From NCBI GenBank assembly GCA_017472255.1, contig JAFUQU010000014.1:124001-188000 (forward strand): DNA of 64,000 nucleotides. Direction: 5' to 3'. Origin of the DNA: Clostridia bacterium (GTDB taxonomy: Bacteria; Bacillota; Clostridia; Oscillospirales; CAG-272). Made by a program: the position numbers and the translations under genes. The notes under the pieces were generated by a model. It worked only from the letters and a program-made list of their open reading frames with translations, did not search any database and was not told the DNA's origin. Shown here in pieces: positions 1-64,000 of the stretch (position 1 is the first letter of the stretch; the number at the start of each line of letters is the position of its first letter).

Positions 1-1339
1 CGGTCGGCACGCCGCCCGCGCAGTCAAGACAGACCTGCATGAGCCGCCCGCTCAGGTCATCCATATCCACACCCTCCAGCAGAACACCGGCGGCGAAGTC
101 AATCCAGTGGGGCTTGATGGCGGTCAAACGGCTGTTGGTGGCGATTTTCAGCGTGGGAACCGGTGCGCAAAGGGGCGTGCCGCGTCCCGTGGTGAACAGA
201 ATCATATGCGCTCCCGCCGCCGTCAGATTGGTACAGGCTACCAGATCGTTGCCCGGCCCGTCCACCAGATATAGTCCGCCTGTCCGCGGCGGTGTCACGC
301 CATATTCCAACGCACCGCAGAGGGGAACGTGTCCGCCCTTCTGCACACAGCCCAGCGACTTTTCTTCCAACGTGGTGATGCCGCCCGCCACATTGCCGGG
401 AGAGGGATTGTCCGAAATGCCTTCGCCGTGGGAAATGTAATATTCCCGGAAACGGCGAATCATGCCCGCCGCCTCGTCGAAAACCGCCCGGTCGGTGCTG
501 CGGGAGAGCAGCGTCTGCTCCGCGCCGAAGCTCTCGGGAATTTCGGTCATGAGAATGGTGGAACCGTGGGCGGCGAAGCGCTCCATCGTCCGTCCAACCA
601 GCGGATTGGCGGTGATGCCGCTATAGCCGTCGCTCCCGCCGCATTTGATGCCGATGCGCAGTTTGGAAAGCGGGATATTGCAGCGTATATCTTGGTTCAT
701 CCGCTCTGACAGCTCATGGAGAATCGTCATGCCCTCGGCGATTTCATCGCCGCAGTCCTGTAGGTTCAGGAAGCGCACCCGCTGGGCGTCGTAATCGCCC
801 AGCACGCCCTTCAGCAGATCGATGTGGTTTTCCTCGCAGCCAAGTCCCAGCACCAGTACGCCGCCTGCGTTGGGATGGCGAATCAGTCCGCAGAGAATCT
901 GCTGGGTCATCAACAGGTCGCCGCCCAGCTGGGAACAGCCGAACTGGTGGGTCAGCGCCTTCGTCGGAACGCCCGAAGCGCACATTTTATCCGCCAGCAC
1001 CTTCGCGATGCAGTTGGCGCAGCCCACGGTGGGGATTATCCACAGCTCGTTGCGGATTCCGGCGCTGCCGTCGGCGCGAAGATAGCCGGAAAAAGTACCG
1101 CTCTGCTGCGGCGTTTCGGCGGCGGGCTTGGGGGTGTACTCCCACACGCCGCTTCCCGACAGAGACGAGCGCAGATTGTGGGTATGAACGTGCTCGCCCG
1201 CCTGGATGTCTGCGGTGGCGTGACCAATGGGATAGCCGTATTTGATGATATCCTCGCCTTTTTTAATGTGTCGCAGGGCGAATTTGTGACCGCTGTCGGG
1301 ATTGATTTCCACGTTATCAGAGGGATGTATGCGTATCAT
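1..1339 (-). CDS. uxaA: Altronate dehydratase UxaA (partial, 3' end beyond window)
   Basis: This gene dehydrates D-altronate to 2-keto-3-deoxygluconate, the step after tagaturonate reductase in galacturonate (pectin) catabolism. About 446 codons are visible from an ATG at 1339 and no stop is reached by base 1; the E. coli enzyme has about 495 residues, so only a short C-terminal piece is missing. The N-terminus carries the small SAF-like domain (IRIHPSDNVEI, GHATADIQAGEHVHTHN), then the main domain with GCANCIAKV, FGCSQLGGD, GLGCEEN, IKCGGSDGYSG and TTGRGTP. The start is chosen because AGGAGGT lies just upstream and because it lies 23 bp inside the end of uxaB, implying translational coupling. 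It is a cytoplasmic enzyme. Identity follows from the motifs plus its partner gene. Confidence 0.93.
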   Translation of the reverse strand, partial: MIRIHPSDNVEINPDSGHKFALRHIKKGEDIIKYGYPIGHATADIQAGEHVHTHNLRSSLSGSGVWEYTPKPAAETPQQSGTFSGYLRADGSAGIRNELWIIPTVGCANCIAKVLADKMCASGVPTKALTHQFGCSQLGGDLLMTQQILCGLIRHPNAGGVLVLGLGCEENHIDLLKGVLGDYDAQRVRFLNLQDCGDEIAEGMTILHELSERMNQDIRCNIPLSKLRIGIKCGGSDGYSGITANPLVGRTMERFAAHGSTILMTEIPESFGAEQTLLSRSTDRAVFDEAAGMIRRFREYYISHGEGISDNPSPGNVAGGITTLEEKSLGCVQKGGHVPLCGALEYGVTPPRTGGLYLVDGPGNDLVACTNLTAAGAHMILFTTGRGTPLCAPVPTLKIATNSRLTAIKPHWIDFAAGVLLEGVDMDDLSGRLMQVCLDCAGGVPT

Positions 1340-2612
1340 GCTCTACCTCCTCGGCGTATTCGGAAAGATCGCTGCCCCACAGTGCCGCGTTCGCCAGAAT
1401 ATCCCGGACGGACGTACTGCGCATATATGCAATCTTTTCGTCGGTATCGTTGGGTGTGCCGTCCTTGTACAGCCTGATCAGCATGGCCAGCGAAAAGAGC
1501 AGGTGGGACGGGCGCCTGCCGGTTTTCGCCTGATAAGCGAGAATCGACGGCAGCACGCGGACCCGGAACTTGTCCAGCGAGTTCAGCGCAATCGAACGGC
1601 AGAGATGATGGATGTAGGGGTTGGAGAAGCGCTCCAGCACGTCCTTCGCGTAGGCTTCGGCTTCGGCGGGATCGGAGTCGAGCGAGGGGATAATTTCCTC
1701 AAAGAGGCAGGCTTCCAGATGCCCGCGCAGTATCGAGTCGCTCATGCATTCGCCCACCGTTTCCACACCCCGCAGCAGGGCGTAGGGAATCATGGAGGTG
1801 TGCGCACCGTTGAGAATGCGCACCTTGAGGGTTCGGTATGGATTGATATCCGGCACCCAGCGCACGTTCAGCCCGATTTTTGCGAAGGGAAGGCGCTCGT
1901 CCTCCTCGCCATCGATGACCCACAGATGGAAGTATTCACTGGTATTGACCAGCGTGTCCTCGTAGGGCAGATCGATGCTGTCTCCTTCGCCAGGCTTGCC
2001 GGAGACGATGCGGTCAACCAGCGTGTTCCGGAAGGAGCATTCGTTGGTCACAAAGCGGGCGAAATCCTCGCCCAGCGACCAATCGGCGGCATGACGCAGT
2101 ACCAGCTCACGCAGGGTATCGCCGTTGGTGTCGATCAGCTCGCAGGGGAGAATCAGGAAGCCGGGCAGCTTATGTAAAAAGCGGCGGTGGAGCAGGGCGG
2201 TGAGCCGCGCGGGGAAGGATTCGGGCACACCGTGCGCCGGGGTTGGGCAGGGGGTATAGACGATGCCGGACTCGGTGGTGTTGGAGACGATGACCGAAGC
2301 GTCGGGGTTGTCGGCCAGCGACAGGTATGCTTCCCAGTCGTCCGCCGGATTGAGGCTTCCGGCGATGCAGTCAACCAGGGTAATGTCGTTGTGGCTGCCA
2401 TCCCGGGCGGCGTGGGTATAGCGGAAGCGCTGGGCGGACAGCGGGTCTTCGCCGCCGGTTCGGGCGCGGACGATGACGGCGGAAGCGTCCATGACGCCCG
2501 CCGCGTTGGCCTTTGCCAGCATCCAGTCGAAGAAACCGCGCAGGAATACGCCGCCGCCAAATTGAATGATTCGGACGGGGCGGGCTGTGGATGCAAGATC
2601 GGTAATGTTCAT
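1317..2612 (-). CDS. uxaB: Tagaturonate reductase UxaB
   Basis: A 431-residue member of the mannitol dehydrogenase family that reduces D-tagaturonate to D-altronate with NADH. The N-terminal nucleotide-binding segment is IIQFGGGVFLRGFFDWM (about residues 15-31), SNTTESGI is near residue 110, and the family's catalytic-lysine segment KVRILNGAHT lies near 263-272. Length fits UxaB (about 480 in E. coli) and the very similar mannonate/fructuronate enzymes; pairing with an altronate dehydratase rather than a mannonate dehydratase favours UxaB. It is the first gene of a two-gene minus-strand operon with uxaA. No confident promoter was seen; CATAAT preceded at 17 bp by TTCCAT is a weak possibility. 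The uronate isomerase, transporter and regulator are not visible here. Confidence 0.93.
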   Translation of the reverse strand: MNITDLASTARPVRIIQFGGGVFLRGFFDWMLAKANAAGVMDASAVIVRARTGGEDPLSAQRFRYTHAARDGSHNDITLVDCIAGSLNPADDWEAYLSLADNPDASVIVSNTTESGIVYTPCPTPAHGVPESFPARLTALLHRRFLHKLPGFLILPCELIDTNGDTLRELVLRHAADWSLGEDFARFVTNECSFRNTLVDRIVSGKPGEGDSIDLPYEDTLVNTSEYFHLWVIDGEEDERLPFAKIGLNVRWVPDINPYRTLKVRILNGAHTSMIPYALLRGVETVGECMSDSILRGHLEACLFEEIIPSLDSDPAEAEAYAKDVLERFSNPYIHHLCRSIALNSLDKFRVRVLPSILAYQAKTGRRPSHLLFSLAMLIRLYKDGTPNDTDEKIAYMRSTSVRDILANAALWGSDLSEYAEEVEHDTHTSL

Positions 2613-2710
2613 TTTGATGATTCCTTTCCGGTATGTGAATCGGTTATTTATATTGTACGCTGATATTATGACAGCATTGTGAATTTAATGGAAAGAATCC
2701 TTCCTTCTGC

Positions 2711-2739
2711 TTGAAAAAGTTTATTTTATACGGTATAAT
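2711..2739 (+). promoter_or_regulatory. Sigma-A promoter of the ABC exporter operon
   Basis: TTGAAA (2711-2716) and TATAAT (2734-2739) are separated by 17 bp. Transcription should start near 2746, immediately ahead of a stem-loop. Confidence 0.85.
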
Positions 2740-2748
2740 AATATAAAT

Positions 2749-2778
2749 ACACCTGTCGCCCGAATAGGCGGCAGGTGT
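2749..2778 (+). promoter_or_regulatory. 5'-terminal stem-loop of the ABC exporter mRNA
   Basis: Twelve-base arms (2749-2760 and 2767-2778, one T-G wobble) enclose the loop CGAATA. It lies within a few bases of the predicted transcription start and 10 bases before the Shine-Dalgarno GGGAGGAAG (2788-2796). No T-run follows, so it is more likely an mRNA-stabilising or protein/RNA-binding leader than a terminator. Confidence 0.7.
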
Positions 2779-2804
2779 CGATTCTTTGGGAGGAAGTTTG
2801 TTAT

Positions 2805-4547
2805 ATGTACAAACGATTGTTAGGATGCGTGAGAGAGTTCAAAAAGCCTACAATTCTCACGCTGATCTTCATCGTGGGAGAAGCGATCATTGAGACCTTC
2901 ATCCCCTTCATCACCGCTGACATGGTCAACAAGATCAAGGGCGGCGTGGACATGGCTGTCATTGTTCGCACCGGTCTGCTGTTGATTCTGATGGCGGTGC
3001 TTTCACTGACCTGCGGTGGCATCGCGGGCTTCACCTGCTCCAAAGCCTCCGCCGGCTTCGCACGCAACCTGCGGCATGATATCTTCCAGCGGGTGCAGAC
3101 CTATTCCTTCGAGAACATCGACAAGTTCTCGTCCACATCGCTGGTAACACGTATGACCACTGACGTGGCCAACGTGCAGATGTCCTACATGATGGTCATC
3201 CGTACCGCTATCCGTTCGCCGCTGATGTTCATCTTTTCGATCATCATGGCTTACATCATGGGCGGAGCGCTGGCAACGTCCTTTGTCATCATCGTGCCGG
3301 TGCTGCTTTTCGGTCTGATTATCATCAGCCGCAAAGCCATGCCCGCTTTCCGCAGCGTGTTCCGCAAATACGACCGGCTCAACGAGTCCATCGAGGAGAA
3401 TGTCCGCGCCATGCGTGTGGTTAAGGGCTTCTCCCGCGAGGAATACGAGAAGAAGAAGTTCGGCGCAGCCGCCGAAAACATCCGCCGGGACTTTACGAAG
3501 GCGGAACGCATCGTTGCGTTCAACTCGCCGGTCATGCAGCTCTGCGTTTACTTCAACATGGCCTTTGTGCTGCTGGTCGGCTCAAAGCTGATCATCACCA
3601 ATCAGGGCACCACCATCGATGTGGGTCAGATTTCAGCCATGCTGACCTACGGTATGCAGATTCTTATGTCGCTGATGATGCTGTCCATGATCTATGTCAT
3701 GCTCACCATGTCCTCCGAGTCGATGAAGCGTATCGACGAGGTGCTTCGCGAGGAGCCTTCGCTGGCTAACCCCGCCAAGCCTGTGACCGAGGTGAAGGAC
3801 GGCTCCATCGAATTCAGGGATGTCAGCTTCAAGTATTCTTCCAAAGCGGAAAAATACGCGCTGTCCGACATCGATCTGAAAATCGAGTCAGGTATGACCG
3901 TCGGCATTCTGGGCGGCACCGGCTCCAGCAAATCCACGCTGGTGCAGCTGATTCCCCGTCTGTACGACGTTACCGAGGGCAGCGTAAAGGTGGGCGGCGT
4001 GGATGTCCGCGACTACGACATTGAGAGCCTGCGCGGCTCGGTGGCGATGGTGCTGCAAAAGAATCTGCTTTTCTCGGGCACGATCCGCGACAACCTGCGC
4101 TGGGGCAATAAGGAAGCCACCGACGAGGAAATTGCCGAAGCCTGTCGTCTTGCGCAGGCGGATGAGTTTGTCCGCTCCTTCCCCGACGGTTATGATACCA
4201 TGATCGAGCAGGGCGGTACCAACGTCTCCGGCGGACAGAAGCAGCGTCTCTGTATCGCACGCGCCCTGCTCAAAAAGCCGAAGATTCTCATCCTCGATGA
4301 CTCCACCAGCGCCGTGGATACCAGAACCGACAAGCTCATTCGTGAGGGCTTCCGGCGTTATATTCCCGAAACCACGAAGATTATCATCGCCCAGCGTGTG
4401 GCATCCGTGGAGGACGCCGACCTGATTCTGGTGATGGAGAACGGTAAAATCGCTGCCGCAGGCAATCACAGCCAGCTGCTGGATTCTTGCGAAATCTACC
4501 GTGAAATCTACGAGCAGCAGACCAGAGGAGGTAAGGACGATGAGTAA
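2805..4547 (+). CDS. Heterodimeric ABC exporter, subunit with degenerate ATP site
   Basis: A 580-residue half-transporter: an N-terminal six-helix membrane domain (about 1-310) followed by a nucleotide-binding domain. Walker A is GGTGSSKS (about 369), the signature is VSGGQ (about 471), Walker B ends in LILDDST (about 497) and the switch reads IIAQR (about 529). The catalytic Glu after Walker B is Asp and the switch His is Gln, the pattern of the degenerate site in heterodimeric exporters such as TM287/288, BmrCD and LmrCD. The ATG at 2805 is preferred over an in-frame GTG at 2775 because GGGAGGAAG precedes it and the GTG lies inside the leader hairpin. Its stop overlaps the next start by 8 bp. 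Likely exports a drug, lipid or peptide; substrate unknown. Confidence 0.93.
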   Translation: MYKRLLGCVREFKKPTILTLIFIVGEAIIETFIPFITADMVNKIKGGVDMAVIVRTGLLLILMAVLSLTCGGIAGFTCSKASAGFARNLRHDIFQRVQTYSFENIDKFSSTSLVTRMTTDVANVQMSYMMVIRTAIRSPLMFIFSIIMAYIMGGALATSFVIIVPVLLFGLIIISRKAMPAFRSVFRKYDRLNESIEENVRAMRVVKGFSREEYEKKKFGAAAENIRRDFTKAERIVAFNSPVMQLCVYFNMAFVLLVGSKLIITNQGTTIDVGQISAMLTYGMQILMSLMMLSMIYVMLTMSSESMKRIDEVLREEPSLANPAKPVTEVKDGSIEFRDVSFKYSSKAEKYALSDIDLKIESGMTVGILGGTGSSKSTLVQLIPRLYDVTEGSVKVGGVDVRDYDIESLRGSVAMVLQKNLLFSGTIRDNLRWGNKEATDEEIAEACRLAQADEFVRSFPDGYDTMIEQGGTNVSGGQKQRLCIARALLKKPKILILDDSTSAVDTRTDKLIREGFRRYIPETTKIIIAQRVASVEDADLILVMENGKIAAAGNHSQLLDSCEIYREIYEQQTRGGKDDE

Positions 4548-6468
4548 GCAGACCAATGAAAAAATGCCGCCCAAGCAGCCGCCACGCAGAATCGACGGCG
4601 GTACGCTTGTGCGTGTGCTGAAGATGCTGATCGGCTATTATCCGGTTCTTGTACCGGTGACGGCATTCTGCATCCTCTTTTCGGCTGCGGTATCCTCCAT
4701 TCCGTCGCTGTTTGTTCAGAAGGTACTGACCGCCATTGAAAGCTGGTATCTCACTGGCGACTGGGAATCGGCTAAGGCTGAAATCATTCCCAATGTGCTG
4801 TTTCTGATCGGTTTGTATGTTCTGTCGATTGTGGCGCTGGTGACTTATACCCAGCTGATGGCATACATTACCCAGGGTTTCCTTTCGAAGATGCGCTGCA
4901 CCATGTTTGATGGAATGCAGAATCTTCCCATCAAATATTTCGATACCAACAAGCACGGCGACATCATGAGCTATTATACCAATGATATCGATGCGCTCCG
5001 GCAGCTGGTTTCTCAGTCTCTGCCTCAGCTGCTTACTTCAACGGTGATCGTGGTGACGGTGCTGTCCATCATGCTCTGGTACAGCGTCTGGATGACGCTG
5101 ATTGTGCTGCTGGGCGTGGTTGCCATGCTGTTTGTATCCAAGAAAATCGGCGGCGGCTCGGCGAAATACTTCGTCCGTCAGCAGCAGTCTCTTGGACGAG
5201 CCGAGGGCTTCATTCAGGAGATGATGAACGGTCAGAAGGTGGTCAAGGTTTTCTGCCATGAGGAGGAAAGCAACGCCGATTTTGATAAAATCAACGACGC
5301 GCTTTATGAGGACAGCTACCGTGCCAATGCCTACGCCAACTCTCTGGGACCGATCATCATGAACATCGGCAATGTGCTCTATGTGGTGATTGCCACGGTG
5401 GGCGGTCTGTTCCTGCTGTCGGGAATTCCGAATCTGAGCATTTCGGGCATGGCGTTCAACATTACGATTCTCGTGCCTTTCCTGAACATGACCAAGCAGT
5501 TCACGGGCAACATCAATCAGCTTTCTCAGCAGATTAACTCCATTGCCATGGGTCTGGCGGGTGCGCAGCGAATCTTCGCGCTGATGGATCAGCGACCCGA
5601 GACCGATGAGGGCTATGTTACGCTTGTCAACTGCGAGGTGTCTGCCGACGGCAGTATCACCGAGACTGACAAGCGTACCGGTCACTGGGCATGGAAGCAT
5701 CCCCACGGCGACGGCAGCCTGACCTACACGCTGCTGAAAGGTGATGTTCGTCTGAACGAGGTGGATTTCGCTTACGAGGAAGGCAAAACGGTGCTGCACG
5801 ATGTGTCGGTTTACGCCGAGCCTGGACAGAAGGTCGCCTTCGTGGGCGCTACCGGCGCGGGCAAGACCACGATCACCAACCTGATTAACCGCTTCTACGA
5901 CATCGCGGACGGTAAAATCCGCTACGACGGCATCAACATCAACAAGATTAGAAAATCCGATCTCCGCCGTTCGCTGGGCATCGTGCTTCAGGACACCAAC
6001 CTGTTTACGGGCAGCGTTATGGAGAATATCCGCTACGGTCGCCTGGATGCCACCGACGATGAATGTATTGCTGCTGCCAAGCTGGCGGGCGCGGATGATT
6101 TTATCACCCGTCTGCCGGGCGGTTACAACACCGAGCTGACCAACAACGGCGCGAACCTGTCTCAGGGACAGCGCCAGCTCATTGCGATCGCCCGGGCTGC
6201 GGTTGCCGACCCGCCGGTCATGATCATGGATGAGGCAACGTCATCCATCGACACCCGCACCGAGGCCATTGTACAGCGGGGCATGGATAAGCTGATGGAG
6301 GGACGCACGGTCTTTGTCATCGCGCACCGGCTGTCCACGGTCATGGATTCGGATGTGATCATGGTGCTGGATCATGGACGCATCATCGAGCGCGGCAGCC
6401 ATGACAAGCTCATCGCCGAGAAGGGCACATACTATCAGCTCTACACCGGCGCGTTCGAGCTGGAATAA
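4540..6468 (+). CDS. Heterodimeric ABC exporter, catalytic subunit
   Basis: A 642-residue partner of the preceding half-transporter. After the membrane domain (about 35-350) there is an extra segment of some 50 residues (DEGYVTLVNCEVSADG to WAWKHPHGDG) between the membrane and ATPase domains, a feature I recall from clostridial members of this family. The ATPase domain is canonical: GATGAGKTT (about 436), LSQGQ (about 537), MIMDEAT with intact Glu (about 561) and AHRLST with intact His (about 594). Together the two proteins give one active and one degenerate ATP site. The start at 4540 follows AGAGGAGGTAAGG and overlaps the upstream stop; longer in-frame starts inside subunit 1 are rejected. 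Confidence 0.94.
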   Translation: MSKQTNEKMPPKQPPRRIDGGTLVRVLKMLIGYYPVLVPVTAFCILFSAAVSSIPSLFVQKVLTAIESWYLTGDWESAKAEIIPNVLFLIGLYVLSIVALVTYTQLMAYITQGFLSKMRCTMFDGMQNLPIKYFDTNKHGDIMSYYTNDIDALRQLVSQSLPQLLTSTVIVVTVLSIMLWYSVWMTLIVLLGVVAMLFVSKKIGGGSAKYFVRQQQSLGRAEGFIQEMMNGQKVVKVFCHEEESNADFDKINDALYEDSYRANAYANSLGPIIMNIGNVLYVVIATVGGLFLLSGIPNLSISGMAFNITILVPFLNMTKQFTGNINQLSQQINSIAMGLAGAQRIFALMDQRPETDEGYVTLVNCEVSADGSITETDKRTGHWAWKHPHGDGSLTYTLLKGDVRLNEVDFAYEEGKTVLHDVSVYAEPGQKVAFVGATGAGKTTITNLINRFYDIADGKIRYDGININKIRKSDLRRSLGIVLQDTNLFTGSVMENIRYGRLDATDDECIAAAKLAGADDFITRLPGGYNTELTNNGANLSQGQRQLIAIARAAVADPPVMIMDEATSSIDTRTEAIVQRGMDKLMEGRTVFVIAHRLSTVMDSDVIMVLDHGRIIERGSHDKLIAEKGTYYQLYTGAFELE

Positions 6469-6512
6469 GCCAAACGAGGCTGTTGCACCTTAGTGCAACA
6501 GCCTCGTTTGGC
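6469..6512 (+). terminator. Terminator of the ABC exporter operon
   Basis: A perfect 20-bp stem (6469-6488 with 6493-6512) and a CTTA loop start at the base after the TAA stop codon. The downstream T-tract is weak (TTGC). Confidence 0.75.
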
Positions 6513-6541
6513 TTGCAAAATGCGCGGAAATGTGGTATAAT

Positions 6542-6571
6542 GAAGAAAAGGAGCCGGACGAATCCGGCTCC
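6542..6571 (-). terminator. Terminator of tRNA-Gly
   Basis: On the minus strand the hairpin GGAGCCGG/CCGGCTCC (6550-6571, loop ATTCGT) begins 4 bases after the tRNA CCA end and is followed by TTTTCTTC. Confidence 0.9.
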
Positions 6572-6575
6572 TGTC

Positions 6576-6649
<74 letters not shown>

Positions 6650-6664
6650 ATCTGGTACTTTAAT

Positions 6665-6693
6665 ATTATACCGCATTTTAACCCGTTTGTCAA
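6665..6693 (-). promoter_or_regulatory. Consensus promoter of tRNA-Gly
   Basis: Minus strand: TTGACA (6693-6688) and TATAAT (6670-6665) with a 17-bp spacer, a perfect sigma-A consensus. Confidence 0.93.
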
Positions 6694-6740
6694 GGGGTTT
6701 TGCAGAATTTTTCGCAAATTCCCTTCGAAAGGAGCATCCC

Positions 6741-7718
6741 ATGCCCACACAGGCTCAAACCAATCCCTTCCCATACAGCGATTCCAACAAGCGCTATTAT
6801 GCCTACGACTATTTTCTGCGCACGAAGTTTGGCGTCAAGTGTGCCAAGCTCCCCATCGACGGCGGTTTCTCCTGCCCCAACCGGGATGGAACCGTCGGGA
6901 CAGGCGGTTGCATCTATTGCTCGGCGCGGGGTTCCGGCGATTTTTGTGCCGACCGCGCCATGAGCGTTACGGAGCAGTTGTCCGAGGCTTATGCCAAAAT
7001 CAGTACCAAATGGCCGGATTCGCGCTGTATCGCCTATTTTCAGGCTTTCACCAACACCTACGCGCCGCTGGATGTCCTGCGGACAAAGTATGAGGAAGCC
7101 CTTCGCTTTCCCGGTGTGGTGGGGCTGAGCATCGCCACACGCGCCGATTGTTTGGCCGACGACGTGGTGGATTACCTTGCCGAGCTGGCCGAGCGTACAT
7201 TCCTCACGGTGGAGCTTGGCTTGCAGACGGTGCATGACGATACCGCCGCAAGGATTCATCGCGGGCATACCTATGCCGATTTCCTGCGGGGCTATGAAAA
7301 GCTGCGCCGGGCATCGGGGAAGATTGCAATCGGCGTTCATCTGATTAACGGTCTGCCCGGCGAGAACAGAGAACGGATGCTGGATACCGCGCGGATGGTG
7401 GCGGAGCTGCGTCCCGATCAGGTCAAGCTGCATCTGCTGCACGTGATTGAGGGAACGCGGCTGTGTGAGCTGTACCGGATGGGAACCTTTTCGTGCCTGA
7501 CGCTGGAGGAATATGCTGATATTGTAGTGCGTCAGTTGGAGCTTCTGCCGCCGCAGACGGTGATCGGCAGAATCACAGGCGACGGCATGGCCGAATCGCT
7601 GGTCGCGCCTTTATGGAGCCGCAAAAAGCTGGTTGTTATGAATACAATCGACCGACTGATGTACGAACGGAATACCTATCAGGGGCGATTAAGCGGCATA
7701 AAACCTGACTTGTTGTGA
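6741..7718 (+). CDS. Radical SAM protein, YhcC/TIGR01212 family
   Basis: A 325-residue protein of the uncharacterised YhcC (YtqA) family. The cluster-binding cysteines appear in SCPNRDGTVGTGGCIYC (C, 12 residues, C, 2 residues, C; about residues 44-59), preceded by the family's FGVKCAKLPIDGGF and followed by FQAFTNTYAP, ELGLQTVHDDT, GVHLINGLPGE and KLHLLHVIEGT. These proteins share the Elp3-like radical SAM fold; the reaction is not established. The ATG at 6741 is chosen because GAAAGGAG precedes it by 6 bases; the longer TTG start at 6687 lies inside the tRNA promoter. It stands alone between the tRNA promoter and the EF-G paralogue. Confidence 0.9.
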   Translation: MPTQAQTNPFPYSDSNKRYYAYDYFLRTKFGVKCAKLPIDGGFSCPNRDGTVGTGGCIYCSARGSGDFCADRAMSVTEQLSEAYAKISTKWPDSRCIAYFQAFTNTYAPLDVLRTKYEEALRFPGVVGLSIATRADCLADDVVDYLAELAERTFLTVELGLQTVHDDTAARIHRGHTYADFLRGYEKLRRASGKIAIGVHLINGLPGENRERMLDTARMVAELRPDQVKLHLLHVIEGTRLCELYRMGTFSCLTLEEYADIVVRQLELLPPQTVIGRITGDGMAESLVAPLWSRKKLVVMNTIDRLMYERNTYQGRLSGIKPDLL

Positions 7719-7781
7719 AAAATGCACAAGATTGAGCCGCATATTTTTCTATGCCAATGTGTATTATTTTTGTGAACCCTA

Positions 7782-7810
7782 TTGCAAAATTGCTTTTTAT
7801 CATGTATAAT
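7782..7810 (+). promoter_or_regulatory. Promoter of the EF-G paralogue
   Basis: TTGCAA (7782-7787) and TATAAT (7805-7810), 17-bp spacer. It implies a leader of about 135 nt that contains a small hairpin (GTCCG/CGGAC) and ends in AAAGGAG before the ATG. Confidence 0.85.
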
Positions 7811-7951
7811 AGTCAGTGTAATCACAAATCGAATCAGAGAATTTATCGATAACCTACAAAATGCATCATAAATATTCTATTCGCCTGTGCTGAAGCTGTC
7901 CGAACCGGACGGTACATTCCCTAATTATATATTGAAAAGGAGCTAATTACA

Positions 7952-10027
7952 ATGGACAAGATCAACACCAAAAGTATTCGTAACGTCTGCCTGATGGGTC
8001 ATGGTGGCAGCGGTAAGACCTCGCTTTGCGAGGCGATGCTGTACCTTGCCAAGGTAACTGACCGTCTGGGCAAGACTCCTGAGGGAAACACCGTGAGCGA
8101 CTACGATCCCGAGGAGATCAGAAGAGGATTCTCTCTCTCCGCTTCCGTTGCGCCGCTGAACTGGAAGGATAGCAAGATCAACATCATCGACGCCCCCGGC
8201 TATCTGGATTTCCAGGGCGAGGTGCTGGAGAGCATCCGCGTGGCCGACAGCGCGCTGATCGTTGTGGACGGTCGGAACGGCGTTGAGGTCGGTACCGAGC
8301 TGGCTTGGGACTATGCCGAGAAGGAAGGCATCCCGAAGGCTTTCTTTATCAACCGCTTTGACGACGGCGAAGCCCGCTTCAAGAGGGTGTTCGATGCCCT
8401 GCGCGATAAGTTTGGCGTCACCGTCTGCCCGCTGCTGATTCCCATGATCGAGGGCGACAAGGTTATCGGCTTCCTGAACCTGATTGACATGAAGGCCGAG
8501 GTTTACGACAAGACCGGCGCGAACATGGAGTCCGAAATTCCCGAGGAATTCAAGGAAGTCGCGGCTGAATACCGCAATATGCTGTACGAGTCCATCGCAC
8601 AGACCAGCGACGATCTGATGGATAAGTTCTTCAACGAAGAACCCATTACATATAATGAAGCCATGAACGCCGTTCACGACGGCATCATCCGCGGTGAGAT
8701 CGTGCCCGTATTCTGCGGCTCGGCTACCAAGATGTGGGGCGTTACTGCAGTGCTCGATACCATCGACCACTCCTTCCCCCGTCCCACCGCACGTAAAACT
8801 GAGACAATCATCACTCCCGATGGCGAGGATGAAATGCCCATCGATCCCGAAGGCGAAACTTCGATTTTCGTCTTCAAGACGGTCGCCGACCCCTTCGTGG
8901 GCAAGATGTCCTTCTTCAAGGTCATGAACGGCGAGCTGAAGCGGGATATGTCCCTGCGCAACACCGCCAACGGCAGCGTGGAAAAGATGGCGCACATCTA
9001 CACCATCCGCGGCAAGAAGCAGACCGAGGTTGACGCGCTCTGCTGCGGCGACATCGGCATGACCGCCAAGCTGAACGCGGTTTACACGGGCAATACCCTG
9101 ACCGCGTCTGCCAAGGATATCAAATACCGCGGCATCGACTTCCCCGAGCCTTTCCTGACCCAGGCAATCAGACCGCTGGCCAAGGGCGATGAGGACAAGA
9201 TTTCGTCGGGTATTTCCAAGCTGCTGGAGGAAGATCTGACTACCCGTTACGAGAATAACGCCGAGACCAAGCAGCTGCTGATCTCGGGTATCGGCGATAT
9301 GCATCTGGACGTGCTGGTTGCCAAGCTGAAAAACCGCTTCGGCACGTCGGTTGTGCTGGAAAAGCCGAAGATCGCTTACCGCGAGACCATCAAGAAGACC
9401 GTCGAAGCCGAAGGCAAGCATAAGAAGCAGTCGGGCGGTCACGGTCAGTACGGTCATGTTCGCATCAAGTTCGCACCCGGCGAGGCTGATGGCCTGACCT
9501 TCACCGAAAGCGTGGTAGGCGGCGCTGTACCGAAGGGATTCTTCCCGGCGGTTGAAAAGGGCTTGCAGGAGGCTATGCAGAAGGGCGTTCTGGCCGGTTA
9601 TCCGGTGGTTAATCTGGCGGCTGATCTGTACGATGGCTCGTATCACGATGTGGACTCCTCGGAAATGTCCTTCAAGATGGCGGCAAGTCTGGCATACAAG
9701 GATGGTCTCCCCAGAGCGAACCCCGTGCTGCTGGAGCCGGTTGGCACGCTGAACTGCATCGTGCCGGACGGCATGGTGGGTGACGTGATCGGCGACCTGA
9801 ACAAGCGCCGCGGACGTGTGCTCGGCATGGAAGCCGTACACGGCAAGAAGGGTTACACCTGCGTGCAGGCAGAGGTTCCGAAGGCTGAAATGATGGATTA
9901 TCCCATCGCACTGCGCGCTACCACCCAGGGACGCGGCAGCTTCACCTTCTATTTCGAGCGCTACGAGGAGGTTCCCGCCAACGTGGCTCAGAAGATCATC
10001 GACGACGCCAAGAAGGCGCAGGCATAA
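7952..10027 (+). CDS. Elongation factor G paralogue (EF-G-like GTPase)
   Basis: A 691-residue five-domain translational GTPase of the EF-G-like subfamily found beside the essential FusA in many Firmicutes. G1 is GHGGSGKT (residues 16-23). The G3 motif is DAPGYLDF (80-87), with Tyr84 where canonical factors have the catalytic His (DxPGH), and G4 is NRFD (134-137) instead of NKxD. Domain IV retains GGHGQYGHVRI and DGSYHDVDSSEM, and domain V GDVIGDLNKRRGRV. No str-operon partners (rpsL, rpsG, tuf) surround it, consistent with a paralogue. Promoter and terminator make it monocistronic. Its role is unknown; it may act in a slow or specialised translocation, recycling or rescue step. Tyr for His appears to be typical of the subfamily. 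Confidence 0.9.
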   Translation: MDKINTKSIRNVCLMGHGGSGKTSLCEAMLYLAKVTDRLGKTPEGNTVSDYDPEEIRRGFSLSASVAPLNWKDSKINIIDAPGYLDFQGEVLESIRVADSALIVVDGRNGVEVGTELAWDYAEKEGIPKAFFINRFDDGEARFKRVFDALRDKFGVTVCPLLIPMIEGDKVIGFLNLIDMKAEVYDKTGANMESEIPEEFKEVAAEYRNMLYESIAQTSDDLMDKFFNEEPITYNEAMNAVHDGIIRGEIVPVFCGSATKMWGVTAVLDTIDHSFPRPTARKTETIITPDGEDEMPIDPEGETSIFVFKTVADPFVGKMSFFKVMNGELKRDMSLRNTANGSVEKMAHIYTIRGKKQTEVDALCCGDIGMTAKLNAVYTGNTLTASAKDIKYRGIDFPEPFLTQAIRPLAKGDEDKISSGISKLLEEDLTTRYENNAETKQLLISGIGDMHLDVLVAKLKNRFGTSVVLEKPKIAYRETIKKTVEAEGKHKKQSGGHGQYGHVRIKFAPGEADGLTFTESVVGGAVPKGFFPAVEKGLQEAMQKGVLAGYPVVNLAADLYDGSYHDVDSSEMSFKMAASLAYKDGLPRANPVLLEPVGTLNCIVPDGMVGDVIGDLNKRRGRVLGMEAVHGKKGYTCVQAEVPKAEMMDYPIALRATTQGRGSFTFYFERYEEVPANVAQKIIDDAKKAQA

Positions 10028-10039
10028 AAGAACAGAAAT

Positions 10040-10063
10040 CGGGGTCTCCGCAAGGAGACCCCG
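10040..10063 (+). terminator. Terminator of the EF-G paralogue
   Basis: Ten-base-pair stem CGGGGTCTCC/GGAGACCCCG with GCAA tetraloop, followed by AAAAATTTT. Confidence 0.85.
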
Positions 10064-10151
10064 AAAAATTTTACAAATCGATTAACCAAAGTCGCTCCGG
10101 CGGTACTATATGAATGAACAGACAAAATCACAGAAAAGTGAGGAGCACAGC

Positions 10152-11654
10152 ATGGAACGTGAAAAGGCTGCGGCGCTGGCGGCGGAGAACATGAAGACAA
10201 TCTTTGCCTGGTCGCTGGCGCGGGTGAGGCACCGGGAGGACGCCGAGGATCTGGCGGGAGACATTATCGCCGCGATTTTGGAAAGTGCGCCCCGCCTTCG
10301 GGATGAGGACGCCTTTTTCGGCTATATCTGGGCAATCGCGTCCAACCGCTATAAGAAGTTCCTGCGGAGCCGTTCACAAGCCGTCTGCGCGCCGCTGGAC
10401 GACAATTTGCCCGATGACGGGGAAGAACTCGTTCAGCGTCTGATTGATGGCGAGGAGCTGCACAGGCTGCGCTGTGAGCTGTCCCTGCTGTCGAGGGAAT
10501 ACCGCGAGTGCACCGTGGCTTATTACATCGACGGCAAGTCCTGCGCCGAGGTTTCGCGGACGATGGGAATCTCGCTGGAAATGGTGAAATACTATCTGTT
10601 CAAAACGCGTAAGCTGCTTAAGGAGGGCTTTGGAATGGAAAGAGAATTCGGAGAAAAAAGCTATCGTCCCGCGAAGTTTGAATTTGTCACGATTTTCAGC
10701 GGACGCTACAACGCGGAATACCGCAGCCTGTTCAACCGCTGCCTGCCGGGGAACATTCTGCTGTCGGCCTATCATACGCCAATGACGGTGCGGGAGCTGT
10801 CCATTGAGCTGGGTGTGGCGTCGGCGTATATGGAGGATGAGGTGGCGCTGCTGGAGAAATATCGGCTGTTGACGCCGGTTGCCGGCGGGCGCTGGCAGAC
10901 CAGTCTGGTGATCTTCACACAGGCGTTTACCGAGGAATTTTATCGCACGGCGGAGAAATTCGCGGTGAGCGAGGTGGGGGAGATTCTGCACCGCACGCGG
11001 GAGAAGCTGCCGCAGCTTCGGCAGATCGGTTTCATCGGGCGGGATATCGACGGCAGCCGTATGCTGTGGGCGCTGCTTTGGCTGCTGATGCACACCGCCA
11101 GCTGCCGTCAGGAAAGCGTGTTCGAGAACGACAGGATTTACGACGGCGCTGCCGGCACCAACTATGGTATCGACTACGATGAATATAACGGCGAATACAG
11201 CTGTTCCGCCTTCGCCGGATACGCGGGCATGGGGAACGACTGCCGGTGGGCGGCATCCTTCGCCGACTTCGGTGTGCTGCCGGAGAAGAACCGCTATTCC
11301 AACCAGTGGGCGCGGGTAAAAGCGGCGTCGGAAAGCGGCGAATATCTGGCGCTGACTTCCGCCCAGCGCGACGCGGTGATATCGCTGCTGGCGTTGGAGA
11401 TCGAGGCCATGCAACTGCTGTATGGTCGGCTATCCGAATGCGCATCGGCGCTGATGAAGGTACACGCGCCGAAGGCAGTGACCGGGCAGGTGGACAGCAT
11501 TGTCAGTCGGACGATTTTCTTCCGGACGGCGGGGCTGATGGGAGTCTGCGCGGTTCGTTCGGGTGAGCTGGCGCTGCCGGAGGACGAGCGCCCGGCGGCG
11601 ATCTATCTGTATGAGTGTATGCAGGAAACAGGGATAAAGGATAAAAAGGTATGA
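10152..11654 (+). CDS. ECF-type sigma factor with a long C-terminal extension
   Basis: A 500-residue protein. The first 165 residues form an ECF sigma factor: a region-2-like helix set (NMKTIFAWSLARVRHREDAE ... YIWAIASNRYKKFL) and a region-4 helix-turn-helix (LSREYRECTVAYYIDGKS ... GISLEMVKYYLFKTRKLL). The remaining 335 residues are not in ordinary ECF factors. They include a probable winged helix (MTVRELSIELGVASAYMEDE) and a mixed alpha/beta region that I cannot name. The ATG at 10152, 6 bases after AGGAG, is preferred to an in-frame ATG at 10110 without a clear ribosome site. No anti-sigma gene is adjacent, so the extension may itself sense a signal or restrain the sigma domains. Target promoters are not evident. 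Confidence 0.8.
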   Translation: MEREKAAALAAENMKTIFAWSLARVRHREDAEDLAGDIIAAILESAPRLRDEDAFFGYIWAIASNRYKKFLRSRSQAVCAPLDDNLPDDGEELVQRLIDGEELHRLRCELSLLSREYRECTVAYYIDGKSCAEVSRTMGISLEMVKYYLFKTRKLLKEGFGMEREFGEKSYRPAKFEFVTIFSGRYNAEYRSLFNRCLPGNILLSAYHTPMTVRELSIELGVASAYMEDEVALLEKYRLLTPVAGGRWQTSLVIFTQAFTEEFYRTAEKFAVSEVGEILHRTREKLPQLRQIGFIGRDIDGSRMLWALLWLLMHTASCRQESVFENDRIYDGAAGTNYGIDYDEYNGEYSCSAFAGYAGMGNDCRWAASFADFGVLPEKNRYSNQWARVKAASESGEYLALTSAQRDAVISLLALEIEAMQLLYGRLSECASALMKVHAPKAVTGQVDSIVSRTIFFRTAGLMGVCAVRSGELALPEDERPAAIYLYECMQETGIKDKKV

Positions 11655-11658
11655 AAAA

Positions 11659-11688
11659 GGAGTTGCCGCACGAAAGCGCGGCAGCTCC
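11659..11688 (-). terminator. Terminator between convergent genes
   Basis: Hairpin with 11-bp arms (11659-11669 and 11678-11688, one G-T wobble). Read on the minus strand it is followed by TTTTTCAT and ends the Nudix/membrane-protein operon; on the plus strand it lies 4 bases after the sigma factor stop but has a poorer T-tract. Confidence 0.8.
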
Positions 11689-11705
11689 CATATTATTTTA
11701 TGCGG

Positions 11706-12311
11706 TTATATCCTCGTCAGAAGCTCGTATGTAACGCCGACGCCCGTGTTTGGCGCGACAAACAGCGATACAAACAGATCAATGAGAAACGCGCCGCCCA
11801 GCAGGATGATCAGCGCAAGATGCACATCCCAGCGCAGGCTGCCGATTTTCCGGTTGAGCATCGGCCCCACCTTGCAGACCGCCACGGTGCCGGATACGCC
11901 GAACAGCATCATGCCTTCCAGACAAATGCGGCCGTGAATGTTGAAGAACTTATCCGAATAATCCCACCAGCGGCAATGAAAAAGATATTCCACCGCCACG
12001 CCGGTTGCATATTCCATGGAAGCGCAGAGCAACACCGCAATCGCAAAAACGGCGGCGGGATGTGTGCGGAACCGGGAGAGAATCAGCAGAATCAATATGC
12101 CGCCCACGCCGTATATCGGCAGCCAGGGCCCGTGCAACATACCGCGCTTGGCGATGACACCCTCGGTGAAGCCAATATAAATGACCTCCCATATCCATCC
12201 GGTGAAGGCAAATATAAAAAACATGATGCAGAGGTTGGCAAAGTTGTAGTGCGTGGGTTTATCTTGAACGGACTGGGTGTCGGTTATAGCAGGGGCCTTC
12301 GAGTTGTCCAT
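11706..12311 (-). CDS. CmpB-like membrane protein (putative ABC transporter permease family)
   Basis: A 201-residue integral membrane protein with about five hydrophobic segments (residues 25-43, 62-80, 85-103, 130-150, 163-187). The motifs FAFTGWIWEVIYIG, RGMLHGPWLPIYG, ATGVAVEYLF, WWDYSD and NIHGRICLEG are those of the family annotated as putative ABC transporter permease (CmpB-type, DUF1113). No ATPase gene adjoins it, and its transport role is unproven. It starts 22 bases after the Nudix gene on the same strand, with GGAAGGAA before the ATG, so it is probably the third gene of a methyltransferase-Nudix-membrane protein operon ending at the terminator at 11659-11688. Confidence 0.82.
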   Translation of the reverse strand: MDNSKAPAITDTQSVQDKPTHYNFANLCIMFFIFAFTGWIWEVIYIGFTEGVIAKRGMLHGPWLPIYGVGGILILLILSRFRTHPAAVFAIAVLLCASMEYATGVAVEYLFHCRWWDYSDKFFNIHGRICLEGMMLFGVSGTVAVCKVGPMLNRKIGSLRWDVHLALIILLGGAFLIDLFVSLFVAPNTGVGVTYELLTRI

Positions 12312-12333
12312 TTTTCCTTCCTTTGCTGATAAA

Positions 12334-12789
12334 TCAGCGATAGAAAATGATTTGGTCGTCCTTGCTGCTGTAAGCGCAGTAGGCTTCGCTGTAAATACCC
12401 TCGTCGAACATTTTCAGATAGTCGAGCATATGCGGCGCGAGCTTCATGCCGGGCAGATTGTTGTGCTTTGCCCAGAACACCGAACCTTCCTCGGTGCCTT
12501 CGATCAGCTCGCCGCTGTAATCGGTTGTTTTGTAGAAATATGTAAAATATCGGTCGCCGGTGACTTTGTTGAACCAGTACATGAAGCCGCAGGCTTTCAG
12601 ATTGCGGATTTCCAGCCCGGTTTCCTCCCAGATTTCCCGGACGGCGCTGTCGTAAATCGACTCCCCGTCCTCCGCGTGACCGCCGGGAAAGGCGATGCCG
12701 CACCAGGAACGGCGGCGGTCGATGACCACAACCTCGTCGGTTTCGGGATTCTGCACCATAACCATATTGGTGATTTCAAGCTTTGACAT
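12334..12789 (-). CDS. Nudix hydrolase
   Basis: A 151-residue hydrolase. The Nudix box GHAEDGESIYDSAVREIWEE continues as TGLE (about residues 37-60) and matches GX5EX7REUXEEXGU, so the metal-binding REVxEE-type glutamates are intact. The likely substrate is a nucleoside diphosphate linked to another moiety or an oxidised nucleoside triphosphate; the exact substrate cannot be read from sequence. The start MSKLEITN at 12789 is preferred to a longer frame because it overlaps the end of the upstream methyltransferase by 14 bp, a normal coupling arrangement, and because the extra N-terminal residues look like shadow translation. Confidence 0.88.
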   Translation of the reverse strand: MSKLEITNMVMVQNPETDEVVVIDRRRSWCGIAFPGGHAEDGESIYDSAVREIWEETGLEIRNLKACGFMYWFNKVTGDRYFTYFYKTTDYSGELIEGTEEGSVFWAKHNNLPGMKLAPHMLDYLKMFDEGIYSEAYCAYSSKDDQIIFYR

Positions 12790-13531
12790 GATAGCGTGTG
12801 TAGAAGTTGGCGGAGTACAGGCAGTGTACATTCTCGCCGTTGGGTTCAAATTTTTCGATGGTCAGCCCCGCTTCCTTAAAGTCGGCGGTGTAACCGTTCA
12901 GATTTTTCGCACGTGCGGGAAGCAGCGGAAGCATAACCTCGGCTTGTCCGCCCGGCGTTGTAATGGTGCGCGGCTGGGGCGTGGTGTAATCGCTGCCCGA
13001 GATTCTGCCCCATTCTTCGATGGATGCCACCGTTCCCGTATAAGCATCCGCGCGGTAGGTTTCGTGCAGGAAAAGCACAGGCGCGCCTTCCCGCAGGCTG
13101 CCGGTCAGATGGGAGAGATATCCCGCCCGGTCGGCGTCGGTAATAATCATATGTAAGCCCATCACATCGATGGCGGCGTCAAATTGTCCCTCCATTGGCT
13201 CGCGCACGCAGTCGCGGCGAAGCACAGCCGCCGACGGAAAAGCAGCCGTTGCCTGTTTCGCTTTTTCCACGGCGGATGGGGCGATGTCACAGCCGGTCCA
13301 TATACAGCCCAGACCCGACAGAATTCTGCCGATTGCACCCTCGCCACAGGCAAATTCGAGAACACGTCTGCCGCGCAGATTGTTTGTATCCACCCAATCC
13401 GTTAGCGTTCCGATCAGCCATGGATTGTCTGCCGTGAAGCCCCAGTGAGTGGCTCCAGCGGAAAAGACGGTGCTGTATCGCTTTTCGTATGCCAGATAGT
13501 AGGGCTCCTGATTATGAATGGTTTTTGACAT
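12776..13531 (-). CDS. Class I SAM-dependent methyltransferase
   Basis: A 251-residue protein with the Rossmann motif I VLEFACGEGAIGRIL (about 57-71), motif II WTGCDIAPSAVEKAKQ (about 78-93) and the post-II segment FDAAIDVMGLHMI, typical of the UbiE/Methyltransf_11/25 group. The substrate cannot be deduced. It is the promoter-proximal gene of the three-gene minus-strand operon and has GAGGAACG before the ATG. The hairpin at 13554-13582 lies between it and clpX. Confidence 0.85.
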   Translation of the reverse strand: MSKTIHNQEPYYLAYEKRYSTVFSAGATHWGFTADNPWLIGTLTDWVDTNNLRGRRVLEFACGEGAIGRILSGLGCIWTGCDIAPSAVEKAKQATAAFPSAAVLRRDCVREPMEGQFDAAIDVMGLHMIITDADRAGYLSHLTGSLREGAPVLFLHETYRADAYTGTVASIEEWGRISGSDYTTPQPRTITTPGGQAEVMLPLLPARAKNLNGYTADFKEAGLTIEKFEPNGENVHCLYSANFYTRYHVKA

Positions 13532-13553
13532 AAAGCGTTCCTCATTACAGATA

Positions 13554-13582
13554 TGGGACGCACAGGATGCCTATGCGTCCCA
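13554..13582 (-). other. Perfect hairpin between clpX and the methyltransferase
   Basis: Nine-bp perfect arms TGGGACGCA/TGCGTCCCA with an 11-base loop. No T-run follows on the minus strand, so it may be an RNA processing or stabilising element rather than a terminator. Confidence 0.5.
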
Positions 13583-13602
13583 CGTGTGGATGTTGTATTT
13601 AT

Positions 13603-13624
13603 ACAGCAGTATTTATACTGCTGT
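13603..13624 (-). other. Palindrome centred on the clpX stop codon
   Basis: Ten-bp arms ACAGCAGTAT/ATACTGCTGT around AA; the TAA stop of clpX (13615-13613) lies in the centre. A hairpin at the stop could mark the 3' end of the tig-clpP-clpX transcript or affect termination of translation. It lacks a T-tract. Confidence 0.5.
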
Positions 13625-14947
13625 TTCCGGAAGTTTACCAGCGGACGCGGCGATATACTGCGGTTCGGCTTTCTTCAGAACCACATCCTCGGTGATGATA
13701 ACCTTCTTCACATCGGCGCGCGAAGGCACGTCGTACATGATATCGGTCATGATATCCTCGATGATGGCGCGCAGACCGCGGGCGCCGGTATTGCGCTCGA
13801 TGGCCAGATGCGCGATGGCTTTGACCGCGCTGTCGTCGAAGATCAGTTCGGCGCCGTCCATGCCCACCAGCTTTTGATACTGCTTCACCAGTGCGTTCTT
13901 CGGCTCGGTGAGAATGCGCACCAGCGCTTCTTCATCCAGGCTGTCCAGCGCTACGATGACCGGCAGACGACCTACAAGCTCGGGAATCAGACCGTATTTG
14001 ACGATATCGTGAGGGGTGACATCCTTGTAGACGCCCTGCTTAAGCTTCTCGTCGCGCTTCTTGACATCGCTGGTGAAGCCCACCATGGTGCTGCCTTGAC
14101 GCTCGGCGATCAAATCCTCCAGCTTATCGAAGGCGCCGCCGCAGATGAACAGAATATTTTCCGTGTTAATCTGAATGAACTCCTGATTGGGGTGCTTCCG
14201 TCCACCCTGCGGGGGAACGTTGGAAACCGTGCCCTCGAGGATTTTCAGGAGCGCCTGCTGCACACCCTCGCCGGAAACGTCGCGGGTGATGGAGCGGTTC
14301 TCGCTCTTGCGGGAGATTTTGTCGATTTCGTCGATATATATGATGCCCTTTTCGGCGCGCTCGATGTCGAAATCGGCGGCCTGAATCAGACGCAGCAGGA
14401 TATTCTCCACGTCTTCGCCCACGTAACCTGCTTCGGTCAGCGTGGTGGCGTCGGCGATGGCGAAGGGAACCTTCAGGGCTTTGGCGAGAGTCTGTGCCAG
14501 ATAAGTCTTACCCACACCGGTGGAACCCAGCAGCAGCACGTTGCTCTTCTGAATCTCCACATCGTCTGCGGGCTTCGGCTCCTCAACCTGACGGCGGCGT
14601 CTGGCGGCGCGGCGGGTGGGAGCCTTATGCGTGCTGAGAATGCGCTTATAATGGTTGTAGACCGACACGGACAGCACCTTCTTGGCGGCGTCCTGTCCGA
14701 TGACGTAGGTATCCAGCATTGCCTTGATTTCAGCAGGCTTGGGCAGGGTGGAGAGAGTCAGCTCATCACTGCTCTCGTTCATCATCTGATCGTGGTCGTA
14801 AATAATCTGATTGCAGGCTTCGATGCAGTTGTCGCATATCATTGCACCGGTAGGAGACGGGATGAGGAATTCAACCTGATTTTCGTCTCTGCCGCAGAAG
14901 GAGCAGCATCGAAGACCGTTGTTTTTACTCTTGGAATTTGTAGGCAT
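13613..14947 (-). CDS. clpX: ATP-dependent protease ATPase subunit ClpX
   Basis: A 444-residue AAA+ unfoldase that feeds tagged substrates to ClpP. The N-terminal zinc-binding domain is visible as [11 protein letters not shown] ... [10 protein letters not shown] (about 14-47), followed by GSTGVGKT (Walker A), the pore loop GYVGED, Walker [11 protein letters not shown], the ClpP-contacting VGF tripeptide in GSTMVGFT, and the sensor regions [10 protein letters not shown] and [11 protein letters not shown]. The Arg-rich insert [12 protein letters not shown] in the large domain lengthens it slightly over the usual 420. Start MPTNSKS at 14947 replaces a longer frame that would read into clpP sequence; GAAGGA lies upstream. 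It is the last gene of the tig-clpP-clpX cluster, 16 bases after clpP. Confidence 0.97.
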
Positions 14948-14963
14948 TTTCCGTATCCTTCGA

Positions 14964-15554
14964 TCAGTTTTCTCTCTTGGCGATAACCTTGTCGATAAGA
15001 CCGTACTTGCAGGCTGCGTCGGCGGTGAGGAAGTTATCGCGGTTGGTGTCAAGCTCAATCTGCTCCACAGTCTGACCGGTGCGTTCAGCGAGGATGGTGT
15101 TCATGCGCTCGCGGATGCGGATGATGTGATCGGCGTGAATCTTGATATCGGATGCCTGACCCTGCAGTCCGCCCAGAAGCGGCTGATGGATCATGATTTC
15201 GCTGTTCGGCAGCGCAAAACGCTTGCCCTTTGCGCCTGCGGCAAGAAGGAACGCGCCCATGCTGGCGGCCATGCCAATGCAGATGGTGGACACGTCGCAC
15301 TTGATGAAGTTCATCGTGTCATAGATCGCCATGCCTGCGGAAATCGATCCGCCGGGGCTGTTGATATACAGGTTGATATCCTTGTCGGGATCTTGCGCTT
15401 CCAGGAAAAGAAGCTGTGCCACAACCAGAGACGCGGTCTGGTCGTTGACTTCATCAGAGAGAAAAACGATGCGGTCGTTCAGAAGGCGGGAATAAATGTC
15501 GTAGGAGCGTTCACCGCGTGCGGTCTGCTCCACTACCATTGGGACGAGTGCCAT
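14964..15554 (-). CDS. clpP: ATP-dependent Clp protease proteolytic subunit ClpP
   Basis: A 196-residue serine protease that forms the tetradecameric chamber of ClpXP. Catalytic Ser98 is in GMAASMGAF, His123 in MIHQPL, and the Asp lies in the LDTNRDN segment (about 168-174); [20 protein letters not shown] is the typical N-terminus. Length and motifs are fully standard. GGAGGTATTATT precedes the ATG. It lies between tig and clpX on the same strand, the widespread order in bacteria. Confidence 0.98.
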
Positions 15555-15655
15555 AATAATACCTCCATTAGGTTAGATTCATATGGGCGACCCCTGATCG
15601 CTGACGCGACCGATGACCGCCCAAATGAAGTTATTCAGAAATGCAGCAGCGCTGT

Positions 15656-16972
15656 TTATTCAGCGTCTTCTGCCTTAGGCTCCTCGTATGCCTTCTCGGT
15701 AACGACAGCCTTCTCCTTGACCAGTTCGACGGCCTTCTTCACAGCAACGTCTGCAGTGACCATCTCGGCGTCTACCATTTCCTTGACCTTGTCAAGCTCC
15801 ATGTTGTAAGCCTTTGCGATGCGGTCGTATTCCTCGGCGATTTCTTCCTCGGCGGGGGTGATCTTCTCCAGCTCGACGATCTTTTCCAGAGCAAGGCGAG
15901 TCTTCACCTGACGCTCTGCCTGAGGCTGCATCTGCTTGCGCAGGGCATCCAGATCCAGACCGGTGTACTTGAAGTAGGTCTTCAGGTCGAGACCCTGCAT
16001 ACGCAGGCGGTTGTCGAAGTCGCGGACGAAGTTCTCGGTCTCGGCATCGAACATGGGCTGGGGAATCTCTGCGTTCAGCTTCTCGATGAGGGCGTTGATG
16101 ATCTGCTCCTCGATCTCGCCGTCAGCGGTCTTGTTGTATCTGTCCTGAATTTTTGCCTTTACATCGGCCTTATATTCAGCGAAGGTATCAAATTCGGAAA
16201 CATCCTTTGCAAACTCGTCGTCCAGCTCGGGAAGCTCGTTGTACTTGATCTCGTGCAGCTTGCACTTGAAGACGGCGGGCTTGCCTGCCAGCTCCTCGGC
16301 GTGGTATTCAGCCGGGAAGGTTACGTTGACGTCGAACTCGTCGCCGATGTTCTTGCCTACGATCTGCTCCTCGAAGCCGGGGATGAACTGACCGGAGCCA
16401 AGGGTCAGGTTGTACTTCTCGGACTTGCCGCCCTGGAAAGGCTTGTCGTCTACATAGCCGTCGAAATCGATGACCGTGATGTCGCCCATTTCAGCGGCGC
16501 GGTCGGTGATTTCAACCTGGCGGGAGTTGCGGGAACGGGTCTGCTCGATCTCGGCGTCAGCGTCAGCGTCGGAAGCCTCACGAACGGTCTTAGTTACCGG
16601 GATGCCCAGGTAGTCGGAAATCTCAACTTCGGGCTTTACATAGAACTTTGCCTTGAAGACGACGCCGTCGTCATCGATGGAAACTACATCAAACTCAGGC
16701 TGGCTGACGATCTTGAAATCCTGACCTTCCATAGCTTCAGCGTAAGTAGTGGGGCAGACATCGTTGAGCGCGTCATCGTAGAACACGCCCTTGCCGTACA
16801 TCTTTTCGATGATGTGCTTGGGAGCCTTACCCTTGCGGAAGCCGGGGATGGTGATGCTGCCTACGTTTTTCTTGTAGGCCTTCGTTACAGCTGCGTCGAA
16901 AGCAGCCTTATCAGCGGTGAATTCGATTTCGACCACGTTGGTCTCGGGTTTGTTTACACTCTTTAAGCTCAT
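15656..16972 (-). CDS. tig: Trigger factor (peptidyl-prolyl isomerase chaperone)
   Basis: A 438-residue ribosome-associated chaperone. The ribosome-binding signature is GFRKGKAPKHIIEKMYG (about residues 42-58), the FKBP-like PPIase domain starts near GDITVIDFDGYVDDKPF (about 160), and the long helical C-terminal chaperone domain ends in an acidic tail. The start MSLKSVNKPE at 16972 follows TTTGGAGGAT; an earlier frame start is rejected because it adds an unrelated 21-residue lead. It is the first gene of tig-clpP-clpX and has a clear promoter at 17069-17096. A 101-base gap separates it from clpP, so clpP may also have its own promoter. Confidence 0.97.
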   Translation of the reverse strand: MSLKSVNKPETNVVEIEFTADKAAFDAAVTKAYKKNVGSITIPGFRKGKAPKHIIEKMYGKGVFYDDALNDVCPTTYAEAMEGQDFKIVSQPEFDVVSIDDDGVVFKAKFYVKPEVEISDYLGIPVTKTVREASDADADAEIEQTRSRNSRQVEITDRAAEMGDITVIDFDGYVDDKPFQGGKSEKYNLTLGSGQFIPGFEEQIVGKNIGDEFDVNVTFPAEYHAEELAGKPAVFKCKLHEIKYNELPELDDEFAKDVSEFDTFAEYKADVKAKIQDRYNKTADGEIEEQIINALIEKLNAEIPQPMFDAETENFVRDFDNRLRMQGLDLKTYFKYTGLDLDALRKQMQPQAERQVKTRLALEKIVELEKITPAEEEIAEEYDRIAKAYNMELDKVKEMVDAEMVTADVAVKKAVELVKEKAVVTEKAYEEPKAEDAE

Positions 16973-17068
16973 GATTTTTATATCCTCCAAAGATATTGCC
17001 GCGTCAGGACAGCACAATATCTTTGCGCCATACACAGTCTGCGACCATTTTAATTTTTACTATATACT

Positions 17069-17096
17069 ATTGTACTATATTTTCGCGTAAAGTCAA
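17069..17096 (-). promoter_or_regulatory. Promoter of the tig-clpP-clpX cluster
   Basis: Minus strand: TTGACT (17096-17091) and TACAAT (17074-17069), 16-bp spacer. The leader is about 95 nt. No CtsR heptad operator or CIRCE element was recognised near it. Confidence 0.75.
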
Positions 17097-17134
17097 TAAG
17101 TTTGCAGAAAATTTTCAAATAATTTCAGAATTTC

Positions 17135-17884
17135 TTAAAATTCATCCGCCGGTAAAATGGGAAGCGGTATAAAATTCAGGAAATCTGCGGAAGTCATCGT
17201 ATAGCGGATGCCGCCGGACACACTGGAAGGGGGAATGTCGTAGACGCCGTGAATGTGACCAAAGTAGCAGCGGCGGATGCCGAACTTCTTCAATACCGCC
17301 ACAATCTCGGTGCAGACATATCCGCGGAAATCCGGGGGAAAATGCAGGAATACGAGAATCTCCCGGTTGATGCCGTCCCGCTCAAGAGCGGCGTTCCGGA
17401 GCTTCACAGCTTCCTGAAGGCTCAGCTCAAGGCGGATGGCTTCTCTGGCGACGATCTTCTGATAGTCAGCGTCCTGGGGCATCTTGCGGTTGGATTCGTC
17501 GATGTACCAGCCCCGGGAACCGCAGAGAATGAAATCCTCTACCTCAAAGGCGTTGTTGTAGAGAAACCGAAGGGTGGTGAATTTCTGCTCGGCACAGAGG
17601 GCGTTCAGCTTGGTCAGAGACGTCCACCAGTAGTCGTGATTGCCCCGACCGATGATTTTCTGACCGTTCAGGTTCTCGATGAAGCGCAGGTCCTCTATGG
17701 CGCCGGTGTGGCTCATTGCCCAGGAGATGTCTCCGGCGATAACCACGGTGTCCTCGGGCGAGACGATGCTGTTCCAGTTGTTTTTCAGCTTCTCGGTATA
17801 GCCCGTCCACCGTGAGCCGAAGATATCCATCGGTTTATTGTCACTTATCGAAAGATGCGTGTCAGATAATGCATACAGTGACAT
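17135..17884 (-). CDS. Calcineurin-like metallophosphoesterase
   Basis: A 249-residue predicted phosphoesterase with all five metal-ligand blocks in order: DTHL (8-11), GDISWAM (about 51-57), GRGNHDYWW (about 80-88), the His in LHFPP, and GHIHGVY. The GDISWAM and NHDYWW forms match a Firmicutes family annotated only as metallophosphoesterase; substrate unknown. It stands alone, divergent from the DUF1540 gene. Confidence 0.88.
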   Translation of the reverse strand: MSLYALSDTHLSISDNKPMDIFGSRWTGYTEKLKNNWNSIVSPEDTVVIAGDISWAMSHTGAIEDLRFIENLNGQKIIGRGNHDYWWTSLTKLNALCAEQKFTTLRFLYNNAFEVEDFILCGSRGWYIDESNRKMPQDADYQKIVAREAIRLELSLQEAVKLRNAALERDGINREILVFLHFPPDFRGYVCTEIVAVLKKFGIRRCYFGHIHGVYDIPPSSVSGGIRYTMTSADFLNFIPLPILPADEF

Positions 17885-17976
17885 AGACTGCCTCCCTTTA
17901 TTTGCTGAAATCAGAATAATCGCTTTGCCCGGGGCAAAAATAAATGCGGAATCGTAACCAGAAAGGAAACAAAGCC

Positions 17977-18192
17977 ATGGGATTGTTTGATAACCACCTG
18001 AACATCGGCGTGGACACCACGCCCCGCCATATCAGCGGCATCACCTGCGATGCGCGCAACTGCGTCTACCACGACGGCGACAACTACTGCACCGCCAGCC
18101 GCGTAAACATCGGCAGCATTGTCGCTACCAGCTCCTCCGAAACCCGCTGCGCCACCTTTGAACCGCGGGGAGATATCACACGCAGAATGTGA
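17977..18192 (+). CDS. DUF1540 small Cys-rich protein
   Basis: A 71-residue protein with the DUF1540 pattern: ITCDARNCVYHDGDNYCTA then a final CATF, giving four conserved cysteines that could bind a metal. Such proteins are common in spore-forming Clostridia, often in two copies; function unknown. ATG 17977 is chosen over one at 17944 because GAAAGGA lies 9 bases upstream. Its stop is only 2 bases from the stop of the convergent thrC, so there is no room for a separate terminator. Confidence 0.85.
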   Translation: MGLFDNHLNIGVDTTPRHISGITCDARNCVYHDGDNYCTASRVNIGSIVATSSSETRCATFEPRGDITRRM

Positions 18193-18194
18193 AA

Positions 18195-19682
18195 TCAGCC
18201 CTTGATGCCGAGATTTTTCAGTACCTCGGCGGGCATAGCCTGCTTTTCGATCACCGTCTTGAAGCGAACCTCGCGCTTGTCGATGTCCTTCAGCGGATAA
18301 GGGATTTCGGTGCTTGTCAGAGCTGACAGCTCGTCAAGCGCCGAAAGCTCGTCTGTGGGAGCTTTGCCGGTGATGGACGTGTAGACGTCCGACGCGAACT
18401 TGTAAGGGCTTGCAGTGGAAGCGACCACCATCTTCAGCCCGTCGGGATTGGCTTCCATATACTGCTTTGCGCAGTTCAGACCGACTGCCGTATGGGTGTC
18501 GATCAGGTAGCCGTCTTCATTGAAGGTGCGCTTAATTTCCGCAGCGGTGTTTTCTTCATCGCAGAACAGGCCGGTAAAGTGTTCATCCAGCTTTGCTTTG
18601 AGTGTGCTGTCGATGGTGTAGGCACCCTCGGTATTCAGCTTCTTCATCAGCTCGGCGGTGTTCTCACAGCCGCTCATTACATAGAGCAGACGCTCCAGAT
18701 TGCTGGAGATCAGAATATCCATGGAAGGCGACATGGTGGTGTAGAACTGACGGTTGCGGTCATAGGTGCCGGTAGCCAGGAAGTCGGTGAGGATGTTGTT
18801 CTTGTTGGATGCGCAGACCAGACGATTGATGGGCAGACCCATGGATTTTGCGATGTAGGCGGCGAAGATGTTGCCGAAGTTTCCGGTGGGAACGGTGATG
18901 TCGATCATCTCGCCGGCAATAATCTCGCCCGCGTTCAGCAGATCGCAGTAAGCCGATACATAGTAGACAATCTGCGGTGCCAGACGTCCCCAGTTGATGG
19001 AGTTGGCGCTGGACAGGAAAACATCGTTGTCGTTCAGCAGGGCGGCCATTTCCGCGTCGCCGAAGATTTTCTTGACGCCCGTCTGTGCGTCGTCGAAGTT
19101 GCCCTCAATGGCGCAGACCGACACGTTTTCACCCAGCTGGGTGGACATTTGCAGCTTCTGCACGCGGCTTACGCCGTCCACGGGATAGAAGACCATGATC
19201 TTCACGCCGGGAACATCGCGGTAGCCCTCAAGAGCTGCCTTGCCGGTATCGCCGCTGGTAGCAACGAGGATGAACGCGGTGCGCTTTTCACCGGTCTTGA
19301 CCAGAGCGCGGGAGAGCAGCTTGGGCATGATCTGTAGCGCCATGTCCTTAAACGCAGAGGTGGGACCGTGCCACAGCTCGAGGACGAAGATATCGTCGTT
19401 CAGCTTGCGCAGAGGCGCCGCACCGCCGACGAAGCGGTCGGGGGAATAAGCCTTTTCGCAGTCCTCCAGCAGCTCCTCATAGCTGTAGTCGTCGAGGAAG
19501 CGGGAGAGTATGTAGGCTGCGCGCTCGGGGTAGGACATCTCGCACAGCTCGGCCAGATCCTGCCCGTCGATTTGAGGGATCGACTGCGGCATGAACAGAC
19601 CGCCGTCCGATGCCAGTCCCTGTTTGATTGCGCCGGCTGCGGAAACGATGTCCTTGCCGCCGCGTGTGCTGATATAGTTCAT
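18195..19682 (-). CDS. thrC: Threonine synthase
   Basis: A 495-residue PLP enzyme that converts O-phosphohomoserine to threonine. The PLP lysine is K112 in HGPTSAFKDMALQ; the phosphate-binding stretch is VATSGDTGKAALEGY and GNFGNIFAAY; the N-terminus MNYISTRGG is typical of the long (E. coli/yeast-like) class. It is upstream-separated from the dipeptidase gene by 129 bases, where an extended -10 (TGATATAAT) is visible but no good -35 and no T-box. An ApgM-like enzyme of the proposed homoserine kinase family is encoded 3.7 kb upstream on the same strand and would supply the substrate. Confidence 0.97.
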   Translation of the reverse strand: MNYISTRGGKDIVSAAGAIKQGLASDGGLFMPQSIPQIDGQDLAELCEMSYPERAAYILSRFLDDYSYEELLEDCEKAYSPDRFVGGAAPLRKLNDDIFVLELWHGPTSAFKDMALQIMPKLLSRALVKTGEKRTAFILVATSGDTGKAALEGYRDVPGVKIMVFYPVDGVSRVQKLQMSTQLGENVSVCAIEGNFDDAQTGVKKIFGDAEMAALLNDNDVFLSSANSINWGRLAPQIVYYVSAYCDLLNAGEIIAGEMIDITVPTGNFGNIFAAYIAKSMGLPINRLVCASNKNNILTDFLATGTYDRNRQFYTTMSPSMDILISSNLERLLYVMSGCENTAELMKKLNTEGAYTIDSTLKAKLDEHFTGLFCDEENTAAEIKRTFNEDGYLIDTHTAVGLNCAKQYMEANPDGLKMVVASTASPYKFASDVYTSITGKAPTDELSALDELSALTSTEIPYPLKDIDKREVRFKTVIEKQAMPAEVLKNLGIKG

Positions 19683-19811
19683 GTTTGAACCTCCAATTGC
19701 TCCGATGAAAGCACATTCAGCAGAGCATTCTATTTCTTGTTCCGACCGGAATTTTTCCTCCGGATCGTCTTAATGAAACAACAATACAGAATATATTATA
19801 TCAGATAAATC

Positions 19812-20756
19812 TCAATTTAGCCATAGCGAAATAAAATTTCGGGCGTTTGCATAAAAGATTTTTTGTATCAAATTGTCGCTGTAGTTATTCTGCCCAAGTT
19901 TTTCGGCGATTTTTGTGAGTTCTGACACGCTGCCTATGCCGTCGGGCAGACAATCGACCCCATCCAGATCGCATCCAAGGCAGACGGTGTCCTCTCCGCC
20001 AAGGGAAAGATAGTGCTCAATATGCCGCACCACATCATCCACGGTGCAGGTTTCGGCGTCAGTCAGATGCATGGGCGCGAGGCTGATGCCTACGATTCCG
20101 CCCAGCGCTGCAATGCGGCGGAACTGATCGTCCCGCAGGTTGCGCCGGTGGTCGCATACCGCTTTCGCATTGGAATGGGTGGCGATGCAGATTTTTCCGC
20201 GCTCTTTGCATAAATCGAGAACCTGATCACACATGAGCGCGGAGGCGTGGGACAGATCGGGTACGATTCCCAGCTCGTGACAGCGCTTCACCACCGCGTA
20301 GCCGAAGGGCGTCAGCCCTTCGTCGGTATCATGGGCGCCGCCGATGGCGCAGGTTTTGTTCCAGACCAGCGTCAGAAAGCGGACGCCTACCCGGTGAAGC
20401 TCGTCCAGCCGGGAAAGGTCGCTGCCCAGCAGCTTGCCGCCTTCCACCGCCAGAAAAACGGCGTTCACGCCGTCGGCTTCGCAGGCGCGAAGGGAGGCGT
20501 CGTCGGTGCAGAGACGGACGCGGGGATTTTTGCGAAGCTCGTCGTCCAGCCGGGCGCGGGCGTCAAAAAAACGCTGCCACGCCGTATTCTCGCTGATGCG
20601 GTAATCGCTCCACATGGCGAGAATCTGGCAGAATCGCTCATACCGGGAGAGCCGGTCGAAGGACAGCTGTAAGTCGTTTGTCGTGAGAGATTTGTTCTGC
20701 TTTACGCATTCGTACAGCGTATCGCAGTGCAGGTCGAATAAGGGCAGGCTGGGCAT
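19812..20756 (-). CDS. Membrane dipeptidase (peptidase family M19)
   Basis: A 314-residue zinc dipeptidase of the renal dipeptidase family, which cleaves dipeptides including D-amino-acid-containing ones. The zinc-binding HCDT (10-13), the bridging Glu in LAVEGGKLLG, and the histidines in PDLSHAS and IATHSNAKAVCDHRRN are present, as is GIVGISLAP. There is no signal peptide, so the enzyme is probably cytoplasmic. It is the last gene of the apgM-lepB-rbgA-rnhB-yraN operon, 13 bases after yraN. Confidence 0.9.
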   Translation of the reverse strand: MPSLPLFDLHCDTLYECVKQNKSLTTNDLQLSFDRLSRYERFCQILAMWSDYRISENTAWQRFFDARARLDDELRKNPRVRLCTDDASLRACEADGVNAVFLAVEGGKLLGSDLSRLDELHRVGVRFLTLVWNKTCAIGGAHDTDEGLTPFGYAVVKRCHELGIVPDLSHASALMCDQVLDLCKERGKICIATHSNAKAVCDHRRNLRDDQFRRIAALGGIVGISLAPMHLTDAETCTVDDVVRHIEHYLSLGGEDTVCLGCDLDGVDCLPDGIGSVSELTKIAEKLGQNNYSDNLIQKIFYANARNFISLWLN

Positions 20757-20769
20757 AAAAATTCCTCCA

Positions 20770-21174
20770 TCATTTGTGTACCGCGTTGCGCAGATGACGG
20801 ATTTCCAGCGGAAGGAGAGTGGAAAAATCGATGGGCGTTTCGGCGTGGACAGCCGGCATATAGACCTCGATTACGTCGATGCGCGGACGTTTCACGGGAC
20901 GGTGCAGACGCAGATATTCGCTCACAGCCCGCAGCAGATTCTGCTGCTTGGCGTGATCCACGGCCAGCGCGGGACGTCCGTAGCGGCGGCTGACCGCCGT
21001 CTGCGCGCGGGTTTTAACCTCCGCAAAGACAATATATTGTCCGTCCTCGGCGATTATGTCCAGCTCGTCATGACCGATATGGACGTTGCGCGCCAGAATG
21101 GCGTAACCCTGCCGCTTAAGGTAAGCGGCTGCCAGCTCTTCGCCGCGCCGTCCGATGGTCATTTTGTAGCTCAT
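20770..21174 (-). CDS. YraN/UPF0102 endonuclease-fold protein
   Basis: A 134-residue UPF0102 protein of the restriction-endonuclease-like fold: [44 protein letters not shown] contains the D...ExK active-site pattern. Function unknown, though adjacency to rnhB (ATGA overlap, 21171-21174) is conserved in many bacteria. Confidence 0.92.
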
Positions 21175-21785
21175 GTGCGGTGCATCTTTTTCAGGAAGCT
21201 GCGGCGGTAGATCATGGGCGGCTCGCCGTGTTCGTCGATGTAGGCGTTCAGCGCGGCGTAGTGCGCCTTGGTGGGATAGCCCTTGTGCCCGGCCAGTCCC
21301 AGCGTGGGATAGGAAGCGTCCAGCGCCGCCATGCCCCGGTCACGGGTGACTTTGGCCAAAATCGATGCCGCCGCGATGGAGGGAGACAGCCCGTCGCCGC
21401 CGACCAGCGTGCGGGTGGGCAGGGTAAATTCCCGCGCCACATTGCCGTCCACCAGCACCAGTTCGGGCTGCGGAGTCAGCGCCGCCACTGCCCGGCGCAT
21501 GGCCAGCTGGGCAGCGTTGAGGATATTCAGCGTGTCGATCTCCTCGGGGGAGGCTTCGGCTACCGCCCAGGAGACGGCGCAGGAGGTGATGATATCATAA
21601 AGCTGTTCGCGGCGTTTTTCGGTCAGCTTCTTGGAATCGTTGAGCAGCGGAATATCGATGCCCCGGGGCAGAATGCAGGCTCCGGCTACCACCGGACCGC
21701 AGAGGGGACCGCGTCCGGCTTCGTCGGTTCCGGCGATGATGCCGACGCCGCTGTCAAAGTATGCGTTTTCGATTGTCCAGTCCAT
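21171..21785 (-). CDS. rnhB: Ribonuclease HII
   Basis: A 204-residue enzyme that removes ribonucleotides and RNA from RNA-DNA hybrids. The catalytic acidic residues are in [14 protein letters not shown] (about 19-32, Asp and Glu) and LVDG (about 109), with NDSKKL and [14 protein letters not shown] also typical. It starts 2 bases after the rbgA stop and overlaps yraN by 4 bases, so the three are cotranscribed. Confidence 0.96.
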
Positions 21786-21787
21786 GG

Positions 21788-22669
21788 TCAGCTTCCCTTG
21801 CTTTCCGGCGGAGCTTCCAGCGTGATGCGACCGATTTTTGCCGCGCGGAACTCGTCCAGCAGCATATTGGCGGTGCGCTCGTAGTTGACCTCGCCGCCTG
21901 AAATGAGGAAGCCGCGCTTGCGTCCGATGACCTCGAACAGCTCGTAATCCTGAAGGTCAGCATACTGCGCCATATCGCCCAGCTTGTACCGCTCGGACAG
22001 CTTGTCTGGCGCGGTGCGGCGCAGACGGTTGACCAGCAGGAAGGCGATCTGCTCCAGATCCAGCACGTCGTCCTTGATGGCGCCGGTGATGGCCAGATTC
22101 TCGCCCACTTCCTTGTCCTCAAATTTCGGCCAGAGCACGCCGGGCATATCCAGCAGATCAATGCCGATGGAGGTTGTTACCCACTGCTTGGACAGGGTAA
22201 CGCCCGGACGATCCTCCACGCGGGCTTTGTTCGTGCTTGCCAGCGTGTTGATCAGCGAGGATTTTCCCACGTTGGGGATGCCGACCAGCATGGCTTTGAG
22301 ACGGCGTCCGCTCATGCCCTTGGATTCGTAGCGATCCAGCTTTTCGCCGAGAATTTCGCGTACCGCCGGGGCGATGGCGGAAATGTTTTCACTTTTGCGG
22401 CAGTCGTAGAAAATGGCGTCCGAACCGCCCGCGCGATAATACTCCCGCCAGAGGCGGCTGACCGCCGGGTCGGCAAGGGAAGCCTTGCTGAGCACTGTCA
22501 GCTTCGGCTTCTGACCGATGATCTTTGCAAGCTCCGGGTTGTGGGAGCTGACGGGAATCCGCGCGTCCAGCACCTCAATCACAATGTCCACCAGCGGCAG
22601 ACACTCGGTGATCAGACGGCGGGTTTTTGCCATATGTCCGGGGAACCATTGTATGATGTTGGAGGGCAT
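21788..22669 (-). CDS. rbgA: Ribosome biogenesis GTPase RbgA/YlqF
   Basis: A 293-residue circularly permuted GTPase required in Bacillus for maturation of the 50S subunit. [13 protein letters not shown] opens the protein; motif order is G4 (about 61), G1 GIPNVGKSS (130-138), G2 in RPGVT, and G3 DMPG (174-177), confirming the permutation. G4, normally NKxD, reads SKAS here (residues 61-64), which removes both the Asn and the Asp that select guanine. The start [11 protein letters not shown] at 22669 is the conserved one. It lies 19 bases after lepB and 2 bases before rnhB. Confidence 0.95.
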
Positions 22670-22688
22670 AATTTGTCCTTTCGATTGA

Positions 22689-23342
22689 TTAATCCACCGC
22701 GCCGAACTTATTGAAGGGCAGGGCGCGGAAGAGTACGCGCCCAAAGATGAAGCGCGTGTCCACACAGCCGATGTCGGAGGAACGGCTGTCCAGCGAGTGA
22801 TTGCGGTTGTCGCCCATCAGAAAGACGCAGCCGTCCGGAACGGTGATGGGAAACTCCAGATCGTAGGAGCGCATATACATACCCTCCAGATAGTTGACGT
22901 AGGGTTCGTCCAGCACTTCGCCGTCCACCGTGACCGTCCATGTTTCGAAATCGATATCGACCGTCTGTCCCTCGGTGGCAATGACACGCTTAACGACTGC
23001 TTCGTCACCCACCTGCACGCTGTCCGGAGACTGAAAGACCACGATGTCGCCCTGCTTGGGGGTGTAGAACAGGTTGGAAACGATCAGCGCGTCGTCCTCG
23101 TGGAGCGTATTTTCCATGGAGGGGCCGACCACATAGGCGGGGCGCAGCAGGAAGGTGAAAACCATCAGCACCGCCGTGATGGTGATGACGAAAATCTCCA
23201 CCCAGTCGTAGCATTCCTTTGCGACCTTCATGCCGTCAAAGACGGCATCGTCTTCTTCCGGCTCGCCTTCAGCTTCGTCCGGTTCCTCGATGTCGGATGA
23301 CACTGGCTCCACATCCGTGGGCTTGTTTTTGTTATCGTTCAT
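22689..23342 (-). CDS. lepB: Signal peptidase I
   Basis: A 217-residue membrane serine protease that cleaves Sec/Tat signal peptides. A very acidic N-terminal cytoplasmic tail (about 1-35) leads to one transmembrane helix (about 45-66). The catalytic Ser75 lies in VGPSMENTL and Lys118 in EAVVKRVIA; MGDNRNHSLDSRS is box E. It belongs to the apgM-lepB-rbgA-rnhB-yraN operon. Confidence 0.96.
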   Translation of the reverse strand: MNDNKNKPTDVEPVSSDIEEPDEAEGEPEEDDAVFDGMKVAKECYDWVEIFVITITAVLMVFTFLLRPAYVVGPSMENTLHEDDALIVSNLFYTPKQGDIVVFQSPDSVQVGDEAVVKRVIATEGQTVDIDFETWTVTVDGEVLDEPYVNYLEGMYMRSYDLEFPITVPDGCVFLMGDNRNHSLDSRSSDIGCVDTRFIFGRVLFRALPFNKFGAVD

Positions 23343-23361
23343 TTTGGAAACTCCTGATTGC

Positions 23362-24573
23362 TTATTTCTCGATCATGTACGACAGCAGGTTGTAACCGTG
23401 ATCAAGATAGAAATTCTTCGCGGTGCAGCTGTCCTCGGTGAAGCTGTCCACACCGTCGGCTGCGGCTTTAGACGAATAGATCATGAAGGGCACCGGGTCG
23501 CTGGAATGGGTTCGCATGACGATGGGCGTGGGATGATCGGGAAGAACCATGATCTTGAACGCCTCGCCGGTGGAGACCAGATAGTCGTAGACCGGCTTGA
23601 GAATCAGCTCGTCAATCTTCTCGATGGAGAGAATCTTGTTATCCAGCTCGGCGCGATGACCGCACTCGTCGGGAGCCTCCACGTGGATGTAAACGAAATC
23701 GCTGTCATTCTCGAAGGCTTCGATAGCGGCGTAAGCCTTGCCCGACCAGTTGGTGTGTACGTTGCCGGTAGCGCCTTCCACATCGATGGACTTCAGTCCG
23801 GCGCAGAGACCGATTCCCTTGATCAGGTCAACGGCGGAAATTACCGTTCCGTGCAGGCCCCACTTCTCGTAGAAATTGGGCAGAGCGGGCTTTTTGCCGG
23901 GGCTCCAGAGCCAGATCGAATTGGCGGGGCGCAGACCGCGCGCGCGGCGAGCCTCGTTGATGGGATGGTGGTTCAGAATATCGTAGCTGGCGCGCATCAG
24001 ATCGTAGAAGGGCTTGCCTGCCTCACCCTGGGGCAGATATTCTTTAATGGTTTTGCCCAGAATGTCGTGGGGGCGCATGAAGTTGTACTCGGAGGGCGTG
24101 TTGTTCCAGATCATGCAGTGGCGGTAGCTGACGCCGGTGTAGAAGTGACGGGCGTCGGTGCCGAAGTGCTCTTCCATGGTCTTGATCAGCTCGCTGGCTT
24201 CGGCGGTGGTGATTTCGTCGGCGGAGTGGTCGAGCATGATCTTGTCGTCGTAGTCTTCCTCATCCTCGCTGATGGTAACCACGTTGCAGCGGTACGCGGT
24301 GTCGTCGGGGCGCATGGTCAGACCCATGGAGACGGCCTCCAGCGGCGAACGTCCCTTGGAGTATATTTTGGGGTCGTAGGAAAGGACGGCGATGTTGGCG
24401 GTGTCGCTTTCGGGAACCATGCCTTCGGGCACGTTGGAAACGGTGCCGCAGAGGGATTTTTTAGCCAGCATATCCATCATGGGCTTTTTGGCTGCTTCCA
24501 TGGGAGTGCGGTTTCCGAGGGAGGGGATTTTATAATCGGCCATGCCGTCGCAGAGTAATACAAGATATTTCAT
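23362..24573 (-). CDS. ApgM-like enzyme: cofactor-independent phosphoglycerate mutase or proposed homoserine kinase
   Basis: A 403-residue alkaline-phosphatase-superfamily protein of the archaeal-type ApgM group. The nucleophile Ser56 is in VPESDTAN and the metal ligands include Asp9 (CDGMADY), EAPDECGHRAE and PDHPTPIVMRTHSSDP. The bacterial subset of this family (TIGR02535) was proposed to be a homoserine kinase replacing ThrB; its alternative role is glycolytic 2-/3-phosphoglycerate interconversion. Threonine synthase lies downstream on the same strand, which supports the first option. The start MKYLVLLCDG at 24573 is the conserved one; an upstream extension overlaps promoter sequence. It is the first gene of its operon. 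Confidence 0.85.
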   Translation of the reverse strand: MKYLVLLCDGMADYKIPSLGNRTPMEAAKKPMMDMLAKKSLCGTVSNVPEGMVPESDTANIAVLSYDPKIYSKGRSPLEAVSMGLTMRPDDTAYRCNVVTISEDEEDYDDKIMLDHSADEITTAEASELIKTMEEHFGTDARHFYTGVSYRHCMIWNNTPSEYNFMRPHDILGKTIKEYLPQGEAGKPFYDLMRASYDILNHHPINEARRARGLRPANSIWLWSPGKKPALPNFYEKWGLHGTVISAVDLIKGIGLCAGLKSIDVEGATGNVHTNWSGKAYAAIEAFENDSDFVYIHVEAPDECGHRAELDNKILSIEKIDELILKPVYDYLVSTGEAFKIMVLPDHPTPIVMRTHSSDPVPFMIYSSKAAADGVDSFTEDSCTAKNFYLDHGYNLLSYMIEK

Positions 24574-24616
24574 GATTATTGTTCCTTTATGAGAAATGAA
24601 TTTTATTCCATCTAAC

Positions 24617-24645
24617 ATTATATCACAATTTTGTCCCTGCTACAA
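24617..24645 (-). promoter_or_regulatory. Promoter of the apgM-lepB-rbgA-rnhB-yraN-dipeptidase operon
   Basis: Minus strand: TTGTAG (24645-24640) and TATAAT (24622-24617), 17-bp spacer, with AAAGGAACAAT before the apgM ATG. Confidence 0.75.
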
Positions 24646-24654
24646 GTCTTTTTG

Positions 24655-24690
24655 AAAAAAACTTCGCCCGGAACGTGAAAATTCCGGGCG
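24655..24690 (-). terminator. Terminator of the tadA-GNAT operon
   Basis: Minus strand: perfect 9-bp stem CGCCCGGAA/TTCCGGGCG (24690-24665), then AAGTTTTTTTC. Confidence 0.9.
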
Positions 24691-24712
24691 GGGGCTGCGG
24701 TGTAAAGATTGG

Positions 24713-25183
24713 TCAAGTGTGCTGCCCTTTCACTTGCCTTTTATAAATTCGTGAGGTTTCGCCCCACGGGTGATAGCCCGTGCCGATATACGCGAAGCCG
24801 TAACGCTCGTAATAGCCGATGTGATCGGTGCAGAGATAGACCGCGTTGAATCCCGCCGCCCCTGCATCCTCCGCCGCACGCTCCAGCAAAAGCTGACCAT
24901 ATGCATGACCGCGGTGGGGCTCCTCGATGTAAAGCGCGCATATCCATGGACACAAATCCATACGGCTGATAAAATCGTTGGTGATCAATCCCGCGCCGCC
25001 GATGATTTCACTGTCTTTGAGAAGCAGATACCATTGCGGCAGGGAGCCGTCCGCACCGACGCAGTGTCGGATGCAGTCCTCGTAAACGGGTCTGCTGGCA
25101 TCGCTTGCCCAGTGACGCTGAAAAAAGGCGATTGCTTTATCCGCATATTCGGGGCGCTCTCTGACCGATACTATCTCTGTCAC
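24713..25183 (-). CDS. GNAT family N-acetyltransferase
   Basis: A 156-residue acetyltransferase with the acetyl-CoA loop in LYIEEPHRGHAYGQLLLERA (about 86-105, the R/Q-x-x-G-x-G/A type) and a C-terminal YYERYGF motif usual in GNATs. The acceptor is unknown. It overlaps tadA by ATGA and is the last gene of a three-gene operon ending in a strong terminator. Confidence 0.88.
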   Translation of the reverse strand: MTEIVSVRERPEYADKAIAFFQRHWASDASRPVYEDCIRHCVGADGSLPQWYLLLKDSEIIGGAGLITNDFISRMDLCPWICALYIEEPHRGHAYGQLLLERAAEDAGAAGFNAVYLCTDHIGYYERYGFAYIGTGYHPWGETSRIYKRQVKGQHT

Positions 25184-25629
25184 TTCCGCAGCCTCCTGAA
25201 AAAATCCCGCAGCATCGCCGCCGCCTCATCGCCCAGCAGACCGAATTCGACCTTTGGATGATGGTTCAGTGGGTAATGGTTGATGTTGATCAGGCTGCCC
25301 ATGGCGCCTGCTTTGGGATCCTTCGCGCCCACAATGACGCGCTTGATGCGGGCGTTGACGATGGCGCCCGCGCACATGGGGCACGGCTCCAGCGTTACGT
25401 AAAGCTCACATTGATGCAGCCGCCATCCGCCGAGTGCGGCGCAGGCTTTGTCGATGGCCAGCAGCTCGGCGTGTGCCAACGCGTTTTTGTCCAGCTCCCG
25501 GCGGTTGTAGGCTTCCGACACAATCTGTCCGTCACGGACAATCACCGCACCCACCGGAACCTCGCCCTGATCGGCTGCTTCCTTTGCCAGCGCCAGCGCG
25601 CGGCGCATGAAAATCGTATCGTCGCTCAT
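25180..25629 (-). CDS. tadA: tRNA-specific adenosine deaminase TadA
   Basis: A 149-residue zinc deaminase that makes inosine-34 in tRNA-Arg(ACG). The catalytic HAE (53-55) and zinc-binding PCPMC (82-86) are intact, along with GEVPVGAVIV and FFRRLR at the end. It overlaps both neighbours by the tetranucleotide ATGA, so expression is coupled to the upstream glycosidase-like gene. Confidence 0.96.
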   Translation of the reverse strand: MSDDTIFMRRALALAKEAADQGEVPVGAVIVRDGQIVSEAYNRRELDKNALAHAELLAIDKACAALGGWRLHQCELYVTLEPCPMCAGAIVNARIKRVIVGAKDPKAGAMGSLININHYPLNHHPKVEFGLLGDEAAAMLRDFFRRLRK

Positions 25630-26810
25630 TCTTCCTCTGTTTCCTTCGGCGCGACCAGCCAGGCGTTGGGCAGGCGTCTGCCGTAGTCGGGGTTGGCCGA
25701 ACTGTTTTTGTTGATGACTTCGCCGTCGTAGGCGAGAACGCTGCTGGAGCCGCCGTCGCAGCAGGCGGCGTTCACCACGTCATAGGCCAGCAGCATTTCC
25801 ACCAGATCGCCCATGGTGCAGCCGATGCTCCATCCGGGCTGCCGTCCGTCGATGACCAGAAAGACGATGACGCCGTCCTCGCGCTGACCGATGGCGGTTC
25901 GGGGCTGAATGCCGTAGCCGCCGGAGCCTTCAATCTGCTCCTTGCCGTCGGCGATCAGAACCGGACCGAATTGAATGCCCGCGCGGATGTCGTACTTGTC
26001 CCAGTCCTTCACGTTGCCCACCACCAGCTTGTCGTCCGAGGTGATCAGCACCGAGCCGTAATAGCTCACCGCCGTTCCCCAGAATTCGCCGTCCGAGTAG
26101 GTCAGACCGATAACATCGCCGCCGTGTCCCGAATCGTTGGGGTCGGCGAAGCCGCTGGCGTTGATGCCCGCAATAGCGCCGTAATGGGACATCATAGATT
26201 TGATGCGCAGTCCCTCTTCGTTTTTCTTAGTGGTCGTACCCAGATAAACCCGGGAAGGATCGTCAATCAGCATGACCAGCCCCTTGTAGTTGCTGCCGCT
26301 GACCTCGGAGACAACCAATCCCTGCTCGATGTCGTTGATCACCACGGTATAACCCGCGTAGTCGGTGTCGCCCACCTCCAGATTTTTCTGATCAAGAATA
26401 TCACTCGGATCGTCTTCTACAGGGGGCGCGGTGGTTTCGGGAGGTGCTTCCGTGGTTTCGGGCGGAACCTCTGTCGTGTCTTCCACCGGGTCTGTGGCCG
26501 GTGCGGTGGTCTCGGTCAAATGCTGCCCGCCGCCTATTACCTCCGACGTGTCGGTGATCTTGCCCATCACTTCCTCAATCACGGAGGAGGGGATAAAAGC
26601 GGTAGCCAGCCATTGATGATCAGCGGTGGTCATGGCGGTTTCGATGTAAATCCCACGCCAGTAGGCGATGAATGGAATATTGGAAAAGACCAGCAGGCAG
26701 TACAGCAGTACGCATACGATCACCGCGATGAGAGGGACGGATATGTATTTTTTTCGGAGCAGGCGGATTATCGGGCTGCCCTTTTTCGGCGAGCGTTTTG
26801 CCTGAGTCAT
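25626..26810 (-). CDS. Membrane-anchored phosphodiester glycosidase (NAGPA-domain) protein
   Basis: A 394-residue protein with a basic N-terminus, one transmembrane helix (about 25-47), a Pro/Thr/Glu-rich linker (about 95-135, repeated PPETTEAPPETT) and a C-terminal NAGPA domain: INASGFADPNDSGHGGD, GSVLI, FGPVLIADG, QPRTAIGQ, FLVIDGRQPGWSIG and CCDGGSSSVLAYDG. The domain family cleaves phosphodiester-linked sugars and is found in bacterial envelope polysaccharide metabolism; the catalytic domain would face outside. The start has GGGGGA upstream. It is the promoter-proximal gene of an operon with tadA and a GNAT. Confidence 0.87.
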   Translation of the reverse strand: MTQAKRSPKKGSPIIRLLRKKYISVPLIAVIVCVLLYCLLVFSNIPFIAYWRGIYIETAMTTADHQWLATAFIPSSVIEEVMGKITDTSEVIGGGQHLTETTAPATDPVEDTTEVPPETTEAPPETTAPPVEDDPSDILDQKNLEVGDTDYAGYTVVINDIEQGLVVSEVSGSNYKGLVMLIDDPSRVYLGTTTKKNEEGLRIKSMMSHYGAIAGINASGFADPNDSGHGGDVIGLTYSDGEFWGTAVSYYGSVLITSDDKLVVGNVKDWDKYDIRAGIQFGPVLIADGKEQIEGSGGYGIQPRTAIGQREDGVIVFLVIDGRQPGWSIGCTMGDLVEMLLAYDVVNAACCDGGSSSVLAYDGEVINKNSSANPDYGRRLPNAWLVAPKETEEE

Positions 26811-27173
26811 AGGATTCCCCCATTTCGTTATCGTTACTCATATCGGCCGGAATCGGCCTTATATCTGTTTAGACGAGGAAAAACAAGAAAATGTTCCTTA
26901 TTTCTATCTAACTAAATATTATAATAGCTGACGCGGTATTTGGTGTTACGAATGTGTAAATTTTTTCGATGCAGCAGAACAAAGCATCAATTTTTGGCTA
27001 AGATGAGCGTATATGCAAACGCAAAAACCGAAAAGCGGCGTCATAGCGCAATCGGGCAATTCTGGCAAGACGGGGGACAAATATTGTTAGTCATAAATTG
27101 ATGAGTGGCGCGCAAATTAACATCGCGGTCAGCTTGGGTCTGACGCAATTCTCGCATCGGCGAGTGAGGGAGA
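26811..27173. other. Divergent intergenic region, 363 bp
   Basis: No gene is seen. The minus side has AT-rich -10-like TATTATAATATT around 26920 without a convincing -35. The plus side, ahead of spoIVB, shows no recognisable sigma-A or sigma-F/G box; two small perfect hairpins (27128-27144, GTCAG/CTGAC; 27151-27164, CTCGC/GCGAG) lie just before the ribosome site. Confidence 0.6.
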
Positions 27174-28403
27174 ATGAACATGGGAAAGAAAAATCAGGGG
27201 ATAAAAAAATCCCGCCTGTCCTGTGCGCTGTTGCTGCTGCTCTGTGTGGCAGCGATTTTTACGGGTGTCTGCGATTATATGGTGCCGTCGCGGATATCGG
27301 TGCGGGCGGCATCCGATGCTGTACGGCTGGCGCCGGGAATCAGTCTGCATACGGAGGAGGCGCTTCCGGCAATGGAGACGGTAGGCAGTCTGGGCGGCGA
27401 TGTGATAACGGTCGGTGCCGAGGCGAAGCTGTTTGGGGTTCTGCCGCTGAAAGCGGTGGATGTGAGTATATACCGGGATGTAAAGCTGATACCAGGCGGA
27501 ATGCCCTTCGGTGTCCGACTGTACTGCGACGGCGTGCTGGTTGTGGATGTGGGAGATGTGCCCTGCGGCGGCGGAACGGTAAGCCCTGCCCGGGACGCGG
27601 GAATTCACGCGAAGGATATGATCACGGAGATCAACGGTCAGCGCATCACCAGTGTGGATGAAGTTGTCAGCGCCGTCACCGCCAGCAACGGACAGGCGCT
27701 GACGCTGACTGTCCGCCGCAGCGGAAATGATCAGACGCTGACCATTCAGCCGGTGCAGTCAGATGAGGACGGCAAATATAAAACAGGTCTCTGGATTCGT
27801 GACAGCACGGCGGGTATCGGTACCGTGACCTACATCGACGGGGAGACCGGCTGCTTTGCCGGGCTGGGACACGGCATCTGCGACGCGGATACCGGCGAGC
27901 TGCTGCCGCTGTCGAGGGGGACGATCGTCAATGTGTCGATCAGCGGCGTAGTGAAGGGGCAGGCTGGACTGCCGGGTGAGCTGAAGGGGTATTTCAGTTC
28001 GGGAAAGATTGGTACGCTGCTGGGCAATACGGAATGTGGTGTGCATGGGATTTTTGCCGAGCTTCCGGCAGGCATATGCAGTCAGGCGATTCCCATTGCG
28101 CTGGCGGATGAGGTGTGCGAAGGCGATGCGGAGCTTTGGTGTACCACCGACAGCGGCGGCGTGGGGCGGTACAAGGTGCGCATATCAAACATCGATCGTT
28201 CGGGGCGCTCGGTGAAGAACTATGTTGTGACGGTGACGGATCCGATGCTGCTGGAGAAAACGGGCGGCATTGTTCAGGGGATGAGCGGCAGCCCCTTGGT
28301 GCAGAATGGCAGGCTGATTGGTGCGGTGACGCACGTGTTGATCAGCGATCCTGCAAAGGGGTATGGGATATTTATAGAGAATATGCTGAATGCGGCGGCG
28401 TAA
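27174..28403 (+). CDS. spoIVB: SpoIVB-type sporulation peptidase (family S55)
   Basis: A 409-residue secreted serine peptidase. In Bacillus SpoIVB is made in the forespore and cleaves SpoIVFA to release pro-sigma-K processing in the mother cell. There is a signal-anchor (about 14-37), a PDZ domain (about 120-190, DAGIHAKDMITEINGQ) and the S55 domain with FAGLGHGICD (about 228-237, catalytic His) and GMSGSPLVQNG (about Ser373). The start has GAGGGAGA upstream; ATG at 27174 is used, though 27180 is as good. Presence of this gene is the clearest evidence that the organism sporulates. The usual neighbour spo0A is not in the window. Confidence 0.95.
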   Translation: MNMGKKNQGIKKSRLSCALLLLLCVAAIFTGVCDYMVPSRISVRAASDAVRLAPGISLHTEEALPAMETVGSLGGDVITVGAEAKLFGVLPLKAVDVSIYRDVKLIPGGMPFGVRLYCDGVLVVDVGDVPCGGGTVSPARDAGIHAKDMITEINGQRITSVDEVVSAVTASNGQALTLTVRRSGNDQTLTIQPVQSDEDGKYKTGLWIRDSTAGIGTVTYIDGETGCFAGLGHGICDADTGELLPLSRGTIVNVSISGVVKGQAGLPGELKGYFSSGKIGTLLGNTECGVHGIFAELPAGICSQAIPIALADEVCEGDAELWCTTDSGGVGRYKVRISNIDRSGRSVKNYVVTVTDPMLLEKTGGIVQGMSGSPLVQNGRLIGAVTHVLISDPAKGYGIFIENMLNAAA

Positions 28404-28415
28404 GGAGGAAAGGAT

Positions 28416-28601
28416 ATGGAATTTGACGAACTTCCGATCGGTTTTGCAATGGCATTGGCACAGAATCAATCCGCGATGCAAATCTTTGCAGCGATGTCAC
28501 AAACGCAGAAGCAGGCCATTCTGAGTCAGGCTCACAATGCACAATCAAAAGAAGAAATGCATCGGCTGGTTTCAGATTTGACAAATCAAAATGTGCGATA
28601 A
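28416..28601 (+). CDS. Small conserved clostridial hypothetical protein
   Basis: A 61-residue hydrophilic helical protein (IGFAMALAQNQSAMQIFAAMSQTQKQAILSQ) resembling short Clostridia proteins whose pattern is a GMALAQN motif and a short helix-rich tail. No signal peptide or membrane segment. AGGAGGAAAGGAT precedes the ATG. It lies 12 bases after spoIVB and before a terminator, so may be cotranscribed with it. Function unknown. Confidence 0.75.
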   Translation: MEFDELPIGFAMALAQNQSAMQIFAAMSQTQKQAILSQAHNAQSKEEMHRLVSDLTNQNVR

Positions 28602-28636
28602 ATCGTTATTCAGTTTAGTCTGATTGTATCTGTAAT

Positions 28637-28670
28637 AAAGACCAAGTGATATAAAGCCCACTTGGTCTTT
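28637..28670 (+). terminator. Terminator after spoIVB operon
   Basis: Twelve-bp perfect stem AAAGACCAAGTG/CACTTGGTCTTT with a 10-base loop. Confidence 0.85.
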
Positions 28671-28721
28671 TACTATCTAGATGTATGTTGCTGTATAGCG
28701 TTATTTTCTTAATCCCACTGT

Positions 28722-29615
28722 TTACCTCTCAAACTCCGCCATATGGCTGCGGAAAAACTCATAATACACCCGTACATTTCCCAGCTCCGTCCAATCACGC
28801 TCGACCACGGGAACGCTGTCCAGATCGTATATTTTCGCTCCCTTCATGGCCAGCAGAAAGGGCGAGTGGGTGGATAGAATGAACTGGCAGCGATAGAAGC
28901 GTACCGAGTCTTCGATGAACTGTACCAGATCGTTCTGCAGCTTGGCTGACAGACTGTTCTCCGGCTCGTCCAACAGATAGAGCGCGTTCTCCTTGATCTC
29001 CTGCGTGAAGTACACATAAGCGCTTTCACCGTTGGATTTGCTCGTCAGCTCTTTAGGCAGACGGCGGCTTACATAGACAGATTTTGTCCGTCCGCGAGCC
29101 TCATTGCGGCGTTTCAGTTCCTCGTAATCGTCCAGTGTGCGCATCTGCCAGTGCGGGGCGTTGGGATCGTTGAACGAGTCGTATTCCTCGAACAGCTGCT
29201 CACGGCGGCGATCCACACCCTCGTTGATGCTGCGAATATCCAGCAAAAAGTCGAACACATCATCACTTGTGATGATCCGGCTGCCCTCCGGCGCGTTCCT
29301 GCCAAAGGTAAACCCGGGGGTGCAGCGCTTCAGATAATCGGTCATGAAAGGCGTATTGTTGAAAGGTGCGCTGCGTTTCAGCTTCAGCTTCTGGGCGATG
29401 ATGTTCAGCAGCGTGGATTTCCCCGAGCCGTTGCTGCCGTAAAAGATGGTGATGGGCGTAAAATCCAGTTGGCGCAGCTGCTTGGGCGGGAAGATTTTGA
29501 ACGGGTATACGTTGTTGTGATCGTAACACTGCATTTCCAACGTATGGGGGTAGTTTAAAATATAGCTGTCCTCCGCGTCGGCTGAGGGAAGGGTGAAGCT
29601 GTCGAGATACTGCAT
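28722..29615 (-). CDS. Stand-alone AAA/ABC-type ATPase
   Basis: A 297-residue ATPase of the RecF/SMC-like class. Walker A is FYGSNGSGKSTLLN (about 58-71), the signature-like SNGESAYVYF is near 200, Walker B LLDEPENSLS near 222, and the switch STHSPF near 250. Insertion between the ATP motifs is short and alpha-helical; there is no membrane domain, nuclease or TOPRIM domain. Homologous stand-alone ATPases occur both as housekeeping genes of unknown role and in defence pairs; no partner adjoins it here. It has its own promoter and is divergent from the esterase gene. Confidence 0.8.
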   Translation of the reverse strand: MQYLDSFTLPSADAEDSYILNYPHTLEMQCYDHNNVYPFKIFPPKQLRQLDFTPITIFYGSNGSGKSTLLNIIAQKLKLKRSAPFNNTPFMTDYLKRCTPGFTFGRNAPEGSRIITSDDVFDFLLDIRSINEGVDRRREQLFEEYDSFNDPNAPHWQMRTLDDYEELKRRNEARGRTKSVYVSRRLPKELTSKSNGESAYVYFTQEIKENALYLLDEPENSLSAKLQNDLVQFIEDSVRFYRCQFILSTHSPFLLAMKGAKIYDLDSVPVVERDWTELGNVRVYYEFFRSHMAEFER

Positions 29616-29644
29616 GGTGCGCCTCCTTGAAATGGTTTGCTTTT

Positions 29645-29673
29645 ATTATATCATACCCCTCGTCCGATTGCAA
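29645..29673 (-). promoter_or_regulatory. Promoter of the AAA ATPase gene
   Basis: Minus strand: TTGCAA (29673-29668) and TATAAT (29650-29645), 17-bp spacer; AAGGAGG precedes the start codon. Confidence 0.8.
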
Positions 29674-29700
29674 CCGTACAGGCATATTTTGTGAAAATGA

Positions 29701-29729
29701 TTGACTTTTTACTTGATCTGTGCTATACT
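29701..29729 (+). promoter_or_regulatory. Promoter of the esterase gene
   Basis: TTGACT (29701-29706) and TATACT (29724-29729), 17-bp spacer. Confidence 0.8.
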
Positions 29730-29764
29730 GAATCCAGCTAAATTTTATGTATGAGGTATTCACA

Positions 29765-30439
29765 ATGAACAATGAATTTATTTTCACACGTCCCGTTGAG
29801 GTAGCCGGAAGCCTTTCCGGCATTGTTACGGTTCCTACCGGCTTTGACCAGGCAAAGGAATCTCTGCCTGTGATCGTTTTCCTCCACGGTGCGGGTGAGC
29901 GCGGCGATGGCAGCGCACAGTCTGTGCAGAAGGTCAAGGTACATGGTATTCCGAAGATTTTCGCAGCTAATCCCGATTATCATGATCTGCGGGTGATTAC
30001 CCTGTCCCCCCAGTGCCCCTGCGGCATGACATGGAACCATCTGGCTTTCCCCCTGATGCAGTGGATCAAGGTCGCGGTTGCCGAGCTGAATGGCGATGAG
30101 AGCCGGATCAGCATTACCGGTCTGTCTATGGGCGGCTTCGGCAGCTGGGAGATGCTGCTGACCTTCCCGGCTTACTTCTCCTGCGGTGCGCCGATCTGCG
30201 GCGGCGGACTGTCCTGGCGTGCGGACGCACTGCGCGGCAAAAAGCTGCGGGTCTTCCACGGTCTTGACGACCGAACCGTCCCCTTCTCTTATTCGGAGCA
30301 GATGGTGGACGCTGCCCGTGCCAACGGTGCGGATGTGACCTTTACCGCTTACGATCAGGTGGGTCACAACAGCTGGACGCGCGCTTACGAGGAGACCGAT
30401 CTGATTGACTGGCTGGTTTCCAACAGACTTGGCGAATAA
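29765..30439 (+). CDS. Alpha/beta-hydrolase (esterase, prolyl-oligopeptidase-like)
   Basis: A 224-residue serine hydrolase. The oxyanion segment is FLHGAGERGDG, the nucleophile elbow GLSMGGFGSWE, the acid HGLDDRTVP and the catalytic His GHNSW. The pattern is that of the phospholipase/carboxylesterase-like enzymes that often act as polysaccharide or feruloyl esterases. No signal peptide is visible. The start MNNEFIF at 29765 follows TGAGGTATT. It is convergent with the giant lipoprotein gene and shares a terminator with it. Confidence 0.85.
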   Translation: MNNEFIFTRPVEVAGSLSGIVTVPTGFDQAKESLPVIVFLHGAGERGDGSAQSVQKVKVHGIPKIFAANPDYHDLRVITLSPQCPCGMTWNHLAFPLMQWIKVAVAELNGDESRISITGLSMGGFGSWEMLLTFPAYFSCGAPICGGGLSWRADALRGKKLRVFHGLDDRTVPFSYSEQMVDAARANGADVTFTAYDQVGHNSWTRAYEETDLIDWLVSNRLGE

Positions 30440-30452
30440 TGAAATCTTCAAA

Positions 30453-30486
30453 AACGAGGAGCTTCCCGTTCGGGAAGCTCCTCGTT
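30453..30486. terminator. Bidirectional terminator
   Basis: Perfect 15-bp stem (30453-30467/30472-30486) with loop GTTC between two convergent genes; GTATTTATTTG follows on plus and TTTGAAG on minus. Confidence 0.85.
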
Positions 30487-30490
30487 GTAT

Positions 30491-33400
30491 TTATTTGTTG
30501 TAAGTGATGCTTGTGTTTTCAAGACCGAGCAGACTAACCATATCGTCGAAGGGAACGACGGGCAGACCGTCCACTTCTTCCACGACGTGGGACAGCGTCA
30601 CATCGCCGCTGTTTGTTTTTGCGGTCTTGCTGCCGATGGTGAAGGTGACGAATTTGTCCTGACGGCGGACGGTGATGCTCTCTGTTTCAGAATCCCATTC
30701 AGTGGTACACTTGGTATAAGCAAGCAGCGCCGTTCTGGGATCGATGGTGAACATCAGGACACCGTCATCCTCGTAAGGATAGAAACTGCGGAACGGTGTG
30801 CTGAAATCGCCGCTGACGAAGCTATAACGCGGCTCGTCGCACATCAGCTCAACCATTTCGATTTCAAAGGTGGAACCAGTAGTGGAGCCGGGGTCGATGC
30901 GCAACTGCTTCAACGTACCTGTAAAGGTGCTCTTGCCGACGGTAGGAAGGTAGATATCCACATATTCGCCGGATTTGTTGATCGGCGCGCTGACTGAACG
31001 ATTCTGTGCCCAGGTCGTTGCACTCGTCGTGGTGTAGAAAATTTCCATCGTGGTCGTAATGGACGATTTGATGCGGACATGGATAGCTGCAATGCCGGTC
31101 AGGTCGATATTCAGGTTGTCTGCGGAGTAGACGGCGTAGTCAGAGCCGGAGGAGGTACCCTTCAGCGTGCCGCCCGCAGTGGTGAAATCGGACAGACCGA
31201 AGCCATGCATCCAGCCTTCTGCACCGGAGGAGAAGTCCCATGTATGGACAGAACCGTAATCCTCGCCGCTTACCGAGGCTTCCATCTTGTAATCCGCACG
31301 TAGCAGATGACGATCCTGCGGGTAAAGGTTGCTCAGGCGCTCCTTCTGCGACTCAGTAGGAACGATATTCTCGTACTCATTGTCGGGAGCGAAAACCTCG
31401 CGAACCGCGTCGAGATATGCGAACCCGTGGAGATTTTCAGCAGGCATGATGTACGTACCCTCGCCGTACTCGTTCCATGTGGAGAGGACGATGGACTTGG
31501 ACATCCACTCATTGCCCTCTTTTTGTGCATTCTGGCTGTAGGTATCGCGTACCCATTCCAACGCCACCTTGTAATCCTCAGGCGTGATCAGTGCCGAACG
31601 GGTGGTTGCCCATGCCACGTTGTTGAAGCCGACCGAGATGGTGGGAACAGTGCCGGCGCCCGCGTTGTAACGGCTCATAACATTGTTTATGTAAGCTGTG
31701 GAGGTATTGCTCTTGCCCCAGTTATAAGCGTAGGTTGCGTCAGCGCCGAAGGACTCGAGCTGGGAAGCGGATGCGCCCTGGCACATGATGATGGCGCCGT
31801 CGTAGCCCAAACCGCGGCAGACTTCCCGCAGATATTCGAATTCAGCCTTCACATTAGCTGCGCTGCCGAAGTCCTCAATCAGGGTGTTAGTAGAGAAGAC
31901 AGTGATTACCGGCTTGTTGTCGATGGTCATATAGCGCTCATCGGTGAGGTAATATTCCACCCAGTAAGGGATAATGTACTTGCGGAAGTTATCCGAGCTG
32001 CCGGGATGGGAGCCGTTGGCGTTCTCCCACATGAAGGCGAACTTGATTTGATCGCTGTACTTGGCATGGAAGTAACCGTCGTGCAGCGCGTCATACATAT
32101 TCGGCATCTTGATGGGGGAGCCGACGGTGCTTGCATACCAGCAGTAAAGCTGATAATCCACGCCGTGCTCTGCCATGTACTTGATTTCCCAGTCGGCAAC
32201 TTCGACGATTCCCTCGTCATAGTAGCCCAGCACAGGCTCCAGCTCGGGATAAGGCGAGATCACATCCCAGCCGAAGTGATAGCCATTGCGCCAGAGTGAG
32301 CAGACCTGCGCGGCTACATAATAGCCATCCGAGCCTGCGGAGAGGGGAGCGGGAACATAATCTTCGTAGTCGTTGATCTGGGAGACGACGATGTCATCCA
32401 CCTGAATATCACTGCCGTCAGGAGTGGTGATGCGGATATTGTCGAAAGAGGTCACGCTGTTTTCAAACTTAAACCAGCCCAGAGACTTGCCGTTAATCTT
32501 GATCTGTGCGGACTGGGTGCGGGTGTCCGCTTCAAAGCGCAGGGTATACCAGAAATTGCTGTTGTAATGGCGCAGCATATCTTCGCCCTGGAAGATGCCC
32601 AGCTCCTGAAGCGTTACGCTGACAGCGTCCTTGCCGCCGCCGGAGAGGACAAATTTTACGCCGTCGCTCTGGGTATTGGCCAGGAATTTCAGCTCGAATG
32701 CAGCCTTGCCGTCAAAAGCGTCAAAGCTTTGGGACGCGGTAGTTTCGCCGACCAGACGCATATCTTCGCCTTCCGTGATGCTGCAGTCACCGGTGATGTT
32801 CCAACCGGCAGGAATCTGTCCGTCATAGCCCATTGTGAAGCGCTCGATGACAGGCATATTTCTGTACATGGCGATATAGGACGGGGTCAGAGATACCGTG
32901 GCGGCAGGCGTGGATTCAATAACCAGCTGGTCGATGCATTCTGCGCTGCCGGAGAAGGGCAGCTCGCCGCTCTCCTTACCGTTGATGATGAGCGTGCAGA
33001 CCTTGCGGTCCAGATCGATCTTCATCTGGAGATAGAGCTTCTGGACACCCTTGCTGAACTCGGCGGCGGTTTTGTCACCGACGGTCAGCTTACCCTCCGA
33101 TGCCACAATGGTGACGGCATCCTGGTTGTTCTCGCTGTCAATGACGCCGATGCTGAAGCCGTCCAGCGCACCGACGCTGGCTACCAGATCCAGTGTGATC
33201 ACGCCGTCGGTCTGTACCTGAATCGGACGGTAAATGCCGCACTTTTCAAGGACGCTGGTATCGCGGATGACTGCGGAAGCATAGGAGCTGGCGTAGGTAA
33301 CGGCGTTTTGAGGTTTGTCGCCGGAATAGTCGATGTCCCAGCCGGAGTGATGATAACGATAGTCGTCAATCAGCCAAGTAGCGTCGCCGATAGAGGTATA

Positions 33401-34300
33401 GCTGCCGGTGACAGTCGGCTCCTTGGTGTCGGGGGTATGGAAGGAGACGCTTCCGGTGGTGTTGTAGGCGCTTTCTGCCGCACCGGCGAGCATCAGGGAG
33501 GTGAGCTTCTCCACGCCGGAAACCACTGCGTCATAGGTACCGCCGGTGACAGCGATTCCGCTGCTGTTCAGCTGGATGTGGTATTTGGTATCATCCAGAG
33601 AGGTGTCCAGCGCGGTGGTGATGGTTTTGCTTCCCTCAGAGGGAAGCTGCCAGCCGATGGCGGTCGAAACTTTAGCCCGCAGGTATTCGACTGCACCGGA
33701 GAAGAAGTAATTGTCGGTGGGAGCGATTGCGTAATCGAAAATGCTGTCGCTTCCGATGTTGATTTCCGGATATATGTGCTTGTATTCGTAAACCTCACCC
33801 TTGGGGACGCGGATGCCCTCGTCGGTGATGTAGTTGGCGATGAAATACTCGCAGGCGGAGGCCAGCGCCTCGTCGGATGCGCCGGTAATCAGCACCGCGC
33901 CGTTCACTTCGCGGATCGACCAGTCCTTTGTGCTGTTGGGACGGGCGTTTACCAGAGCGTCGTATTCGGCTGTGCTTTCCGCGCGGTTGGTGACGCCGAT
34001 AACCAGCTCACCGTTCAGCGCTGGAACCTCCTCGCCGCGCTTCACCCAGTCGGTGGTGATGGCGATGTCGGGGTTAATATTTTCACGCAGATACTTCATC
34101 ACGGAGATGGCGGAGGCTGCCGAGGAGTCCGAGCCGGTGTCCGAACGCAGAATTGTGGTGGGAGACGGGATATATTCGACGACCACATCTTCGGACGGGG
34201 GTGTGGGATCGGCTGCCTCGTCGCAGGCTGCGAATGTTCCCACTAAACAGCAGGTCAGCAGCAGTGAGGGAAGGAGTCGGGAGAATTTCAATTCATACAC
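30491..34300 (-). CDS. Giant GH99/WbsX-like multidomain lipoprotein
   Basis: A 1269-residue surface lipoprotein. Signal peptide and lipobox end at Cys26 (GTFAAC). Residues about 50-180 resemble the small N-terminal domain that precedes several glycosidase catalytic domains (LVIGVTNRAES, ALASACEYFIANY). Two beta-sandwich, concanavalin-like regions follow (about 300-640). The WbsX/GH99-like catalytic region starts near 660 (NGYHFGWD, PVLGYYDEG, DYQLYCWY, FAFMWENANG) and contains STWNEYGEG (about 943). A further carbohydrate-binding-like sandwich (about 1015-1145) and a copper-amine-oxidase-N-terminal-like tail complete it. Probable endo-acting glycoside hydrolase on mannan or cell-wall glycans; substrate not provable. 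Monocistronic with its own promoter. Confidence 0.75.
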   Translation of the reverse strand: MYELKFSRLLPSLLLTCCLVGTFAACDEAADPTPPSEDVVVEYIPSPTTILRSDTGSDSSAASAISVMKYLRENINPDIAITTDWVKRGEEVPALNGELVIGVTNRAESTAEYDALVNARPNSTKDWSIREVNGAVLITGASDEALASACEYFIANYITDEGIRVPKGEVYEYKHIYPEINIGSDSIFDYAIAPTDNYFFSGAVEYLRAKVSTAIGWQLPSEGSKTITTALDTSLDDTKYHIQLNSSGIAVTGGTYDAVVSGVEKLTSLMLAGAAESAYNTTGSVSFHTPDTKEPTVTGSYTSIGDATWLIDDYRYHHSGWDIDYSGDKPQNAVTYASSYASAVIRDTSVLEKCGIYRPIQVQTDGVITLDLVASVGALDGFSIGVIDSENNQDAVTIVASEGKLTVGDKTAAEFSKGVQKLYLQMKIDLDRKVCTLIINGKESGELPFSGSAECIDQLVIESTPAATVSLTPSYIAMYRNMPVIERFTMGYDGQIPAGWNITGDCSITEGEDMRLVGETTASQSFDAFDGKAAFELKFLANTQSDGVKFVLSGGGKDAVSVTLQELGIFQGEDMLRHYNSNFWYTLRFEADTRTQSAQIKINGKSLGWFKFENSVTSFDNIRITTPDGSDIQVDDIVVSQINDYEDYVPAPLSAGSDGYYVAAQVCSLWRNGYHFGWDVISPYPELEPVLGYYDEGIVEVADWEIKYMAEHGVDYQLYCWYASTVGSPIKMPNMYDALHDGYFHAKYSDQIKFAFMWENANGSHPGSSDNFRKYIIPYWVEYYLTDERYMTIDNKPVITVFSTNTLIEDFGSAANVKAEFEYLREVCRGLGYDGAIIMCQGASASQLESFGADATYAYNWGKSNTSTAYINNVMSRYNAGAGTVPTISVGFNNVAWATTRSALITPEDYKVALEWVRDTYSQNAQKEGNEWMSKSIVLSTWNEYGEGTYIMPAENLHGFAYLDAVREVFAPDNEYENIVPTESQKERLSNLYPQDRHLLRADYKMEASVSGEDYGSVHTWDFSSGAEGWMHGFGLSDFTTAGGTLKGTSSGSDYAVYSADNLNIDLTGIAAIHVRIKSSITTTMEIFYTTTSATTWAQNRSVSAPINKSGEYVDIYLPTVGKSTFTGTLKQLRIDPGSTTGSTFEIEMVELMCDEPRYSFVSGDFSTPFRSFYPYEDDGVLMFTIDPRTALLAYTKCTTEWDSETESITVRRQDKFVTFTIGSKTAKTNSGDVTLSHVVEEVDGLPVVPFDDMVSLLGLENTSITYNK

Positions 34301-34354
34301 CTCGTTTTCGTAATATTCCGCATCCGATTAGAGGGATACAGATAGAGTTACTTT

Positions 34355-34383
34355 ATTATAACATAATACTGTAAAGTTTGCAA
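34355..34383 (-). promoter_or_regulatory. Promoter of the GH99-like lipoprotein
   Basis: Minus strand: TTGCAA (34383-34378) and TATAAT (34360-34355), 17-bp spacer. Confidence 0.8.
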
Positions 34384-34423
34384 TGCATTTTTTGCGTAAA
34401 TCATGCATTTTTAACGTATTTGT

Positions 34424-34453
34424 AAAAAAACTCCCCGGAGGCGATCCGGGGAG
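34424..34453 (-). terminator. Terminator of the cytidylate-kinase-like gene
   Basis: Minus strand: perfect 9-bp stem CTCCCCGGA/TCCGGGGAG, then TTTTTTT. Confidence 0.92.
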
Positions 34454-34465
34454 CGGAATACAGGT

Positions 34466-35101
34466 TTACTGCATTTTATGCGTTTTGTAATCATCCACGA
34501 ACTGAGCCAGCAGTTCAACGGTGCCGTCAATGCCGAGACGGCTGGAATCGATGGAGAGATCGAAGTTATCCAGCTTGCCCCATTTCTGTCCGGTATAATA
34601 ATTATAGTAATTGGAGCGGCGCTTATCGGTTTTCACGATAATGTCCTTTGCCTTGTCCACGGGAACGTCGTGCCGTTCGGACACATGGGCGGCGCGGAAA
34701 TCCAGCGGCGCGTGAATGAAGAGCTTGAGAAGATGCGGATTGCCCCGCAGTACATAATCGGCGCAGCGTCCAATAAATACGGCAGGTCCTTCCTCGGACA
34801 GATTGCGGATGATCTCCGACTGGGTAACGAACAGCTTGTCGTTGATGGGCATATCAAAGGCAATGCCAGCGTTGCCGCTCCAGAAGGAGGAACCCATGGC
34901 CAGCGTGTAGAGCAGGCTGCTGGTAGCTTTTTCGTCAGCTTCGCCCAGCACGGTGTGCGCCATACCGCTCTTTTGAGCTGCCATTGCGATCAGCTCGTTG
35001 TTATAGAATGGAATACCCAGCTTTGCTGCCAGCTTTTCGCCGATTTCACGTCCGCCGCTGCCGTATTGTCTGCCGATTGTAATGAGTAGGTTGTTATTCA
35101 T
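34466..35101 (-). CDS. Cytidylate-kinase-like protein
   Basis: A 211-residue P-loop kinase of the cytidylate_kin_2 family: ITIGRQYGSGGREIGEKLA (about 7-25) carries the phosphate-binding loop, IPFYNNELI follows, and FIGRCADYVL and RSNYYNYYTGQKWG complete the family pattern. The true substrate of this family is uncertain; it is common in Firmicutes and Bacteroidetes in addition to the canonical Cmk. GGAGGTACGG precedes the ATG, and TATAAT with a poor -35 (TTTATT) lies about 35 bases upstream. Confidence 0.87.
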   Translation of the reverse strand: MNNNLLITIGRQYGSGGREIGEKLAAKLGIPFYNNELIAMAAQKSGMAHTVLGEADEKATSSLLYTLAMGSSFWSGNAGIAFDMPINDKLFVTQSEIIRNLSEEGPAVFIGRCADYVLRGNPHLLKLFIHAPLDFRAAHVSERHDVPVDKAKDIIVKTDKRRSNYYNYYTGQKWGKLDNFDLSIDSSRLGIDGTVELLAQFVDDYKTHKMQ

Positions 35102-35209
35102 ATCCGTACCTCCGTTGTAATTTTCTATATTTATTATACACTATTCTTTATAAAAAATAAAGGGGTTTATTGCAATTTCTACATGGAAAGTACGGATTTA
35201 ATATTTCAT

Positions 35210-36187
35210 TCACATATTATTCGCAAATTGCGTTTCGACCACCCGCTCGCAGCAGTCGGGAGAATAACGCCAGCAGTCGATATGGTTGGTATCCGCCGGA
35301 ACGCTGTCGAAACCGCCGCGCAGCGCGCGAGCCGTTGTTCCGCCGATGCCCCGGTAGGCGTCTATAATCACCAGCTTGACCTTCATCCGCTCGGGGATGA
35401 TGTTCTTTATGTATACCGCCGCGGTCTGTCCGACCGACACGTCCCCCCGGTATTCAGCCAATCCCGCCAGATTCGGCGTCAGTTCCACGAACACGCCGTA
35501 TGCTTCCACGCTGCGCACAATGCCGGTGACGGTCTGTCCCACCGCGAAAAGCGATGCGTTTTCCTCCCACGTGCCCAGTAGCTCCTTACGGCTGACGAAG
35601 ATACGCCCCGCCTTCCCGTCGGCGTCATGCTCCACCGATTTGACCACCACATCCAGCTCGCTTCCCACTGTCAGCCGATCCCGGGGATGGGTGATGCGCG
35701 ATACCGAGATGCAGTCGATGGACAGCAGGGAAACGATGCCGCAGCCGATGTCCATGAACGCGCCGAAATGCTCCAGATGGGTGACTTTGGCGGGGATGAT
35801 ATCGCCGGGCGTCAGGGCGGAAAGGAAATTCTCCGCGCATTCACGCTGTGCGGCGCGGCGGGAGAGGATGATCTGTACGCCGCCGAGGCTTGGACGCTCG
35901 ATGCGCATCACCTTGAAGCAGACCGGCTTGCCCACGCGGGTGATGACGGCGATATCCTTCACCGCTTCGCCGGGAGCGGTCAGCGCCGCCTCATCTCGTT
36001 CGATGGTGCCGCAGTATTCGCCCAGACTGACGGTCAGCGTCAGCGTGCCTGAGCAGCGGATGGCGGCGGCTTCCAGGATGCGTCCCTCGTTCATGGCGCG
36101 CTCCAATCCTTCCAGCGAGGAGAGGTATTCGCGGTTTTCGTCGGTATCGATCAGGCTGCCCTCGGGCAGGTAAGCGGATGAAATCAT
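35210..36187 (-). CDS. S1-domain RNA-binding protein
   Basis: A 325-residue protein with a degenerate first OB-like region (about 30-115) and two clearer S1 domains: GDIIPAKVTHLEHFGAFMDIGCGIVSLL (about 126-153) and GQTVTGIVRSVEAYGVFVELTPNLAGLAEY (about 217-246). It resembles the short S1-like proteins of Clostridia annotated as 30S ribosomal protein S1. No ispH/cmk partner is attached, though a cytidylate-kinase-like gene lies directly downstream on the same strand, which recalls the Cmk-RpsA neighbourhood seen elsewhere. It is divergent from a DeoR regulator; TGTAC/GTACA arms lie in its leader. Confidence 0.83.
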   Translation of the reverse strand: MISSAYLPEGSLIDTDENREYLSSLEGLERAMNEGRILEAAAIRCSGTLTLTVSLGEYCGTIERDEAALTAPGEAVKDIAVITRVGKPVCFKVMRIERPSLGGVQIILSRRAAQRECAENFLSALTPGDIIPAKVTHLEHFGAFMDIGCGIVSLLSIDCISVSRITHPRDRLTVGSELDVVVKSVEHDADGKAGRIFVSRKELLGTWEENASLFAVGQTVTGIVRSVEAYGVFVELTPNLAGLAEYRGDVSVGQTAAVYIKNIIPERMKVKLVIIDAYRGIGGTTARALRGGFDSVPADTNHIDCWRYSPDCCERVVETQFANNM

Positions 36188-36301
36188 AAATTCGACCTCC
36201 GTTGGATTTTGATATTGGGGTTTTGTACACGACAGTACATTCTATTGCGTCGGGGGAGGAATTATGCAAGAAAAATTATTCACGAATTTTCACGGTTCCT
36301 A

Positions 36302-36330
36302 TTGACAAACGGGAACAAACGTGATATAAT
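36302..36330 (+). promoter_or_regulatory. Consensus promoter of the DeoR-family gene
   Basis: TTGACA (36302-36307) and TATAAT (36325-36330), 17-bp spacer. Confidence 0.92.
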
Positions 36331-36373
36331 GGGTACACAGGATCCTGAATTGATTACCGAAAGGGGAATGTTT

Positions 36374-37171
36374 ATGTTTATCGAGGAACGCCATCAGGCC
36401 ATACTCAAGATGCTGGAGGAGCGCGGCAGCATCAGCACGTCGATCATTCAGAAGGAGTTCGGCGTCAGCTACGACAGCGCCAAGCGCGACCTGCGCCTGC
36501 TGGAAGAAAAGGGACTGCTGAAACGCACCCATGGCGGCGCGATTCCCATGCGTCAGGTGGCGCTGGGACGTCCGCCGCAGGCTACGGTGCGGGATATCGC
36601 CCAGGTGAAGCCGAACTATCTGGCCATCGCAAAGCGGGCGGTGGGGCTGATTCAGGACAACGATGTGATTTTCGTGTCCTCAGCCACAGTGGGGCTGTTC
36701 ATGGCGCGCAACCTTCCCGCCGATCTGCACGTGCGGGTGGCGACCAACTCCATCGTGCTGGCAGAGGAACTGCGCTGCAAGCCAAATGTGAAGGTGATTC
36801 TTCTGGGCGGTGAGATGGACGAACGGGGCAACTGCTACGAGGGTTTCGCGCTGGAAATGCTGAAACGGCTGCGCTTTGACAAGTGCTTTCTTACATCGGC
36901 CTGCATATCGGCGGAATTCGGGCTGTCGATTCAGCACAGCTCGGCGATTCCCTTCTGGAACGCTGTCATTGATGCGTCGAAAAAGGCTATCGGGCTGTAT
37001 CCCACCGAGAAGATTGGCTTCGATTCTGTGATTTCGATCTGTCCCGCCGAGCGTTTGGACGCGATCATCACCGACTGGAACGCTTCTGAGGAAACGCTTG
37101 CCGGATTCGAGGAGAAGGGCATTCATGTGGTGGTCTGCGACGAAGAAGAGGGCGGCGTAGAGGAATTATAA
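36374..37171 (+). CDS. DeoR/GlpR-family transcriptional regulator
   Basis: A 265-residue repressor. The N-terminal winged helix-turn-helix is ERHQAILKMLEERGSISTSIIQKEFGVSYDSAKRDLRLLEEKGLLKRTHGGAI (about 4-56 in parts), and the C-terminal sugar-phosphate-sensing domain contains VATNSIVLAEEL, VILLGGEMDERGN and DASKKAIGLYP. ATG 36374 is chosen from three in a row because AAGGGG lies 7 bases upstream. Alone in its transcription unit and not beside a sugar operon, so its targets are likely elsewhere or its own promoter. Confidence 0.9.
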   Translation: MFIEERHQAILKMLEERGSISTSIIQKEFGVSYDSAKRDLRLLEEKGLLKRTHGGAIPMRQVALGRPPQATVRDIAQVKPNYLAIAKRAVGLIQDNDVIFVSSATVGLFMARNLPADLHVRVATNSIVLAEELRCKPNVKVILLGGEMDERGNCYEGFALEMLKRLRFDKCFLTSACISAEFGLSIQHSSAIPFWNAVIDASKKAIGLYPTEKIGFDSVISICPAERLDAIITDWNASEETLAGFEEKGIHVVVCDEEEGGVEEL

Positions 37172-37175
37172 AAAA

Positions 37176-37208
37176 ATCGGTACTGCGTTCCGTGAACGCG
37201 GTACCGAT
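37176..37208 (+). terminator. Terminator between convergent genes
   Basis: Fifteen-bp stem (37176-37190/37194-37208, one T-G pair) with CGT loop; GCTTTT follows on plus and TTTTTT on minus. Confidence 0.88.
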
Positions 37209-37213
37209 GCTTT

Positions 37214-38104
37214 TCAACTGTATTTCAGCAGGCGGATATAGTGATTGGCTTCGCGCAGCACATGGTCTGCGAGCAGCGGCAGAATAACGGAACGGATTCC
37301 GCATTGTTCGATTCCCTGGGTTCCTGCTTTTTTGAAGTCTCTGAATTTTATGGTTTCGGTCAGAGAAGCGGTGTCCAGCGTTTTGTTCTGCGCGTCGCGG
37401 CAGGCTTCCAGCAGCTCGGAATATTTTCCGGCGAATTCATCTGCCGTCTGAATCAGCTCCTCCTCGGTGGGGTCCAGCAGGCCGCGGATGAACAGCGCGT
37501 GTTCCATCATGATGCGATTCCAGAAGCATTCGATGTCCAGCATGGATTCGCCGTTCAGGTCGCCGTCTGCTTCAAGCATACCCACATAATCCCGATACAG
37601 CTTTGCTTCCCGGATGATATGCTCGATCAGCAAGGGATAGTTCAGGGTGAACATTTTGCAGCTCAGTACGTTTTGCAGGATAAGCTCCTTGAACGAGATC
37701 AGCCCGTTCAGCAGAACGAGCGCTCTCTGGTTGAGCGCCCGAACCTGACTTTGCAGCGCCGGATTCATTCTGCCGGGGCAGTTATTGCCCAGACGAAGCT
37801 CTCTTTCGGTGATTTCCCGGTTGATTCGGATGCCGGTAAAGGCTTCCGTCTGTCGTTCAGCCAGAGCGGTGAATTCGGTGACGATTTCTCCCGAGTTCAG
37901 AACCTCCCGGCTGACGATGCAGTTACCGAGCGTTATCGCCTGACTGAGCAGTTTTTCGAATTCCTGTTTATAAAACTCCGCTTTGGCGGAAAAGGGTGCG
38001 TTGGCGGGTGTAAATCCCGCCCGCAGGAACAGGGCGTGTTCTTTCATGATCCGCCCGAAGAAAAGATGCAGCTCCACGGATTTTACCGCGTAGTTATCGT
38101 ACAT
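37214..38104 (-). CDS. DUF2935 protein (duplicated four-helix bundle)
   Basis: A 296-residue cytoplasmic helical protein made of two repeats: FFGRIMKEHALFLRAGF with LLIEHIIREAKLYRDYV, and FWNRIMMEHALFIRGLL with LLADHVLREANHYIRLL. Paired EH and H/E residues suggest a metal-binding, ferritin-like fold. This DUF2935 family is common in spore-forming Firmicutes; function unknown. Start MYDNYAV at 38104 follows GGAGGG; an upstream start with extra residues (MTTNKHGG) lacks one. Confidence 0.85.
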   Translation of the reverse strand: MYDNYAVKSVELHLFFGRIMKEHALFLRAGFTPANAPFSAKAEFYKQEFEKLLSQAITLGNCIVSREVLNSGEIVTEFTALAERQTEAFTGIRINREITERELRLGNNCPGRMNPALQSQVRALNQRALVLLNGLISFKELILQNVLSCKMFTLNYPLLIEHIIREAKLYRDYVGMLEADGDLNGESMLDIECFWNRIMMEHALFIRGLLDPTEEELIQTADEFAGKYSELLEACRDAQNKTLDTASLTETIKFRDFKKAGTQGIEQCGIRSVILPLLADHVLREANHYIRLLKYS

Positions 38105-38303
38105 AGTATACAGCCCTCCGTGTTTGTTGGTTGTCAACAGTACCAGTATATGCGCGGGGGGCGGATGGGTGAGGAGTGATATTGCTCCCTACGGTCGCAG
38201 TGGTATTATATTCGCCTCTCCAACGCGCCGCAGCGCATATCACTGCCGAAGGCAATATCACGCCACGTAGGGGCATAGAACTCGCCGTAGGCGAATATAA
38301 CTG
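38105..38303. repeat. Intergenic hairpin-rich repeat-like element
   Basis: Between DUF2935 and tRNA-Trp lie interleaved inverted segments: GATATTGC (38178-38185) with GCAATATC (38252-38259), CCCTACG (38187-38193) with CGTAGGG (38266-38272), and ATTCGCC (38209-38215) with GGCGAAT (38290-38296), plus small hairpins such as CGCC-gta-GGCG. No coding potential. It resembles composite short-hairpin intergenic repeats of Clostridia, but only one copy is in the window. Confidence 0.5.
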
Positions 38304-38332
38304 AAAAAACCTCGCCACTGGCGAGGTTTTTT
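38304..38332 (-). terminator. Terminator of tRNA-Trp
   Basis: Perfect 13-bp stem AAAAAACCTCGCC/GGCGAGGTTTTTT with loop ACT, bidirectional, 1 base after the tRNA CCA end (minus strand). Confidence 0.93.
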
Positions 38333-38333
38333 C

Positions 38334-38409
38334 TGGCAGGGGCACAAAGGCTCGAACTCTGGACACGCGGTTTTGGAGACCGCTGCTCTACCAACTGAGC
38401 TATACCCCT
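38334..38409 (-). tRNA. tRNA-Trp (anticodon CCA)
   Basis: Minus strand cloverleaf: acceptor AGGGGTA/TGCCCCT, D-arm GCTCAGTTGGTAGAGC, anticodon stem CGGT/ACCG with loop CTCCAAA (anticodon CCA), T-arm AGAGTTCGAGCCT, discriminator G and an encoded CCA. It has its own promoter and terminator. Confidence 0.96.
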
Positions 38410-38421
38410 ATAACGTTAGAT

Positions 38422-38450
38422 ATTATACCACATTCCGGCGCCGATGTCAA
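38422..38450 (-). promoter_or_regulatory. Consensus promoter of tRNA-Trp
   Basis: Minus strand: TTGACA (38450-38445) and TATAAT (38427-38422), 17-bp spacer. Confidence 0.93.
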
Positions 38451-38492
38451 GACCTTTTTCAAAAAAACTTAAAATTATTTTTATAATCCCTC

Positions 38493-38521
38493 TTGACAAA
38501 ACGTCAACTCTATGATATAAT
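38493..38521 (+). promoter_or_regulatory. Consensus promoter of the ylxM-ffh operon
   Basis: TTGACA (38493-38498) and TATAAT (38516-38521), 17-bp spacer. GTAAAG/CTTTAC arms (38523-38541) follow at the start point. Confidence 0.92.
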
Positions 38522-38556
38522 TGTAAAGTAATTTGCTTTACACGCGAGGGAATCCT

Positions 38557-38913
38557 ATGCCATTGCATGAAAAAGACCTCGAGATCGGCCTGCTGCTGGA
38601 TTTTTACGGAGAGCTGCTGAGTGACAGCCGCCGGGAGGCAGCGGAGCTTTATTATAATGAAGATCTCTCCCTGGCTGAAATCGCGGAGAATACCGGCATC
38701 ACCCGGCAGGGCGTGCGGGACAGCATAAACAAGGCGAAAGCGCAGCTTTATTCCTATGAGGAAAAGCTGGGGCTTGCCGGAAAGTTCCGGCAGGTTGAAA
38801 AAACGCTGGCTGACCTGACGGCGCGGCTGGAGCGGCTGCGGAGCGTTCTTCCTGAGGAAGAACGCGGGGAGCTGGACGAGATCATCCGCGAAACGCAATC
38901 AATCACCATTTAA
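38557..38913 (+). CDS. ylxM: YlxM-family helix-turn-helix protein
   Basis: A 118-residue protein with a sigma-region-4-like helix-turn-helix (LSLAEIAENTGITRQGVRDSINKAKAQLYSYEEKLGL, about 41-77) and a C-terminal coiled helix. YlxM (p13) lies directly upstream of ffh in Firmicutes and is thought to help the signal recognition particle pathway. ATG 38557 follows GCGAGGG; a longer in-frame start at 38533 overlaps the transcription start hairpin. ffh begins 18 bases downstream. Confidence 0.94.
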   Translation: MPLHEKDLEIGLLLDFYGELLSDSRREAAELYYNEDLSLAEIAENTGITRQGVRDSINKAKAQLYSYEEKLGLAGKFRQVEKTLADLTARLERLRSVLPEEERGELDEIIRETQSITI

Positions 38914-38931
38914 CCAGAACGGAGGCGCCTG

Positions 38932-40272
38932 ATGTTCGAGAGCTTAGTCGATAAAATGTCCGAGGCTTTCAAAAAGTTCAAAAGCAAGGGAAAGCTCACC
39001 GAGGCTGACGTCAAAGCCGGTATGCGCGAGGTTAAGCTGGCGCTGCTGGAGGCCGACGTCAACTATAAGGTCGTCAAGGACTTTATCAAGACCGTGTCCG
39101 AGCGCGCGGTGGGTTCCGAGGTGCTGGAAAGCCTGATGCCTGCACAGCAGGTGGTCAAAATTGTCAACGAGGAGCTTTGCAACCTGATGGGCGGAACTCA
39201 GGCCAAGCTCAATATTTCTTCCAAGCCGCCCACAGTCGTCATGATGGTCGGTCTCCAGGGTGCGGGTAAAACCACCCACTCGGGCAAGATCGCCGGAATG
39301 TACAAAAAGCAGCACAAGCGCCCCCTGCTCGTAGCCTGCGACGTTTATCGTCCCGCGGCAATCAAACAGCTGGAGGTGGTTGGCGGGCAGCTGGATATCC
39401 CCGTCTTTCAGATGGGCGACAAGGTCAGCCCTGTTGAAATTGCCAAGGCGGGCATTGAGCACGCCATCAAGCACGGTCACGACATGGTGTTCATCGATAC
39501 CGCCGGACGTCTGCACGTGGACGAGGTGCTGATGAACGAGCTGAAGGATATCAAGGCCGCTGTTGAACCCACGGAAATCCTACTGGTGGTCGATGCGATG
39601 ACCGGTCAGGACGCTGTGAATGTGGCCGAATCCTTCAACAATCTGCTGGATATCACCGGCGTCGTCCTTACAAAAATGGACGGCGATACACGAGGCGGCG
39701 CGGCGCTTTCGGTGCGTCACGTCACCGGCAAGCCCATCAAGTTCGTGGGTACCGGCGAAAAGCTGGATATGATCGAGCCTTTCTATCCCGACCGCATGGC
39801 GTCGAGAATTTTAGGCATGGGCGACGTGCTTTCGCTGATTGAGAAGGCGCAGCAGAACTTCGATGAGAAGCAGGCTGCCGAGCTGGAGCGCAAGATGCGC
39901 GAGCAGAGCTTCACGCTTACCGACTTCCTTGATCAATTCAAGCAGGTGCGCAACATGGGCAGCATTGATCAGCTGATGGGCATGATCCCCGGCGTGAACA
40001 CCGCCGCGCTGAAGGATGTGAAGGTGGACGAGCGTCAGCTCGACCGTATGGAGGCGATTATCCTCTCCATGACGCCCGAGGAACGGGAGAAGCCGGATCT
40101 CATCAACGCTTCCCGCAAACGCCGCATCGCCGACGGCAGCGGCATGAAGGTGGAGGACGTGAACCGTCTGCTCAAACAGTACGACCAGATCCGCCAGATG
40201 ATGAAGAAATTCGCGTCTATGTCCGGAGGCAAGCGCTTTGGCAAAAAAGGAAAGATGAAAATTCCGTTTTAA
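38932..40272 (+). CDS. ffh: Signal recognition particle protein Ffh
   Basis: A 446-residue GTPase that binds the SRP RNA and signal sequences and targets membrane proteins with FtsY. The NG domain shows GLQGAGKTTHSGKIA (G1), DTAGRL (G3), TKMDGDTRGGAAL (G4) and GTGEKLD; the M domain (about 300-435) has Met-rich helices and the SRP-RNA-binding GSGMKVEDVNRLLKQY. Length is standard. It is followed by rpsP and khpA on the same strand. The 4.5S/SRP RNA gene itself was not recognised in this window. Confidence 0.98.
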   Translation: MFESLVDKMSEAFKKFKSKGKLTEADVKAGMREVKLALLEADVNYKVVKDFIKTVSERAVGSEVLESLMPAQQVVKIVNEELCNLMGGTQAKLNISSKPPTVVMMVGLQGAGKTTHSGKIAGMYKKQHKRPLLVACDVYRPAAIKQLEVVGGQLDIPVFQMGDKVSPVEIAKAGIEHAIKHGHDMVFIDTAGRLHVDEVLMNELKDIKAAVEPTEILLVVDAMTGQDAVNVAESFNNLLDITGVVLTKMDGDTRGGAALSVRHVTGKPIKFVGTGEKLDMIEPFYPDRMASRILGMGDVLSLIEKAQQNFDEKQAAELERKMREQSFTLTDFLDQFKQVRNMGSIDQLMGMIPGVNTAALKDVKVDERQLDRMEAIILSMTPEEREKPDLINASRKRRIADGSGMKVEDVNRLLKQYDQIRQMMKKFASMSGGKRFGKKGKMKIPF

Positions 40273-40326
40273 TAACGGTTTTCAATAAAATTAAATTTTA
40301 ACTATGCATTTTCGGAGGAAACTAAA

Positions 40327-40572
40327 ATGGCAGTAAAACTCAGACTCACCAGAATCGGTGCAAAGAAGAACCCCTATTATCGTGTTGTTGTCGCTGACTC
40401 CCGCTATCCCCGCGACGGCCGCTTCATCGAAGTGATCGGCACCTACAACCCCATGACCGATCCCGCTGAAGTGAACATCGACAACGAGAAGGCTCAGAAG
40501 TGGATTAAGAACGGCGCTCAGCCTACCGATACCGTTAAGGCTCTGCTCAAGAAGTCCGGCGCTATCGAATAA
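40327..40572 (+). CDS. rpsP: 30S ribosomal protein S16
   Basis: An 81-residue ribosomal protein with the full S16 pattern: [24 protein letters not shown], then [22 protein letters not shown] precedes the ATG. Second-to-last gene of the ylxM-ffh-rpsP-khpA unit. Confidence 0.98.
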
Positions 40573-40617
40573 TTTATGCCGAAAGGCACCTGAAATCCAG
40601 AAATCGGAGGTTGCGCT

Positions 40618-40854
40618 ATGGTCGAACTTAGTCAGGTTCTCACCAACATCGCAAAAGCCATCGTTGATGATCCCGAACAGGTTTCAGTAACAGAGACGAC
40701 CGAGGGCGACAGCGTTCAGCTGGAGCTTCACGTCGCCGAGGACGACATGGGCAAGGTGATCGGCAGACACGGCAAGATCGCAAAATCGATCCGCCTTGTG
40801 ATGAAGGCAGCCGCGAATACGATTGGCAAAAAGGTAACAGTTGAAATCAAGTGA
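40618..40854 (+). CDS. khpA: KH-domain RNA-binding protein KhpA
   Basis: A 78-residue single KH domain with the GxxG loop in VIGRHGKIAKSIRLVMKAA. In Firmicutes KhpA pairs with KhpB (Jag) as a small-RNA and mRNA binder linked to cell division. Its place after rpsP is conserved. Here the operon stops at a terminator instead of continuing with rimM-trmD-rplS. Confidence 0.95.
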   Translation: MVELSQVLTNIAKAIVDDPEQVSVTETTEGDSVQLELHVAEDDMGKVIGRHGKIAKSIRLVMKAAANTIGKKVTVEIK

Positions 40855-40873
40855 TGATACTGTAGAATAGGAG

Positions 40874-40899
40874 CCGCCGCACTGAGGTGCGGCGGTTTT
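40874..40899 (+). terminator. Terminator after khpA
   Basis: Nine-bp perfect stem CCGCCGCAC/GTGCGGCGG with TGAG loop, then TTTTGTTT. Confidence 0.92.
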
Positions 40900-40950
40900 G
40901 TTTATGCATGGAGTTGTTGGATATTATAAAGAATCATTCAGCATATTTCA

Positions 40951-40979
40951 TTGTGTTTATCCATATCCGGGTGTATAAT
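40951..40979 (+). promoter_or_regulatory. Promoter of the first solute-binding lipoprotein
   Basis: TTGTGT (40951-40956) and TATAAT (40974-40979), 17-bp spacer. Confidence 0.7.
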
Positions 40980-41010
40980 TGTTGGGAACAAAATTACTGG
41001 AGGTACTAGC

Positions 41011-42435
41011 ATGAAGTACAAACCTTTTCCCCTGCTGCTGGCAGCATTGATGCTGACTACATCCTGCGGCGGGACTTCGAACCCGACAAACACCCCTGTC
41101 GATACCACGACCGCCGAACCCGAAGTTACCTATGAATTCACGAGCAACTACGGCGGTTATGAATTCCGTATCCTCAATGCTGACGATATATGGAGTATGC
41201 ACGCTTCCATTACACGCGAGCAGCAGACCGGCGAAGTGCTGGACGACGCCATGTACCGCCGCTGCACCACGTTGGAGGATAAGCTGAACATCACTCTCAA
41301 CGAAACCCGTCTTGGCATTGGTGATGATGTGGCGAATGAGGCACGCACGGTAATTCTTGCAGGCGATGATGCCTATGATATCATGTACATTTCCGCGCCT
41401 AATATGCAGGAATTCTCTACGCAGGGCTATGTCCACAATCTGCTGGATTTCGAAGAACTTCAGCTGGATCAGCCCTGGTGGATGGAATCCTACAACAACG
41501 CCAACACGAGCGGCGGTGCGCTCTACAGTGCCGCCAGCTATTCGCAGCTCATGATTCTCGACTCCATCTGGTGCCTGTATGTCAACGAAAGTATGCTGGA
41601 GGATCTGAAACTGGACGCGCCGTATGAGTTGGTGCGCAGCGGCAAATGGACGCTTGACGAATTTTCAAAATACATCAAGGCTGCGGCAAATCTGAACGGC
41701 GACGACAGCTATGATTGGAACACCGACGGAAACGCGGTATACGGTGCTTCCGGCGGAACCTTTGATAAATTTTATAAAGGCTGCGGCGAGCTGCTCGTGG
41801 AAAATGTGGAGGGCAAGCTGACGCTGACTGCCGGCAGTGAGCGGTTCTATAACGTGTTTGATAAGCTGGTTTCGACGATCAACCAGCACGATGGTACTTC
41901 GACGGTAGGTATCGGCGGCAACGACGGCGATCCGGGCAACTACATCGGTATCTTCATGGATGAGCGCTCCCTGTTCCTGCTGGCAGAGGTTTGCAAAACA
42001 AACCTCATGCGCAACGAGGAGTACAGCTTCGGCATCGTTCCGTATCCTAAATACGACGAGCTGCAGGAGCGTTATTATTCCACTGCGTTCTCCCATACGC
42101 CCAGCCTGACCATTCCGGTAACGGTTGCCGATCCGGTACGCAGCGCCGTGGTTTCCGACGCGCTGGCATATCTCAGCTGGGATATCGTGCTGCCCGTTTT
42201 CCGCAACGTGACCCTGGAGCAGAAGAATCTGCGCAACGAGGAATCCATCGAGATGCTGGACATTATCTTTGATTCCGTCGTGCCGGATGTGGGAACCACC
42301 GTTCCCGCAGTCAACAGCATGACTTCGGAGCTTACCACGATGGTTTATATCTCCGAAACGAACACCGCGTCGATTCTCGCCACCTATAAGGAGCAGATCG
42401 AAACGGAATTGGCTGAAATGAACGAACAGCGATAA
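41011..42435 (+). CDS. Orphan extracellular solute-binding lipoprotein 1
   Basis: A 474-residue lipoprotein with signal peptide and lipobox LTTSC (Cys19), a Thr/Pro-rich spacer, and a type-I periplasmic-binding (MalE-like) fold. Motifs shared with the protein at 47195-48658 are the E...GE(V/I)(L/V)(D/N)DA(M/I)Y start, QPWW/QQWW, PY(E/D)LVRSGKWT and PYPKYDE/PIPKYDE, so the two are paralogues. No permease or ATPase gene adjoins it. It is transcribed alone from the 40951 promoter to the terminator at 42448. Ligand probably a carbohydrate or oligosaccharide, unproven. ATG 41011 follows GGAGGT. Confidence 0.83.
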   Translation: MKYKPFPLLLAALMLTTSCGGTSNPTNTPVDTTTAEPEVTYEFTSNYGGYEFRILNADDIWSMHASITREQQTGEVLDDAMYRRCTTLEDKLNITLNETRLGIGDDVANEARTVILAGDDAYDIMYISAPNMQEFSTQGYVHNLLDFEELQLDQPWWMESYNNANTSGGALYSAASYSQLMILDSIWCLYVNESMLEDLKLDAPYELVRSGKWTLDEFSKYIKAAANLNGDDSYDWNTDGNAVYGASGGTFDKFYKGCGELLVENVEGKLTLTAGSERFYNVFDKLVSTINQHDGTSTVGIGGNDGDPGNYIGIFMDERSLFLLAEVCKTNLMRNEEYSFGIVPYPKYDELQERYYSTAFSHTPSLTIPVTVADPVRSAVVSDALAYLSWDIVLPVFRNVTLEQKNLRNEESIEMLDIIFDSVVPDVGTTVPAVNSMTSELTTMVYISETNTASILATYKEQIETELAEMNEQR

Positions 42436-42447
42436 TCGAACATAGCG

Positions 42448-42485
42448 AACAGGTCAGGCTTGGCATAAGCCTGACCTGTTTTTTT
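42448..42485 (+). terminator. Terminator of solute-binding lipoprotein 1
   Basis: Fourteen-bp perfect stem (42448-42461/42467-42480) with GGCAT loop, followed by TTTTT. Confidence 0.93.
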
Positions 42486-42496
42486 GCGCTTGCCTA

Positions 42497-42525
42497 TTGA
42501 CAAACAGGCGGAGGTATGCTATACT
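42497..42525 (+). promoter_or_regulatory. Promoter of the BlaI-M56 operon
   Basis: TTGACA (42497-42502) and TATACT (42520-42525), 17-bp spacer; the operators begin at the next base. Confidence 0.9.
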
Positions 42526-42558
42526 ATATGCAAATGCATATCATATGCAATTGCATAT
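42526..42558 (+). promoter_or_regulatory. Two tandem palindromic operators of BlaI-like repressor
   Basis: ATATGCAAATGCATAT (42526-42541, one off-centre mismatch) and the perfect palindrome ATATGCAATTGCATAT (42543-42558) are separated by 1 bp. They cover the transcription start and lie just before AGGAGG (42561). Tandem dyads at this place fit BlaI/MecI repressor dimers; the sequence TGCA-nn-TGCA differs from the TACA/TGTA half-sites of classical BlaI. Confidence 0.8.
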
Positions 42559-42574
42559 ATAGGAGGATACTGCC

Positions 42575-42982
42575 ATGTCAAAGTCAATTCCCCGCCTGCC
42601 GGATGCCGAGCTGGATATCATGCTGGTGCTCTGGCGAAAGAATGAGCCTTCCCGCATCGGCGAAATCCACGCCGCGCTGCAGGAGACCAGACCCTGTACC
42701 AAACCCGCTCTGCACAGCCTTCTGGAACGGTTGTCCGACAAGGGCTTTGTGAGCATCGATCATGTGGAAGACGCGCGTCCCTACAAGCTGTTCACGCCGC
42801 TGGTTAGCGAGCGGGACTACCGTGCCGCCGAATCCCGCAGCTTCATCGATCGTCTCTGCCGGGGACGCTGGCAGACGCTGATCGCCTCGCTGGTGGACAG
42901 CGATGAAATTTCGAGGGATGATCTGGACGAGATTCGCGCGCTGCTGGAGAAAAGCGAGGAGAAGGAGGATGGCGATGAGTGA
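42575..42982 (+). CDS. BlaI/MecI-family repressor
   Basis: A 135-residue winged-helix repressor: LPDAELDIMLVLW, HAALQETRPCTKPALHSLLERLSDKGFV (helix-turn-helix and wing, about 30-58), and a C-terminal dimerisation helix. The family is cleaved when the partner membrane peptidase is activated, freeing the promoter. Two tandem operators lie at its promoter. Its stop overlaps the start of the M56 gene by 8 bases. No beta-lactamase or pbp2a gene is near, so the signal is likely not a beta-lactam or the target is elsewhere. Confidence 0.93.
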   Translation: MSKSIPRLPDAELDIMLVLWRKNEPSRIGEIHAALQETRPCTKPALHSLLERLSDKGFVSIDHVEDARPYKLFTPLVSERDYRAAESRSFIDRLCRGRWQTLIASLVDSDEISRDDLDEIRALLEKSEEKEDGDE

Positions 42983-45080
42983 TTTCTTCCTGTCTGTGCT
43001 GATGATTTCGCTGTCAACTTCCGCGATTATTCTGCTGGTGCTGCTTCTGACGCAAGTCTGCCGCCGTTTGTCCGCGGGAAGTGTCTGCCTTGTCTGGACG
43101 CTGATACTGTTGCGGCTCTGCATTCCGGCGGGGCTGACCTATAACCTGCTTCCGTCGGAGTACGCGGCATCGATGGCAATGCAGGAAGTGACGGAACCGG
43201 TGTCCGCCCAGCCGCAGTACGACACTGCGCCTGTTTATGAAGCCGATGAATCGGGACAGATTCAAATGAGCACAACAATCATGGCAACCGAGCCGTCCGG
43301 GATTGTCAGGCGCTCTGTCGATTGGACGACGGTGGTCGCATGGCTGTGGTTGATTGTTGGGGCGGCGTATTTTGCAAGCGGTCTGGCAGCCAGCGGGAAC
43401 GCTGTACAGCGCTTCTGCCGGAATGCCCGCCCGGTGGGGGAACGGGAGTATGCCTTTGCCAAAGCCGAAGCCGCGCGGTGGAAGCTGCGCCGTGTCCCGG
43501 ATATCCTTATCTCTGGGGAGATTGGCAGCCCCATGCTGTGCGGATTTCTTCACCCGAGGATTTTGCTGCCGGAGATCGATTACGACGATGATACGCTGCG
43601 TGCGGTGCTATCACATGAGCTTTGCCATGAGCGTCGGGGCGATTTGTGGCGCAGGCTGGCGGGACTGGCGGCGGTATCGCTGCACTGGTTCAATCCGCTG
43701 GCACATCTGGCTTTCGCGCGTCTGTCACAGACCGCCGAGCTGGCCTGTGACGCGGCGGTGCTGGATGGCGCCGACGCGGAGACCCGCCGCCGATATGGGC
43801 GGATGATGTACGATATTCTTGATCAGCGCAGCCGCCGGGGTACGCTGCTTTCCACGCAGTTTCATTCGGACGGGAAAAGCCTGAAAGTCCGCTTTGCTGG
43901 TATTCTTGATACGCGCCCGAAGCGCGGCGGATGGTGGATGACCGCCATTGTGGCGGCGCTTTGCATCGCGGTGGGAAGTACGCTGGGATGCATGGCAGAC
44001 GTGCGTGCGCCGATTTTTCCCAATATGTCAAGGGAAGCGGTTAATATCGCGGTACCGCTGGATTATCAGCCGGCAGGGTTTGAAGTGACGCCAACAGCGG
44101 CTTCGCTCTATGCATCGCCATATTGGAACGAATACGAGGACAAAGCCTTTGCATGGAGCGTGGATGGCGGGCTGGTATATCATTACGGACGGATTCTATC
44201 CGGCGGATCATGGTATACGGAAGTTGTATTTCAGTCTGAAGATGAGTGTTATTTGCTGTATCAGGCGATAACCGATGAACAAATGGCAGCAATCCGCCAT
44301 ATCCGCGTGGAGGCTTTCAGTGACCTGTTCGGGTACGGCGGCTTCTATGTCCGAATCGAAGCTCCTGACCATACCGAGTATCGTTTTTACACCATATCGG
44401 ACGACGTTCCCACAATGTTCGGTCAATTTCCCGATTTTGATGTGGAGAACGCGCGCAGTGTGAAATTTGTGGGAGATCTGGACGGAGACCATGTGGGCGA
44501 TCTTGTGACTGAGTACGAAATTTACACAAGACGTGGCGGTATGATTATGAAGGCCGATTATAAAACGCCCATGAAAAATGTATTTGCTGGGGAAAAGTAC
44601 CGCAATATCACGTTTACGCTCGATGCGATGAACAATGATCTGTATTTTCTGGCTTCTTCCGAGTCGGAAAAGGACGACGACGGCTCCTACGAAATGTATT
44701 ACTACTACGGAATGCCTGACCGCGACGCCATGATATTTACCGGAAAGGAGAGCACCCGGATGGATCTGAACCGGGAGTATAAGGTGTCTGACAAAGCATG
44801 GCGTCTGTACAATACGATGAAAAACGGGATGCTGACCCTTGAATGCACCGACGGGCGTAAGTACGAATACGACGCAACGAAGATGGCAGAAATGGAGAAC
44901 TTCCTGATAACATGGACGCTTGGGGGCGAAATTCACGCGGTGATCAGCGGTGACGGACGCTATGCCGCGATTGTCTGCGAAACCACTACGAACGGTACGA
45001 TCGAGCGCGGCGTGACTTATATTGATCTTGAATCCGGTGAGATCCTGGCTGAATGCGAGGACTTTACCCTGGCAGTATAA
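42975..45080 (+). CDS. M56 (BlaR1-like) membrane metallopeptidase with an unusual sensor domain
   Basis: A 701-residue membrane protein. Hydrophobic segments lie near residues 3-28, 36-57, 113-137 and 318-338; the zinc site is HELCH (about 214-218) with a downstream AELACDAAVL, the family pattern for the third ligand. The extracellular part (about 340-701) lacks the penicillin-binding SxxK/SxN/KTG motifs of BlaR1. It has instead a beta-rich region with FVGDLDGDHVGDLV (Asp/Gly-rich, calcium-loop-like) and a WD/propeller-like tail (HAVISGDGRYAAIVCETT). It is paired with the BlaI-like gene in one operon (8-bp overlap). The start ATG 42975 follows GAAGGAGG; longer starts overlap blaI. Confidence 0.88.
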   Translation: MSDFFLSVLMISLSTSAIILLVLLLTQVCRRLSAGSVCLVWTLILLRLCIPAGLTYNLLPSEYAASMAMQEVTEPVSAQPQYDTAPVYEADESGQIQMSTTIMATEPSGIVRRSVDWTTVVAWLWLIVGAAYFASGLAASGNAVQRFCRNARPVGEREYAFAKAEAARWKLRRVPDILISGEIGSPMLCGFLHPRILLPEIDYDDDTLRAVLSHELCHERRGDLWRRLAGLAAVSLHWFNPLAHLAFARLSQTAELACDAAVLDGADAETRRRYGRMMYDILDQRSRRGTLLSTQFHSDGKSLKVRFAGILDTRPKRGGWWMTAIVAALCIAVGSTLGCMADVRAPIFPNMSREAVNIAVPLDYQPAGFEVTPTAASLYASPYWNEYEDKAFAWSVDGGLVYHYGRILSGGSWYTEVVFQSEDECYLLYQAITDEQMAAIRHIRVEAFSDLFGYGGFYVRIEAPDHTEYRFYTISDDVPTMFGQFPDFDVENARSVKFVGDLDGDHVGDLVTEYEIYTRRGGMIMKADYKTPMKNVFAGEKYRNITFTLDAMNNDLYFLASSESEKDDDGSYEMYYYYGMPDRDAMIFTGKESTRMDLNREYKVSDKAWRLYNTMKNGMLTLECTDGRKYEYDATKMAEMENFLITWTLGGEIHAVISGDGRYAAIVCETTTNGTIERGVTYIDLESGEILAECEDFTLAV

Positions 45081-45144
45081 TCGTGTCACAATCGCCCGGA
45101 CGGCATACCATGGATAGTGGAACACCCAAAAGGAAGGTATGCCA

Positions 45145-45642
45145 ATGTACAATCCACAGATTCGATTCAATCCGTCGGCGATCCTACGGCAGCGTCCGCA
45201 GGCGTCGGCGCAGCTTGCCGGGGACGGCGAGCATATGAGCATCCGCGGCGAGGTGAAGTTCTGGCAGACGCCGCAGGGCGTCTTCGTCGCCGCCGAGGTG
45301 ACGGGGCTGCCGTCTCCCGCTGGACCATGCAAAAGCCCAGTATTCGGCTTTCATATCCACGAGGGCGGCTCCTGCACCGGAAACGCCGCCGATCCCTTTG
45401 CCGACGCCATGACCCACTTCAACCCCGGGAACTGCCCGCACCCCCATCACGCGGGCGATCTGCCGCCGCTGTTCGGCAACAACGGTCACGCCTATATGAC
45501 AGTGCTGACCGATCGCTTCGCGGTGCGTGATATCATCGGGAAAACGGTGATTATCCACGCAAATCCGGATGATTTCACGACACAGCCGTCGGGCAATTCC
45601 GGGATGAAGATCGCCTGCGGCGTGATTGAAACGCGGTATTAG
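45145..45642 (+). CDS. sodC: Cu/Zn superoxide dismutase-like protein (SodC family)
   Basis: A 165-residue SodC-fold protein. Metal-ligand motifs are visible in order: GFHIHEGGSC, HFNPGNCPHPHHAGDLPPLFGNNGHAY (bridging and zinc His), IIHANPDDF and GMKIACGVI. The short N-terminus has no signal peptide or lipobox, unlike exported SodC enzymes. The ATG at 45145 is preferred over 45139 because AGGAAGG is better spaced. It is 64 bases downstream of the M56 gene on the same strand and may be cotranscribed, which would link it to the same signal. Confidence 0.88.
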   Translation: MYNPQIRFNPSAILRQRPQASAQLAGDGEHMSIRGEVKFWQTPQGVFVAAEVTGLPSPAGPCKSPVFGFHIHEGGSCTGNAADPFADAMTHFNPGNCPHPHHAGDLPPLFGNNGHAYMTVLTDRFAVRDIIGKTVIIHANPDDFTTQPSGNSGMKIACGVIETRY

Positions 45643-45655
45643 GTCAATAAACGGA

Positions 45656-45694
45656 CAGACACCCGTCCTTATCGGACAGGTGTCTGACTTTTTT
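45656..45694. terminator. Terminator between sodC and the RHH gene
   Basis: Eight-bp plus four-bp stem with one mismatch (45656-45668/45674-45686), loop TTATC, followed by ACTTTTTT on the plus strand. Confidence 0.82.
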
Positions 45695-45896
45695 AGAAAT
45701 TCGTGATATCCACATCCAGCGGCTTGTCGATATCCTCGGATACATATTTCCCAGTTTTTTTGCGCTGCTTGACACATTCGGATAAAATGTACTCGATCTG
45801 CCCGTTCACCGAGCGGAAGTCGTCGTCCGCCCAGGCGGCGATGTCGTTGTACAGCTTCTCCGATAGCCGCAGTGCGATCTGCTTCTTCTCCGGCAT
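45693..45896 (-). CDS. Ribbon-helix-helix (Arc-like) DNA-binding protein
   Basis: A 67-residue protein: [45 protein letters not shown] is the beta-strand, helix A and helix B of the Arc/MetJ fold. Its ATG (45896) lies 2 bases after the SPFH stop codon, with no strong Shine-Dalgarno, so it is translationally coupled to SPFH. It is the obvious candidate to bind the two ATGATATCAT palindromes at 46960-46980. A longer TTG start at 45902 is possible. Confidence 0.88.
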
Positions 45897-45898
45897 AA

Positions 45899-46936
45899 TC
45901 AATACAGACTTCCCGAATTGACAATAGGCTGGGCGTCGCGGTTGCCGCAGAGCACGACCAGCAGATTGGAAACCATGGCTGCCTTGCGCTCCTCGTCAAG
46001 CTGGATGGTGTTGTTCTCGGCAAGACGTTCCAGTGCCATCTCCACCATGCCGACGGCGCCGTCTACGATCATCTTGCGGGCGTCGATGATGGCAGATGCC
46101 TGTTGGCGCTGGAGCATGACAGCGGCGATTTCGGGAGCGTATGCGAGGTAAGTAATGCGGGCTTCAATAATCTCCAGACCGGCTTCCTTTACCTTCTGCT
46201 GGATTTCGTCACGGATGCGCTCGGCTACAATTTCGCTGGAACCGCGCAGGCTGCCCTCATCCGCGATGCCGTCGCCGGTGGTATCCACACCGGGAGCCAC
46301 ATCATAAGGATAGATGCGCACGATGTTGCGCAGGGCGCTGTCGCACTGGAGGGACAGATATTCCTTGTAGTTGTCCACGTTGAACACTGCCTTGGCTGTG
46401 TCCACCACCCGCCACATGACGGCGATGCCGATTTCCACCGGGTTGCCCAGACAGTCGTTAATCTTCTGACGGTTGTTGTTCAGTGTCATGATTTTCAGCG
46501 AAATCTTGCTGCTGCCGGCGGAGCCTCCGTCCAGGTTGATGTTGATGGACGACTGGCTGCCGGGCATATTAACCGAGGAAGCGTTCTTCACGTCGCCGCT
46601 TTGATTCAGGTGGGTTTTCGCTGCCGGGTTGACTGCCACGCAGAAGGGATTGACGCAGTAGAAGCCGTCCTCCTTCAGTGTGCCGACATATTTGCCGAAC
46701 AGGGTGAGCACTAGCGCTTCCTGCGGCTTGAGCACCTTCAGACCCAGGAAGGGAACCCATCCGATGCACAGCCATAGGATGCCGGCTACCAGCGCGATGA
46801 CGCCGGGAACAATATTGTTTGCTTCCAGCAGAATGGCGCCCAGGATGGTTACAGCTGCCGCCGCCAGATAGAGCAGGATGAACAGGAACATCATAACCAT
46901 GCCGTTCTTCTTGTTGTTCAGAATAATTTCTTTCAT
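45899..46936 (-). CDS. SPFH-domain membrane protein
   Basis: A 345-residue protein with two N-terminal transmembrane segments (about 13-37 and 42-64) and an SPFH (stomatin/prohibitin/flotillin/HflK) domain: [90 protein letters not shown]. It lies directly upstream of an Arc-like regulator, an arrangement that I recall as widespread in Firmicutes and Actinobacteria. SPFH oligomers form membrane microdomain scaffolds. SD GGAGGA. Its -10 box lies inside tandem palindromes. Confidence 0.93.
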
Positions 46937-46959
46937 GTAAAATCCTCCTTGATTTCTTT

Positions 46960-46980
46960 ATGATATCATAATGATATCAT
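46960..46980 (-). promoter_or_regulatory. Tandem ATGATATCAT operators of the SPFH-RHH operon
   Basis: Two perfect 10-bp palindromes ATGATATCAT (46960-46969 and 46971-46980) are spaced 11 bp, about one helical turn, so both are on the same face of DNA. They contain the -10 box. Arc-type repressors bind short tandem dyads of the ATGATA type, so autoregulation by the adjacent RHH protein is likely. Confidence 0.82.
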
Positions 46981-46999
46981 ATTTGTGCGCGTTTGTCAA
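46971..46999 (-). promoter_or_regulatory. Promoter of the SPFH-RHH operon
   Basis: Minus strand: TTGACA (46999-46994) and TATCAT (46976-46971), 17-bp spacer; the -10 is half of the upstream palindrome. Confidence 0.85.
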
Positions 47000-47119
47000 G
47001 GGGAAATTTGTAAACGGACAAAAAATCAGCGCTCGAAGGTCAGTATCATGGAGTTAACGTCATATTATTAGGATATTCCTGTAAAAAATTTATCTGTCTT
47101 TGAATATTTATATCACTCC

Positions 47120-47159
47120 AAAAATCCACTTCCGCCATATACAGCGAAAATGGATTTTT
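47120..47159 (-). terminator. Terminator of solute-binding lipoprotein 2 operon
   Basis: Outer stem AAAAATCCA/TGGATTTTT (47120-47128/47151-47159) with inner pairs CGC/GCG; TTTTT lies in the 3' arm. The gene ends at 47195. Confidence 0.7.
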
Positions 47160-47194
47160 GCGTGCGCGAAATATATTTACATATTTGTTCCCGC

Positions 47195-48658
47195 TTATTC
47201 CTCCATCAACGTACTGATCAGCGCATCGAACTGCTCCTCTAACCTAACTTTTTTAGTATCGTAAGCGGAAAACCAGTCGCTGTTTCCATTGGCAACACAG
47301 TTGCGGAATGTATTATACGTGAGGTGATTTAAGCTTAAACCGAAAATGCGTCCGAAGTCAAACACGCAATTATTGCGGATAATGTCATACATTTCTGACG
47401 CATCGTCATCGCTGGCATATTTCACCTTAAGCGCTGTCTCAAACAGGGCCGGAGAAACATTGTAATATCCCTCGATGGCGAAGCATTCCAGAACCGCTGC
47501 AGACATTTCCGCATTCGGCGCATCGACCGGAATGCCATACAACGAAAAGGTATGCTTCGTACAGGTTTCGTAATTTTCTACTGTTTCATCGTACTTTGGT
47601 ATCGGCAGAACGCCGTAATCTATATCAGAGTAGCGCAGATCCGTCGTAGCCACCAACACTTCACTGGATAAAAAGAGCGCGCGCCCTTCTGTGAAAATCC
47701 TGTTAAGATCGGCAAGCTTGCCGTCGTCAAGCTGGAGCCAGCAGGGATCATTAAAACAGGTGATTAGCTTATCGAGCAGCGCATGAATCCGCTCTCCCTG
47801 CGAATCAAAGGCAAGCTCAGAAATTCCGCTGCTATTAATTGTTGTCGTTCGAAGGCCAGCGGCGTAGAAAAAGGAATCATTCGTCACATTGCGCGTGATA
47901 AAGCCGTACTGATCGTCAAGATCATTCGTTCCATTGCCGTTAAGATCGGCATATAACGTTTTTGTCATCTCACTCATCTTGTCTATCGTCCATTTGCCGC
48001 TGCGCACGAGATCATAGGGGTTTTCCAGATTATAGGAATCCACGAAATCTTTGTTGAAGAAAACACAGAACATACTATGAATCAGATTGGTCGAAATATC
48101 ACCGGAGGCGAAATAGAGCTTGTTCTCCACACTCGATTCATTGACAAGGGACTGACTCCACCACTGCTGATCAAAGTTAAAGTATGGCAATTCATTCAGA
48201 TCAAGCAGCAGCTTTTCCGATGCAAGAATTGCGGCACATCCGGTGTAAGCTCCAATGATATCGATGGAACCATCACCTGCGAGAATCATGCTGCGGACAG
48301 TAGTGAGCCAGGATGTGTAATTGGAGTAGTTGCCGGGAATGAGCGTAAATTCCAGCTCGACATTCAAATGATTCTCTACTGTGGCATTACGGTTATAAAT
48401 TGCATCATTCACAATCTCGCCGTCCTGCTCCTCGACGGTGAATTCCACGCCGGAGGTTCCTTCCCATCCGAAAATATGGACGCTTTCACCGCCAAAATCC
48501 AGGTTGGACGGGAAATTGCTTCGATAATCTGTTATCTCGGCAGTTTGGGAGCAGGAGGTATCCGCCGTGGTATCGATAGGGGCTGTACTTTCACCGCAGG
48601 CTGCCGTATGGGTACATACCGATAAGAGTGCAAGTAGAAATGCAATGGACCTTTTCAT
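47195..48658 (-). CDS. Orphan extracellular solute-binding lipoprotein 2
   Basis: A 487-residue lipoprotein: signal peptide with lipobox THTAAC (Cys21), Thr-rich spacer, then a MalE-like fold. It shares with the lipoprotein at 41011-42435 the motifs GEIVNDAIYNRN, FDQQWW, PYDLVRSGKWT and PIPKYDE, and is its paralogue. The EF-hand-like DLNGNGTNDLDD (about 248-259) resembles a calcium loop. It is the third gene of an operon with a metallophosphoesterase and a PHP protein; no permease is present. ATG follows GAGGTGATAAA. Confidence 0.83.
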   Translation of the reverse strand: MKRSIAFLLALLSVCTHTAACGESTAPIDTTADTSCSQTAEITDYRSNFPSNLDFGGESVHIFGWEGTSGVEFTVEEQDGEIVNDAIYNRNATVENHLNVELEFTLIPGNYSNYTSWLTTVRSMILAGDGSIDIIGAYTGCAAILASEKLLLDLNELPYFNFDQQWWSQSLVNESSVENKLYFASGDISTNLIHSMFCVFFNKDFVDSYNLENPYDLVRSGKWTIDKMSEMTKTLYADLNGNGTNDLDDQYGFITRNVTNDSFFYAAGLRTTTINSSGISELAFDSQGERIHALLDKLITCFNDPCWLQLDDGKLADLNRIFTEGRALFLSSEVLVATTDLRYSDIDYGVLPIPKYDETVENYETCTKHTFSLYGIPVDAPNAEMSAAVLECFAIEGYYNVSPALFETALKVKYASDDDASEMYDIIRNNCVFDFGRIFGLSLNHLTYNTFRNCVANGNSDWFSAYDTKKVRLEEQFDALISTLMEE

Positions 48659-48685
48659 TTTATCACCTCATAAAAATATTTTATA

Positions 48686-49330
48686 TCAGCACACCGCCAT
48701 CAGTTCATCATAGACCAGCTGATGCTTTGCGTCAACGGTTTGATTCCGATGCCAATGCCCGGAGAACCATCTGTCATAATCAACCTGCTGCTCGATCCAC
48801 TTTGTCAGCCAAAGCAGCGGCTGACTGATGGTCTTGCAGGAGTCCGTCTCGTATTTATGAGTCAGTATGTAATCGACCCGATACCCGTTCAGCCGTAAGT
48901 TTTTCCGCGCAAGGGCGCATTCTTCTTCGCCCGCTTCCTCGCCCTGATATCTGAGCCCGCGCTCATCCCATATTGCAGAGCTTTTGCAGCCGCCAAATGT
49001 GAAAAAGGATTTGTCCTCGATTCGATAAACATTTCCGCGCTTCAAATGTACGATATGCTCGGAGAGCCGATGAACGCTTCCGCCGTTCCACAGCTCTGTG
49101 GGAAAACTGTCGAGATAGGCAAAATTCTCATGATTGCCGTCGATGAAAGCGATGGGCTTCTCAATCGACAAAAAGGCTTGGGTGAATTCGCGATTTTCAT
49201 CCGTATTCTCAAAATTCAATCCGACGTCGCCTAAAATAATCAGAAGATCATCCTTCCCGTCCATGTGCATATAGTCGGTCAAGCCCCTGAAGTTCATAGT
49301 TCCATGCAGGTCGCTGAGCAGATAAATCAC
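48686..49330 (-). CDS. Metallophosphoesterase
   Basis: A 214-residue calcineurin-like phosphoesterase with DLHG (7-10), ILGDVG (about 32-37), DGNHENF, HKYE and GHWH (about 195-198). It is cytoplasmic by lack of a signal peptide. The 4-base overlap with the PHP gene and the 27-base gap to the solute-binding lipoprotein gene place it in a three-gene operon. Substrate unknown; a phosphorylated breakdown product of the imported ligand is a reasonable guess. Confidence 0.88.
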   Translation of the reverse strand: MIYLLSDLHGTMNFRGLTDYMHMDGKDDLLIILGDVGLNFENTDENREFTQAFLSIEKPIAFIDGNHENFAYLDSFPTELWNGGSVHRLSEHIVHLKRGNVYRIEDKSFFTFGGCKSSAIWDERGLRYQGEEAGEEECALARKNLRLNGYRVDYILTHKYETDSCKTISQPLLWLTKWIEQQVDYDRWFSGHWHRNQTVDAKHQLVYDELMAVC

Positions 49331-50001
49331 GCTGTCACCTCCCGGATGATCTGTACGCTGCCGCTTCGGATGAGCGCAATGAAATCGTCCGCGCTTGTGA
49401 CCGGCTGTTCCGAGATGACACCGCTGAGTCCCACATCCTCGATCCGATGTGCGTCTGAGCCTGCTGATATCAGCATACGATGCTCCTGTGCCAAACGCTC
49501 CGTCCTGCTGCTGTGATCTTCGTGTCTGGGATTGGTGTTGTACACCTCAACGCCATCGATGAAGTCCGGCGTTGGAAAGCACGCGCCGTCCCGGTACGGA
49601 TGTGCCTGCATGACAAGCATTCCGCAGGATCTGGCAAGTGGGTAGAATCCTTCGATTCCGTGATCAAGAAAATCCGGATGAGAGTCCATGAATTCCTTTT
49701 TGATTCCGTATACGAGATAGTGATTCGAGGATTTTTCAAAGGCCAGCTCGGCTGCGGGTAAAACCATGATTCCGTACCTTTCGCCTGCCGCCTTCGCCGC
49801 ATCATAGCCTGAAAAGAAGCGCTTTGTTTTCTCTGTCCATGACATATCGCCAAGCTGTTCAAAGTATTTTTTTGAGCAATGGTCAGAAACAAAGACGGCG
49901 TTGTAGCCGGCTCCGGCATACAGGCGGATCATTTCATCCGCAGAGAGCTTTGCACATGGGCTGACCTCCGATACGTGCAGGTGTGTTTCGATTTTATACA
50001 T
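49327..50001 (-). CDS. PHP-domain phosphoesterase
   Basis: A 224-residue protein with the PHP metal-binding motifs THLHVSE (6-12), VSDHCS (about 39-44), QAHPYRDG and GSDAHR. It belongs to the small PHP family (trivalent metal phosphoesterases, histidinol-phosphatase-like); the true substrate is unknown. It is the promoter-proximal gene of the operon with a metallophosphoesterase and a binding lipoprotein, divergent from an AraC regulator. The two phosphoesterase folds in one operon are unusual. Confidence 0.85.
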   Translation of the reverse strand: MYKIETHLHVSEVSPCAKLSADEMIRLYAGAGYNAVFVSDHCSKKYFEQLGDMSWTEKTKRFFSGYDAAKAAGERYGIMVLPAAELAFEKSSNHYLVYGIKKEFMDSHPDFLDHGIEGFYPLARSCGMLVMQAHPYRDGACFPTPDFIDGVEVYNTNPRHEDHSSRTERLAQEHRMLISAGSDAHRIEDVGLSGVISEQPVTSADDFIALIRSGSVQIIREVTA

Positions 50002-50016
50002 GAAACTAACTCCTTG

Positions 50017-50045
50017 TTGACATATGCAACTTTTTATGGTATTAT
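50017..50045 (+). promoter_or_regulatory. Promoter of the AraC-family gene
   Basis: TTGACA (50017-50022) and TATTAT (50040-50045), 17-bp spacer. Confidence 0.75.
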
Positions 50046-50072
50046 TATAGCATACCTGTTTTGCAATTGCAA
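50044..50072 (-). promoter_or_regulatory. Promoter of the PHP operon with embedded palindrome
   Basis: Minus strand: TTGCAA (50072-50067) and TATAAT (50049-50044), 17-bp spacer. The -35 box is half of the perfect palindrome TTGCAATTGCAA (50061-50072). The two divergent -10 boxes overlap by 2 bp. Confidence 0.75.
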
Positions 50073-50124
50073 TTGTAATTCAGTGTCAAATCATTGCATA
50101 TTTCTACTAACCGGAGGTGCTTTT

Positions 50125-50991
50125 GTGGGAAGCAAGGAGAAAAGAGACTTTTATTCGCACGTTGAAGCCTGCTCTGGAATGCTCAAATGCTATTCATCAC
50201 GGACATTGTGCGCAGAGCCGAACGGGAAGTACGAGGTTTCTGTTCATTACAATGAACTCGAAATCTACCATTTTCTGAGCGGCGATCTATTCTTCTCTTT
50301 TGAGGGCAGGCGCATTCCTGTCCATGACGGCGATATGATTGTGATTGCGAACAATATGCTCCACAAGCCGATTATCCAAAGCGTCTGCGATTATCAACGG
50401 GAACGAATTATATTCAAAAAGGACATATTCAAGCAGCTGAGCGCATCCGGGCTGGAACTTTATCGGGTGCTGGCGAAACAAAAAATACTCATATGCAGCA
50501 GAGAGATTGTCGAGGGGCATCGGCTTGACCGGATGTTTTCAGAAATTCAGCGCTGCTGCGGAGAGTGTACAGCCTACGGCGATTTCTGTGCGCTCATTAG
50601 TCTGTTTTCCTTCCTCATCAAAGCCGAGCAGCACAGCATGAAGGCCGATCAGCCTAGTCTGGAGGATCAGCCCAGGCAGAACGGAAAGGTTTTGGCGATT
50701 GCAAAATATATTGATGAGAATTTATCTGAAGATTTGAGCTACCGGGTGATTGCGCAGAAGTTTTTCCTGTCTGAGAAAAATCTCTATAAATTATTCAAAA
50801 AAGAGACCGGCTTCACATTAAGTGACTACATCAATGAACGTCGGATCATTATGGCACAGTCTCTGATGAACGCGGGCGCATCTGCAGGTGACGCCGCGAT
50901 CCAGGTGGGGTATAAAGAGTATTCGGTTTTTTACCGGAACTTTAAGAAGCGTGCAGGGCTGGCGCCAACGGAATATCACCATTTCAAATAG
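50125..50991 (+). CDS. AraC-family transcriptional regulator
   Basis: A 288-residue regulator with an N-terminal cupin sensor (about 20-110; HDGDMIVIANNMLH) and a C-terminal pair of helix-turn-helix motifs: LSEDLSYRVIAQKFFLSEKNLYKLFKKETG (about 193-222) and ASAGDAAIQVGYKEYSVFYRNFKKRAGLAPTEY (about 250-283). The start is a GTG at 50125 with CCGGAGGTG upstream; the preceding open frame is intergenic. It is divergent from the PHP-phosphoesterase-lipoprotein operon and probably regulates it, in the manner of AraC proteins next to sugar uptake genes. Confidence 0.92.
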   Translation: MGSKEKRDFYSHVEACSGMLKCYSSRTLCAEPNGKYEVSVHYNELEIYHFLSGDLFFSFEGRRIPVHDGDMIVIANNMLHKPIIQSVCDYQRERIIFKKDIFKQLSASGLELYRVLAKQKILICSREIVEGHRLDRMFSEIQRCCGECTAYGDFCALISLFSFLIKAEQHSMKADQPSLEDQPRQNGKVLAIAKYIDENLSEDLSYRVIAQKFFLSEKNLYKLFKKETGFTLSDYINERRIIMAQSLMNAGASAGDAAIQVGYKEYSVFYRNFKKRAGLAPTEYHHFK

Positions 50992-51050
50992 AGGATATCT
51001 CCTGTGCGGCAAACTTCATCGACCTGCCGTGCAGATTGACAATACAACAA

Positions 51051-51082
51051 TAAGGGACGAATCCGCAGATTCGTCCCTTATC
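51051..51082. terminator. Bidirectional terminator between AraC and SLH genes
   Basis: Perfect 14-bp stem ATAAGGGACGAATC/GATTCGTCCCTTAT with loop CGCA. Confidence 0.85.
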
Positions 51083-51146
51083 TTACATAATGACGTGTAA
51101 ATTCAATGACATTGACCCGAAGGCGCTAATTTTTATAGGTGACTGA

Positions 51147-53936
51147 TTATTTCACGTTGAAGATTGCTTCAAACTCGACGCCGCCCACCTCGAAGCCGAT
51201 GGTGTAGAAACCAGGCTCCAGAGTTACGTCGGGGGTGATTTCGAGGGTGAAGTTTTCTGCGCTGTCAACCACGGTCAGACCGAAGCCTGCGACGGAGATG
51301 GGAGTGGTCTCCTCAGTCTCCGCGTTGACCAGCTCCAGAGAGAGCAGGCCTGCGTCGTACATATCGACCAGAGACTCGTTGGCAGTGATGGTAATCTTAC
51401 CGTCTGCGTGGACTGCCTTGAAGCTGGCTGCGTCCAGCAGGATGACCGACTTAACCGCGTCGTTCTCGATGATGATTTCCACGTGGTTCATGTAGGTATC
51501 CTTAAGATTGATGCTGTCGGTGGTGTTGTCAGAGGTGTTCAGCTTAACCAGAGTTGCATTGGAAGCCAGCTTGTAGGTTTCGCCGCCCAGAGTAATGGTG
51601 GTGCCGGTGTATCCGGTGACAATGCCGCCCTTAATGTTTGCCTCGTCTGCGGAGATCAGGCCGTCGATGCGGGTCAGGTAGTTCTTGCCCACGATCAGAC
51701 CGTTGTTCAGGGACATCATGCTGTCAACCTTACCGTTTGCCAGGTCGAGGACGGTGTAGATGGTGTAAACCTTGCCGTCGATCAGCTCGGAACCGGTCTT
51801 CGCCAGAATCTTCACGCTGCTTGCGGTGGAATCCACGCTGCCCAGCGAGCCGTCGGAGATGTAGAGGTAACGCAGGGTTTCCACATTACCAACCTCGTTG
51901 CTAAAGATGGCGGTGACAGACGCGCCGTCCGCAATATGGATGGAGGAGGTGTAGACGCCCTTTGCAGTGGAGATGGTGCCATTGTTGTTCACAATGATGA
52001 TGGTGTTGCTGTCGGTAACAAAGCTGATGGAAGGCTCGCCCAGACCGGTGGAGCTTACAGCGTCAGCGTTGCCCTTGGACAGGGTGTAGTGTGCGTTGGA
52101 CTTGACAATGGAGCTGCCGTCCGCATTCTCGATGATAAACGCAATGTCGTCGTTCTGAGAGTTGGACTGAACGAACTCGTCGTTGCCGGAGTTGATAACA
52201 CCGCCGGAGACGGTGTAAGGAATCAGCGTGAAGTTATCCGCGCTGTCGGTAGTGTAACGGTAGACCTTGCCGACCTCAACATACTTGTTGGTGACGAAAA
52301 TAGTCTCGGTGACACCGTCAATGTTTGCTTCCATCACGTAGCCGAACTTGCCGTTGATGAAGGTCGGGGTGGTGGTGCTCTCGGCGATCAGGTACTGGGA
52401 GGGAGCGAAGATCGAGGTGGACGAGGAGTCAACCGCGATAATGGCGCCGTTCAGGACGACGATGCGAACCTTCTCACCCACGGTGAGCTGCTCACGAATC
52501 GAAGCCGCGGTGATGCCCAGCTTCTCGTTGCCCAGATTGTATCTGGTGCCGCCGATGGTAGCGGTGGTGCTGGTCAGACGGGTGACAGCAGCCGATTCGC
52601 TGACGGGCAGGAGAGCTGCCAGCTCCAGCGTCTTGTTACCCTCATTGAAGTAGTAGAGCACGTAGTCGCCGTTTGCTGCTTCATTGGGGTTGGTGATGGT
52701 CAGGTCGGACTCCTTCAGGTTGCCCGCCAGGTTGACCTTGCCGCCGTTGATCTTCAGCTGGCCGAAGGCGTAGGATTTGATGATCAGACGGTCAGCGGTG
52801 TCGCTGTTCTTGTCGTCGAAGATCAGCTGTGCGTCGAACGCGCCCAGCATAGCCGCCAGATCGGCGTTGGCAGTGACCTGAGTCAGGGTGCCGTCGTTGT
52901 CATAAGCGTAGACAAGCAGCTCGTTTGCGTTGGTAGCCAGAGTGTCGGAGAGGGTCTCCACAACCTGATACTTCACGCCGCCGATTTCGATGTAGGCGTT
53001 GTCCTTGCCCACGTTGATGACGCCGGCGTCCTCGCTCTTGCCAAGCTCGGTGCAGCCCAGAACGCTGACCAGCTTGGTTTTGGGATCGTTCTTGAAGACC
53101 AGCTTCACGTTCTTACCCAGGTTTTCGTTGGCGGTGCCTTCAAGACCCAGCTCGTCAAACTTGACGGTCAGCAGGCCGTCCTCGGTGCGGACAGTGATGT
53201 AACCGTCCTTGGTTACGGTGTCCAGACCCTCGATGGCGAAGTCGTTGGTAGCAACGATGACGCTCTCTTCAATCTCGTAGTCAAAGACACGCTCAATGAT
53301 GGTGGTGGACTCGTAGAAAGTCATGCCGTTGGATGCGGTCTTGGGGATGAGGTACTCAGCGGTCAGCGCGTTGTACAGCATACCGGCGACCTCGGCGCGG
53401 GTCAGTTCCTTGGTGTAGCGCAGGTCTTCCAGACCGTCGTCCAGACCCAGCTTTACAGCCGCGTCGATGTAGGTCCAGGGGTAGCCGGCATTCATCTGGA
53501 GCGAGCTGTGACCCAGCGCGCGGACCAGCATGGTCATGGCGTCCTGCAGCGTGATGCCCTCGGTGGGTTCGAAGGTGGTGTCGGATGTACCGATGATGTA
53601 ACCGGATGCGTTCGCCCAGGAGATGGCGCCGTGATAGGTTTCATCATACAGGTCGGTGAACGCGGTGGTGTTAAGCGTACCTGCGCTGTCCTTACCGATC
53701 ATCAGTCGGAACAGGAGCAGAGCCATCTGCTCGCGGGTTACGCTGTCTTCGGGCGAGAACTCGGTCTCGCTGGTTCCCTTGATGACGCCGATATCGGACA
53801 GAATGCCGATCTGCTCTGCGAAGTCATCCGTGGATGCCACGTCGTCATAAGACTTCGCGGCGATTCCGGTGGACATCATGCCGGCTGCCAGAACAGCCGC
53901 AAGCGTACCGGAAAGAATTTGCTTGAGATTTCCCAT
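51147..53936 (-). CDS. S-layer homology (SLH) domain surface protein
   Basis: A 929-residue exported protein. The signal peptide is about 1-26 (GMMSTGIAA). Three SLH repeats follow (about 28-88, 92-152, 156-215; features EFSPEDSVTREQMALLLFRL, TFEPTEGITLQDAMTMLVRAL, YTKELTRAEVAGMLYNAL), which bind pyruvylated secondary cell wall polymer. The rest (215-929) is beta-rich, low in cysteine, without a catalytic motif that I recognise, and ends in an Ig-like segment. Probably an S-layer or surface scaffold protein. It is monocistronic, with its own promoter. Confidence 0.9.
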   Translation of the reverse strand: MGNLKQILSGTLAAVLAAGMMSTGIAAKSYDDVASTDDFAEQIGILSDIGVIKGTSETEFSPEDSVTREQMALLLFRLMIGKDSAGTLNTTAFTDLYDETYHGAISWANASGYIIGTSDTTFEPTEGITLQDAMTMLVRALGHSSLQMNAGYPWTYIDAAVKLGLDDGLEDLRYTKELTRAEVAGMLYNALTAEYLIPKTASNGMTFYESTTIIERVFDYEIEESVIVATNDFAIEGLDTVTKDGYITVRTEDGLLTVKFDELGLEGTANENLGKNVKLVFKNDPKTKLVSVLGCTELGKSEDAGVINVGKDNAYIEIGGVKYQVVETLSDTLATNANELLVYAYDNDGTLTQVTANADLAAMLGAFDAQLIFDDKNSDTADRLIIKSYAFGQLKINGGKVNLAGNLKESDLTITNPNEAANGDYVLYYFNEGNKTLELAALLPVSESAAVTRLTSTTATIGGTRYNLGNEKLGITAASIREQLTVGEKVRIVVLNGAIIAVDSSSTSIFAPSQYLIAESTTTPTFINGKFGYVMEANIDGVTETIFVTNKYVEVGKVYRYTTDSADNFTLIPYTVSGGVINSGNDEFVQSNSQNDDIAFIIENADGSSIVKSNAHYTLSKGNADAVSSTGLGEPSISFVTDSNTIIIVNNNGTISTAKGVYTSSIHIADGASVTAIFSNEVGNVETLRYLYISDGSLGSVDSTASSVKILAKTGSELIDGKVYTIYTVLDLANGKVDSMMSLNNGLIVGKNYLTRIDGLISADEANIKGGIVTGYTGTTITLGGETYKLASNATLVKLNTSDNTTDSINLKDTYMNHVEIIIENDAVKSVILLDAASFKAVHADGKITITANESLVDMYDAGLLSLELVNAETEETTPISVAGFGLTVVDSAENFTLEITPDVTLEPGFYTIGFEVGGVEFEAIFNVK

Positions 53937-54009
53937 TACTGGATATCCTCCGTTTTAAGTATTTCACTTTGGGAACCCTCTCGTGAGGTCGTCCCCGCCG
54001 TGTGACAAT

Positions 54010-54038
54010 ATGATACCACATCCACGGAGAAAAAGCAA
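54010..54038 (-). promoter_or_regulatory. Promoter of the SLH gene
   Basis: Minus strand: TTGCTT (54038-54033) and TATCAT (54015-54010), 17-bp spacer. The leader is about 70 nt. Confidence 0.7.
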
Positions 54039-54140
54039 GGATTTTCGAGCATATGTAATAAAACTGTCAGGGATATTCATGATATAATTATCTAATATGA
54101 ATAATTTGGAAGGATAAGAAGAACCGCGATGGAAAAAAGG

Positions 54141-54183
54141 AAGGATGATCCTACACTGGTATATCCAGCATGGGATCATCCTT
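54141..54183 (-). terminator. Terminator of the DUF4358 operon
   Basis: Perfect 11-bp outer stem (54141-54151/54173-54183) with an inner CTGG/CCAG; on the minus strand CCTTTTTTCC follows. Confidence 0.85.
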
Positions 54184-54249
54184 GAATTTATGAATTTCAA
54201 TCAAATTGCTGCCAGAACGGGATGGAAACTGCCCGGTCTTGACGGCTGT

Positions 54250-54741
54250 TCATTTGCCCAGCAGCACGTTCTCGATGGCTGCGAAAACAGCATCCTTGTC
54301 GCTGTCGGAGAGAATGCCGTAAACCACGTACTCGCCCATAACCTTGACGGTGGCGTTCTGTACCTTCGGGCGTTCCTCGGGGGAGTATTCAGGCATCCAG
54401 ACCTCGTCGCGCTTGGTCAGATAATCCTGAACGACCTGCTCCACTTCCTTGACGCCTTCTTCATTGACTGCTTTGAAGATGCCGTACTCGTCCACATTCG
54501 TGGCGGACGAACGCACCATCATGGCATAATCCGCAAACATGGAAACATCAGCATCAAACCAGTTGCTGATATAATCGTCGGTCATGGCGGTCATCTGATC
54601 CGCGTCGGACAACAAGGGGGTAGCGGCGTCACACAGGGTGGTGACGGAGATATTATTCTGATAGGAAATGGTTTCGCCGCAGGCGGCAAAGGTGAGCAGC
54701 GTGACAGCTGCAAGGATTAAGGAGAGAAGTTTCATTTTCAT
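54250..54741 (-). CDS. DUF4358 lipoprotein
   Basis: A 163-residue lipoprotein: signal peptide and lipobox LLTFAAC (Cys21), then the DUF4358 pattern with FADYAMMVRSSATNVDEYGIFKA and MGEYVVYGILSDSDKDAVFAAIENVL. DUF4358 genes in Clostridia are usually next to SGNH or acyltransferase-type envelope genes, as here. ATG 54741 follows AAAGGAA. Last gene of the four-helix membrane protein-SGNH-DUF4358 operon. Confidence 0.88.
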   Translation of the reverse strand: MKMKLLSLILAAVTLLTFAACGETISYQNNISVTTLCDAATPLLSDADQMTAMTDDYISNWFDADVSMFADYAMMVRSSATNVDEYGIFKAVNEEGVKEVEQVVQDYLTKRDEVWMPEYSPEERPKVQNATVKVMGEYVVYGILSDSDKDAVFAAIENVLLGK

Positions 54742-54745
54742 GGAT

Positions 54746-55825
54746 TTAATTTCCTTTCGTGTCTTTGTCAAGTTCGACCCATGCGTGGGTGCGCAGATTG
54801 TTCAGTACGAGGGTGAAGCTGTTGGTCTGAAGATGGAGACCGTCGCCGTTGTGATAGGCTTCCGGAAGCCAGCCTTCCTCATCGCGCAGCACTGAGTTGG
54901 TATCGACGTATTTTACGCCGCATTCGTCAGCCACCTGAACAATCCAGCGGTTTGCGGTGTCAATCTTCTCATTGTTGATCGATTTCAGCGATTCGTAGCT
55001 TTTTGCCACTGGGAAAATCGACTGGCAGATAATCTTTGTATCGGGGCTGGCAGCCTGCACGGTTTCGATGAGGCTCTTATATTCGGATTTGAACCAGTCC
55101 TCGCCCATGAAGGAGACGCCGTTGACGCCCAGCGTGATGACCAGATATTCCGGCTTTTTCGCTTCCACCGCTTCCTTGATGGAGATTTCGGTGCCCGTAT
55201 CGGGGTACCAGATTTTGATAAAGGACTGCTGATTCAGCGTCAGCGTGCCGCTGACGGGTGTCCATACCTGAAGGGTCTCCTTACCGCCGGACAGCATTTT
55301 ATAGGCGCGCAGACCGTAGGTGGTGGAATCGCCGAGGAAGATTATCTTGTCGATGTATTCCTGCCCCGCGTCCTCGGTTTCACTAAGGACGGTGCTGGGA
55401 TAATCGGCGAGAAATTCCGCGATATCCTCCGGTGTGTTGCCGGCGGGAACCTCGACCGGCGTGGTATCGGCGGCTGTGGTGACAGATGCCGTTGTAACGG
55501 GAGCGGTGGTAACGGGAGATGCCGTTGTAACGGGAGCGGTGGTAACGGGAGATGCTGTTGTAATGGGAGATGTGGTGACGGGAGCCTCGGTCTGCACCGC
55601 GGTGGTATCGACGGGAACTGCGGTGGTATCGGGGGGAGGAATCGTTTCAGAACGGTCTGTTGTCTCATGATCGTAGGCGGGCTGCACATCGTCTGCGCCG
55701 CTGGCGGAGGAAATTGTGACCAGAATGATCAGCGTCACCAGCACGACGAAAATGGCGAAGGCGGTGGTTTTATACATGAGACCATCGGATTTCATGAGAC
55801 CATCGGAATTGTGATCGGTATTCAT
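54746..55825 (-). CDS. SGNH/GDSL-type hydrolase with Thr-rich repeats
   Basis: A 359-residue membrane-anchored protein: one transmembrane helix (about 20-42), a Thr/Pro/Val-rich linker of 11-residue repeats (about 80-120), and an SGNH domain. The nucleophile is Ser167 in FLGDSTTYG and the His is in NGDGLHL (about 334). The block III motif reads GVNG (233-236) where GxND is usual, so the Asn is kept but the Asp-position residue differs. It may de-acylate cell-envelope polysaccharides. Two near-identical start regions from an 18-bp repeat (55776-55808) precede the helix. ATGA overlap with the upstream gene. Confidence 0.85.
   Translation of the reverse strand: MNTDHNSDGLMKSDGLMYKTTAFAIFVVLVTLIILVTISSASGADDVQPAYDHETTDRSETIPPPDTTAVPVDTTAVQTEAPVTTSPITTASPVTTAPVTTASPVTTAPVTTASVTTAADTTPVEVPAGNTPEDIAEFLADYPSTVLSETEDAGQEYIDKIIFLGDSTTYGLRAYKMLSGGKETLQVWTPVSGTLTLNQQSFIKIWYPDTGTEISIKEAVEAKKPEYLVITLGVNGVSFMGEDWFKSEYKSLIETVQAASPDTKIICQSIFPVAKSYESLKSINNEKIDTANRWIVQVADECGVKYVDTNSVLRDEEGWLPEAYHNGDGLHLQTNSFTLVLNNLRTHAWVELDKDTKGN
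55485..55583 (-). repeat. 33-bp tandem repeat within the SGNH gene
   Basis: Two nearly identical 33-bp units and a diverged third (starts 55485, 55518, 55551), coding for 11-residue Thr-Val-Pro-rich units; unit number probably varies between strains. Confidence 0.8.
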
Positions 55826-56313
55826 TTTTTATTTCCATTCCTTTTGATATCGCTGCGGAAAAATTCGCTGAACTGCGATTCGTATTCCAGATCCTCGGTG
55901 CGCTTGTTGTTCAGGATACTGTTAATGACCAGCACCACAAAGGCGATGACCAGATAGAGCACGACAAAAACACCCAGCCGCACAAAAATCGCGCCGAAAT
56001 CGGTCCACGCGCCGGGGATAACAATGAACACCAGGCTGTAGGCGAGCATGGAACCGATGAAGTGGAACAGCACCTTCAGCATGGTGGACAGGTCCATCCG
56101 GAAGATGATGTTCAGCGCGGACATCAGAACGCAGGCCAGCAGAATCAGCGCCGCCGACTGAAGACTCAGAAACTTGCCCGCTGTTCCGCCTGTCTCGGGA
56201 GAGATTTCGCTGTACCCGGTGGCGATGAAAAGCACGAGAAACTCTGCGGCGGTGAAGTACACACAGGCGTCCGAAAGAATCTTTTTTAGTTTTTTCAGTT
56301 TATCCATATCCAT
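55822..56313 (-). CDS. Four-helix membrane protein
   Basis: A 163-residue protein with four hydrophobic helices (about 16-36, 53-72, 81-103, 111-133) between a basic N-terminus and a hydrophilic C-terminus. Topology and length resemble DUF3021 proteins, but the match is only approximate and no LytTR gene is adjacent. It shares an ATGA with the SGNH gene, so it is the first gene of that operon. ATG 56313 is chosen over 56307. Confidence 0.7.
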   Translation of the reverse strand: MDMDKLKKLKKILSDACVYFTAAEFLVLFIATGYSEISPETGGTAGKFLSLQSAALILLACVLMSALNIIFRMDLSTMLKVLFHFIGSMLAYSLVFIVIPGAWTDFGAIFVRLGVFVVLYLVIAFVVLVINSILNNKRTEDLEYESQFSEFFRSDIKRNGNKK

Positions 56314-56347
56314 TCCCAATCTGTGAATTGATTTTGCATACACTAAC

Positions 56348-56376
56348 ATCATATCACTAAATCGGAAAATTTTCAA
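56348..56376 (-). promoter_or_regulatory. Promoter of the membrane protein-SGNH-DUF4358 operon
   Basis: Minus strand: TTGAAA (56376-56371) and TATGAT (56353-56348), 17-bp spacer. Confidence 0.8.
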
Positions 56377-56421
56377 CATGGAGCGATGAATATTTATAAA
56401 AGCGTCACCGTTTGCTAACAT

Positions 56422-57432
56422 TTAATCGGGAATATCCAGATCAAGGATGGGATTTTTTGGATAAAATTCGCCCGACTCCTTATCGTAGTAAACCGCCGAG
56501 CGGACATTTTGCAGAAAGCGGGTGTATTCCCACAGATCGAGCCAGATCTGATTCCAGCCGTCCTTCTGGGAGCTGTCGAAGATCAGCTGCACGCCGAAGT
56601 GAAGATGGGGCGTATCGATGTTGTTGACGTTTTCCTTTGCCGAGTAGCCGGTCATTCCCAGATAGCCGATGACCTCGCCCGCTGTGACAATCTTGCCCTC
56701 GTAGATGTCGTTGTAAGGGTGATCCTTCCGAAGATGGGCATAGTAATAATAGCGCTTGCCGTCGAAGCTGCGGATGCCGATCCGCCAGCCGCCGTACTGA
56801 TTCCATCCGCAGGCTTCCACATAGCCCGATTCCACCGCTATGATAGGCGTGCCCACGCTTCCCATCATGTCGTGCCCCAGATGGGGACGGCGGTAGCCGT
56901 AGGAGCGGGCGGCGCCGAAGTCATCGTAGTCGCTGTAGGAATACCCGGCGGCAATGGGCGAAAAGACCTTCAATCCGTAGCGCTTGGACAGTCCGGCATC
57001 GGTCTGCACCGCGTAATTTCCCACAAATCCGCCCAGCGCTGCCTCATAGGCTTCGAGAAAATAGGGAAAGGTTTTTGAACTGGCGGCAATGTCCTCCGGC
57101 GCTTCTCCTGCCATCAGACGCTCGGCGAAGGTTTGGATGTCCGACGCTTTGCATCGGGAGAAATCGCCGCCGTATTTGGTCGCTGCCAGAGCGATGAGCG
57201 TGACGAAGGGGGCGTGCTTTACCGTATCGTCGGTGCGGGAGGCTTCATAGCTCTCCAGATCGTATTTCAGCGCTGCGCGCATGACCTCGGCGGTGACATC
57301 GAAGTCCACCCATTTGATGTAACCTTCTGCCGCTACGGTAACGGCGTCGCGCCTTCTGACCAGCGTCGGCAGTGTGATAAGCAATACCGCAGCCAGCAGG
57401 TAGCAGACGCGGATCCGCAATTTTTTTGGCAA
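56422..57432 (-). CDS. M23 (LytM-like) metallopeptidase
   Basis: A 336-residue secreted or membrane-anchored peptidase: N-terminal signal-anchor (about 8-24), helical domain (about 40-160), and an M23 domain with HLGHDMMGSVGTPIIAV (zinc His and Asp, about 184-200) and HLHFG (about 276-280). The expected substrate is a peptidoglycan cross-link. Regions PHLGHDMMG and YYYYAHLRKDHPYN are intact, so it should be active. It ends just before the promoter of the next minus-strand operon and is divergent from nusB. Confidence 0.9.
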   Translation of the reverse strand: MPKKLRIRVCYLLAAVLLITLPTLVRRRDAVTVAAEGYIKWVDFDVTAEVMRAALKYDLESYEASRTDDTVKHAPFVTLIALAATKYGGDFSRCKASDIQTFAERLMAGEAPEDIAASSKTFPYFLEAYEAALGGFVGNYAVQTDAGLSKRYGLKVFSPIAAGYSYSDYDDFGAARSYGYRRPHLGHDMMGSVGTPIIAVESGYVEACGWNQYGGWRIGIRSFDGKRYYYYAHLRKDHPYNDIYEGKIVTAGEVIGYLGMTGYSAKENVNNIDTPHLHFGVQLIFDSSQKDGWNQIWLDLWEYTRFLQNVRSAVYYDKESGEFYPKNPILDLDIPD

Positions 57433-57520
57433 CAGTCTCCCCCATTTCGCCGCGCAGGGTCAACGCCGCGCGGATTTTGAAATATTCCGTGAATTCCATT
57501 CTTAAATTTACGTATAACGA

Positions 57521-57549
57521 TTGACTTTTATGAATACAGAATGTATAAT
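57521..57549 (+). promoter_or_regulatory. Promoter of the nusB-argR operon
   Basis: TTGACT (57521-57526) and TATAAT (57544-57549), 17-bp spacer. Confidence 0.85.
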
Positions 57550-57612
57550 ATAATATATATGCCTATAATTAATGTATAAACTTTCGGATTCAATGAATGA
57601 AGAGGAATTATT

Positions 57613-58062
57613 ATGGAAGACACAAACAAAATCGTAAATACCCGCTCGAAAGCACGCGAATTTGTATTCACGCTGCTTTTTGCCAAGGCTTTCGCTCCCG
57701 GTGAGGACGCGGATACCGTCTATGCCCGCGAGCTTGAAAACGCGGAGGCCGAGCTGGGCGATCAGCTGGATTACGTACACAAGGTTTTCTTCGGCGTCAG
57801 CGACAATCTGGCGGACATTGACGCGAAGATTTCGGCGGCGGCGGTGGGCTGGAGCCTGTCCCGTCTGTCAAAGGCGGCGCTGACCATCATGCGGCTCTGC
57901 ATCTACGAGATGATTTCGGTGGATGACGTGCCCAAGCGCGTGGCGCTGAACGAAGCGGTGGAGCTTGCCAAGAAGTATGACGAGGACAAAACGCCCGGCT
58001 TCATCAACGGCGTGCTGAACAGCATCGCCCGCTCGCTGCCCGATCGGGACTGCGACAAATGA
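57613..58062 (+). CDS. nusB: Transcription antitermination factor NusB
   Basis: A 149-residue helical protein: SKAREFVFTLLFAKAF and the C-terminal VALNEAVELAKKYDEDKTPGFINGVLNSIAR are the NusB signatures. With NusE it binds boxA in rRNA leaders. First gene of a nine-gene operon; it overlaps the next start by ATGA (58059-58062). Confidence 0.96.
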   Translation: MEDTNKIVNTRSKAREFVFTLLFAKAFAPGEDADTVYARELENAEAELGDQLDYVHKVFFGVSDNLADIDAKISAAAVGWSLSRLSKAALTIMRLCIYEMISVDDVPKRVALNEAVELAKKYDEDKTPGFINGVLNSIARSLPDRDCDK

Positions 58063-59033
58063 GCCGTTTTTACATCGGTATCGATACCTCCAATTATACC
58101 ACCTCCTGCGCTTTGTTCGACGCCCAGAGCCGCACCTTCCTGTCTAACGTGAAGCGTCTGCTGAACGTTGACGCGGGGGAGCGGGGACTTCGCCAGAGCG
58201 ACGCGGTGTTCGCTCATGTGAAGAATCTGCCCGATGTTATCGGGGAAGCACTGACCGGGCTTGATCCGGCATCGCTGTGCGCCGTGGGCGTATCGGCGAC
58301 GCCGCGGGACAACGAAGGTTCCTATATGCCCTGCTTTCTGACGGGTCTGGCGGCGGCGTCCACGCTGGCAAACGGCGTGAAGAAGCCCCTCCATCGCTTC
58401 TCCCATCAGGTGGGGCACGTGATGGCGGCGGTATGGTCGAGCAATTCACCCGATCTGCTGGAGCGGGATTTCATCGCTTTCCACGTGTCGGGAGGCACCA
58501 CCGAACTGCTGCGCGTACACCCGGAGATGACCGACACGCTTTCTATGCGTATTGAGCTGCTGGGCGGCACGCTCGATCTCAACGCCGGGCAGGCCATCGA
58601 CCGAATTGGCGTGAAGATGGGGCTGGGCTTCCCCTGCGGACCCAAGCTGGAGGAGCTGGCGCTGGCCTGCGATGAAAAAGTAGAGCGTGCGAAGCTGTCG
58701 GTGAAGGGCTGCGAATGCAACCTTTCCGGCGTGGAAAATAAGGTGGATAAACTGCTGACAGAAGGTCGGAGCCGGGAATACGCGGCGAAGTTTGTGCTCG
58801 ACTTCATCGGGCGCACGCTGATCACACTGGCGGAAAACGCGCTGGAGACCTGCGGCGATATGCCGGTGCTTTTCGCGGGCGGCGTTATGAGCAACTCGAT
58901 CATCAAGGGAATGATCGCCCGCCGCCCCATGGATGCCCGATTTGCCGAACCGCGCTTTTCCAGCGATAACGCCGCCGGATGCGCGCTGTTATGCGCCGCG
59001 GCGGAGGAAGGACTTGGATTTTGGCAGAAGTAA
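58059..59033 (+). CDS. TsaD/Kae1-like ASKHA-fold paralogue
   Basis: A 324-residue protein with YIGIDTSNYTTSCAL (N-terminal phosphate-1 loop), the metal-binding HxxxH in SHQVGHV (about 112-118), FHVSGGTTELL, and FAGGVMSNSIIKGMI. It resembles but is shorter and more diverged than TsaD, which makes t6A in tRNA. The clostridial operon position between nusB and xseA is typical for this paralogue, so it is not the essential TsaD; function unknown. Confidence 0.87.
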   Translation: MSRFYIGIDTSNYTTSCALFDAQSRTFLSNVKRLLNVDAGERGLRQSDAVFAHVKNLPDVIGEALTGLDPASLCAVGVSATPRDNEGSYMPCFLTGLAAASTLANGVKKPLHRFSHQVGHVMAAVWSSNSPDLLERDFIAFHVSGGTTELLRVHPEMTDTLSMRIELLGGTLDLNAGQAIDRIGVKMGLGFPCGPKLEELALACDEKVERAKLSVKGCECNLSGVENKVDKLLTEGRSREYAAKFVLDFIGRTLITLAENALETCGDMPVLFAGGVMSNSIIKGMIARRPMDARFAEPRFSSDNAAGCALLCAAAEEGLGFWQK

Positions 59034-60268
59034 CACAGACGGCCGCGAAGTCTCCGGTGCTGACGGTCGCCCAGCTTAACGCCTACATCAAGCAGCTCAT
59101 CGACGCTGACCGTCTGCTGGCCAGCGTCTGGATAAAAGGCGAGATATCGAATTTCACCAATCACTATAAAACCGGACATTTCTACTTTACGCTCAAGGAC
59201 CCGGAGGGGTTGATTCGCGCGGTCATGTTCCGCAGTGCGGCGGCAAAGCTGCCGTTCCTGCCCGAAAACGGCATGAAAGTTATCGTTCATGGACGGGTTT
59301 CTGCCTTTATCCGGGACGGACAGTATCAGATTTATGTGGACAGCATGGAGCCGGACGGCGTGGGCAGCCTGTACATTGCTTTTGAACAGCTGAAACGGCG
59401 GCTTGAGGCGGAGGGGCTGTTTTCACCCGCGCGCAAGCGTCCGCTGCCCAAGATTCCCACCCGTATCGGTATTATCACGTCGCCCACCGGCGCGGCGGTG
59501 CGGGATATGATCAACATCACCGGACGGCGGTTCCCCTATGCGAAGCTGACCCTGTTTCCTTCGCTGGTGCAGGGACCGGACGCGCCGGCGCAGCTTATCG
59601 CAGGGGTGAAGTACTTCAACGCGGCGGGTAATGTGGATGTGATCATCATCGGACGGGGCGGCGGCTCCATCGAGGATTTATGGGCGTTCAACGACGAGAC
59701 GCTGGCGCGGACCGTGGCGGCGAGCGCCATTCCAGTAATCTCGGCGGTGGGACATGAGACCGACTTCACCATTTGCGATTTTGCGGCGGATGTGCGCGCA
59801 CCCACACCCTCGGCGGCAGCCGAGCTGGCGGTGCCGGACACGTCGGAATTGCAGCGGAAGATTCACAATATCATCGGACGCATGGAGCTGTCCTTTTCCA
59901 AACAGCTGTCCGCTTATCGCGGCGCGCTGGCAAATCTGTCGGGCAGCCGGGCGCTGACCTCGCCGCAGAACTTCATCGACGACAAACGCATGGCGCTTCT
60001 CTCCCTGTCCGGCGAACTGGAGAACGTGATGAAGCTGGAGCTGTCGGGAAAGCGTGCCGAATTCGCGTCGCTGACCGCGTCCCTTCAGGCGCTGAATCCC
60101 ATGTCGGTCATTGCCCGGGGCTATTCGGCGGTGTTCGGCGAGGACGGGAAGCTGATCCGCAGCGTGGAGCAGCTGGATAAGGGCGACCGCTTTACCTTCC
60201 GTACCATGGACGGCGAAGTGATCGGCGAAACGGTGGAAATTATACGAGGAGAACAAACCAATGGATGA
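59021..60268 (+). CDS. xseA: Exodeoxyribonuclease VII large subunit
   Basis: A 415-residue nuclease subunit. The OB domain (VWIKGEISNF, SGHFYFTL-like GHFYFTLKDPEG) is followed by RIGIITSPTGAAVRDMIN, the catalytic-region GRGGGSIEDLWAFNDE, and AVGHETDFTICDFAADVRAPTPSAAAE. The start is a TTG at 59021 with GAGGAAGGA 8 bases upstream, overlapping the TsaD-like stop by 13 bases. It overlaps xseB by 8 bases. Confidence 0.96.
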   Translation: MAEVTQTAAKSPVLTVAQLNAYIKQLIDADRLLASVWIKGEISNFTNHYKTGHFYFTLKDPEGLIRAVMFRSAAAKLPFLPENGMKVIVHGRVSAFIRDGQYQIYVDSMEPDGVGSLYIAFEQLKRRLEAEGLFSPARKRPLPKIPTRIGIITSPTGAAVRDMINITGRRFPYAKLTLFPSLVQGPDAPAQLIAGVKYFNAAGNVDVIIIGRGGGSIEDLWAFNDETLARTVAASAIPVISAVGHETDFTICDFAADVRAPTPSAAAELAVPDTSELQRKIHNIIGRMELSFSKQLSAYRGALANLSGSRALTSPQNFIDDKRMALLSLSGELENVMKLELSGKRAEFASLTASLQALNPMSVIARGYSAVFGEDGKLIRSVEQLDKGDRFTFRTMDGEVIGETVEIIRGEQTNG

Positions 60269-60509
60269 AAATAAAAAGGAGCTCAGCTTTGAGCAGGCGC
60301 TTTCCCGACTGGAGGAGATTGTCCGCGCGCTGGACGGCGGGGAAGCTCCCCTCGACCAGTCGCTGGCGCTTTTCGAAGAAGGCGTTGCACTGGTCAAGCT
60401 CTGCTCAGGCAAGCTGGACAATGCCGAGCAGCGGGTGAAAATCCTCGTGCGCGGCGATGACGGCAGGGCGGCGGAGCAGGATTTTGTACCGCCGCAGAAC
60501 CTAACGTAA
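60261..60509 (+). CDS. xseB: Exodeoxyribonuclease VII small subunit
   Basis: An 82-residue helical protein: SFEQALSRLEEIVRALDGGEAPLDQSLALFEEGVALVKLC is the XseB pattern. It forms the ExoVII complex with XseA and is coupled to it by overlap. Confidence 0.96.
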   Translation: MDENKKELSFEQALSRLEEIVRALDGGEAPLDQSLALFEEGVALVKLCSGKLDNAEQRVKILVRGDDGRAAEQDFVPPQNLT

Positions 60510-60519
60510 GGATTGAAAT

Positions 60520-61422
60520 ATGGAAATCAAACAGCTTATGAAAGATCGTGCGGCGCTGGTTGAGGAAGCCCTCGCCGCCTATGTGAACGATACCGACCCG
60601 GATTTCGGCGTGATTTACGACGCCATGCGCTACAGCCTGATGGCAGGCGGCAAACGGCTGCGTCCTTTCCTGACGCTGGAGTTTGCGCGGCTTGCGGCGG
60701 CAGAAAGCGGTCTGAGCGATTACACCGCCCGGGAGCGCGCCATGTCCTTTGCGTGCGCGCTGGAGATGATTCACACCTATTCGCTGATTCACGACGATTT
60801 GCCCTGCATGGACAACGACGTGCTGCGCCGGGGCAAGCCCACCAGCCATGTGAAGTTCGGCGAAGCCAACGCGCTGCTGGCAGGCGATGCTCTGCTGACC
60901 CGCGCCTTTGAAACGGCGATGTCGGATGACGGCACACCGGCGGATATCCGCTGCAAGGCGGTGCGGCTGCTGGCGCAGTGTGCAGGCGCTGCCGGAATGA
61001 TCGGCGGGCAGGTGCTTGACCTGCGCGGCGAGAAGGAGTCCTTCGATTTTGCAACGCTGGAGCGTTTGCAGTCGCTGAAAACCGGCGAGCTGATCCGCTG
61101 CGCGGCATTGCTTGGCTGCTATGCGGGCGATGGCTCGCAGACGTTGATGGCGGCGGCTGAGGAATATGCCATGGGAATCGGACGGGCGTTTCAGGTTATC
61201 GATGACATTCTCGATGCCACCGGCGATGAGGAAACATTGGGCAAGCCCATCGGCAGCGACGCCGAACAGGGTAAGACTACCTTCCTCACCTTTATGACGG
61301 TGGACCAGGCATACGCCTACGCGAAGGAACGCACCGATGCTGCCTGTGCGGCAATCCGTCCGTTTGCAGGTGCGGAGGTTCTCTGTGAGCTGGCGGAATA
61401 TCTGCTGATAAGACGAAAGTAA
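60520..61422 (+). CDS. ispA: Polyprenyl (farnesyl/geranylgeranyl) diphosphate synthase
   Basis: A 300-residue trans-prenyltransferase. The first aspartate-rich motif is DDLPCMDND (about 89-97), the second DDILD (about 228-232), with GKRLRPFL near residue 46. It makes the isoprenoid precursor of undecaprenyl phosphate and quinones. It lies between xseB and a PAP2 membrane protein. Confidence 0.95.
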   Translation: MEIKQLMKDRAALVEEALAAYVNDTDPDFGVIYDAMRYSLMAGGKRLRPFLTLEFARLAAAESGLSDYTARERAMSFACALEMIHTYSLIHDDLPCMDNDVLRRGKPTSHVKFGEANALLAGDALLTRAFETAMSDDGTPADIRCKAVRLLAQCAGAAGMIGGQVLDLRGEKESFDFATLERLQSLKTGELIRCAALLGCYAGDGSQTLMAAAEEYAMGIGRAFQVIDDILDATGDEETLGKPIGSDAEQGKTTFLTFMTVDQAYAYAKERTDAACAAIRPFAGAEVLCELAEYLLIRRK

Positions 61423-61431
61423 AGGATAAAG

Positions 61432-61884
61432 ATGGAATATATAATCGGAATATTCACAAACTACGTACTGATCTGCGCGTTTATCGGATGGTTCAGCGCC
61501 CAGTTCATTAAATGCGGCGCGTACATCATTAAAAATCATCAGTTCAGTTTTTCGGTGCTGATGTCCTCCGGCGGTATGCCCAGCTCCCACTCATCCACGG
61601 TCTGTGCGATGGTGGCAGCTACGGCAAAGATGGAAGGAACAAAATCGGTCTATTTCGCCCTTGCCTTTGTGCTGGCGTTTATCGTCATGTACGACGCTGC
61701 CGGTGTACGGCGGGCTGCGGGCGAACAGGCGAAGGTGCTCAATCGCATCGTCAACGATCTGTCCAAGGGCGATACCCGGTATCTTGATCGTGATCTCAAG
61801 GAGCTGCTCGGTCACACACCGCTGCAGGTATTTGTGGGCGCGCTGCTTGGATTTGTGATTCCGCTGCTGGTTCCGGTATTCTGA
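61432..61884 (+). CDS. Divergent PAP2-family membrane protein (DUF212)
   Basis: A 150-residue protein with three or four hydrophobic segments and the phosphatase-like motifs GGMPSSHSS (about 47-55) and MYDAAGVRRAAGEQA (about 85-99). DUF212 proteins are related to phosphatidic acid phosphatases; activity unproven. In many Clostridia dxs lies at this position between ispA and tlyA; here it is replaced or has moved. AAAGGAT precedes the ATG. Confidence 0.9.
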   Translation: MEYIIGIFTNYVLICAFIGWFSAQFIKCGAYIIKNHQFSFSVLMSSGGMPSSHSSTVCAMVAATAKMEGTKSVYFALAFVLAFIVMYDAAGVRRAAGEQAKVLNRIVNDLSKGDTRYLDRDLKELLGHTPLQVFVGALLGFVIPLLVPVF

Positions 61885-61885
61885 A

Positions 61886-62659
61886 ATGCGGATTGATCGA
61901 TATCTGGCGGAAAACGGCTATGCAAAAAGCCGCGAGGCGGCGCAGCATATGCTGCGGGACGGGCTGGTTCTGGTGAACGGTCGGACGGTGACAAAGCCCT
62001 CCTTCGACGTGGATGAGACATCCTCGCGCGAAATTATGCTGACCGGCGAGGGACTGCGCTATGTGAGCCGGGGCGGGCTTAAGCTGGAACGGGCGTTGGA
62101 TGCATTCAACGTGGATGTGACCGGCGCGGACGCCGTGGACATCGGCGCTTCCACCGGAGGGTTCACCGATTGCTTGTTGCAGCGCGGCGCGGCTCATGTT
62201 CGCGCCATTGATGTGGGACGCTCCCAGCTGGATAAACGGCTGGAAGCTGACCCGCGTGTCACCTCTTACGAGGGCGTGAACGCCCGCTATCTGGCGCCGG
62301 AGAAAATCGGCGGGATGTGTGGGCTGGCGGTATGCGATGTGTCTTTTATTTCGCTGACGCTGATTCTGCCCGCTGTCCGGGCGATCCTGCTGCCCCAAGG
62401 ACACTTTGTTGCGCTGATCAAGCCTCAGTTTGAGGCGGGGCGGGCGAACATCGGCAAGAACGGCATTGTGAAGGATCGGGCGGTACACGAAGATGTGATC
62501 GCCCGGGTGCTGGATGCGGCGGAAGCCTGCGGGCTGCACTGTGCCGGACTGACCACATCGCCCATCACAGGCGGCGACGGCAACCGGGAGTATCTGGCGC
62601 TGTTTGACGGCGTCGGCGGCTTTGACCGGAGAAGCATCAAACAGATTGTACATGAGTAA
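61886..62659 (+). CDS. tlyA: TlyA-family rRNA 2'-O-methyltransferase
   Basis: A 257-residue protein: an S4 RNA-binding domain ([31 protein letters not shown]) and an FtsJ/RrmJ-like methyltransferase with [17 protein letters not shown] (about 87-103), followed by VSFISLTL and KPQFEAGR. TlyA of mycobacteria methylates 16S and 23S rRNA. Starts 1 base after the DUF212 stop, hence translationally coupled. Confidence 0.94.
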
Positions 62660-62679
62660 TTTTTGAAGGCGGTGTCAAG

Positions 62680-63540
62680 TTGACAACAATCGGGATTTGT
62701 CCCAATATGGACAAGGACACGGCGTTTGCCGGAACGGCGCGGGTGCTGGAAGCGCTGTCGGGGCGTGCGGCGCTTCTGATGGATGGCGCGCTGCGCTCAT
62801 ATCTGACGGTGGCGCTGGGCAGCGAACGGCTGCGGGGAGTGACCTTCGTGGACGAGGAGCGCTTTTACAGCGAACCGGGCGTGATGCTGGTTCTGGGCGG
62901 CGACGGTTCCATACTCAAGGCCGCAAGGCGCTGTGCACCCGGCGGTGTGCCGATTCTCGGCATCAATCTGGGGCGCGTGGGTTATATGGCGGAAATTGAG
63001 CTTGACGAGCTGTCCCTGCTGCGGCGGCTGGCAACCGGCGATTATACCATCGAGCATCGCATGATGCTGGAAGCCGAGGCCGGCGGACGCCGGGAATTTG
63101 CGCTAAATGAAGCGGTTCTGGGCGGTGCTTCCATCTTCCGCATGGTGGAAATCGAGCTGTACTGCGACGGCAAGCACGTATCTACTTATCATGCGGACGG
63201 TTTGATCGCGTCCACGCCCACCGGTTCCACGGCATATTCGCTGTCGGCGGGCGGCGCGGTGGTTGATCCCCGCATGGACGCCATCCTGCTGACCCCCATC
63301 TGCTCCCATTCGCTGAATGCCAAGCCCATCGTCTTTTCCGCCGAATCGGAGCTGACCATGGTCAATGTCAGCACCCGGGAGGAACGGCTGTATCTGAGCA
63401 TCGACGGCAGCGAAAGCCTGTTCATCGAGCGGGGCGAGCGGGTACATATCCGGCGCTCTCCCATCACGGCGGATTTCCTGCGGATGAAGGACGGCGGCTT
63501 TTACGAGGTGCTGCGGCACAAGATGTCCGAGAGAAATTAA
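62680..63540 (+). CDS. nadK: NAD kinase
   Basis: A 286-residue enzyme that phosphorylates NAD to NADP. It has [15 protein letters not shown] (GGDG), [38 protein letters not shown] and a C-terminal SIDGSE segment. The start is a TTG at 62680 with GAAGGCGG upstream. It lies between tlyA and argR. Confidence 0.95.
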
Positions 63541-63551
63541 CGGAGGAGAGA

Positions 63552-64000
63552 ATGAAATACAACCGACAGAATGAGATCATGGCTCTCATCAGCGAAAATG
63601 AAATCGAAACGCAGGAGGATTTGTCCGAGCGTCTGCGCAGCAAGGGTTACATGGTGACGCAGGCTACCATCTCCCGGGACATCCGCGAGATGAAGCTGGT
63701 GAAGGTTTCCAGCTCCAGCGGCAGGTACAAATACGCCCTCCCCCGACATGATGAAACAACCATCAGCACCAAGTTCCGGAATCTGCTCATTGAGACGGTG
63801 CAGGGGCTGGATAGTGCCAACAATATCGTGGTGGTGAAGACCTGCGCGGGTATGGCACAGGGAGCCGCTGCGGCCATTGATTCCATGGGGCGGGACGATG
63901 TGGTCGGCAGCGTGGCGGGCGATGATACAATTATCATCGTCATGCGCACCAACGAGGCGTCCTCCTCGCTGATTATGGATTTGCGGGAGATTCTGGCAAG
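63552..64000 (+). CDS. argR: Arginine repressor ArgR/AhrC (partial, 3' end beyond window)
   Basis: About 149 codons from ATG 63552 with CGGAGGAGAG upstream. The N-terminal winged helix (NEIMALISENEIETQEDLSERL ... VTQATISRDIREMKLVK) and the C-terminal arginine-binding and hexamer domain (TCAGMAQGAAAAID) are visible. It controls arginine metabolism with arginine as corepressor. In Clostridia recN and spo0A often follow; they would lie beyond the window. Confidence 0.95.
   Translation, partial: MKYNRQNEIMALISENEIETQEDLSERLRSKGYMVTQATISRDIREMKLVKVSSSSGRYKYALPRHDETTISTKFRNLLIETVQGLDSANNIVVVKTCAGMAQGAAAAIDSMGRDDVVGSVAGDDTIIIVMRTNEASSSLIMDLREILA

Follow-up and report, generated by a model that had tools for sequence, protein, structure and literature searches.

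The window gene and its product

Positions 10152-11654 on the + strand of the window, i.e. the entire 64,000 nt stretch of clostridial DNA that was analysed, encode an ECF sigma factor of 500 residues. It consists of region 2, region 4 and a C-terminal extension of 335 residues. The open frame itself is longer (10110-11654, 514 aa). However, ATG 10152 is likely the better start than ATG 10110, because the latter falls within the -10 region of the promoter described below (10082-10110). A ribosome site, GAGGAG (10140-10145), is located ahead of ATG 10152.

Above the Pfam cut-offs the protein matches Sigma70_r2 (E 2.7e-6) and Sigma70_r4 models (best E 2.4e-8) and nothing else, and TIGR02937 scores over its cut-off as well. 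It is an ECF (group IV) sigma factor with regions 2 and 4 and neither region 1.1 nor a region 3 between them. The structure was predicted using AlphaFold2 (mean pLDDT 81.4, 49 sequences in the alignment). In agreement with the Pfam matches, region 2 comprises residues 3-77 (10158-10382, +) and region 4 residues 89-161 (10416-10634, +), such that both lie within the first 165 residues as the earlier note had placed them. The extension begins at about residue 165.

The first structured part of the extension is a predicted winged helix (winged helix 1, residues 183-255, 10698-10916, +) with helices at 197-205, 213-220 and 224-236 followed by strands at 240-255, and a pLDDT of ~87-96 per ten residues. 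Its helix-turn-helix (10782-10841) contains MTVRELSIELGVASAYMEDE, residues 211-230, which the earlier note had already read as a second helix-turn-helix. VIA-align 2 relates this domain to an ArsR-type protein (1uly; Z 10.5, rmsd 2.8 A, 76 residues) and to CzrA (6cdb; Z 10.3, rmsd 2.5 A, 86 residues). We thus regard the winged helix as real, being a high-confidence prediction, with the ArsR/SmtB type as its nearest folds. A PDB profile search with the extension gave nothing convincing; the best match (Ap3, E 0.0028, 45 columns) covers the winged helix.

Winged helix 1 is followed by a helical part belonging to the same module (residues 257-321, 10920-11114, +), a low-confidence stretch with poor alignment coverage (residues 323-400, 11118-11351, +; pLDDT 47-71 per ten residues) and two long C-terminal helices (residues 403-469, 11358-11558, +). 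The low-confidence stretch takes the position of a beta segment and a second winged helix in relatives, which are lost or degenerate in the window copy. Taken together, the Pfam matches and the model bear out the sigma factor with a 335-residue, helix-turn-helix-bearing extension claimed in the earlier note. Structure prediction, which that note had named as a check, shows the sigma regions together with a winged-helix extension.

Surroundings and upstream region

The sigma gene follows a gene (7952-10027) whose product we take, by sequence type, to be an EF-G-like protein. Between the two a hairpin of 11 pairs is found (10039-10064, no strand assigned; -24.1 kcal/mol, z -6.8) with an A/T tail. 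AAAAATTTT comes next on the + strand, while the formal terminator call of the scan is on the - strand. This hairpin is likely the terminator of the upstream gene. At the other end, the terminator scan and folding indicate a terminator directly after the stop codon (11659-11688, +). The sigma gene is hence monocistronic between terminator-type hairpins. The following gene is convergent, and neither an anti-sigma gene nor a co-transcribed partner was found beside it. A pair of exporter genes lies at 2.8-6.5 kb of the window; by eye no family-type promoter is present upstream of this pair.

We propose an autoregulatory ECF promoter at 10082-10110 (+), consisting of the -35 element TTAACC (10082-10087), a spacer of 16 nt and the -10 element TACTATA (10104-10110). 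The pattern TTAACC-N16-18-ACTATA has a single match in the whole genome of the window, located before the window gene. The element, its -35 identical and its -10 nearly so, also precedes the ortholog at locus L118 and the genes at L034 and L113, which form one clade with the window gene. The sequence TGAAC (10115-10119, +), 11 nt from the -10 element, corresponds by its fixed offset to the left half-site of a palindrome found in most relatives; the palindrome itself is incomplete here.

A second member of the family is located just left of the window (L022 6237-7886; C43:122.2-123.9 kb). It has its own promoter (CCGTTACC...CACTATATAG) with a palindrome, CAAATTCGAATTTG, inside the spacer, and its neighbours presumably are altronate-type catabolic genes.

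The extension defines a family of paralogous sigma factors

The genome of the window contains eight genes with the winged-helix extension. The other seven encode 511-553 residues and are scattered over four contigs. With a profile of the extension, members were detected in 116 of the 196 genomes that belong to the same bacterial family, with up to 11 matches per genome. Of 398 genomes sampled from the phylum, 13 contained the family. Only few candidates were scored per genome, thus copy numbers may be too low. Since the extension recurs in seven paralogues and in these 116 genomes, it is not a chance fusion. When named genomes were scanned using a single subgroup as query, 318 relatives were found. 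The best 80 of them stem mostly from gut and rumen Clostridia, Oscillospiraceae and Lachnospiraceae. Two are from Treponema assemblies (L178, L181), either by horizontal transfer or by a binning error. Ruminococcus albus 7 carries a member, WP_013483710.1, on plasmid pRUMAL02. Several loci (L116, L118, L121, L122, L149, L151, L193) hold two or three members of different subgroups in tandem or in a close array. Three members (L123 9989-11620, L187 4573-6173, L173 5281-6897) are split into two frames by apparent frameshifts, reflecting decay or assembly errors. Apart from this family, another type of ECF with different long C-terminal tails was noticed at L017 and L018 (C15:194 kb and 256 kb; frames of 893 and 860 residues).

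The window protein shares 31% identity over its full length with the L118 ortholog and at most 34%, over partial alignments, with other relatives; the gene is without a close ortholog in its genus. A complete extension lacking the sigma part was not seen among 81 non-redundant frames, whose few partial extensions include contig ends and short frames.

In 67 full-length members winged helix 1 equals the sigma regions in conservation (2.56 bits/column in its best block of 20 columns versus up to 2.47 in sigma blocks), and the rest is less conserved. Most members possess an extension of two modules, each a winged helix plus helices. A relative from subgroup A (L116 7660-9246) was modelled with a mean pLDDT of 86.2 and values mostly >90 in the extension. 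Its model has winged helix 1 at 171-241, helices at 248-315, a beta segment at 334-371, winged helix 2 at 377-436 and further helices at 437-502. Comparing both halves of the extension by profile gave a probability of 96%, carried by the wing, the next strand and the first helix thereafter. This profile match marks both modules as internal repeats.

In the window protein most of winged helix 2 is missing. The same applies to five of the 89 alignment rows, which comprise 87 representatives, one reference and a second copy of the window protein. Two of the five are the window protein itself. As the remaining three come from short or split frames, the window gene stands out as a natural variant with one module that has lost the second. 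The earlier note had considered a winged-helix extension instead of a SnoaL domain. This part holds, as there is neither a SnoaL domain nor an adjoining anti-sigma gene, but the outlier status of this copy through loss of the second module had gone unnoticed, as had the promoter and the palindrome.

Conserved neighbours were considered as a guide to function and dismissed. No gene recurs reliably beside the family in 80 loci, and the slight enrichment of ABC exporters (13 of 402 genes within three genes of a member versus 5 of 497 at distances of four to ten) is too weak, except in the case of two operons with the promoter described below. A phage origin was rejected as well, since 62 candidate stretches from viral contigs included no relative. 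PADLOC gave no defence match. PHROGs matches were limited to families of sigma factors and other transcription regulators, besides one family without a known function.

A promoter and a palindrome upstream of the family genes

By eye the -35 element reads CCTATCC in subgroup A, CCCAATG in subgroup B and GAACC, CAACC or TTAACC elsewhere, followed by a spacer of ~15-17 nt and the -10 element CACTATA, GACTATA or GTCTATA. At 11 nt, counted from the initial base of the -10 element, the motif TG[TA]AA is found, which mostly forms the left half of a perfect, loop-free palindrome (e.g. TGTAATCATGATTACA, TGTAAATGCATTTACA, TGAAAGCTTTCA, TGAAACATGTTTCA). The usual geometry of ECF promoters puts this half-site at the start of the transcript.

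These observations were evaluated with 87 representatives sharing <70% identity, which lean to the subgroup used as query in the scan of named genomes. The -35/-10 pattern is present upstream of 69 of the 87 versus 24 of 578 other genes (shuffles 5.4). The full composite, in which [TC]G[AT]A follows 11 nt on, occurs in 48 of 87 and in none of the 578 other genes of the same loci (shuffles: 0.1 on average and 2 at most); it was composed after viewing the sequences, and T at the first -10 position was admitted because of the window gene. Perfect palindromes of at least 12 nt are found in 39 of the 87 upstream regions (6.55 expected) and of at least 14 nt in 18 (1.7 expected). A separate promoter pattern was matched by 66 of the 87 genes; of the 21 that failed it many, though not all, show a similar element by eye. 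Among these 66 genes with a promoter, 36 have a palindrome of at least 10 nt, 33 of which are centred 16-20 nt from the -10 element. A function of the palindrome as RNA hairpin was discarded, as such hairpins are hardly stable (-1.7 and 0 kcal/mol).

In the genomes searched, the promoter is nearly confined to the sigma genes

The distribution of the promoter was analysed in whole genomes. CCTATCC-N14-18-CACT has one site in the genome of the window, located before the subgroup A paralogue. CCTATCC-N14-18-CACTNTAA occurs once each, at the sigma gene, in nine of ten subgroup A genomes of the bacterial family. Overall it is found in 10 of 14 genomes, the site in the tenth (G289) not being identified as a sigma promoter. 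A relaxed search of eight genomes with up to three mismatches returned one self site each plus 7 others, compared to 10 for the reversed pattern. With the spacer set off to 16 instead of 15 there were 8 sites versus 8 reversed and no self site. For TTAACC-N16-18-ACTATA a set of six genomes gave five sites (control 6), and three of these precede genes of the window clade. Apart from the paralogue and the window gene, no other site for these two promoter types exists in the genome of the window. The commonest palindrome has matches in 8 of 10 genomes, all at the sigma gene, with one extra site inside a gene.

A promoter profile run over 1.17 Mb of the relatives' loci gave 42 sites upstream of sigma genes and another six sites. 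Of the latter, two precede sigma genes with a frame that was called too short or too late (L169, L177), two are at background level and two precede exporters, totalling 44 sigma genes and two export-pump operons adjoining a sigma gene. The exporter sites score 20.9 bits (L195) and 18.3 bits (L139) with a reversed control maximum of 10.9, and the palindrome is absent from both. The exporters (L139 11790-15274, L195 1-2060) are near-identical ABC exporters, which lie in opposite arrangements beside diverged subgroup A sigma genes. The impression is that the pump arrived together with its promoter. A pair of similar sites, in the sister genomes L223 and L241, was rejected as a target since it points away from the likely neighbouring gene. 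Hence, in the genomes searched the promoter is found only before the sigma gene itself, apart from the two export-pump operons.

Covariation of the palindrome with protein domains

Differences between palindromes were compared to differences between protein domains in 71 members with a palindrome of at least 10 nt. After accounting for the rest of the protein the partial r is -0.16 for winged helix 1, 0.18 for region 4 (p 0.002) and 0.16 for winged helix 2 (p 0.016); with related sequences as its input, this comparison is weak in either direction. Covariation thus went against winged helix 1 as reader of the palindrome. On the other hand, the alignments pair a constant winged helix with a constant half-site, which makes binding by the protein's own winged helix attractive. 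Likewise, the joint loss of winged helix 2 and the palindrome in the window gene would fit a winged helix 2 that reads the centre. This link is no rule, though, as subgroup B keeps the full-length extension and is mostly without a palindrome.

Relation to known ECF groups

According to PMC8999054, the extensions of ECF41 and ECF42 act on and control the sigma part. The extension of ECF41 contains a SnoaL-like domain, and the long one of ECF42 is essential for activity. ECF41 and other SnoaL-tailed factors (SigJ, SigG1) resemble the window family in having regions 2 and 4, a C-terminal regulatory extension and no anti-sigma gene. They differ by the SnoaL-like domain, where the window family has ~335-370 residues with one or two winged helices. 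A SnoaL match was found neither in the window protein nor among the 21 families matched by 51 proteins. By this feature the window family is not ECF41, ECF56, ECF205, ECF294 or ECF295. A long C-terminal extension is shared with ECF42 as well, but there it is made of TPR repeats (about 200 residues) and here of winged helices; among the matches listed for the window protein and 51 relatives there is no TPR. ECF238 (CorE) has a cysteine-rich, metal-binding extension. In contrast, the 45 best conserved columns of 67 members contain no cysteine, and the window family is not cysteine-tailed.

The predicted fold of winged helix 1 is that of ArsR/SmtB repressors (CzrA, CadC), here fused to a sigma factor. 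The operators of these repressors lie near the transcription start, as presumably do the palindromes of the window family. At the level of sequence the Pfam profile HTH_5 matched 1 of 51 relatives when E values up to 0.01 were admitted. The tandem winged helices at the C-terminus of SelB, a protein of unrelated function, match a two-module relative weakly in Foldseek (E 0.12 or worse).

That the family equals a published group, ECF262 (Casas-Pastor 2021), whose architecture would then be already filed though unexplained, is less likely than not. The model protein of this group comes from R. albus and has a regulatory extension of unknown mechanism (PMC8999054, Table 2), and R. albus 7 carries a member of the window family, WP_013483710.1. 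Among open-access titles and abstract openings we found no description of a winged-helix ECF extension or of a self-only ECF promoter. What is new here is the self-addressed promoter with the palindrome upstream; the large family of sigma factors from gut bacteria looks undescribed.

Proposed mechanism and alternatives

Based on this analysis we slightly favour a one-component, self-transcribing ECF sigma factor, in which the extension replaces the anti-sigma factor and the TGWAA half-site or palindrome is an operator limiting the loop. Regions 2 and 4 would guide RNA polymerase to the promoter before their own gene, such that the protein drives its own synthesis. The extension, ancestrally of two modules and here of one, would keep the sigma part inactive or poised until a cytoplasmic signal frees it from this hold. 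Its placement is analogous to that in ECF41 and ECF42, for which control by the extension is described in PMC8999054.

The half-site or palindrome, located at the presumed start of the sigma transcript, would act as operator restraining the loop. It looks like a feedback operator because it is tied to the sigma gene and not to the two other targets. For the same reason, a dimer of the protein's own winged helix would be its likeliest occupant. Repression is to be expected, since a protein bound there would collide with the polymerase. The covariation result, the lone half-site of the window gene and the 21 of 87 genes outside the promoter pattern speak against this reading. The near-absence of other targets is odd for a sigma factor, and degenerate target promoters may have been missed.

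Alternatively, the protein could be an ordinary ECF with a sizeable regulon of weaker promoters, whose ligand-sensing extension contacts regions 2 and 4 and blocks RNA polymerase binding in an ECF41-like manner, with the palindrome being minor. The action of ECF41 and ECF42 extensions on the sigma part, as given in PMC8999054, and the promoter at two export-pump operons adjoining a sigma gene argue for it. Yet the relaxed search of eight genomes yielded fewer non-self sites than its reversed control (7 versus 10 at up to three mismatches), and for two promoter types nothing was found elsewhere in the genome of the window. We consider this reading a minor possibility.

An operator bound by a separate repressor encoded elsewhere, e.g. 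of the LacI type, to which each self-transcribing sigma gene is slaved, appears unlikely. Several palindromes (TGAAACATGTTTCA, TGTAACCGGTTACA, GAAAGCGCTTTC) resemble LacI-type operators, and palindrome and winged helix 1 do not covary. However, its central dinucleotide varies (AT, GC, CG), the half-site keeps its spacing to the sigma promoter constant across very remote members even where it stands alone, no repressor gene is consistently adjacent, and in ten genomes the commonest palindrome is restricted to the sigma gene bar one intragenic site. Still less probable is a decaying paralogue without function in the case of the window copy. Despite the loss of winged helix 2 and of the right arm of the palindrome and the missing close ortholog in its genus, the gene exhibits an intact frame of 500 residues with a good ribosome site, terminators and a well-formed promoter, and the sigma regions and winged helix 1 of its product are intact.

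Returning to the self-transcribing sigma factor, a rather doubtful extension of this reading is that the entire family works as closed loops, one polypeptide being sigma factor, sensor and repressor binding its own operator, with a private promoter and palindrome for each paralogue. If true, a cell would contain up to a dozen insulated, self-addressed switches, having an outside target only where an export pump acquired the promoter. Among alternative sigma factors the ECF type forms the largest family, and its branch with extensions is poorly understood. Should our reading hold, sigma factor, sensor and feedback operator are combined in one gene and multiplied as private, apparently insulated copies. 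The control of orphan ECFs without anti-sigma factors would then become directly testable, and the family would provide compact promoter-sigma pairs for anaerobes.
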